Shown piece by piece: positions 1 through 34,345 of a DNA stretch of 34,345 nt (positions are counted from its first letter, which is position 1; every line of letters starts with the position of its first letter). Made by a program: the position numbers and the translations under genes. The notes under the pieces were generated by a model. The model had not been told where the DNA came from. It did no database searches and saw nothing but the letters and a program-made list of their open reading frames with translations. The stretch lies in assembly GCA_015064795.1 (NCBI GenBank), contig SVRO01000005.1:1-34345 (forward strand), in the 5' to 3' direction. Source of the DNA: Oscillospiraceae bacterium (GTDB lineage Bacteria > Bacillota > Clostridia > Oscillospirales > CAG-272).

Positions 1-283
1 TGGGAGCTGCCTCAACAAGATCCTTAGCATCCTTAAGACCAAGGCCGGTGATCTCACGAACAACCTTGATAACGGCAAGCTTGTTAGCGCCTGCGCTCTT
101 AAGAATAACGTCGAACTCGGTCTTCTCCTCTGCTGCGGGAGCTGCGGCACCAGCGGCAGCAACAACGCCTACGGGAGCTGCGGCAGATACGCCGAATTCC
201 TCCTCAACTGCCTTAACAAGCTCGTTGAGTTCAAGAATAGTCAAACCTTTGATTTCTTCAACAATAGCTGCAATATTAGCCAT
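1..283 (-). CDS. rplL: 50S ribosomal protein L7/L12 (3' end outside window)
   Basis: Reverse-strand reading from ATG at 283 gives [94 protein letters not shown], the L7/L12 sequence pattern; AGGAGG-like RBS upstream; directly downstream of rplJ. Confidence 0.97.
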
Positions 284-353
284 TTTCATAATCCTCCTGA
301 AATGATTGTATTATGCGGCAAACGGTGCCGCGCCGATAGAATAGATACCGTGA

Positions 354-953
354 TTATTCAGCGGTTGCTTCTGCTGCGGGAGCCTCAGCGGCTGCCTCTG
401 CAGCGGGTGCCTCTGCGGCAGGAGCCTCAGCCTCTGCTGCGGGAGCTTCATCTCCACCCTCTGCCAACTTGTCTGCAACTGCCTTGATGGCGTATGCAAA
501 GCTGTAAACAGGGGACTTGATGCTTCCGAGGAACTTGGCAATGAGAACCTCCTTAGAGGGAATCTCTGCAAGAGCCTCAACGGTCTTGGTGTCGATAACG
601 GCACCGTCAACGTATCCTGCAAGGATCGAGAAGGATTCGATCTTCTCTGCGTATTCCTTAAGGATCTTAGCGGGAGCAATCGCGTCGTTTTCGCTGATAG
701 CGATAGCGGTCATACCCGTAAGGTACTGCTTCATCTCCGAAAAACCGACCTCGTCGCAAGCTCTGCCCGTGAGGGAGTTCTTAACGACCTTGTAGTTAAC
801 GCCTGCTTCACGAAGTGCCTTACGCATCTTGGTATCGTCGTCAACGGTGATACCCTGATAGTTAACAAGCACGCCGCTTATGGAGTTCTTGATCTCCTCG
901 GCAAGCTCGCTTACAAGATTCTGCTTCTGCTCCAAAATCTTCTTACTTGGCAT
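354..953 (-). CDS. rplJ: 50S ribosomal protein L10 with Ala/Pro/Glu-rich C-terminal tail
   Basis: ORF translation MPSKKILEQKQNLVSELAEEIKNSISGVLVNYQGITVDDDTKMRKALREAGVNYKVVKNSLTGRA is L10-like; upstream of rplL and preceded by an L10-leader-like structure. Confidence 0.97.
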   Translation of the reverse strand: MPSKKILEQKQNLVSELAEEIKNSISGVLVNYQGITVDDDTKMRKALREAGVNYKVVKNSLTGRACDEVGFSEMKQYLTGMTAIAISENDAIAPAKILKEYAEKIESFSILAGYVDGAVIDTKTVEALAEIPSKEVLIAKFLGSIKSPVYSFAYAIKAVADKLAEGGDEAPAAEAEAPAAEAPAAEAAAEAPAAEATAE

Positions 954-977
954 TTCTTTTCACCTCCCATTGTGAAA

Positions 978-1097
978 ATAAAAAAATCTTTCTTCCGCAA
1001 AGCATAGCTGCGCGAAGAAAGACCGAAATTTCATTCAAAGTCGCTCCTCGGCAGGAAAGCAATGCTTTTACGGAAACCTGCTGTCTTTGGATAACAG
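978..1097 (-). ncRNA. Ribosomal protein L10 leader (autoregulatory 5' UTR)
   Basis: Minus-strand leader ...ACAGCAGGTTTCCGTAAAAGCATTGCTTTCCTGCCGAGGAGCGACTTTGAATGAAATTTCGGTCTTTCTTCGCGCAGC... between promoter and rplJ, with the CCTGCYGAGG-type core and closing helix seen in L10 leaders. Confidence 0.85.
980..1022 (-). terminator. Intrinsic terminator/attenuator hairpin inside the L10 leader
   Basis: Minus strand TCTTTCTTCGCGCAGCTATGCTTTGCGGAAGAAAGA followed by TTTTTTT before the rplJ RBS. Confidence 0.75.
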
Positions 1098-1102
1098 CAG
1101 GT

Positions 1103-1131
1103 ATTATATCACACTTTCCGTATGTTGTCAA
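1103..1131 (-). promoter_or_regulatory. SigA-type promoter of rplJL
   Basis: Minus strand TTGACA (1131-1126), 17-nt spacer, TATAAT (1108-1103). Confidence 0.85.
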
Positions 1132-1175
1132 GAGCTTTTGAAAAAATATTCGTAAAAAAGTAAAAATTGGGGGAA

Positions 1176-2150
1176 TTATTTGGAGTCGGGGAGATCGGAG
1201 GCCCCCGCGTTCATGTGCTCGATCAGCTTTTTGTTGAATTCTTCCGCGGTATTATAGCCCATGCGCTTCTGACGGCTGTTCATGGCGGCGATCTCCAAAA
1301 TGATGGCGAGGTTTCGACCCGGCTTTACGGGAATAGTGATCATCGGTACCTCGATGCCGAGAATTTCGATCTTTTCATCATCAAGGCCAAAACGGTCGTA
1401 CATTTTCCCCTGTACCCACTGCTCCAGCGTGACGACGAGATCAATGCGCTCGGTATCCTTAACGGCGCCCACGCCAAACAGACGCTTCACGTCCACAATG
1501 CCGATGCCGCGAAGCTCGATGTAGTGACGAATGATCTCGGGAGCAGAGCCAACCAGCGTGATCTTGGATACGCGGCGGATTTCTACGGCGTCGTCGGCAA
1601 CCAAGCGGTGTCCGCGCTTAACAAGCTCGATGGCCGTTTCGCTCTTTCCCACACCGCTATCGCCAAGGATCAGCACGCCCTCGCCGTGCACCTCAACCAA
1701 AACGCCGTGCCGTGTGATGCGCGGGGCAAGGTGGGTATTGAGTGAAGCAATAAGGGCTGCAACGAGATGGCTGGTGCGTTCGGCGGAGACGAAGATCGGA
1801 ACGCCCGCACTTTTAGCTGCCTCCATGCACGCGGGAAAGACCGAAAGCTCGGAAGAGAAAATAACGGCGGCAGGCTTGTGTGCTATGAAATCCCGAAGCT
1901 TTTGGTCACGATCCTCGGGCGCACATTCATCCAAATAATGATGCTCGGCCTTTCCGATGACGCAAATACGCGTAGGGTCAAAGTTGCCAAAGAAGCCCGT
2001 AAGAGCAAGGCCGGGACGAATGACCGCCGAATTGCAGACGAGGATGTCCTTCGCATCGGTTGGCAAATAGACGGGAGTCAGATGAAAATCATCCATGATC
2101 TTTTGCAAGGATATCGTATATTCATTTCCCAACGTCTGTTCGTTTTCCAT
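1176..2150 (-). CDS. hprK: HPr kinase/phosphorylase
   Basis: GDSGVGKSETAIELVKRGHRLVADDAVEI Walker A and HprK C-terminal motif region; RBS GGAGAA. Confidence 0.96.
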   Translation of the reverse strand: MENEQTLGNEYTISLQKIMDDFHLTPVYLPTDAKDILVCNSAVIRPGLALTGFFGNFDPTRICVIGKAEHHYLDECAPEDRDQKLRDFIAHKPAAVIFSSELSVFPACMEAAKSAGVPIFVSAERTSHLVAALIASLNTHLAPRITRHGVLVEVHGEGVLILGDSGVGKSETAIELVKRGHRLVADDAVEIRRVSKITLVGSAPEIIRHYIELRGIGIVDVKRLFGVGAVKDTERIDLVVTLEQWVQGKMYDRFGLDDEKIEILGIEVPMITIPVKPGRNLAIILEIAAMNSRQKRMGYNTAEEFNKKLIEHMNAGASDLPDSK

Positions 2151-2307
2151 AATTCTCCGCCTTTCCGAATTTGTTGTTCTTTCCTATAATATACCACATA
2201 TTTCGCGTTTCGTCAATGCGAATTTTTTTGAAATGTGAAAAAGTTCATATTGCGGTCATAAAAATATTATATAATAGAAGAGAAAAGAGTGAAAAAGGGG
2301 AGAAAGC

Positions 2308-3297
2308 ATGAAGTTTTTCAAGAAAATTCTGTGTTTGTGTATGACGCTTGTTGTTTTGATTTCCGCCCTTGCGGGTTGTTCCTCGGTAAAGAAGATCAAG
2401 AGCACCAAGGAGGAATCTCGGATCGTGGGAAGCTGCGCGGGCTACAACGTGCGCTATGAGGAGCTTCGTTATATTGCCTATAAGTGTCGTGAGGAGATGA
2501 AGGCCGAGTACGGCGAGGATATCTTTACGGGCACTGCGCGCGACGCTTACGAGCAGGAGCTTTGTACACGCGTGGAGGCCATGCTTTGCGAGAGCTACGC
2601 GATCCTTGACGTTTGCGAGGACGCAGGTGTGAAGCGTTCGAACCGACTCACCAAGGACGAAGTACAGGGAGAGGTCGAGGCCATCGTGACGGCGAAGGGC
2701 GGTGTGGAAGGATATCGCGCGTATTTGGAAAGCGAGCGTATGACCGACGCGGTCTACCGCTTGTATACGGCAATCGTAAGCTGTCAATACCGCTATTATG
2801 ATGAGGTTGCCTTTGACAAGCTCGAAAAAGAGGCCTATGACTTGGTTTTGGCGCACGAGGGCTTCGTTCGCACTATGAGTATTTTTGTCAAAAACGACGC
2901 ATGGGAGCGTGTGGAGGACAACCGTGCCGCGGCCGAGTACGTAAGAGCCGAGGTGCTTGGTGGCAAGCCGCTGGAGAGCTTTATCGGTACGAAATACAAT
3001 CAGGATATGTCCAGCTGTGAGTATTATTTCCCGAAGGGATATATGGAGGACAACTACGAGCGTGCGGCATTTGCGCTTGCGATCGGTGAGGTGAGCGAGG
3101 TTGTGGAGACCGAGGAGGGCTTTTACGTCATTCAGCGTTTGGAGCCCGAAGAAGCCTATTTTGAGACACATATGGAAACGCTCATTGAGATGTACATTGT
3201 GGGAAAGATCAATCTTGAGTTTGACGCATATGCGAAGATGCTTTCCTTTGAGCCGAACGAATACGGCAAGAGTCTTGTTTTGAGTGAACTGAAGTAA
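2308..3297 (+). CDS. Lipoprotein, parvulin/SurA-like peptidylprolyl isomerase
   Basis: Signal peptide and lipobox MKFFKKILCLCMTLVVLISALAGCSS; C-terminal parvulin-like segment FALAIGEVSEVVETEEGFYVIQRLEPEEA; AGAAAGC-type RBS. Confidence 0.75.
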   Translation: MKFFKKILCLCMTLVVLISALAGCSSVKKIKSTKEESRIVGSCAGYNVRYEELRYIAYKCREEMKAEYGEDIFTGTARDAYEQELCTRVEAMLCESYAILDVCEDAGVKRSNRLTKDEVQGEVEAIVTAKGGVEGYRAYLESERMTDAVYRLYTAIVSCQYRYYDEVAFDKLEKEAYDLVLAHEGFVRTMSIFVKNDAWERVEDNRAAAEYVRAEVLGGKPLESFIGTKYNQDMSSCEYYFPKGYMEDNYERAAFALAIGEVSEVVETEEGFYVIQRLEPEEAYFETHMETLIEMYIVGKINLEFDAYAKMLSFEPNEYGKSLVLSELK

Positions 3298-3307
3298 AGG
3301 AGTTTTT

Positions 3308-4207
3308 ATGCTTCGAAAACGTAGAAGGATCCGATATTATAATGGCCCCGCGTATGCGGCAAGGCTGACGCAACGGGTGTGGTTTCCGTTTGCGGCGGTG
3401 GCCGTGGCGGCGCTTGTTTTGGGACTTATTGTCGGTGTCATTTTGAGCGGTGTTTCTTCTAACTCCAAGCTGGCCAGACCCCCAAAGCGCGAGCTTGTGA
3501 CCTTTGGCGGCGTGGAGGCACCGAGTGAACGGTATGCCGCGCTTACCGCTCTCACGGCCGAGGTGATCGACGCGGCGGGACTTAGTGAGTCTGAGTTGAA
3601 AAAGGGAATTTCAAACTGTGACGGCAATGCCGTCGGCGTCCTTTTGTTTGATGGCGAGCTTCATTATAAGAGCGCGGCTGACCTTGGCTACGCGGTGGGT
3701 GGTTCGCTGGAGGCCGAGGAGATCGCGTCTTCTGTGCGCGGCAAATCGCTCTATGGCGTAGCGTGTTTTGTATCTTCGGCGTTTGAGGAAACGGATGCCG
3801 CTAAGCGCGCGTATGAGAAGGGAAGAGAGCTTGCGCTCCTGACCGAGATCGCCGATGCGGGATTCCGTGAGCTTTTCCTGTTCGGTCTGCCGAGCGATGA
3901 GAGCCTCGTGAGCGAGGTGGGGTTGTTTTTGGCACAGGTGTACGACTTTGCGCCGAATACGCGCGTAGGCGTAGTTCTTGACGGTGACGCGAGCGACGCG
4001 CAGATGGCGCGGCTTGTGGCGGCAACCGAGGCGAATGCCGACAGCTTTGCGCTGGATCTGCGCGGCATGAGTGACGAGCAGGCGGCCGACGCCGTGGAGC
4101 GCAATGCCTATTTCCTCACACAATACCGTATGCGCGTAATCTGCGACAAGGAGTCTACCGTCGCGGAGACGTATGAACTTCACTCGGTCGTGCGATTTGG
4201 AGAATAA
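3308..4207 (+). CDS. Hypothetical membrane-anchored protein (N-terminal TM helix, possible barrel-like extracytoplasmic domain)
   Basis: RBS AAAGGAG; TM segment VWFPFAAVAVAALVLGLIVGVILSG; close to the upstream lipoprotein gene. Confidence 0.7.
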   Translation: MLRKRRRIRYYNGPAYAARLTQRVWFPFAAVAVAALVLGLIVGVILSGVSSNSKLARPPKRELVTFGGVEAPSERYAALTALTAEVIDAAGLSESELKKGISNCDGNAVGVLLFDGELHYKSAADLGYAVGGSLEAEEIASSVRGKSLYGVACFVSSAFEETDAAKRAYEKGRELALLTEIADAGFRELFLFGLPSDESLVSEVGLFLAQVYDFAPNTRVGVVLDGDASDAQMARLVAATEANADSFALDLRGMSDEQAADAVERNAYFLTQYRMRVICDKESTVAETYELHSVVRFGE

Positions 4208-4277
4208 AAGAATCCTCGAAACCCGTGTTACTTGGGGTTCGGGGAATAAATTTACAGAAATTTTGTTTCAGAATACA

Positions 4278-4310
4278 AAAAGAAATCCGAACCTAAATGG
4301 TTCGGATTTC
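4278..4310 (-). terminator. Rho-independent terminator downstream of tRNA-Leu
   Basis: Minus strand GAAATCCGAACCATTTAGGTTCGGATTTCTTTTTG: perfect stem followed by a T-rich tract. Confidence 0.75.
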
Positions 4311-4317
4311 TACTGTT

Positions 4318-4400
4318 TGGTGCGGGTGACAGGGGTCGAACCTGCACGAATGAACATAAGATCCTAAATCTTACGCGTCTGCCAATTCCGCCACACCCGC
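4318..4400 (-). tRNA. tRNA-Leu (anticodon UAG), CCA encoded
   Basis: Minus strand GCGGGTGTGGCGGAATTGGCAGACGCGTAAGATTTAGGATCTTATGTTCATTCGTGCAGGTTCGACCCCTGTCACCCGCACCA folds as a class II tRNA; anticodon loop TTTAGGA. Confidence 0.93.
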
Positions 4401-4405
4401 ATATG

Positions 4406-4443
4406 TCCGCTTCTAAGCCATAGGCTTAGAAGCGGATTTTTAT
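4406..4443 (+). terminator. Intrinsic terminator-like hairpin, T-tract on + strand
   Basis: TCCGCTTCTAAGCC ATA GGCTTAGAAGCGGA followed by TTTTTAT; perfect 14-bp stem. Confidence 0.65.
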
Positions 4444-4457
4444 GGAGACTATCAATT

Positions 4458-5534
4458 TCAGTTGAAGAAGCCCTCGCGGTAAAGAAGCTCGGCAATCAGC
4501 ACAGCGCCGCCTGCTGCGCCGCGAAGCGTGTTGTGCGAAAGGCCAACGAACTTATAATCGAAGATGCTGTCCTCGCGCAGTCTGCCAAGCGTTACGCCCA
4601 TGCCGCCGTAAATGTCGCGGTCAAGTGCCGCCTGCGGACGATTGTCCTCCTCAAAGTAAGTAAGGAATTTTTCGGGAGCGCTGGGAAGCTTCAGCTCCTG
4701 CGCCTTGCCCTCGAAGCTTGCCCATGCCTCAAGGATCTCCTCCTTGGTGGGCTTGTTCTCAAACTTTACAAAGACTGCCGCCGTGTGACCGTCGCTTACG
4801 GGAACGCGAATGCACTGCGTGGTGATCAGCGGACCCTCGGCCTTTACGATCGCACCGTTTTCGATATGACCCCAGATCTTCAGAGGCTCCTGCTCGCTCT
4901 TTTCCTCCTCGCCGCCGATGTAGGGAATAACGTTGTCAATCATTTCGGGCCACTCGCGGAAGGTCTTTCCTGCGCCCGAAATGGCCTGATACGTGGTGGC
5001 AAGCACCATGGTGGGCTTATATTTGAGAAGGGGCGTGAGTGCGGGAACGTAAGACTGAATGGAGCAGTTGGGCTTTACGGCAATGAAGCCGCGCTTGGTG
5101 CCCAGACGCTTTCTCTGTGCGGCAATGATCTCAAGATGCGAATCGTTGATCTCGGGAATGACCATCGGGACGTCGGGTGTCCAGCGGTTTGCCGAATTGT
5201 TGGAGACCACGGGGATCTCGGCCTTGGCGTAGGCCTCCTCGAGCGTACGGATCTCGTCCTTCTTCATATCTACAGCGCAGAAAACGAAGCTGACCTTACC
5301 CTCGATGGCGGCAATATCCGAAGCGTCAAGCACGACCATGTCGGCGAACTTTGCGGGCATTTCGGTCTTCATTTTCCATCTTTCGCCAACGGCCTCGCGG
5401 TAGGTCTTGCCTGCCGAGCGAGCCGAAGCGGCCAAAAGCACGACTTCAAAATAGGGGTGATTTTCGAGAAGCGTCAAAAAGCGCTGACCAACCATACCGG
5501 TTGCGCCTACGACACCAACCTTCATCTTTTCCAT
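4458..5534 (-). CDS. asd: Aspartate-semialdehyde dehydrogenase
   Basis: MEKMKVGVVGATGMVGQRFLTLLENHPYFEVVLLAASARSAGKTY... and KPNCSIQSY active-site Cys; internal start chosen by RBS (GAAAGGATAT) and conservation. Confidence 0.93.
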   Translation of the reverse strand: MEKMKVGVVGATGMVGQRFLTLLENHPYFEVVLLAASARSAGKTYREAVGERWKMKTEMPAKFADMVVLDASDIAAIEGKVSFVFCAVDMKKDEIRTLEEAYAKAEIPVVSNNSANRWTPDVPMVIPEINDSHLEIIAAQRKRLGTKRGFIAVKPNCSIQSYVPALTPLLKYKPTMVLATTYQAISGAGKTFREWPEMIDNVIPYIGGEEEKSEQEPLKIWGHIENGAIVKAEGPLITTQCIRVPVSDGHTAAVFVKFENKPTKEEILEAWASFEGKAQELKLPSAPEKFLTYFEEDNRPQAALDRDIYGGMGVTLGRLREDSIFDYKFVGLSHNTLRGAAGGAVLIAELLYREGFFN

Positions 5535-5574
5535 AATCGTATATCCTTTCGGTTTGTAAAATTTATAACAATCT

Positions 5575-5603
5575 ATTATACCGCGTATGTGTGCCAAAAT
5601 CAA
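5575..5603 (-). promoter_or_regulatory. SigA-type promoter of asd
   Basis: Minus strand TTGATT (5603-5598), 17-nt spacer, TATAAT (5580-5575). Confidence 0.7.
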
Positions 5604-5638
5604 GAGGGATTTTGCATTTTCTTTCTAAAATCCAACTT

Positions 5639-6370
5639 TTAGGCAAATTTTACGGTGAAAATCGGAGGACTAAGCTCCGGTTTCATAGCTTCTTCGAGAT
5701 TTAACACCTCGGCCTTTCCGTCGCGAATGGCCGCGATCAGCTCCTTGTCAGTGTGGACGCGGAAGGGGAGTGCGATGCCGCTGAACAGCTCTCCGGCGGC
5801 CGCGTGGCAATCACTGCCGCCCGTCATGGGAAGTCCCGTGCTTTTGGCGTATTCGTAGCCGCGACGGTTACATTCGGGTGTGTTGCCGCAGTTATAAGCC
5901 TCTACCGCGTCCACAGCGTCGGGGCGAAGCAGGATGGTCTTGGCGCGCATATAGGCACGCTCGCGATAAGGATGCGCCTGAATGATAAAGGCTCCCGCCG
6001 CGTGCATGAAGGGGAAAAAGTCCTCGCTTGGCATGTCGCGAAGCTCGGGGTGCGCCTTGAGGAAATCGGGTGTGATACCGAGAACGAGATATTCGTCCCA
6101 ATATTCGCATTTTTCCTCAATGCCGAAGAATACGTCAAAATCCTTGCCCTCGGCGGCTTTTTTTGCCGCCTTGTAGCCCGCGCTGTATTCCTCTACGAAC
6201 TGCTCCCAAGGGAGCGAGCGGTCAACGCCTGTGTTTCCGTGGTAAAAATGGTCGGTGACGACCATGCCGGAGTAGCCGTTTTTTATATAAAAATCCACAA
6301 GCTCTACGCCGCCCGAACGGGCGCAGGCGCTTCCTTCTTTTGTATGCAGGTGTAACTCGTATTTATACAT
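5639..6370 (-). CDS. PHP domain metal-dependent phosphoesterase-like protein
   Basis: MYKYELHLHTKEGSACARSGG...VTDHFYHGN...QAHPYRER...GGSDCHAA: PHP HxH, DH, H and DxH motifs. Confidence 0.85.
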   Translation of the reverse strand: MYKYELHLHTKEGSACARSGGVELVDFYIKNGYSGMVVTDHFYHGNTGVDRSLPWEQFVEEYSAGYKAAKKAAEGKDFDVFFGIEEKCEYWDEYLVLGITPDFLKAHPELRDMPSEDFFPFMHAAGAFIIQAHPYRERAYMRAKTILLRPDAVDAVEAYNCGNTPECNRRGYEYAKSTGLPMTGGSDCHAAAGELFSGIALPFRVHTDKELIAAIRDGKAEVLNLEEAMKPELSPPIFTVKFA

Positions 6371-7463
6371 CTTTCTTCCTTTCGATCGCGTAGAGATTGA
6401 GATCCCACGCGGGAATATAGGGTAATTTTCGAAGATGAAGCTCGTAGCTCGGCATCATCCCCTTGACGAGCTTCGGCAGTGTAAAAAGATCCTCACTTCT
6501 GTGGTAAAGGGATACGAGAAGGCTTGGCTTATGGGCTTCGATGGTTTTTTGACTGCCGAGAAGCGCTTCTTTTTCGGAGCCTTCGACGTCGTATTTGATA
6601 AAGTCGGTGGCGCGGCCATCCAAAATATTGTCTACCGTATCCACGGGAACCTCGGTGATCTTTTTTGCCGTTCCTCCCGTCAGAATCCCTGCGTTTCGGT
6701 TGCCGCTGGCGTCAAAAAACAGGGTGTCCTTTTCGGACCACGCACCCACGTTGTGTGCTTCGATCGCTACGCGCTCCCGAACCGTTTCGGCATATTCCGA
6801 AAGCTTGCGGAAATTGCGGCGGTCGGGCTCCATGGCCGTGACGTGCTTGAGGGCGGGGGAGAGGGGGAGAAGCTTTCGTACCGTGTCACCGTTGTAGGCA
6901 CCCAGATCGGTATAGTGATTGATGGCTTCGGCGTGCAGCAGAGAATGAAAGGCTTCCGTCTCATTGCTTTCGCAAGCGTCAAGAAATTCGATTTTGCCCG
7001 TCAGCTTATAGCGGACGATATTTGTGAGCGTCTCCCGTGAGCACTCGTCAGCAAGCATGGCCTCGGTCTCCTCCAGCTCCTTTTTGTGCGCCTCAAAAAA
7101 GGGACGGTCAAAGAGCGTTTCGCCAAAGACGGGAACGTCTGGGGCGTAAAGCTCCTGCTCCGCGGCTACGCGGTGAATGGTCTCAAGCACGTCGGGCAGC
7201 GAAGAGGCGAAGGAGAGAAGCACGATGAAGTCTTTGTATTTTTCCTTGGCGGCCGAGTAGGAGAGGACGGTCTTTCCGTGGAAGCTATGGCCGCGCACGA
7301 AGCCGTCGCTGGCAAAGGTGTCGGCCACGGGGATGCCGCGTGCTTCGCACACGGCGAGGATCTTATCGGCGCCGTTGCCCATGCCGTAAAGCAGAATGGG
7401 CTTTTCAGCGTGCGTGAGAGTTTCCCACAGATCCTCACGGATCTCGATGTCGCGAATTCTCAT
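6363..7463 (-). CDS. FkbM-family methyltransferase with N-terminal Rossmann-like domain
   Basis: C-terminal HYTDLGAYNGDTV...EPDRRNFRKL...VPVDTVDNILDGRATDFIKYDVEGSEKEALLGSQKTI (FkbM-type SAM methyltransferase motifs); N-terminal ILLYGMGNGADKILAVCEARGIPV. Confidence 0.85.
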   Translation of the reverse strand: MRIRDIEIREDLWETLTHAEKPILLYGMGNGADKILAVCEARGIPVADTFASDGFVRGHSFHGKTVLSYSAAKEKYKDFIVLLSFASSLPDVLETIHRVAAEQELYAPDVPVFGETLFDRPFFEAHKKELEETEAMLADECSRETLTNIVRYKLTGKIEFLDACESNETEAFHSLLHAEAINHYTDLGAYNGDTVRKLLPLSPALKHVTAMEPDRRNFRKLSEYAETVRERVAIEAHNVGAWSEKDTLFFDASGNRNAGILTGGTAKKITEVPVDTVDNILDGRATDFIKYDVEGSEKEALLGSQKTIEAHKPSLLVSLYHRSEDLFTLPKLVKGMMPSYELHLRKLPYIPAWDLNLYAIERKKDV

Positions 7464-8263
7464 AAGCCAAGGAAGCGTGCCGCGTTATCGTAGAGAATGA
7501 CGCGTCGCTCGTCTTCGGTAAGGTCGAGGGCAAAGAAGCGAGCAAGCTCGCTCTTGGCGTAAGCCACGGGGTAATCGGTGCCAAAGAGAACGCGCTCGGC
7601 ACCAAGCTCGTGCACAAGCTCGGTCGCGCGTTCGGGGGTCATTGCCCAAAGGGCACTTGAGGTGTCAAACCAAATATCGTCAAGCTCGGCCAAAAGCGAG
7701 CTTTTTTCCCATGCGCGATAGCCCCCGAAGTGAGCAGCCAAAACCTCAAGCTTTGGGAAACGCTTTTTGACGCGCACAAGGCGCTCGGCCGTCGAGAACT
7801 GATACTTTTCTCGGTCATCGCCCATATGGAAGCAGATCGGCATACGTCCCTCCACGCATTCATATAAGGGGTAAAGACGCTCGTCGTCGATATTCACTCC
7901 CTGAATGTCGGGATGGATCTTGAAGCCGCGAAGTCCCATTTTTTCGATCTCGTCGGCAAGGGCGGGCATATTTTTCGTGTCCTGATGCACACAGGCCAAG
8001 GCAAGCATACGGAAGGAGTCGTTGGTATGCGAGCGGCAGGTCTCGGCTAAATATTCATTGACGTGACCGACCTGCTTTTCGTTGGTGGCAACGCCAAGAA
8101 GCAAGCAGCCCGAAACCTCACCGATTCTCGAGGATTCGGTGAGGTCGTCAAGCGTACCCTTGCCCTCGCATACGAAGTCGTAGAATTTATTCAGATTGGT
8201 CACTGCCTTTTCGGCAATGGCTTCGGGATAGATGTGAGTGTGAATATCGAATATTTTATACAT
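7460..8263 (-). CDS. Amidohydrolase family protein (TIM-barrel metal-dependent hydrolase)
   Basis: MYKIFDIHTHIYPEAIAEKA (HxH), GFKIHPD, ICFHMGD, LAAHFGG, LFGTDYPV motifs; internal start after RBS GGAAGAG. Confidence 0.88.
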   Translation of the reverse strand: MYKIFDIHTHIYPEAIAEKAVTNLNKFYDFVCEGKGTLDDLTESSRIGEVSGCLLLGVATNEKQVGHVNEYLAETCRSHTNDSFRMLALACVHQDTKNMPALADEIEKMGLRGFKIHPDIQGVNIDDERLYPLYECVEGRMPICFHMGDDREKYQFSTAERLVRVKKRFPKLEVLAAHFGGYRAWEKSSLLAELDDIWFDTSSALWAMTPERATELVHELGAERVLFGTDYPVAYAKSELARFFALDLTEDERRVILYDNAARFLGL

Positions 8264-8280
8264 TTTCTCTTCCTTTTCTG

Positions 8281-8310
8281 TTGACAAGCACCCGTGCGGG
8301 AGGGTATAAT
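8281..8310 (+). promoter_or_regulatory. SigA-type promoter of the HIT gene
   Basis: TTGACA (8281-8286), 18-nt spacer, TATAAT (8305-8310). Confidence 0.75.
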
Positions 8311-8338
8311 AAAGACATCAATACCAAGGGGGTCAATT

Positions 8339-8677
8339 ATGGATTGCTTATTTTGTAAGATCATCGCGGGAGAGATCCCGTCGGGAAAAGTGTACGAGGA
8401 CGAATACGTGTACGCGTTCCGCGACATTGCGCCGCAAACGCCCACGCATATTTTGGTGGTTCCCAAGACGCATATCGCATCGGCCGACGAGGTGGACGGG
8501 GCGAACAGCATCTTCGTTGCCAAGATATTTGAGGCTATTCCGAAGATCGCGGCCGAGGCGGGACTCGTTGGCGGCTACCGTGTCATTACCAACTGCGGAC
8601 CCGATGCCTGTCAGTCGGTAAAGCATCTGCATTTTCATGTGATGGGTGGCAGACAGCTTCCCGAGAACATGGGATAA
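8339..8677 (+). CDS. HIT family nucleotide-binding/hydrolase protein
   Basis: MDCLFCKIIAGEIPSGKVYEDEYVYAFRDIAPQTPTHILVVPKTHI ... HLHFHVMGG histidine triad. Confidence 0.95.
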   Translation: MDCLFCKIIAGEIPSGKVYEDEYVYAFRDIAPQTPTHILVVPKTHIASADEVDGANSIFVAKIFEAIPKIAAEAGLVGGYRVITNCGPDACQSVKHLHFHVMGGRQLPENMG

Positions 8678-8692
8678 TACGAAAGTAGATTT

Positions 8693-8732
8693 CGGCGTTT
8701 GTCCGTTTGGACAAACGCCGTTTTTTGTTTTT
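8693..8732 (+). terminator. Rho-independent terminator after the HIT gene
   Basis: CGGCGTTTGTCC GTTT GGACAAACGCCG followed by TTTTTTGTTTTT. Confidence 0.88.
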
Positions 8733-10047
8733 ATTTTACAAATTCGTTATAAATGGCGTTCAGCGTCTTTTCAAAGTCGTGCTCCTCTACGCCAACGATG
8801 ATGTTCATTTCGCTCGATCCTTGGTCGATCATCTTGATGTTGACGTCGGCGGCGGAAATGGCGTCAAAGACACGTGTAGCCGTACCCTTGGCGCGAACCA
8901 TACCGCGTCCGACCACGGCAACGAGCGCCAAGCCGTCCTCAACCGAAAGGCTATCGGGACGTAATGTCTTCTGCAAACGGGTAAGCACGCGCTCGCGCTT
9001 CTCCTCGATTGCCTTGGTTTCCAGCACCACGCTCATGGTGTCGATGCCAGAGGGGAGATGCTCAAAGGAAATGCCGTCGTCCTCAAAGACCTCAAGCACC
9101 TTACGGCCAAAGCCGACCTCGGCGTTCATCATATCCTTTTCGATAGTAATGACCGAATAGCCCTTACGTCCCGCCACGCCCGTGATCACGCGAGCGGCGT
9201 CGTATTCGTTGGTTTCGGGGACGATCATGGTACCTCTGTCTTCGGGGCGGTTGGTGTTGCGGATATTGATCGGAATGCCGGCATAGCGAACGGGGAAGAT
9301 TGCCTCGTCGTGAAGCACCGTAGCACCCATATAGGCAAGCTCACGAAGCTCGCGATAAGTGATGGTGTCGATGGTGCAGGGATTGGAAATAATGCGAGGG
9401 TCAGCCATCATGAAGCCCGAAACATCGGTCCAGTTCTCGTACAGGTCGGCGTCTGCCGCGCGCGCCACGATAGCACCCGTGATGTCCGAGCCGCCGCGCG
9501 AGAAGGTCTTGATGGTGCCGTTGGGCATACAGCCGTAGAAGCCGGGGATTACGGCGTATTCGTGCTTTTTCAGCTCCTTGCGCATTTCCTCGTTGGTTTT
9601 TTCCTCGTCAAAGCTCCCGTCGTTGCGGAAGAAGATGACATTCTCGGCGTCAATGAAGTCGAAGCCCAGATACTTCGCGAGGATCATACCATTGAGGTAT
9701 TCGCCGCGGCTTGCCGCAAAATCGCGTCCCGAGTGATGCGTGATGGCGTTTTTGACGTAAGCAAGCTCACCCGAAATATCGAAATCCAAACCAAGATCGG
9801 CAATGATGCCGTTGTAGCGTTCCTCAATTTTAGGGAAATAGGCGTCTGCGTCACCGCCCGTGCGGGTAAGCTCAAAGCACTCGTAGAGCATATCCGTTAC
9901 CTTGATGTCGTTCGAAAAACGCTTACCGGGGGCAGAGGGAACCACGAATCTTCTGGCGGGGTCGGCCTTGATGATGTTGGCAACCTGCTTAAAATGCTCG
10001 GCGTCGGCCAAAGAAGAACCGCCGAATTTTACAACCTTCATTTCCAT
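8731..10047 (-). CDS. lysC: Aspartate kinase
   Basis: MEMKVVKFGGSSLADAEHFKQVANII kinase start, FSRGGSDITGAIVARAADADLYENWTDVSGF, C-terminal ACT-like region. Confidence 0.94.
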   Translation of the reverse strand: MEMKVVKFGGSSLADAEHFKQVANIIKADPARRFVVPSAPGKRFSNDIKVTDMLYECFELTRTGGDADAYFPKIEERYNGIIADLGLDFDISGELAYVKNAITHHSGRDFAASRGEYLNGMILAKYLGFDFIDAENVIFFRNDGSFDEEKTNEEMRKELKKHEYAVIPGFYGCMPNGTIKTFSRGGSDITGAIVARAADADLYENWTDVSGFMMADPRIISNPCTIDTITYRELRELAYMGATVLHDEAIFPVRYAGIPINIRNTNRPEDRGTMIVPETNEYDAARVITGVAGRKGYSVITIEKDMMNAEVGFGRKVLEVFEDDGISFEHLPSGIDTMSVVLETKAIEEKRERVLTRLQKTLRPDSLSVEDGLALVAVVGRGMVRAKGTATRVFDAISAADVNIKMIDQGSSEMNIIVGVEEHDFEKTLNAIYNEFVK

Positions 10048-10099
10048 GCTACGTATATCCTTTCCTAAAAAAGAAAATAAAATACAATTATAATATATT

Positions 10100-10128
10100 A
10101 TTATATGAAATTTTTTTCTTTATGTCAA
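10100..10128 (-). promoter_or_regulatory. SigA-type promoter of aspartokinase gene
   Basis: Minus strand TTGACA (10128-10123), 17-nt spacer, TATAAT (10105-10100). Confidence 0.8.
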
Positions 10129-10195
10129 GAGCCCATACCTACAAAATTTATGCAGTCTATATCTTTTTTATAGACACAATCACCGAAAGGAGAGA

Positions 10196-10243
10196 AAAAA
10201 CAAGGCGGCAATCGCTCTTTTAGAGCTTTTGTCGCCTTGTTCT
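10196..10243 (-). terminator. Terminator downstream of DUF1385 gene
   Basis: Minus strand AACAAGGCGACAAAAGCTCTAAAAGAGCGATTGCCGCCTTGTTTTTT: stem plus T-tract. Confidence 0.8.
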
Positions 10244-10249
10244 GCATTT

Positions 10250-11203
10250 TTACCAATTATCGCTTTCGTCGTTTGGAATAACCTCTTTCATTGCGGTGAT
10301 GGCGCATTCGATCATGGCGTCATCGGGCTCAAGAACCGTAAGGCGCTGGAGCCAAAGACCCGGTGCGGATATGATCCTTGTGAACAGGTTGTCATGCTTA
10401 CCGGCAAGCTTGATCAGCTCGTAGCCGATGCCCATAATGAGCGGAAGCAGGCCAAGCTTGATGATCACGCGCAGGTAGGTAGGAATGCTTGCGGGAATGA
10501 GCATCGAGATGAGGATGCTGACGAGGATCATCAAAATGAGGAAGGAGGTGCCGCAACGGGGGTGGAAGCGGCGCTGGGCGCGCACGTTTTCTACCGTAAG
10601 CGGAAGTCCTTGCTCATAGCAGAAGATGGTTTTATGCTCGCCGCCGTGATACATAAAGGTGCGGCGAATGTCCTTCATCAAGGAGACTGCGGCCAAATAG
10701 CCGATGAGGATCAGCACCTTGAGAATTCCTTCAAAGGCCGATTTGAGAAACCGGTTATCCTCCGATAAAAAGGGGACGAATTTGGCGAGTAGAGAGTAGA
10801 GGAAGGAGGGGAGGGCGATGAAAAGGCCAACGGCAAGCAGAACGCCAAATACCACGCTCAAAACCATGAGAAGCGTCATGCCAAAGGACTTGCCCTTGTT
10901 TCCCTCGCTGTCTGTCTCGGATTTTTGGGGTTCGTCCTCAAGTCCCGCAATTTCGGCCGAGCGCATAAGGCACTTGTAACCGAATCGCATCGAGTCGATG
11001 AAGTTGAAGATGCCGCGCACGAAGGGAATCTTGCGCACGCCCTTTTTCATGCTGACCTCGGTCTCCCACTTCTCCAGCACGATCTCACCCTCGGGATTTC
11101 GCACCGCCATTGCGGTCATTTTGGGACCTCGCATCATGATGCCCTCAATGAGTGCCTGACCGCCGATGGACGTCTTTTTTATATTTTTTTCATTATCTGC
11201 CAA
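10250..11203 (-). CDS. DUF1385 family membrane protein (TTG start)
   Basis: IGGQALIEGIMMRGPKMTAMAVRNPEGEI N-terminus and HGGEHKTIFCYE / RFHPRCGTSFLI motifs of DUF1385; TTG start after GGAGG. Confidence 0.9.
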   Translation of the reverse strand: MADNEKNIKKTSIGGQALIEGIMMRGPKMTAMAVRNPEGEIVLEKWETEVSMKKGVRKIPFVRGIFNFIDSMRFGYKCLMRSAEIAGLEDEPQKSETDSEGNKGKSFGMTLLMVLSVVFGVLLAVGLFIALPSFLYSLLAKFVPFLSEDNRFLKSAFEGILKVLILIGYLAAVSLMKDIRRTFMYHGGEHKTIFCYEQGLPLTVENVRAQRRFHPRCGTSFLILMILVSILISMLIPASIPTYLRVIIKLGLLPLIMGIGYELIKLAGKHDNLFTRIISAPGLWLQRLTVLEPDDAMIECAITAMKEVIPNDESDNW

Positions 11204-11289
11204 AATAATAGCCTCCGTTTCTGAAACTTACTCCATTATACACCCAATATATGAACGGGCTGTTACATTATAAAAAAATAAATTTTGAT

Positions 11290-11560
11290 TTGTCGGGAAG
11301 ACGATGTGGGTCACCGCCCCACACCCCGCCAGCCTTTTGAAAAAGGCTGGGCGAAAACTTTTCTCGCATGGGGTTGCATAAACTTCACGTCATTTTGAGC
11401 CGCGTGGCTCGCGGCATCAATGTTCTTCTCACAAGGTGAGAAGAACCAAAATGACTCAGGAAACTCTTACAATATTGCTTTTGCAGACTTTTTAGTAAAA
11501 ATTTTAAGAAAAGTTTTTGAGGGTTGTAGGGAACTTTTTTCAAAAAGTTCCCTACACGTT
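11290..11560. repeat. Multi-hairpin intergenic element (mosaic of perfect inverted repeats)
   Basis: Successive hairpins: TGTGGG/CCCACA (11305-11323), CCAGCCTTTT-GA-AAAAGGCTGG (11329-11350), nested GTCATTTTG...CAAAATGAC (about 11389-11456) enclosing GAGCCGCGTGGCTC and GTTCTTCTCAC-AAG-GTGAGAAGAAC, and TGTAGGGAACTTTTT-TC-AAAAAGTTCCCTACA (11525-11556). Confidence 0.75.
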
Positions 11561-11592
11561 TTCTCCGATAAACTCCAATTTGTTGAGATGCG

Positions 11593-11625
11593 AAAAATCC
11601 CTCGGAAAAACCGAGGGATTTTGGC
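11593..11625 (-). terminator. Terminator of the type IIA topoisomerase B gene
   Basis: Minus strand AAATCCCTCGGTTTTTCCGAGGGATTTTTCGC. Confidence 0.78.
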
Positions 11626-11626
11626 T

Positions 11627-13630
11627 TTAGATATCGGCGTCCTTAATGTATTCGTGTCCGTGCGCGGTGATGAATTCTTTACGCGCGGGCAGGTTGTCCC
11701 CAAGCAGCGTATCAAACATTTCGTAGGTACGTTCGGCATCGGTGGGGGTAACGGCGATAAGGCGGCGTGTTTCGGGGTTCATGGTAGTCTGCCACATCAT
11801 GTCGGGCTCATTCTCACCAAGTCCCTTGGAGCGCTGCAGTGTGTACTTTTTGCCCTCCAGCTTCTTTAAAATGTCGGCCTTTTCGAATTCGTCGTAGGCA
11901 AAATAGATCTGATCCTTGGTCGTGATCTCGAAAAGCGGGGATTCCGCAATAAAGACCTTTCCGTTCTGCAAAAGCGTGGGGAGCAGGCGGTAAAAGAGGG
12001 TTAAAAGCAGGGTGCGGATCTGGAAGCCGTCCTCGTCGGCATCGGTACAGATGATGATCTTTGCCCAACGAAGCGCGTTTATGTCGAAGGCGGGCATATC
12101 GGTCTTGACCTTGCCGTGAAGCTCGACGCCGCAGCCGATGACCTTTAAAAGATCGGTGATGATATCGCTCTTGAAGATGCGATCGTAGGGCGCCTTCAGA
12201 CAGTTAAGCGTCTTACCTCTTACGGGAATGATGGCCTGATATTCGGCGTTTCTGCCCAGCTTACAGGACGAAAGTGCCGAGTCGCCCTCCACGATATAAA
12301 GCTCGCGGACGGCGGGATCTTTCGAGCGGCAGTTGACGAATTTTTCCACGCGGTTGGCGATATCCAGCGTTCCCGTCAGCTTTTTCTTGATGTTGAGACG
12401 CTCCTTTTCAGCGGATTCGCGGCTGCGCTTATTGACAAGCACTTGATTGGCAAAAAGCTCGGCGGCGGTTGGATTCTCGGCAAAATAGATCTCAAGATGC
12501 TGCTTGATAGAATCGCACATCGCCTCGTAGATGAAGCTGTTGGTAATGGATTTCTTGGTCTGGTTTTCGTAGGATGTCACCGTAGAAAAGCTATTGATGA
12601 CCAGCACCAGACAGTCGCTGACATCGTTGAAGGTGATCTTGGACTCGTTTTTTGTGTATTTTCCCGCGTTTTTGATATATTTATCCAGTGCGGAAACGAA
12701 GCCGATCTTCACGGCGCGGTCGGGCGAGCCGCCGTATTCAAGAAAGCTTGAGTTGTGATAATACTCAATTACGTTGACGGAGTTGGAAACGCAGAAGGAG
12801 AAGTCGGCCTTAAGCTTGTAGTCGTCCTTGTCCTCGCGGTCGCGGCCCTTGGTTTCAAGGTGCCAGAAGCTAGGTGCGGTGAGGGCACTTTCGCCCGCAA
12901 GCTCCGAGATATAGTCGGAAATGCCGTTTTCGTATAGAAATTTTTGCTCGGTAAAGCTGCCGTTTTCTTGTTCGAGACGCAAAACGAAGGAAATTCCTGC
13001 GTTTACGACAGACTGACGGCGCATGGTTTCGATAAAGAATTCGTGCGGGATGCTGATATCGGTAAAGACCTCAAGATCGGGACGCCAACGGATCACCGTA
13101 CCCGTACGGCGTTCCTTCTTTTCCAGCTCTCTTTCCTCAAGCTCGGACACAGGCTCACCCTTGCGGAAGCGGATCGAGCGAACCGTGGTGCCGTCGTAAG
13201 AATAGACGTCCATATATTCGGAGCTATACTGCGTAGCACAGGCACCGAGGCCGTTAAGACCGAGTGAATATTCGTAGGCCGAGTCGCCTCCGTTGTTGTC
13301 GTATTTACCTCCCGCGTAAAGCTCGCAGTAAATGAGATCCCAGTTCCATCTTCCCTCGACCTCGTTATAGCCGAGCGGGACGCCGCGTCCGTGGTCGTCC
13401 ACCTCGATGGAGCGGTCGCGATACGCCGTCACGCGTATCTCTTTTCCGTGTCCCTCGCGTGCCTCGTCGACCGAGTTTGAGAGGATCTCGAAGAAGGAAT
13501 GCTCGCATCCCTCAAGTCCGTCCGAGCCGAAGATAACGCCGGGGCGTTTTCTTACGCGGTCGGCACCCTTTAAGGAACGGATGCTTTGGTCGTTATATAA
13601 TGTTTTTGCTCTTTCTATATCTTTTGCCAC
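11627..13630 (-). CDS. Divergent type IIA DNA topoisomerase subunit B (GyrB/ParE-like)
   Basis: GHKL ATPase motifs (EILSNSVDEA, DDHGRGVPLG) and TOPRIM motifs (YIVEGDSALSSCKLGRNAEYQAIIPVRGKTLNCLKA; IICTDADEDGFQIRTLLLTLFYR; QRSKGLGE). Confidence 0.9.
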   Translation of the reverse strand: MAKDIERAKTLYNDQSIRSLKGADRVRKRPGVIFGSDGLEGCEHSFFEILSNSVDEAREGHGKEIRVTAYRDRSIEVDDHGRGVPLGYNEVEGRWNWDLIYCELYAGGKYDNNGGDSAYEYSLGLNGLGACATQYSSEYMDVYSYDGTTVRSIRFRKGEPVSELEERELEKKERRTGTVIRWRPDLEVFTDISIPHEFFIETMRRQSVVNAGISFVLRLEQENGSFTEQKFLYENGISDYISELAGESALTAPSFWHLETKGRDREDKDDYKLKADFSFCVSNSVNVIEYYHNSSFLEYGGSPDRAVKIGFVSALDKYIKNAGKYTKNESKITFNDVSDCLVLVINSFSTVTSYENQTKKSITNSFIYEAMCDSIKQHLEIYFAENPTAAELFANQVLVNKRSRESAEKERLNIKKKLTGTLDIANRVEKFVNCRSKDPAVRELYIVEGDSALSSCKLGRNAEYQAIIPVRGKTLNCLKAPYDRIFKSDIITDLLKVIGCGVELHGKVKTDMPAFDINALRWAKIIICTDADEDGFQIRTLLLTLFYRLLPTLLQNGKVFIAESPLFEITTKDQIYFAYDEFEKADILKKLEGKKYTLQRSKGLGENEPDMMWQTTMNPETRRLIAVTPTDAERTYEMFDTLLGDNLPARKEFITAHGHEYIKDADI

Positions 13631-13651
13631 TTGTCCTTTTCCTTTCTCGGT

Positions 13652-14137
13652 TTATTCTGCTGCGGGTACGATCGGCTTGCAAACGTCCACAAATCCGCGT
13701 GCGCGGGACACTTCAAGCAGCTTGTCGATCGAAAGCTCAATGGCACTGTTTGCACTGCCGCACGCGGGGAATACCGTTTGGAAGCGCTTCAGCGACTCGT
13801 CAAGCCAAACTGCCGTACCTTCGGGATTGGCGAAGGGGCATACGCCGCCTACCGCGTGTCCGGTTTTTGCGAGAACGTCATCAAACGCGAGCATTTTGGC
13901 TTTAAAGGCGAAGGTTTCTTTGAATTTGTGGTTATCGATCTTCACGTCACCTGCCGTGACCACGAGAATGCAACCGCCCTCTTTTGTCTCAAGCGAGAGG
14001 GTTTTGGCGATGCGCGCCTCCTCGGTTCCGAGAGCCAGAGCGGCGAGAGCCACGGTGGCGCTGGATACCTCAAATTCACGGATCTCGCCGTCAAGACCGA
14101 AGGGCTTCAAATATTCTCTCACGTTTTCAATCGCCAT
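13652..14137 (-). CDS. YbaK/EbsC-family aminoacyl-tRNA deacylase-like protein
   Basis: AKTLSLETKEGGCILVVTAGDVKIDNHKFKETF...TGHAVGGVCPFANPEGTAVWLDESLKRFQTVFPACGSANSAIEL is the YbaK-domain pattern. Confidence 0.92.
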   Translation of the reverse strand: MAIENVREYLKPFGLDGEIREFEVSSATVALAALALGTEEARIAKTLSLETKEGGCILVVTAGDVKIDNHKFKETFAFKAKMLAFDDVLAKTGHAVGGVCPFANPEGTAVWLDESLKRFQTVFPACGSANSAIELSIDKLLEVSRARGFVDVCKPIVPAAE

Positions 14138-14239
14138 AATCTCTACCTCACTTTATTTCTTCTTACTATTATACCAAAAAAATCCGCATTTGAAAAGGGT
14201 GTTTTGGAAATTATTTTATTATTTTTTATAGAAATTCTA

Positions 14240-14268
14240 TTGCATAAATAGAAGAAAAAGTATATAAT
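14240..14268 (+). promoter_or_regulatory. SigA-type promoter of the murD operon
   Basis: TTGCAT (14240-14245), 17-nt spacer, TATAAT (14263-14268). Confidence 0.65.
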
Positions 14269-14302
14269 ATTATAGTTATAGTCTTGATTGGGAGGTGTGC
14301 CG

Positions 14303-15721
14303 ATGCGACACGAAGAATTTTTGGAAAAGATCCGCTTTCTTACCTGTGCGGTGTTAGGCTTCGGGGTGTCCAACCGTCCTCTCGTACGTTTTCTTATGGA
14401 GCTTGGTGCCAAGAGCATCACCGTTCACGACAAAAAGAGCGTAGAAGAGCTTGGCGGGGAGGCAGAAGCGCTTGCCAGCGAGGGTGTGGGTTTCGTGACG
14501 GGGGAAAGCTATCTCGACGCGATCGATGCCGATGTGATCTTCCGCTCGCCCGGTATTCGCGCCGACAAGGGCGGCATTCCCGAAGCACTTGCGCGGGGAG
14601 CCTTTCTCACCTCGGAAATGGAGCTTTTCTTTGCGATGACGCCTGCGCGCATTATCGCCGTGACGGGAAGTGACGGCAAGACCACCACGACCACGCTGAT
14701 CTCCAAAATTCTCGCCGCTTCGCTTGCTAAAAGCGGAGAGGGGAGAGTCTACGTTGGGGGCAACATCGGGGAGCCGCTTTTGCCGTATGTGAGAGAGATG
14801 ACGGCCAAGGATTTTGCTGTGGTAGAGCTCTCCAGCTTTCAGCTTATGACCATGAAGCAGTCGCCGTGGCGTGCGGTCATTACCAATCTCTCGCCCAATC
14901 ATCTCGATTGGCACACCGATATGGAGGAATATATCGAGGCCAAGCGCAACATTTGCTCGCATTCCGAGATCACGCTTCTCGTCACCAACGCCGAGAACGA
15001 CGTGACGGCGCGGCTTGCCGCAGAGCAGGAGGGATGCGTGACGCTCTTTTCCTCGAAAACCGACGACAAGGAGCGGCTGACGGAAGGAGATCCCAAGCGG
15101 CACGCGATCTACGAAAAGGACGGCAAGATATGTTTCTTTGACGGTAAGGATGAGCGCGAGATCTTAAAAACGGCGGACATTCGGTTGCTTGGGCGGCACA
15201 ACGTGGAAAATTATATGGCGGCCATTGCGGTGCTGGAGGGCCTTGCGGATGCGGAAAGCATTCGAGAGATCGCCACGAGCTTTGGCGGCGTGGAGCATCG
15301 TTTGGAGTTTGTCCGTGAGCTTGACGGCGTGCGTTACATCAACAGCTCGATCGATTCCAGCCCCTCGCGCACGGCGGCGGCACTCTCGGCGCTCACCGAA
15401 AAGCCGATCGTGCTTTGCGGCGGCTACGACAAGCACATTCCCTTCGAACCGCTTGGCGTCGCGCTTTGCGAGCGCGCAAAGGCGGTGGTACTGACGGGTG
15501 CAACCGCACCGAAGATTGCGGACGCGATCGCAAACACGGGAATGGATGCGCCGCCCGTGTATTTGGAGTCGGATTTTGGGGAGGCGGTATACCGATGCCG
15601 CGCCCTTGCCGCGAGCGGCGATATCGTTTTGCTCTCGCCCGCGTGTGCCAGCTTTGACGCGTTTGAGAATTTTATGGCACGCGGCAAATATTTCAAAAAA
15701 ATCGTAACGGAAATGGAATAA
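14303..15721 (+). CDS. murD: UDP-N-acetylmuramoylalanine--D-glutamate ligase
   Basis: CAVLGFGVSNRPLVRFLMELGAKSITVHDKK; RSPGI; VTGSDGKTTTTTLI P-loop; SPNHLDWH; GGVEHRLEFV; YINSSIDSSPSRTAAAL; GGYDK. ATG after GGGAGGTG. Confidence 0.94.
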   Translation: MRHEEFLEKIRFLTCAVLGFGVSNRPLVRFLMELGAKSITVHDKKSVEELGGEAEALASEGVGFVTGESYLDAIDADVIFRSPGIRADKGGIPEALARGAFLTSEMELFFAMTPARIIAVTGSDGKTTTTTLISKILAASLAKSGEGRVYVGGNIGEPLLPYVREMTAKDFAVVELSSFQLMTMKQSPWRAVITNLSPNHLDWHTDMEEYIEAKRNICSHSEITLLVTNAENDVTARLAAEQEGCVTLFSSKTDDKERLTEGDPKRHAIYEKDGKICFFDGKDEREILKTADIRLLGRHNVENYMAAIAVLEGLADAESIREIATSFGGVEHRLEFVRELDGVRYINSSIDSSPSRTAAALSALTEKPIVLCGGYDKHIPFEPLGVALCERAKAVVLTGATAPKIADAIANTGMDAPPVYLESDFGEAVYRCRALAASGDIVLLSPACASFDAFENFMARGKYFKKIVTEME

Positions 15722-15724
15722 AAG

Positions 15725-16768
15725 ATGGAACTTTTCGAAAAAATAATCCAAATCTCCTCCATGATGTCGGTCACGGGCTATGAGGACTACGAGGATTCCT
15801 CACTCCGTGATCTTGTGGAGGGAGAATTTGACGCGATCGAGGCCGATGCGCTCAAAAACCGCATCCTCGTGAAAAAATGCGGCCGCGAAAACGCGCCTAA
15901 GATCCTCATTGACACGCATTTTGACGAGATCGGAATGTACGTCAGCGACATTCATGAGGGCGGCTTCCTTTCGGTCGTCAACATCGGAGGCCTTGATACA
16001 CGCATTTTGCAGGCGGCCGACGTGATGATCTACGGCAAGAAGCTGCTTCGCGGTGTCATTGCCTCCACACCGCCGCATTTGGCGCGCGCGGAGGATAAGG
16101 GCAAGCTTTGCGCGGTGGACAAGCTCTTCATCGATACGGGCTACGATAAGCAGGCGCTCGCCTCGCTCGTTGCGATCGGCACGCCCGTGGGCTTTGCTCC
16201 GAAATATACCCGTCTTGGTGAAAAAATGCTGGCAGGCAAGGGCTTTGACAACAAGGCCTGCGCGGCCTGCGCCATCGAGGCGATCACCAAGACCGCACGC
16301 GAGGAGCTGGCGGGCGACGTCTATCTGTTGCTTTCGGCACATGAGGAGACCGACCGCTTGGGCGGTGTGGTGTGTGGTGCGTACCGCATTCTTCCTGACT
16401 ACGCCATGGTGGTGGACGTCAACCTCGGTCGCACACCCGACACGCCTACGCACGAAACGGTGGCGCTTGGCAAGGGAATCTCGGTCACACTTTCGGCGGT
16501 GACCGACCGCAAGCTGACCGCGCGTACGCTGGCACTTGCCGAGGAAAAGGAGATCCCCGTGCAGAGAATCGTATCGGCCAATTCCACGGGCACCAACGCC
16601 GAAACGCTTGGGCTCGTAAAGGGCGGCATTCCCGTGGTGGACGTGGGACTGCCCTTAAAGTCGATGCATACCTATAACGAGGTCTTGCATCTTGACGATT
16701 GCGATACGCTTACGGCACTGATCGCGGCCTTTATTTGCGATAAAAAGACGGCGGAGGTGTTCGCATGA
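15725..16768 (+). CDS. M42 family metallopeptidase (paralog 1, more divergent)
   Basis: THFDEIG, KGFDNKACA, SAHEETDRLGG, VVDVNLG, MHTYNEV match M42 metal/catalytic positions. Confidence 0.85.
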   Translation: MELFEKIIQISSMMSVTGYEDYEDSSLRDLVEGEFDAIEADALKNRILVKKCGRENAPKILIDTHFDEIGMYVSDIHEGGFLSVVNIGGLDTRILQAADVMIYGKKLLRGVIASTPPHLARAEDKGKLCAVDKLFIDTGYDKQALASLVAIGTPVGFAPKYTRLGEKMLAGKGFDNKACAACAIEAITKTAREELAGDVYLLLSAHEETDRLGGVVCGAYRILPDYAMVVDVNLGRTPDTPTHETVALGKGISVTLSAVTDRKLTARTLALAEEKEIPVQRIVSANSTGTNAETLGLVKGGIPVVDVGLPLKSMHTYNEVLHLDDCDTLTALIAAFICDKKTAEVFA

Positions 16769-17835
16769 GTGAGAAATTAGAATTGCTTCGCTCGCTTTGT
16801 CTTGCCTTTGGCCCCTCGGGATGCGAGGATGAGGTGCGAGAGAAGATCCTTGCAGAAGGAAAGAAATATTGCGCCGATCACCGCGTGGACGGCATGGGAA
16901 ATCTTGTTTTCTCGTTTCGTCCCGAGGGAGCAACGAAAAAAATGATGCTCTCGGCTCATATGGACGAGGTTGGCTTTATGATCCACACGGTCACCGACGA
17001 GGGCTATTTGAAATTTGCCACGCTCGGCGGGATCGACGAGAGGGTGCTTTGCGGAAGATGCGTTACGGTGGGGAACGAGACGCGGCGTGTGAGCGGCGTG
17101 ATCGCCTCCAAGGCCATTCACCATCAGGACGCCGACGAGCGCAAAAAGACCACGCCCGCGAAGGAGATGCTGATCGACATCGGCGCATCCTCGAAGGAGG
17201 AGGCCGAAAAGCTGGTTTCGATCGGCGATTTTGGTACCTTTGACAGCGAATTTTATGAGTTCGGTGACGAGAAGGCACCGCTTATAAAGTCCAAGGCACT
17301 TGACGACCGTCTCGGTTGCGCGGTGATGCTTCTCACGATGCGCAAGATCGCCTCGGGCGAGATCACGCCAAGCATGGAGGTGGACTTCTGCTTCACGGTG
17401 CGCGAGGAGCTTGGGCTTTCGGGCGCGAAGGTGGTCGCGGAGCGACTTGCTCCCGATTACGCGATTGTGCTGGAAACGACGGCGATTGCCGATGTTGCGG
17501 GTACCGAAGCATCACTTCGCGTGGCTGACGTGGGGCAGGGTGGCGCGATCTCACTTTTGGATCGCTCCACCATTTACGACACGGCTTTCGTGCGTTACGC
17601 GCTGGAGCTTGCCGAGGCGAACGGCGTTCCCGCGCAGGTCAAGCGTTTTGTTTCGGGCGGAAACGACGCGGGACATATCCACAAGAGCGGAAAGGGCGTC
17701 AAGTGCTTGGCGCTTTCCGCGCCGACTCGCTATCTCCATTCGCCCTCCTGTGTGGCGGCACTTGCCGATTATGAGGCGGTTGAGAGGTTGGTAGCACTCA
17801 TGCTGAACGACGCGGATCTGGAAAGGAAGGTATAA
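16765..17835 (+). CDS. M42 family metallopeptidase (paralog 2)
   Basis: SAHMDEVGFM, KALDDRLGCAV, VREELGLSGAKV, RYLHSPSC; ATGA overlap with previous gene. Confidence 0.92.
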   Translation: MSEKLELLRSLCLAFGPSGCEDEVREKILAEGKKYCADHRVDGMGNLVFSFRPEGATKKMMLSAHMDEVGFMIHTVTDEGYLKFATLGGIDERVLCGRCVTVGNETRRVSGVIASKAIHHQDADERKKTTPAKEMLIDIGASSKEEAEKLVSIGDFGTFDSEFYEFGDEKAPLIKSKALDDRLGCAVMLLTMRKIASGEITPSMEVDFCFTVREELGLSGAKVVAERLAPDYAIVLETTAIADVAGTEASLRVADVGQGGAISLLDRSTIYDTAFVRYALELAEANGVPAQVKRFVSGGNDAGHIHKSGKGVKCLALSAPTRYLHSPSCVAALADYEAVERLVALMLNDADLERKV

Positions 17836-17836
17836 C

Positions 17837-18832
17837 ATGTATCAAACACTCAAGGAACTGATAAAGGTACACGGTGTTTCGGGCCGAGAGGGAGCAGTGG
17901 CCAAGGCCATTTCCGAAAAAATAGCCCCCTACGTGGACGAGATCTCTACCGATGCGCTCGGCAACTTGATCGCGCTGAAAAAGGGAAACGGCGAGAATAA
18001 GAGAAAGCGTATGCTTTGCGCGCATATGGACGAGATCGGATTTATCGTCACGTATATTGAGGATAACGGCTTTTTGCGCGTCTCGAATATCGGCGGTATC
18101 CGCTTTATTCCCTCGGCATATATGCCCGTGGTTTTTGAAAACGGACTGCACGGTGTGGTGGCACCCGACGAGGAGCTTGCCAAAAAAGAGGATTACAAGG
18201 CAACGAATTTTTATATCGACATCGGTGCCAAGGATAAGAAGGACGCCGAAAAGCGCGTAAAGATCGGGGATTGTGCCGTGATCGAGCCCTCGCTTACCCG
18301 TCTTGCCGGTGCAAGAGTTGCCGCGCGCCCCGTGGATGATCGCATCGGATGCGCCATTCTCGTGGATATTGCCAAGCGGCTGGAAGTTCTCAAGGACGAT
18401 GTGTATTTCGTCTTTTCGGTGCAGGAGGAGGTCGGCTGTCGCGGTGCGAAAACGGCGGCCTTTGCCATCAAGCCCGACGACGCGCTCGTCTTTGACGTGA
18501 CGGGCACGGGCGACGTGCCGGGAGCCAAGCCCATGGCGATCTCACTTGGAAAGGGCGCGGCTATTAAGGTGAAGGACAGCTCGGTCATTTGCCATGCGGA
18601 AACGGTCGCTCGCTTGCAGGAGCTTGCGCGGGAGAAAAAGATTCCTTATCAAATGGAGATCCTGACCTACGGAGGTACCGACACGAGCTCCATACAGATG
18701 ACGGGAGTCGGCGCCAAGGTCGGTGCGATCTCGATTCCCACGCGCAACATTCACACGGCGACGGAGATCGTGGATATGCACGATGTCGAGGCCTGCCGCG
18801 ATCTTGCGCTGGCGTATCTTTGGGCGGAATAA
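17837..18832 (+). CDS. M42 family metallopeptidase (paralog 3)
   Basis: CAHMDEIGFIV, RPVDDRIGCAI, SVQEEVGCRGAK, VFDVTGTGD, RNIHTATE. Confidence 0.92.
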   Translation: MYQTLKELIKVHGVSGREGAVAKAISEKIAPYVDEISTDALGNLIALKKGNGENKRKRMLCAHMDEIGFIVTYIEDNGFLRVSNIGGIRFIPSAYMPVVFENGLHGVVAPDEELAKKEDYKATNFYIDIGAKDKKDAEKRVKIGDCAVIEPSLTRLAGARVAARPVDDRIGCAILVDIAKRLEVLKDDVYFVFSVQEEVGCRGAKTAAFAIKPDDALVFDVTGTGDVPGAKPMAISLGKGAAIKVKDSSVICHAETVARLQELAREKKIPYQMEILTYGGTDTSSIQMTGVGAKVGAISIPTRNIHTATEIVDMHDVEACRDLALAYLWAE

Positions 18833-18842
18833 GGAGAAGACT

Positions 18843-20096
18843 ATGGAATTTTCACAAGAACTTTTGGCACTCGCGGCCGAGGCCGAGGCAAAGCTTGCTG
18901 ATATTTTTGCCGAAATCGACCGTGTTTCCTTTGACAATACCTCAAAGATCATGGACAGCTTCCGTGAGCATCGTGTTTCGGACGCTATGTTCAATCCCAC
19001 CAGCGGATACGGCTACGACGACAGAGGTCGTGAGGTGCTGGACGAAATTTGGGCTGACGTGATGGGTGCCGAGGCGGCACTTGTGCGCCCACAGATCGTC
19101 AATGGCACGCAGGCCTTGACCATCGGACTTTTTGGCCTTTTGCGCCCCGGAGACCTCATGCTTTCGATCGCGGGCAAGCCCTACGACACGCTTGAGGAAG
19201 TGATCGGTATCGGCGGAAAAACCGGCAACGGAAGCCTTGCGGATTTCGGCGTGGACTACGAGAAGGTGGACCTTTTACCAAACGGTTGCTTTGATTTTCA
19301 AACGATTGAAAAACGGCTTGCCGAAAACGAGGGCAGAGTAAAGGTCGTGTTTATTCAGCGCTCGAAGGGATACCTCAATCGCAAGACGCTCAGTGTCCGC
19401 GAGATCGGTGAGGCAGTGGCCTTCGTCAAGGCGCGCGCCAAGGATTGCTTCGTGGTGGTGGATAACTGCTACGGCGAGTTCGTGGAGCGCGAGGAGCCCA
19501 CGGCTGTGGGAGCCGACCTTGTCATTGGCTCGCTCATCAAAAACCCGGGCGGCGGCATGGCCGAGACGGGTGGTTACCTTGCGGGTAGCGCACGTGCCGT
19601 TGAGCTTGCCTCTTATCGTTTAACTTCGGTCGGAGTTGGCGGCGAGGTCGGTGCTTCGCTCGGTATGAATAAGAGTCTTTACAAGGGGCTTTTCTACGCG
19701 CCGCACACGGTGTCGCAGGCACTGAAAACCGCACATCTTGCGGCTTACATATTCGAAAAGCTCGGTTACCGTGTGGAGCCGCGCTTTGACGAGGTGCGGC
19801 ACGATATCATTCAAACCGTGATCACCGAGGCGCCCGAAAAGCTGTGTGCGTTTTGCCGCGGCATCCAGAAGGGCTCACCCGTGGACGCTTTCGTGACGCC
19901 GGAGCCGTGGGATATGCCGGGATATGCCGACCAAGTGATCATGGCGGCGGGAGCCTTTACGCAGGGCTCATCCATCGAGCTTTCGGCCGATGGCCCGCTT
20001 CGTCCGCCTTACACCGCCTTCTTCCAAGGGGGACTTACCTACGAGAGCGGAAAGATCGGCATTTTGGCGGCGGCACAAGAGATGATGAATCTTTGA
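18843..20096 (+). CDS. Methionine gamma-lyase family / aluminium-resistance-type PLP-dependent protein
   Basis: FDNTSKIMDSFREHRVSDAMFNPTSGYGYDDRGRE...VVDNCYGEFVE...GSLIKNPGGGMAETGGY; ATG chosen after AAGGAGAAGA. Confidence 0.9.
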   Translation: MEFSQELLALAAEAEAKLADIFAEIDRVSFDNTSKIMDSFREHRVSDAMFNPTSGYGYDDRGREVLDEIWADVMGAEAALVRPQIVNGTQALTIGLFGLLRPGDLMLSIAGKPYDTLEEVIGIGGKTGNGSLADFGVDYEKVDLLPNGCFDFQTIEKRLAENEGRVKVVFIQRSKGYLNRKTLSVREIGEAVAFVKARAKDCFVVVDNCYGEFVEREEPTAVGADLVIGSLIKNPGGGMAETGGYLAGSARAVELASYRLTSVGVGGEVGASLGMNKSLYKGLFYAPHTVSQALKTAHLAAYIFEKLGYRVEPRFDEVRHDIIQTVITEAPEKLCAFCRGIQKGSPVDAFVTPEPWDMPGYADQVIMAAGAFTQGSSIELSADGPLRPPYTAFFQGGLTYESGKIGILAAAQEMMNL

Positions 20097-20114
20097 TTGT
20101 TTACAAAAAATTTG

Positions 20115-20143
20115 TTGATATTTCTCGGATAATCTGATACAAT
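20115..20143 (+). promoter_or_regulatory. SigA-type promoter of lipoprotein-cysteine desulfurase unit
   Basis: TTGATA (20115-20120), 17-nt spacer, TACAAT (20138-20143). Confidence 0.65.
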
Positions 20144-20191
20144 ATATTCTGTAATATCCTGTAATTTGAAAAGTGAAAGGTGAAAGATCAA

Positions 20192-21196
20192 ATGAAAAAA
20201 ATAATTGCCGTTTTACTTCTTGCTATTATGGTTTTGGGTGTCGTTTCCTGCGGAGAGCAGGTGGAGGCTCCTTCGGGCTTTCAGGTGGCCTCGGTGGACA
20301 GCGATCCCTTCTATTTATACGTTCCGAACAGTTGGACGAGCAATGCCTCCAGCGGCATTTCCAGTGCGTATTGCTCGACGGCGGGCAGCGTGCTCGTCAG
20401 TGCCTTCGCGCAAAAGAACGACGCAGGCATCTCGCTTGAGCAGTATACTGCTAAAACGCTGGAAAGCTTCCAGAGAACGCTTGAGGAGTTTGAGCTTGTG
20501 ACCAAGAAGTTGGAGGAGACCGTGCTGGGCTCCTACGCGGCGTATTGCTTTGACTATACGGCTACCTCTGGTAAAAAGGATATGGCCTTCCGCACGTACG
20601 TTTCCAACTACGCCGAGGGCTTTACGGTTTTGACCTATAGCGCGGTAAAGGATTCCTTTGCAACCTATGAGGAGGACTTTGGCGAGATCGTTTCCAAGTT
20701 CACCTTCAAGGTCGAGAACGAAAACGAGATTCCCTCGAAGGAGCAAAACAGCGAGGTGATCGAGGGCTGGCAGCTTGCCTCCAATATCAAATATGAGTAT
20801 GATTTCTACGTTCCGAAGGCTTGGCGTGTAGACAAGACCACCGAGATTCCCACCGCATATTGCTCGGAGGAGTCGCAGGACAATTCGAACGTAACGCTGA
20901 TGTCCTATGTTTTGAATGAGCCGATGACAGCCGCGGAATATTGGGAGAAGACCAAGAGTGAGCTTACGTATGACTATACCGTGTTCACCACCGACGAGAA
21001 TGCAACGCTTGGCGGACTTTCGGCCGTTGCCGTTGAGTACGAGACCGGCCTTGTGGGCATGATGTACCGTATCAAGCAGGTGTTCTGCGCGACCTCGAAT
21101 ATGGTCTACGTTTTCACCTACACCTCGGATGCCACCCATTACGACACGCACTTGGATGCCGTGAACGAGACGATCGCTATGTTTGAGTTTCACTGA
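20192..21196 (+). CDS. Lipoprotein with two tandem related domains (PsbP/DUF1795-like fold suspected)
   Basis: MKKIIAVLLLAIMVLGVVSCGEQ lipobox; internal similarity GFQVAS..FYLYVPNSW..ISSAYCS vs GWQLAS..YDFYVPKAWRVDKTTEIPTAYCS. Confidence 0.75.
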   Translation: MKKIIAVLLLAIMVLGVVSCGEQVEAPSGFQVASVDSDPFYLYVPNSWTSNASSGISSAYCSTAGSVLVSAFAQKNDAGISLEQYTAKTLESFQRTLEEFELVTKKLEETVLGSYAAYCFDYTATSGKKDMAFRTYVSNYAEGFTVLTYSAVKDSFATYEEDFGEIVSKFTFKVENENEIPSKEQNSEVIEGWQLASNIKYEYDFYVPKAWRVDKTTEIPTAYCSEESQDNSNVTLMSYVLNEPMTAAEYWEKTKSELTYDYTVFTTDENATLGGLSAVAVEYETGLVGMMYRIKQVFCATSNMVYVFTYTSDATHYDTHLDAVNETIAMFEFH

Positions 21197-21202
21197 TCTT
21201 TC

Positions 21203-22369
21203 ATGAAAGAAATCTATCTTGATAACAGCGCCACGACGCCGCTTTGCGAAGGCGCAATTGAAGCCATGGGGCGTGCAATGCGGACGTACGGAAATCCGTC
21301 CTCGCTTCACACGATGGGGCATGAGGCGCAAAAGCTTGTGGATGCGGCAAGAGAGGGAATCGGAAGTGCGCTTGGCGTGCGGATGATGAAGCCGGGGGAG
21401 CTGATCTTTACCTCCTGCGGAACCGAGGCCAATAACCTTGCCATCTTTGGCGTGGCGTATGCCAAGGCTCGCCGCGTGGCGAACAAAATCGTAACGACCG
21501 ACTCGGAGCATCCGTCGGTGGAAAAGTCGCTCCGTATGCTTGAGGCGGACGGCTTTGAGGTCGTTCGCATCTCGACGCGAGGTGGTGTGCTGAATTTTGA
21601 ACAGCTCGAGAACGCACTTGACGAAAAGGTGCTTTTGTTGACCATGATGATGGTCAACAACGAAACGGGAGCCGCGTACGACCTTTCGCGCGTCTTTCGG
21701 CTTGCGAAGGAGAGATGTCCGTCGGCCGTCACGCATTGTGACGCCGTGCAGGGCTTCCTCAAGCTTCGCTTTTCCCCTACCGCGATCGGCGCTGACCTCG
21801 TGAGCATCAGCGCGCATAAAATACATGGCCCTAAGGGTGTAGGCGCACTTTATGTGAACCGTGAGATCTTGAAGCAGAAAAAGCTTGCTCCCCGTCTTTT
21901 TGGCGGTGGACAGGAATTTGGCTTTCGGTCTGGCACCGAAAACGTGATCGGTATCGTCGGCTTTGGCGCGGCGGTACGCGAGACGGGAAGGGGACTTGAC
22001 GAAAAGCTTCAAAGAATGGCATCGCTCCGCGAGTATGCGCTTCTTAAGCTGTCGGCACTTGACGTGACGCTGAACGTGCCGATCGGGGACTGTGCGCCGC
22101 ACATTCTTAACTTTACGCTTCCGCGCATCAAGAGCGAGACCATGCTTCACTATCTTTCGGGCGAGGGGATCTACGTTTCGAGTGGCTCGGCCTGCTCGTC
22201 ACATTCCCATGCACCCAGTCCCACACTTCTTGCGTTTGGACTTTCGCCAAGCGACGCAGAAAATTCCATTCGCGTAAGTCTTTCGGAGTACAACACCGAG
22301 GAGGAGATCGACCGCTTTGTTGAATGCCTCAAAAACGGTCTTGGCGTTTTAGTTCGTGTGCGCAAATAA
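21203..22369 (+). CDS. Cysteine desulfurase (NifS/IscS family)
   Basis: MKEIYLDNSATTPLCEGAIEAM; TSCGTEANNLAIFG; SISAHKIHGPKGVGALYV (PLP Lys); VSSGSACSSHSHAPSP (active-site Cys). Confidence 0.95.
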   Translation: MKEIYLDNSATTPLCEGAIEAMGRAMRTYGNPSSLHTMGHEAQKLVDAAREGIGSALGVRMMKPGELIFTSCGTEANNLAIFGVAYAKARRVANKIVTTDSEHPSVEKSLRMLEADGFEVVRISTRGGVLNFEQLENALDEKVLLLTMMMVNNETGAAYDLSRVFRLAKERCPSAVTHCDAVQGFLKLRFSPTAIGADLVSISAHKIHGPKGVGALYVNREILKQKKLAPRLFGGGQEFGFRSGTENVIGIVGFGAAVRETGRGLDEKLQRMASLREYALLKLSALDVTLNVPIGDCAPHILNFTLPRIKSETMLHYLSGEGIYVSSGSACSSHSHAPSPTLLAFGLSPSDAENSIRVSLSEYNTEEEIDRFVECLKNGLGVLVRVRK

Positions 22370-22384
22370 AAAACGGCATAAAAA

Positions 22385-22421
22385 ATACGGTGAGACATGA
22401 AGTCTCGCCGTATTTTTGTTT
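22385..22421 (+). terminator. Terminator after the cysteine desulfurase gene
   Basis: AATACGGTGAGACATGAAGTCTCGCCGTATTTTTGTTT. Confidence 0.8.
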
Positions 22422-22425
22422 CATA

Positions 22426-22935
22426 TTAAAGAACCAACGAGGGAGCGGTATAAATTCTTGCCGCAAGTTCTTGGTTGAGCATATACAAACTCTTGGGATC
22501 CGATCCGAACAGATCCATCTTGGTGATCAGATCGTTGGCATTGGTCTCCTCCTCACCTTGCTCCTTGACGAACCAATCCAAGAATTGCATCGTGCGGAAA
22601 TCCTTCACGTCGTAAGCCGCCGCGTAAATATCGTTGATAAGCGAGGTTACATATTCTTCGTGCTCAAGCCCCGCCTTCAGAACGTCCATGTGGCAGGTGA
22701 AGACCTTGTCTGGCTTATTGATGGCCTCCAAGGTGACGACTTGGTTTTCATTCTGCAGATATTGATAGAAAAGCATGGCATGATCACGCTCCTCCTGTGC
22801 CTGTACCATATACCAATTCGCAAAGCCATCAAGGCCTTTCGCCTTGAAATAATTCGAAAAATCAAGGTAAAGGTAGGCGGAATAAAATTCTTTGTTAATT
22901 TGCTCATTTAAAAGTTCACGTACTTTTGCATTCAT
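22426..22935 (-). CDS. Ferritin (non-heme, FtnA-like)
   Basis: MNAKVRELLNEQINKEFYSAYLYLDFSNYFKAKGLDGFANWYMVQAQEERDHAMLFYQYL. Confidence 0.96.
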   Translation of the reverse strand: MNAKVRELLNEQINKEFYSAYLYLDFSNYFKAKGLDGFANWYMVQAQEERDHAMLFYQYLQNENQVVTLEAINKPDKVFTCHMDVLKAGLEHEEYVTSLINDIYAAAYDVKDFRTMQFLDWFVKEQGEEETNANDLITKMDLFGSDPKSLYMLNQELAARIYTAPSLVL

Positions 22936-22965
22936 TTTTACACCCTCCAATGCTTTGATATTTTT

Positions 22966-22994
22966 ATTGTAGCATAACTTTGTTTACAAGTCAA
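22966..22994 (-). promoter_or_regulatory. SigA-type promoter of the ferritin gene
   Basis: Minus strand TTGACT (22994-22989), 17-nt spacer, TACAAT (22971-22966). Confidence 0.72.
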
Positions 22995-23833
22995 GACTGT
23001 TTTTTTCTCAGCTCGGGAAGAGCCATCGCGAAGATTGCGGCGAAGCCGACGAGGGCAAGAAGCGTGCAAAGCAGATAATCCCAAACGCCGAAGCTACCGA
23101 AGTTTTTATCGGCGAAGATCTCGGGCAGGGAGCCGAGCATAAAGCCGAAAATGACGAGATAGGTGGCGCGCGGGACGCACTTGAGCAGCTGCTCCACGGC
23201 GTAGGCCGTCAAGAGCACGCCGATCACGGCACCGATGCCGAGCGGCACAAGGGGAAGAATATCCAGACGGGAAACGTGATCCATGATCTCGCCGTAAATG
23301 CCGAGAACGTAAAGCATTTGCGACAGGCTGATGCCGGGAAGCACGAAGCCGATGGCTACGAGGATGCCGCAAAGAAGCTGAAGAAGGACGCTCTTCACGC
23401 TCAAAGCGATCGGAATGGAAAAGAGATCACTTGGAATTTTGGAGATCGCAAAGACGCAAGCAATACCAAGCACAACGAAGAGAACGTCCAACGGCTTTGG
23501 ACGGTGGATCTCGGCCGATTTCAAAATGATCGGAATGCCGCCCGCCACCGCGCCCGCAAAGAAGAAGCAGACGGCCAGCGGAAAGCGCGCCATGAGCATG
23601 GTGACGAGATTCGAAAACAGCACGAAGCCAACAATGCCCGCAACTCCTGCTTCCAACAAAAAGATAAAAGCTTTTTTACGGTTTTTGCCGCCCGGCAGAA
23701 AGGCACCGACCGCCTCGATGAGCTTGTCGTAAATGCCGAGAATCATGGCCATGGAGCCGCCGCTCACACCGGGAACGGTCAGCGTGCCGCCGATCCAAAG
23801 ACCCTTCAGCACGGTAAACAGTGCGTTTTTCAT
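22991..23833 (-). CDS. DUF368 family membrane protein
   Basis: KGLWIGGTLTVPGVSGGSMAMILGIYDKLIEAV N-terminus typical of DUF368 plus multiple TM segments. Confidence 0.9.
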   Translation of the reverse strand: MKNALFTVLKGLWIGGTLTVPGVSGGSMAMILGIYDKLIEAVGAFLPGGKNRKKAFIFLLEAGVAGIVGFVLFSNLVTMLMARFPLAVCFFFAGAVAGGIPIILKSAEIHRPKPLDVLFVVLGIACVFAISKIPSDLFSIPIALSVKSVLLQLLCGILVAIGFVLPGISLSQMLYVLGIYGEIMDHVSRLDILPLVPLGIGAVIGVLLTAYAVEQLLKCVPRATYLVIFGFMLGSLPEIFADKNFGSFGVWDYLLCTLLALVGFAAIFAMALPELRKKQS

Positions 23834-23849
23834 TTTCTTCTCCGTTCTT

Positions 23850-24899
23850 TTATTCGAGGGTAACGGTTTTGCCCGTTTTGGCCGATTCGTAGATCGCACC
23901 GATCAGCTTAACGCAATCGGCACCCGTGGTGGGTAGCACCTCGGGGTCGCGGTCATCGCGCACCGCAAGAATCATATCCTCAACAACGTGGCGGTGGCCG
24001 TACAGCTTGTCCGGCTCGAGCTTAGCCGCCTCGCGATTTCCCTTGCCGTAGCGTGCGAGCATCATTTCCTCCTCGTCGTCCTCGTCCATATCTGCAAGAG
24101 GCTCGCGCATCTTCCAAGTCTTGAGCGTATCGGCATCGGCCTCAATACTACCGTTCGTGCCGTAGAGCATGATCTCGGTGGAGATGCCGGGGTAAGCGCA
24201 GGTGGTGCTTACGAAGGTGGCCGTAGCGCCGTTTTTGAATTTGACGAGCGAGGCGGTGAGATCCTCGGTTTCGATGTCGTGGTTATAGATACCCATGGTG
24301 GAGGTGACCGACGCGGGCTCGCCCATGAACCACAGCATAAGGTCTACGGTGTGGATGGCCTGATTCATAAGCGAGCCGCCGCCGTCCATCGCCCAGGTCC
24401 CGTGCCAATTATTATCGTAATATCTTTGGTCGCGATACCATTTGACTGCAAAGGTACCAAGCACCAGCTTCCCGAGTCGGCCGTCCTCGACCGCCGTTTT
24501 GATGGGATACATATTGAGATTGTAGCGGTTTTGGAAGACTACACCCGCCTTTTTCCCCGTTTTCTTGCGTGTTTCCTCGATGAGCATCGCGCGTTCATAG
24601 GTGATGTCAAGCGGCTTTTCCACAAGCACGTGCTTCCCTGCCTCCATAGCGCGCACCGCAAAATCGGCGTGCATGGCGCTGGGGAGGCAGACGCTGATGA
24701 TATCCACTCGCGCATCCTTTAAAAGCTCCTCAAAGTCGCGGTAAAGCGTGATGCCCTCGTAAAGAGTCGCCGCCTTTTCAAGACGTTTTTCGTCAATATC
24801 GCAGACTGCGATAAGCTCGGCGTGCTCGGACGCCGCAGCAGCCTCTGCGTGAGCCATTCCGATGCCAAGACCGAGAACAGCGTATCCTATCTTTTTCAT
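23850..24899 (-). CDS. Gfo/Idh/MocA family oxidoreductase
   Basis: GYAVLGLGIGMAHAEAAAASEHAELIAVCDID; VSVCLPSAMHADFAVRAMEAGKHVLVEKPLDI. Confidence 0.93.
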   Translation of the reverse strand: MKKIGYAVLGLGIGMAHAEAAAASEHAELIAVCDIDEKRLEKAATLYEGITLYRDFEELLKDARVDIISVCLPSAMHADFAVRAMEAGKHVLVEKPLDITYERAMLIEETRKKTGKKAGVVFQNRYNLNMYPIKTAVEDGRLGKLVLGTFAVKWYRDQRYYDNNWHGTWAMDGGGSLMNQAIHTVDLMLWFMGEPASVTSTMGIYNHDIETEDLTASLVKFKNGATATFVSTTCAYPGISTEIMLYGTNGSIEADADTLKTWKMREPLADMDEDDEEEMMLARYGKGNREAAKLEPDKLYGHRHVVEDMILAVRDDRDPEVLPTTGADCVKLIGAIYESAKTGKTVTLE

Positions 24900-24938
24900 A
24901 ACGATGCTCCTTTATGTATTTTGTGATTTTTTGAAATT

Positions 24939-25763
24939 TTAATTCCTTTTTCGAAGCAAGGCCGTTCGCGGATTGCCCGAAAGGTCATTCTCTACCGCGC
25001 AGGAGAAGCCGAAGGCTTCGGCCAGCTTTTCGATATCCTTTTTTTGATCGAAGCCGATCTCAAATAAGATAAACCCGTTTTCCTTCAGACGCGCGGTGTG
25101 ATGTGCGAGAATGGCGCGGTAAAAATCCAGCCCGTCCGCACCGCCGTCAAGTGCCGCGCGTGGCTCGGAAAAAAGCTCCTCCTCAAGCGAGTCAATAATT
25201 GCGGTACGAATATAGGGGGGGTTGGATAAAATGGCATCGAAGCTCTCCTCGCCAAGCGGCGCATCCTTATGCAGAACGTCGGCCAGAACCAAGGCAACAC
25301 GTCCCTCTACGCCGTTTCGCGCCGCGTTTCGTGCTGCCAAGTCCAGCGTTTCGGGGAAAAGATCGGCGGCAAGCGCGCGACAGTCCGCGCGGTGCTTCAA
25401 GACCGAGATGGCAATACATCCGCTTCCTGTGCAAAGATCGGCAAAGTAGGCGTTCTCGGGAAGAAGGGAAATAGCCTTTTCCACCAAGCACTCGGTGTCG
25501 GAACGGGGGATCAGACATTTTTCATTGACGAAATACGTCTCTTCAAAAAAATCCCATTCGCCGAACAGATATTGAAGCGGATAGTGCTCGCATCGGCGGT
25601 CAAGGGCAGCTATGAGAGCTTCACTTTCATAGTTTCTTTCGGGGGAGGAATAGAGCTGTGCGCGTGGTACACCGCAGAAATGCCACAAAAGGAGCGCGGC
25701 CTCGGTCTCGGCGTTTTCGATGCCCGCATCCTTGAGGCAGTCGACGATTTGGCCGTACGTCAT
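24939..25763 (-). CDS. prmC: Peptide chain release factor N5-glutamine methyltransferase
   Basis: YLFGEWDFFEETYFVNEKCLIPRSDTECLVEKA; DLCTGSGCIAISVLKH; SNPPYIRT. Confidence 0.93.
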   Translation of the reverse strand: MTYGQIVDCLKDAGIENAETEAALLLWHFCGVPRAQLYSSPERNYESEALIAALDRRCEHYPLQYLFGEWDFFEETYFVNEKCLIPRSDTECLVEKAISLLPENAYFADLCTGSGCIAISVLKHRADCRALAADLFPETLDLAARNAARNGVEGRVALVLADVLHKDAPLGEESFDAILSNPPYIRTAIIDSLEEELFSEPRAALDGGADGLDFYRAILAHHTARLKENGFILFEIGFDQKKDIEKLAEAFGFSCAVENDLSGNPRTALLRKRN

Positions 25764-25838
25764 GTTCTTTCCTCCTAAAACATAATAATTCACTCTATTA
25801 TAATGCTTTTCTTTGGCTTTGTCAAGCCGCAAAATGTA

Positions 25839-26519
25839 TTATTTAAGAGCTTTTGCAAGCTTGGCAAGCGCTCCCTTTTCGATGCGGCTGACGTAGGAGC
25901 GTGAGATGCCGAGCTTTGCCGCAATCTCCCGTTGCGTCATGACCTTATGTCCGTAAAGACCGTAGCGCAAAACGATGATCTGCCGCTCTCGCTCGTCAAG
26001 AATGCTTTCCACGAGCGAGAGAGCTTTTGAGGTCTGCATACCGCGTTCCACCTCCTCGCTCACGTTTTCGTCTGAGCAGATAAAGTCGCTATAAGTAAGG
26101 GGATTGCCGTCTCGGTCTACGTCGATGGTTTCGCCTAAGGAGACTTCGGCGGCCAACTTTTTTTGCGAGCGAAAATGCATCAAAATTTCGTTTTGAATGC
26201 ATTTGGCCGCGTACGTAGCAAAGCGGGCGCCATTTTCGGGGGAAAAGCTATCTACTGCTTTGACCAGTCCAATGGTGCCGATCGATACGAGATCCTCCTG
26301 CGAATGCGCTTGCGAATAGTATTTTCTTACGATGTGTGAGACTAAGCGCAAATTGTGAAGAATCAGCTTTTGGCGTGCGCTCTCGTCCCCCTGGGCCGTC
26401 TGTTCGATACAAAGGGCTTCCTCGGCGGGCGAGAGAGGGGGCGGGAATTTTTGCGGCGTGCCGATGCCGAGAAGAATGTGCGTGAAACGGGAAATGAGCG
26501 AAAAGATCTGCCAAAACAT
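25839..26519 (-). CDS. sigK: RNA polymerase sporulation sigma factor, SigK-type
   Basis: NLRLVSHIVRKYYSQAHSQEDLVSIGTIGLVKAVDSFSPENGARFATYAAKCIQNEILMHFR; region 4 DERERQIIVLRYGLYGHKVMTQREIAAKLGISRSYVSRIEK; hydrophobic N-terminus then FPPPLSPAEE as in pro-SigK. Confidence 0.9.
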   Translation of the reverse strand: MFWQIFSLISRFTHILLGIGTPQKFPPPLSPAEEALCIEQTAQGDESARQKLILHNLRLVSHIVRKYYSQAHSQEDLVSIGTIGLVKAVDSFSPENGARFATYAAKCIQNEILMHFRSQKKLAAEVSLGETIDVDRDGNPLTYSDFICSDENVSEEVERGMQTSKALSLVESILDERERQIIVLRYGLYGHKVMTQREIAAKLGISRSYVSRIEKGALAKLAKALK

Positions 26520-26670
26520 AACGCGTCCTCCTTTTCGATATATCTTCATTTTATGCAGGAACGGCACGTCCTTTGATGAAAAGAGAAAGATAGGACAAGG
26601 GCAGAAGAAAGAAAACGGAATTTTTGGTATATAAACAAAAAATGTTTCGCGCTTGAGAGCTTTATAACGA

Positions 26671-26718
26671 AACGGCATTCCGAGATCGGAATGCCGTTGG
26701 TTTTCTTTGTTTTTTTAT
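26671..26718 (+). terminator. Strong hairpin with T-tract on + strand
   Basis: AACGGCATTCCGA GA TCGGAATGCCGTT followed by GGTTTTCTTTGTTTTTTT. Confidence 0.65.
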
Positions 26719-26728
26719 CGGTCGGATG

Positions 26729-27841
26729 TTAGCAGAAAACTTGGATAAGCTCAATGGCGATCCGAAGACCGTCCTTTAGGCTTTCCAGCTCGATCCACTC
26801 CTCGCGCGTGTGGCACAGGTCGCCGTTGTAAAGGCCAACTGCAACCGAGGGGATACCGATCGACATCGGGGCGTTGCAGTCGGTGGATGCCGATTCGCTG
26901 TGAAGCGGCTTCCCGATATATTTTTCAATGACTGAGCGGCAGGTGTTTGTCAACGCTTCAAGCGCGGCGGGGTCTACGTTTTTAGCGCAGGGTCTGTCGC
27001 CCACCAAGGTCACATTTACCTTTACTCGATCGTTTTGCGCCTCTCGGAAAATTGTTTCAAATTTTTCCTTCATATATTCCAAACAGTTGGCGTCGTCCGA
27101 GCGGTATTCGCAGAGCATTTTTGCGTTTTGTGCGATGGTGTTTACGCTGGTTCCTCCTTCAATGAGGCCTACGTTATAGGTCGTTTTGGTTCCCGCGGGC
27201 TTCGGCACCTCAATCTCATAGATGCGCGCAACGATATTCGCCAAGTTGGCGATCGCGTTTTCCTTGCCAAAGGAACAGAAGGAGTGACCGCCCTCGGTCA
27301 AGACCTCGACCTCGTAGCGATGCGAGCCGACGCAGGAGTCGTGCATCGTGTCGAGGTTACTGTCGAAGGAAATGAGACGGGCAATTCTTCCCGTATACTG
27401 CGCAAGGAGCGCGCGCGTTCCCTTCAGATTGCCAAGTCCTTCCTCGCAGGAGTTGCAAACGAAAAGAATACCGTTTTTGGGTGGGGTATGCGTTGCCTTT
27501 AAGTATTTGGCGGCCACCATCATTGCGGCAACGCAGGCTGTATCGTCGCCGATGCCGGGGCAAAAGGCTCGGCCGTCCTTTTCGTAGTAGGGCATAGGCT
27601 CGGTGTCGGGGAATACGGTGTCGGTGTGCGCCTCGAAGACCGTGATCTCGTTCGAGCCATCACAGTTCCATTCACAGACGACGTTTTTGGCTTCGTCGAT
27701 ATATACCTTGTCAAAGCCGAGCTTGTCAAGATACGCTTTGCAGTATGCCGCGCGCTTTTCCTCGTGGTGCGAGGGAGCGGGGATGGCGCAAAGCTCCTTT
27801 AAGAGCGCATATACTTCTTCGTTATAAGCTTCAAAATTCAT
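26729..27841 (-). CDS. M20 family metallopeptidase (dipeptidase/deacylase type)
   Basis: EAHTDTVFPD, GIGDDTACVAAMM, NSCEEGLGNLKG, STDCNAPMSIGIPSVAVGLY; RBS AGGAGAT before ATG at 27841. Confidence 0.88.
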   Translation of the reverse strand: MNFEAYNEEVYALLKELCAIPAPSHHEEKRAAYCKAYLDKLGFDKVYIDEAKNVVCEWNCDGSNEITVFEAHTDTVFPDTEPMPYYEKDGRAFCPGIGDDTACVAAMMVAAKYLKATHTPPKNGILFVCNSCEEGLGNLKGTRALLAQYTGRIARLISFDSNLDTMHDSCVGSHRYEVEVLTEGGHSFCSFGKENAIANLANIVARIYEIEVPKPAGTKTTYNVGLIEGGTSVNTIAQNAKMLCEYRSDDANCLEYMKEKFETIFREAQNDRVKVNVTLVGDRPCAKNVDPAALEALTNTCRSVIEKYIGKPLHSESASTDCNAPMSIGIPSVAVGLYNGDLCHTREEWIELESLKDGLRIAIELIQVFC

Positions 27842-27973
27842 GTTGGTGATCTCCTTTATAAAATGCTTCGCTTGCATTATATCACGTGTGTCACGAAAAG
27901 TCAACGATATTTTCTGTCCTTCAAGAAATAGGGTGAAATATAATAAGGAAGTTTTTCGGTATGGGTGAATTTT

Positions 27974-28954
27974 CTAAGAAAAGATTTGATCGGAGAGTAG
28001 GGAAACGAGGTCGAGTGCCTCAGATTCGGGGAGGGCTTTTTGCAACGCGTCGCGCATTGCCGCAAGGTCAACGGGGCGAGAGATCAGCGCGTGAGCCACC
28101 CGATCGGGAAGCGTCGTATCAAGCGCATCGGTGTAGAGCTTGAGATCGGCAATCACGCCGCCCGTCACCTGCATTTGCAATTCCACACTTCCAAAGGAGA
28201 GGCGACCGCTACAGGAGACATTGAAGGGGAGGGGGGAGCCGTAAAGATACGCCCGACTTCCAAAAAGCGCGGTAAACTCGGCGATGTTTTCGTCCTTGAT
28301 CTCGTCGAGTGGTTCGTGCGGCAGCCCGTATACCTCACGGAAGGCGGTGAGAAGATGCTCTTTCATGCGCGCGCAGGTGAGCGTTGGCGCAAGCTCCGTG
28401 AGGTTGACCACACGCGAGCGTACCGATTTTACGCCCTTGGCCTCCAGCTTTGCCTTGGGCGGCGTGAGGTAGCGCGTCATTTTTTCGGTGTCGGCCGCGA
28501 TCATCAGCGTGCCGTGGTGGTAGGAGTGTCCTTTGCTGTGATAAAAGGCGTTGCCTGAAAACTTTCGGCCGTCGGCCAGAACGTCGTTGCGTCCCGAACG
28601 TTCGGTCGCGATTCCTGCCAGCGCGCAGGCTCTTTGAATGACCGAGAGCTGCTTGTCCACGTCAAAATTTTCGGTGGCGCAAAGGAAGGTGAAGTTCAGG
28701 TTGCCAAGATCGTGAAAAACCGCGCCGCCGCCCGAAAGGCGCCGCGCAAGATGTCCGCCCTCGCTCTCCAAAAGCTCGGTGCGGCATTCCGCAAGGGCGT
28801 TTTGGTTCTTGCCGATCACAACGGTGTTTTGATTTTGCCACAAATAGAGAATAAAGGTCTCACCGTCCACCTCGTCGAATAAATATTTTTCGCGGGCAAG
28901 ATTGGCGTAGGGGTCAAAATCGTTACTTATATAAAAATGAAGTTTTTTTATCAC
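27974..28954 (-). CDS. lplA: Lipoate--protein ligase A (GTG start)
   Basis: LWQNQNTVVIGKNQNALAECR, RRLSGGGAVFHDLGNLNFTF, GRNDVLADGRKFSGNAFYH, HHGTLMI; GTG at 28954 after AAGGAGAAAAC. Confidence 0.95.
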   Translation of the reverse strand: MIKKLHFYISNDFDPYANLAREKYLFDEVDGETFILYLWQNQNTVVIGKNQNALAECRTELLESEGGHLARRLSGGGAVFHDLGNLNFTFLCATENFDVDKQLSVIQRACALAGIATERSGRNDVLADGRKFSGNAFYHSKGHSYHHGTLMIAADTEKMTRYLTPPKAKLEAKGVKSVRSRVVNLTELAPTLTCARMKEHLLTAFREVYGLPHEPLDEIKDENIAEFTALFGSRAYLYGSPLPFNVSCSGRLSFGSVELQMQVTGGVIADLKLYTDALDTTLPDRVAHALISRPVDLAAMRDALQKALPESEALDLVSLLSDQIFS

Positions 28955-28988
28955 GTTTTCTCCTTGCTTTCGGTAAAAATACAACAAT

Positions 28989-29017
28989 ATTTTAATATAT
29001 CTTGTGAAAAATGTCAA
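28989..29017 (-). promoter_or_regulatory. SigA-type promoter of lplA
   Basis: Minus strand TTGACA (29017-29012), 17-nt spacer, TAAAAT (28994-28989). Confidence 0.78.
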
Positions 29018-29046
29018 TAGACAATTTGAGAGATGCGTGATATAAT
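29018..29046 (+). promoter_or_regulatory. SigA-type promoter of the DeoR-family regulator
   Basis: TAGACA (29018-29023), 17-nt spacer, TATAAT (29041-29046). Confidence 0.75.
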
Positions 29047-29066
29047 AATGTTATAATATGTTATAA
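29047..29066 (+). promoter_or_regulatory. Putative operator copy 1: AATGTTATAATATGTTATAA
   Basis: 20-bp sequence identical to 29881-29900; near-dyad TTATAA-N4-TTATAA; directly downstream of a -10 box. Confidence 0.7.
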
Positions 29067-29093
29067 ACTTGAATGCTTAAAACGGGAGGTTTT

Positions 29094-29843
29094 ATGAATC
29101 GCATCAGACAGGATCGTATCAAAAAATATATTGAAAATCAAAACATCGTCACGATTAAGGAGCTTCGCGAGCTTTTTCCCGACGTTTCGCTTATGACGCT
29201 TCACCGCGATCTTACTGCGCTTGAGGAAATGGGGGTGCTGACCAAATTCCGCGGCGGCGCCCGCTCGGTGCATCAGCGCGACGAGGTCGAATTTGACATT
29301 CGAATGAAGGAAAATAATGCGGGCAAGCTTTCCATGGTCAAAAAGGCCATGAAGCTGATAAAGGCCCAAAGCTCGCTTTTTTTGGATGCGAGCACGTCCA
29401 ATCTTTTTTTGGCAAGCAAACTTCCCGATGTGGATCTCAACGTCACCACGATCAGCCCAAATATTGCGCTTGAGCTTTGCAAGCTCAAAAATCCCGTGGT
29501 CAATTTGTGCGGTGGCACCATGAATCGTCGAACGTTGTCGGTTTCGGGGGTGAACACGCTGGATCTTCTCGATCGGATCAATATTGATCTGGCGTTTATC
29601 GGCGTTTCGGGTTGTTCAGCCGAGGAAGGCTTTACCTGCGGCACCGAGGCCGATATGCTCATTAAAAGTCGCGTGATACGGAAGGCTCGCACGACTGTGG
29701 TGCTTTGCGGTGCAGATAAGCTGAAGCGTCTGATGCCGTATACCTTTGCTACCTTTTCCGATGTGGACTATATTATAAGCGACCAGCCCTTGCCTGAGGC
29801 CTTCGTTCAAAAATGCCAAGAAAACGGGGTGAAAATCCTGTAA
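29094..29843 (+). CDS. DeoR/GlpR family transcriptional regulator
   Basis: N-terminal HTH IRQDRIKKYIENQNIVTIKELRELFPDVSLMTLHRDLTALEEMGVLTKFRGGA; DeoRC domain with VNLCGGTMNRRTLSVSG and ADLAF-like IDLAFIGVSG. Confidence 0.94.
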   Translation: MNRIRQDRIKKYIENQNIVTIKELRELFPDVSLMTLHRDLTALEEMGVLTKFRGGARSVHQRDEVEFDIRMKENNAGKLSMVKKAMKLIKAQSSLFLDASTSNLFLASKLPDVDLNVTTISPNIALELCKLKNPVVNLCGGTMNRRTLSVSGVNTLDLLDRINIDLAFIGVSGCSAEEGFTCGTEADMLIKSRVIRKARTTVVLCGADKLKRLMPYTFATFSDVDYIISDQPLPEAFVQKCQENGVKIL

Positions 29844-29872
29844 AATTGATTGTAGATTTTTCGGAAAAGTAA

Positions 29873-29901
29873 TTGACACAAATGTTATAATATGTTATAA
29901 T
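29873..29901 (+). promoter_or_regulatory. Consensus SigA promoter of the E2-E3-E1 operon
   Basis: TTGACA (29873-29878), 17-nt spacer, TATAAT (29896-29901). Confidence 0.85.
29881..29900 (+). promoter_or_regulatory. Putative operator copy 2: AATGTTATAATATGTTATAA
   Basis: Exact 20-bp match to 29047-29066; overlaps spacer and -10 of the promoter. Confidence 0.7.
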
Positions 29902-29933
29902 AAACTGATATCATATTTTAAGGAGGATTTGTT

Positions 29934-31199
29934 TTGGCAAATGCTGTAATCATGCCCAAGGCCGGTATCACGGTAGAAAGCTGTATCATCGGTAATTGGG
30001 AGAAAAAAGTTGGAGATGCGGTAAAGGTAGGAGATATTCTCTTTACATACGAAACCGACAAGGCAAGTTTCGAATGTGAATCTACCGCAGAGGGTACCTT
30101 GCTTGAGATCTTCTATAACGAAGGTGACGAGGTTCCTTGTCTTGTAAACGTTTGTGCGGTTGGAAATCCCGGCGAGGATTGCTCCGCCCTTCGTCCCGAA
30201 TCTGCTGCTCCCGCGGCAGCTGAGGAAAAGCCTGCCGAGGCACCTGCTGCCGAGGAGAAGAAGGCAGAGGTTGCCGCTCCTGTGGCTACCACGGCCGTAG
30301 ATGGCGCAAAGACTGCGATCTCCCCCAGAGCCAAGAAGCTCGCAGAGCGTGCAGGCGTTGACGCCGCACTTGCTACCCCCACGGGCCCGAACGGCCGAAT
30401 CATCGAGCGCGACGTGAGAACGCTGATGGACAACCCCGTAGTTGCTGCGGCAAAGGTTGAGGCACCTGTAGCGGCACCCGCCGTCAATGCCGTCGTCGAC
30501 GAGGCCGAGTACACCGACGTGAAGTTCAGCGGTATCCGCCGTGCGATCAGCAAGTCGATGCACACCTCGCTGTCCACCATGGCACAGCTTACGCACACCA
30601 CCTCCTTCGACGCTACCACCATTCTTGCTTATCGCAAGATGCTTAAGGCGGCCGAGGGTGAGTATGCGGGCATCACGCTTGGCGACATCATTCTTTATGC
30701 CGTTTCGAGAACGCTTCTCAATCACCCCGACCTCAACGCGCATATGCTTGACGACAACAACATCCGTCTGTTTAAGCATGTCAACCTCGGCGTTGCCGTT
30801 GACACGCCCAGAGGACTTATGGTTCCCACCATTTTCCACGCAGACGAGATGAGCCTTCTTGAGATCTCGAAGGCCGTGAAGTCGCTTGCCGCACAGTGCC
30901 GCGAGGGCAACATCAGCCCCGATAAGCTTACGGGCGGAACCTTCACGGTTTCCAACCTCGGCAACATGGGTGTTGAGTCCTTCACGCCCGTTATCAACCC
31001 GCCTCAGACGGGTATCCTTGGTGTTTGCTGCACTACGGAGCGCGTAAGAAAGGCTGCCGACGGCTCGCTTCAGGTCTACTCCGCAATGGGTCTCAGCCTC
31101 ACTTACGACCACCGCGCCGTAGACGGCTCGCCCGCAGCTCGCTTCCAGAAGGAGCTTGCTCATAATCTTGAAAACTTTACGGCACTTCTTGCTAAATAA
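29934..31199 (+). CDS. 2-oxoacid dehydrogenase E2 component (dihydrolipoamide acyltransferase), TTG start
   Basis: Lipoyl domain ETDKASFECESTAEGTLLEIFYNEGD, peripheral-subunit-binding segment ISPRAKKLAERAGVDAALATPTGPNGRIIERDV, catalytic LTYDHRAVDGSPAARF; AGGAGG then TTG. Confidence 0.95.
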   Translation: MANAVIMPKAGITVESCIIGNWEKKVGDAVKVGDILFTYETDKASFECESTAEGTLLEIFYNEGDEVPCLVNVCAVGNPGEDCSALRPESAAPAAAEEKPAEAPAAEEKKAEVAAPVATTAVDGAKTAISPRAKKLAERAGVDAALATPTGPNGRIIERDVRTLMDNPVVAAAKVEAPVAAPAVNAVVDEAEYTDVKFSGIRRAISKSMHTSLSTMAQLTHTTSFDATTILAYRKMLKAAEGEYAGITLGDIILYAVSRTLLNHPDLNAHMLDDNNIRLFKHVNLGVAVDTPRGLMVPTIFHADEMSLLEISKAVKSLAAQCREGNISPDKLTGGTFTVSNLGNMGVESFTPVINPPQTGILGVCCTTERVRKAADGSLQVYSAMGLSLTYDHRAVDGSPAARFQKELAHNLENFTALLAK

Positions 31200-31211
31200 G
31201 GAGATCATACT

Positions 31212-32579
31212 ATGGAAATTTTTGATTTGTTGGTTGTGGGCGGCGGTCCCGGCGGATATCTTTGCGCCGAGCGTGCGGCTCAGGGCGGCATGAAGGTTGC
31301 CGTATTCGAGAAGAAGGCACTTGGAGGCACCTGCCTGAATGAAGGTTGTATTCCCACCAAGACCCTCCTTAATTCCTCGAAGATGTACAGACATGCCAAG
31401 GAGAGCGAGGCGTACGGCGTTACGGCTACGGGCGTTACCTACGATCACGCTAAGGTCGTTGAGAGAAAGAACGGCGTGGTTAAGACCCTCGTTGCAGGCG
31501 TTGGCGCTACCATGAAGGGCAATAAGGTTACGGTCGTTACGGCAAATGCCGTGATCAAGGGCCGCACCGAGAACGGCTTTGCCGTTGAGGCAGATGGCGT
31601 GGTGTACGAGGGTAAGCGTCTTACCATCGCATCGGGCTCCGAGACCGTGGTTCCTCCCGTTCCCGGCCTTAAGGAAGGCCTTGCAAGCGGATTCGTACTT
31701 ACCAACCGCGAGGTTCTTGATGAAAAGACTCTCCCGAAGAGCATCGTTGTCATTGGCGGTGGTGTTATCGGTCTTGAGATGGCTTACTATTTCGCAAGCG
31801 TTGGCGTTGCCGTCACCGTAATCGAGATGATGCCCAAGATCGCCGGCGCAACCGATCCCGAGATCTGTAAGGTCCTTACCGACGCTTTCGTAAAGCGCGG
31901 TATGGTATTCAAGCTTTCTTGTAAGGTGCTTGAGGTTAAGGCAAATAGTGTTATTTATGAAGAAAACGGCGAGAAGAAGGAGATCGCTTGCGATAAGGTT
32001 CTTCTTTCCGCAGGACGTAAGCCCTCCACGGCGGGCATCGGTATCGAGACGCTTCAGCTCGATATGGACAGAGCGGCGATCAAGACCGACCGTCACCTTT
32101 GCACCAATGTCTCGGGCGTTTACGCCGTTGGTGACTGCAACGGTAAGCTTATGCTTGCTCACACCGCATACCGTGAGGCAGAGGTTGCCGTAAACCATAT
32201 GCTTGGTAAGGCAGACGAGATGCGCTACGACGTGATTCCTTCGGTTATCTACACCGATCCCGAGGTGGCAAGCGTTGGTTACAGCAAGGAAGCCGCCGAG
32301 GAGAAGGGCATGAAGGTCAAGGAGATCAAGCTGCCCATGTCCTACGCAGGCCGTTATCTCGCTGAGACCGACGGCGGCAAGGGCTTCATCAAGCTTGTGG
32401 TTGACACCGATAAGAACCGTCTTGTAGGTTGCCACATGGTAGGCTCCTATGCTTCCGAGATCATTATGACCGCTACGATGATGATCGACACCGAGCTGAC
32501 ACCCAACCGTCTCAAGAAGCTCGTGTTCCCGCATCCCACGGTTGCCGAGATCATTCGCGAGGCTATTTTCCACATATAA
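31212..32579 (+). CDS. lpdA: Dihydrolipoyl dehydrogenase (E3)
   Basis: LLVVGGGPGGYLCAERAAQGGMKVAVFEKKALGGTCLNEGCIPTKTLL; redox CxxxxC; VYAVGDCNGKLMLAHTAYRE; C-terminal FPHPTVAEI. Confidence 0.96.
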   Translation: MEIFDLLVVGGGPGGYLCAERAAQGGMKVAVFEKKALGGTCLNEGCIPTKTLLNSSKMYRHAKESEAYGVTATGVTYDHAKVVERKNGVVKTLVAGVGATMKGNKVTVVTANAVIKGRTENGFAVEADGVVYEGKRLTIASGSETVVPPVPGLKEGLASGFVLTNREVLDEKTLPKSIVVIGGGVIGLEMAYYFASVGVAVTVIEMMPKIAGATDPEICKVLTDAFVKRGMVFKLSCKVLEVKANSVIYEENGEKKEIACDKVLLSAGRKPSTAGIGIETLQLDMDRAAIKTDRHLCTNVSGVYAVGDCNGKLMLAHTAYREAEVAVNHMLGKADEMRYDVIPSVIYTDPEVASVGYSKEAAEEKGMKVKEIKLPMSYAGRYLAETDGGKGFIKLVVDTDKNRLVGCHMVGSYASEIIMTATMMIDTELTPNRLKKLVFPHPTVAEIIREAIFHI

Positions 32580-32618
32580 GAAAATAAATTCACATAAATT
32601 CATAAAGGAGAAAGAAAA

Positions 32619-34345
32619 ATGCCAAAGAATTTATTCGTTGATCCCAAAGACACATTGGCAGCCGGTAAGATTACCTTTAAGAGCATTCCGGTAAACGCCT
32701 ACAAGAAGACCATCAAGGAGGAGAGAAGCCGCTACAGCGACGAGGATCTCGTCCGTATCTATCGCGACATTACCGTTCTTCGTGAGTTCGAGTCGATGCT
32801 TAACCAGATCAAGACCCAGGGACTCTACAACGGTATCGAGACCACCTACCCCGGCCCCGCTCACCTTTCCATCGGACAGGAGGCAGCAGCCGTAGGTCAG
32901 GCATACCTTCTTGACCAGAACGACTTCTCGTTCGGTTCGCACCGTAGCCATTCCGAGATTTTGGCAAAGGCTCTCTCTTGTATCCATAAGCTGAGCGAGC
33001 AGGAGCTCATGACCATCATGGAGGGATTCCTTGGCGGTTCCGCTCTTCGCGCAACCGAAAAGCTCGGCCCGGTAAGCGACGTTAAGGAGCTTGCTATTCG
33101 TTTCATTCTTTACGGAACGCTGTCCGAGATCTTCGCTCGTGACACGGGCTTCCACAAGGGTATGGGTGGCTCGATGCACGCATTCTTCCTGCCCTTCGGT
33201 ATCTACCCCAACAACGCAATCGTTGGTGGTTCGGCTGCTATCGCAACCGGTGCCGCACTCTTCAAGAAGATCAACGGCAAGCAGGGTATCGTCGTTTGCA
33301 ACTCGGGTGACGGCTCGATGGCTCGCGGACCCGTTTGGGAGGCAATGAACTTTGCCGCTATGGATCAGTTCAACACCCTTTGGGAGAACCACAAGGGCGG
33401 TATGCCGATCCTTTACAACGTATTTAACAACTCCTACGGTATGGGCGACCAGACCCGCGGCGAGACCATGGGCTACGATATGCTTGCCCGTATCGGCTCG
33501 GGTGTCAGCCCCACACAGTTCCATGCAGAGCGTATCAACGGCTTCAATCCTCTCGCCGTTATCGACGCTATGGAAAGAAAGCTCAAGATCCTTCGCAAGG
33601 GCGAGGGCCCCGTTCTTCTTGATACGCTTACCTACCGTTACTCCGGTCACTCCACCTCTGACCAGAACGCGTACCGTACCAAGGAAGAGATCGATGCATG
33701 GCGCGAGATCGACCCGATCATCACCTACCGCAAGGGCCTGGTTGATGCAGGCGTTGTCGGTGATGCGAAGCTCGATGATATTCTTGCCGAGACCGCAGAG
33801 CGCATGACGCTCATCTGCAAGGCTGCTTCGGATCCTCAGATCAGCCCCTACGTTGATTTCCGCAAGGATCCCGCCGTTGTTGAGCGCCTGATGTTCTCCA
33901 ACCAGAAGATCGAGAAGCTTGATGACCGTGAGCCCGAGGTGAATATGCCTCTTGCTGAGGTTCCCGCATATAAGAAGCTCAAGGAGAAGGAGCGCTCTCC
34001 GATCGTTGACGGAAAGCCCGTTTCCAAGATGAAGCTCTTCAACCTTCGTGACGCTCTGTCCGAGGTTATCTACGACAGATTCTACGAGGATCCCACGCTC
34101 ATCGCTTACGGTGAGGACTGCCGTGACTGGGGCGGTGCATTCGCCGTTTACCGCGGTATGATGGATGCGTTCCCGCACAGCCGTCTGTTCAACTCTCCCA
34201 TCGCCGAGGCTGCTATCGTTGGTACGGCCGTTGGTTACGCCGTTTCGGGCGGTCGCGCACTCGTTGAGCTGATGTACGCTGACTTTATCGGCTGCGCAGG
34301 CGACGAGATCTTCAACCAGATGTCCAAGTGGCAGGCAATGAGTGC
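32619..34345 (+). CDS. 2-oxoacid dehydrogenase E1 component, fused alpha/beta (3' end outside window)
   Basis: Open frame from ATG at 32619 (RBS AAGGAGAAAG) to window end: MPKNLFVDPKDTLAAGKITFKSIP...YPGPAHLSIGQEAAAVGQ...GSMHAFF...VVCNSGDGSMARGPVWEAMNFA...NNSYGMGDQTRGE (alpha-type ThDP motif), then MKLFNLRDALSEVIYDRFYEDPTLIAYGEDCRDWGGAFAVYRGM...FNSPIAEAAIVGTAVGYAVSGGRALVELMYADFI (beta-type) in the same frame. Confidence 0.92.
   Translation, partial: MPKNLFVDPKDTLAAGKITFKSIPVNAYKKTIKEERSRYSDEDLVRIYRDITVLREFESMLNQIKTQGLYNGIETTYPGPAHLSIGQEAAAVGQAYLLDQNDFSFGSHRSHSEILAKALSCIHKLSEQELMTIMEGFLGGSALRATEKLGPVSDVKELAIRFILYGTLSEIFARDTGFHKGMGGSMHAFFLPFGIYPNNAIVGGSAAIATGAALFKKINGKQGIVVCNSGDGSMARGPVWEAMNFAAMDQFNTLWENHKGGMPILYNVFNNSYGMGDQTRGETMGYDMLARIGSGVSPTQFHAERINGFNPLAVIDAMERKLKILRKGEGPVLLDTLTYRYSGHSTSDQNAYRTKEEIDAWREIDPIITYRKGLVDAGVVGDAKLDDILAETAERMTLICKAASDPQISPYVDFRKDPAVVERLMFSNQKIEKLDDREPEVNMPLAEVPAYKKLKEKERSPIVDGKPVSKMKLFNLRDALSEVIYDRFYEDPTLIAYGEDCRDWGGAFAVYRGMMDAFPHSRLFNSPIAEAAIVGTAVGYAVSGGRALVELMYADFIGCAGDEIFNQMSKWQAMS

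Follow-up and report, generated by a model that had tools for sequence, protein, structure and literature searches.

The palindromic operator of Escherichia coli DeoR is composed of TGTTA and TAACA arms, and its target is deoxynucleoside catabolism. UlaR, AgaR, LacR, FruR and AxgR are local regulators that adjoin the operons they regulate, and they govern uptake or catabolism of sugars. UlaR and AgaR function as tetramers, and a sensor Asp with a Lys is reported to bind tagatose-6-phosphate and ascorbate-6-phosphate in LacR and UlaR (PMC10991401). A tandem-repeat operator was predicted for AxgR (PMC8579813), and four repeated non-palindromic sites were proposed for FruR of Lactococcus lactis; the motif of SugR, which is of the DeoR type and represses PTS genes for carbohydrate uptake in Corynebacterium glutamicum, is 21 bp long, AC-rich and non-palindromic (PMC2222622), unlike the TGTTA arrays described here. 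CggR and the DeoR protein of Bacillus subtilis belong to the SorC family, a different one from that of our regulator; they bind as a tetramer to an operator in two parts, made up of inverted and direct repeats, and have phosphosugar effectors (PMC11229326). Our literature search found no paper linking a DeoR-family regulator to an oxoacid dehydrogenase operon of the kind considered below, and combining DeoR with the terms pyruvate dehydrogenase, lipoate or acetoin turned up no relevant work.

The window, that is the whole analysed stretch of 34,345 nucleotides from an Oscillospiraceae bacterium, contains a gene for a DeoR-family regulator of 249 amino acids (29094-29843, plus strand) with the recognition helix SLMTLHRDL, which we call H-type. 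It is followed on the same strand by genes of a dihydrolipoyl acyltransferase, E2 (29934-31199), with lipoyl, E3-binding and catalytic domains, a dihydrolipoyl dehydrogenase, E3 (31212-32579; TIGR01350 above cut-off), and an E1 component with fused alpha and beta parts (32619-34345), which runs off the window end; its relative of 821 amino acids in locus L056 has the E1_dh, Transket_pyr and Transketolase_C domains. A lipoate-protein ligase gene, lplA (27974-28957, minus strand; TIGR00545 above cut-off), is the divergent neighbour. E1, lipoyl E2 and E3 encoded together make a pyruvate dehydrogenase-type gene set, and the predicted complex is of the pyruvate or branched-chain dehydrogenase kind; E1 and E2 score below every substrate-specific cut-off, and the E1 is matched by structures of both pyruvate and branched-chain E1 enzymes. 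Elsewhere in the window (15725-18832, plus strand) three mutually similar ORFs, M42-type aminopeptidase-like as judged from their translations, stand in tandem. Like the sugar regulators mentioned above, the regulator adjoins the operon it is predicted to control, which here comprises E2-E3-E1 genes instead of genes of sugar uptake or deoxynucleoside catabolism.

Scanning the sequence confirmed that AATGTTATAATATGTTATAA occurs in exact copies at 29047-29066 and 29881-29900 (both read on the plus strand), in a region that is AT-rich (22-26% GC). Each copy holds two TGTTA half-sites 10 bp, or one helical turn, apart: 29049-29053 and 29059-29063 in copy 1, 29883-29887 and 29893-29897 in copy 2. 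The predicted regulator promoter (29018-29046, plus strand) is a consensus match only, with a -35 TAGACA at 29018-29023, N17 and a -10 TATAAT at 29041-29046, so that copy 1 begins directly after the -10 box, as had been noticed in the original prediction. The placement of copy 2 also stood: the consensus-matching promoter of the E2 operon (29873-29901, plus strand) has TTGACA at 29873-29878, N17 and TATAAT at 29896-29901, and the repeat extends over the greater part of the spacer into the -10, of which it covers bases one to five. The lplA promoter (28989-29017, minus strand; -35 TTGACA 29017-29012, N17, -10 TAAAAT 28994-28989) is devoid of TGTTA units, and in most relatives no array lies on the side of the intergenic region next to lplA; lplA as a direct target is unsupported. 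The -35 boxes of lplA and of the regulator stand back to back (29012-29017 and 29018-29023), and with these boxes abutting, polymerase bound at one promoter should exclude polymerase from the other.

We consider it highly probable that the DeoR-family protein whose gene lies between the two 20-bp copies uses both as operators, and we predict that it represses its own promoter and that of E2-E3-E1. According to this proposal the regulator, as an oligomer that is probably tetrameric, would bind pairs of TGTTA that share a face of the DNA; copy 1, which lies over the transcription start immediately beyond the -10, would serve as an autoregulatory operator that keeps polymerase off the regulator's own promoter, and copy 2, lying over the spacer and -10, would keep it off the E2-E3-E1 promoter. 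A small molecule in the C-terminal sensor domain may release or strengthen the binding. The repeat and its uniqueness, the retained gene order, the half-sites with their spacing at orthologous promoters and the linkage between operator type and regulator type are computed results, from which we infer the physical binding and the oligomeric state; effector and substrate of the complex would likewise be matters of inference.

The suggestion relies mainly on comparison with other bacteria. In a family search the regulator orthologs form a distinct upper group, and E2 lies downstream on the same strand, mostly directly after the regulator, in 47 of the 52 family loci that were read closely; E3 and E1 come next wherever the contig is long enough. 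Some thirty closer relatives (56-81% identity) with the same gene order came from scanning named genomes; they are mostly ruminant gut or rumen MAGs labelled Oscillospiraceae or Clostridia. One further close ortholog of the regulator was found in another family of the order. The divergent lplA is retained in most of the closest relatives. At the E2 promoter these bacteria share a four-half-site array with the consensus TGTTA-N5-TGTTA-N4-TAACA-N5-TAACA, in which TGTTA (inverse TAACA) is the conserved half-site. Among E2 promoters of 30 related loci we counted 23 forward pairs with N5, 19 inward-facing pairs with N4 and 13 inverse pairs with N5, against about 0-0.1 in shuffled sequences, such nulls leaving shared ancestry in the counts. 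Half-site columns carry 1.36 bits of information, spacer columns 0.79 and flank columns 0.2-0.28, with conservation inflated at those half-site letters that overlap the TATAAT box. Half-sites start 10, 9 and 10 bp apart, which would place all four on one side of the helix. In most H-type relatives TTGAC stands immediately 5' of the array. Their regulator promoters carry a related array, usually two TGTTA units with 6 (5, 4) bp between them, then 14 (16) bp and an inverse unit, and the final TAACA lies just before the ribosome site.

Read against these relatives, the window holds two half-sites of what they have as a four-half-site array: its copies are the left half, the right half having decayed. 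The candidate remnant near copy 1 is TAAAA (29078-29082, plus strand), which stands 14 bp past the second TGTTA at the position of TAACA in relatives; it agrees in 4 of 5 letters and is weak alone. Near copy 2 only 3 of 5 letters are left in AAACT (29902-29906). Since the window genus (G000, G106) kept only the direct-repeat half, with the right-hand half-sites eroded, affinity or geometry may differ there. With two direct repeats facing two, the array is unlike the descriptions for UlaR, AgaR, LacR, FruR and AxgR.

The sign of regulation is not readable from sequence, and the array of relatives at the E2 promoter is long enough for reshaping promoter DNA, so one may think of the same regulator activating the E2 promoter, or alternately activating and repressing it. 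We regard this as improbable: at both promoters the units lie inside the spacer, -10 and start region, the usual position of repressor sites, and at the E2 promoter with its consensus -35, N17 and -10 an activator should be unneeded. From operator position, then, we infer repression over activation.

It would be still less probable that the core is an inverted repeat, TTATAA-N4-TTATAA, bound by a simple dimer. This near-perfect dyad had been put forward along with a 10-bp tandem, and as TTATAA is itself palindromic, both are literally true of the two window copies; moreover one relative, L005, has a perfect GTTATAA-N4-TTATAAC. Close relatives, however, break the dyad at the E2 promoter and keep TGTTA, with TTACAA in L004 and L073 and TTATGA in L005 itself, and other relatives read TGTTA-caaag, TGTTA-tgagg or TGTTA-tttgg. 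The tandem thus survives comparison and the dyad does not: the conserved reading is tandem TGTTA, and the TTATAA dyad a by-product of TGTTATAA.

The repeat is also rare outside the locus. Allowing 3 mismatches, the window has no third copy of AATGTTATAATATGTTATAA, and 100 dinucleotide-preserving shuffles yielded none. In the bacterium's own genome (G000; 105 contigs, 1.38 Mb, completeness 78%) the 20-mer matched in these 2 places only at the same tolerance, the reversed control pattern giving 2+2; copies at unrelated promoters, which would have counted against the prediction, were not found there. TGTTA-N5-TGTTA occurs twice in the 1.38 Mb, both times at the two promoters in question. The palindrome TGTKA-N4-TMACA, considered as a further site in this genome, was present at 1 place elsewhere, which equals the control, and was therefore dismissed as such. 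Of 25 genomes from close relatives, 19 have the full array with up to 3 mismatches, in one place each and always at the E2 promoter (reversed control, 4 places). The short form TGTTANNNNNTGTTATAA gave 26 matches in the 25 genomes, 23 of them at the regulator/E2 locus and 3 elsewhere (L184, L192, L198), none of which adjoins a regulator or E2 gene. The off-locus site of L198 (about position 1509; G514:C79:7101-7118) combines a TTGACT promoter with TGTTA-N5-TGTTATAAT before an unknown ORF of 80 amino acids, and is possibly a second target in one genome, or chance. As dozens of related gut bacteria share the gene order and TGTTA placement, almost nowhere else in their genomes, the copies are very probably docking sites of the regulator. 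We propose that it is local and serves the regulator/E2 locus only; the genomes being MAGs and the own one 78% complete, further targets may be missing.

Distant relatives carry instead a single palindrome, TGTTA-N4-TAACA, upstream of the regulator gene, which resembles the operator arms of E. coli DeoR; the operators of the window are direct repeats, unlike that of E. coli DeoR. When motifs were sought de novo upstream of 49 regulator genes, none of them from the window group, the result was TGTTAAAATTAACA, and TGTKA-N4-TMACA was perfect in 18 of the 49 against 0.1 expected, N5 versions occurring in 6. Some deep-branching relatives have a gene of about 420 amino acids for a zinc-type dehydrogenase between regulator and E2 (L106:1072-2331, L108:5781-7037, L109:7080-8336, L039:6927-8180). 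It is a zinc-type alcohol dehydrogenase whose nearest NCBIfam model, IolM, is far below cut-off, and whose nearest structures are ketose reductase and sorbitol dehydrogenase; as a pointer to substrate or effector it is possible but vague. In L094 (5766-7067) this place is taken by an MFS transporter whose similarity to lactate and bile-salt carriers stays below threshold. Among the close relatives, several E2 genes of L077-L102 have 2-4 separate matches to the window E2, spaced by about 350 bp, which look as if lipoyl domains had been duplicated.

Regulators themselves fall into two types by recognition helix, MT[LIV]HRD in 41 of 41 H-type proteins and MT[LIV]RRD in the 88 R-type ones, and one branch of the regulator tree parts H from R (support 100/99; root unsure). 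A second operator before E2 was found in 23 of 31 H-type loci and in 0 of 55 R-type loci; the median regulator-E2 distance is 131 bp in the former and 55 bp in the latter. The short gap and the lack of an operator signature in the 55 R-type loci make it probable that the whole operon there is driven from a single promoter ahead of the regulator. In the wider R-type set the palindrome TGTKA-N4-TMACA occurs in 25 of 87 regions (0.23 expected). TGTTA half-sites are enriched upstream of both R-type and H-type genes, and TGTGA ones upstream of R-type genes (131 versus 39.5 expected), with a weak excess in H-type (22 versus 14.1). This tracking of operator type by regulator type may be taken as the best indirect evidence that the regulator binds these sites; the H/R split being one event in the tree, it is a correlation and a single piece of evidence. 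Though the repeat overlaps the -10-like TATAAT and TTATAA in an AT-rich stretch, we find it hardly credible that some other, unlinked regulator uses the copies, or that they are a duplicated promoter sequence that nothing binds, as TGTTA instead of TATAAT is conserved, the 10-9-10 spacing is held across 30 loci, the full array occurs once per genome at the regulator/E2 locus, operator type follows the adjacent recognition helix, and in 4 of the 5 loci where no E2 follows the regulator ortholog (L006, L016, L030, L032, L054) the perfect palindrome is missing. Taken as a reading of the two copies as DeoR-family operators, through which the regulator would act on its own gene and on the E2 operon together at promoter-overlapping sites, the original prediction gains strong comparative support, half-sites being conserved in the orthologous intergenic regions of relatives that have the regulator-E2 pair.

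Membership of the regulator in the DeoR family is clear from its N-terminal winged helix (PF08220, 46.3 bits versus a cut-off of 21) and C-terminal DeoRC sensor of RpiA/ISOCOT-like fold (PF00455, 125.9 versus 31.8). NCBIfam equivalogs for GlpR, AgaR, UlaR, SrlR, DeoR and YgbI are all far below cut-off, the best being NF041397 with 136 of 300 bits. Among PDB entries the AlphaFold model (pLDDT 91) is most like E. coli DeoR (7l6l, E 2.7e-13; 1.5 A rmsd over 173 columns, 20% identity), a protein of the same family that shares the winged helix and RpiA-like sensor domain, and next come ribose-5-phosphate isomerases; CggR and SorC are poor fold matches (TM 0.34-0.39 on query). The recognition helix, reading MTLHRD, differs from that of E. 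coli DeoR.

Another difference concerns the sensor. The inducer-pocket Asp, found in the DHSK of E. coli DeoR, is Gly206 in the window regulator, which therefore lacks the Asp and Lys pair of LacR or UlaR type for phosphosugars; among H-type regulators 20 of 41 have the Asp, among R-type ones 78 of 88, and Lys209 is invariant in all 129. The replacement bears on the effector and leaves family membership untouched. It weakens the earlier idea that the switch links sugar-phosphate status to oxoacid oxidation: such an effector is possible but unsupported, as the Asp is Gly here and variable in H-type proteins, with the Lys invariant. It would be tempting to suggest, as a rather doubtful conjecture, an unnamed DeoR subgroup outside sugar catabolism, which would sense the 2-oxoacid/acyl-CoA or lipoate branch via the Asp-less pocket and gate the lipoate-dependent complex in anaerobes bearing pyruvate:ferredoxin oxidoreductase (PFOR), its four-half-site operator having arisen with the change of the recognition helix.

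PFOR is encoded elsewhere in the own genome (a frame of 1,195 amino acids, 1,728 bits versus a cut-off of 911), and matches of some strength were found in 25 of 25 genomes, above cut-off in 16, so that the lipoate-dependent complex is not the sole route from pyruvate. What we predict here is a new local regulon: its regulator comes from a known family, and its operator array is distinctive. In the ruminant gut, many anaerobes carry a lipoate-dependent oxoacid dehydrogenase beside the ferredoxin enzyme, and the locus offers a predicted switch for the former, whose defined operator is ready for a reporter and can be checked. The family also presents a natural series for repressor-operator co-evolution, from one palindrome to a four-unit array and a two-unit direct repeat, along with the R-type and H-type helix.
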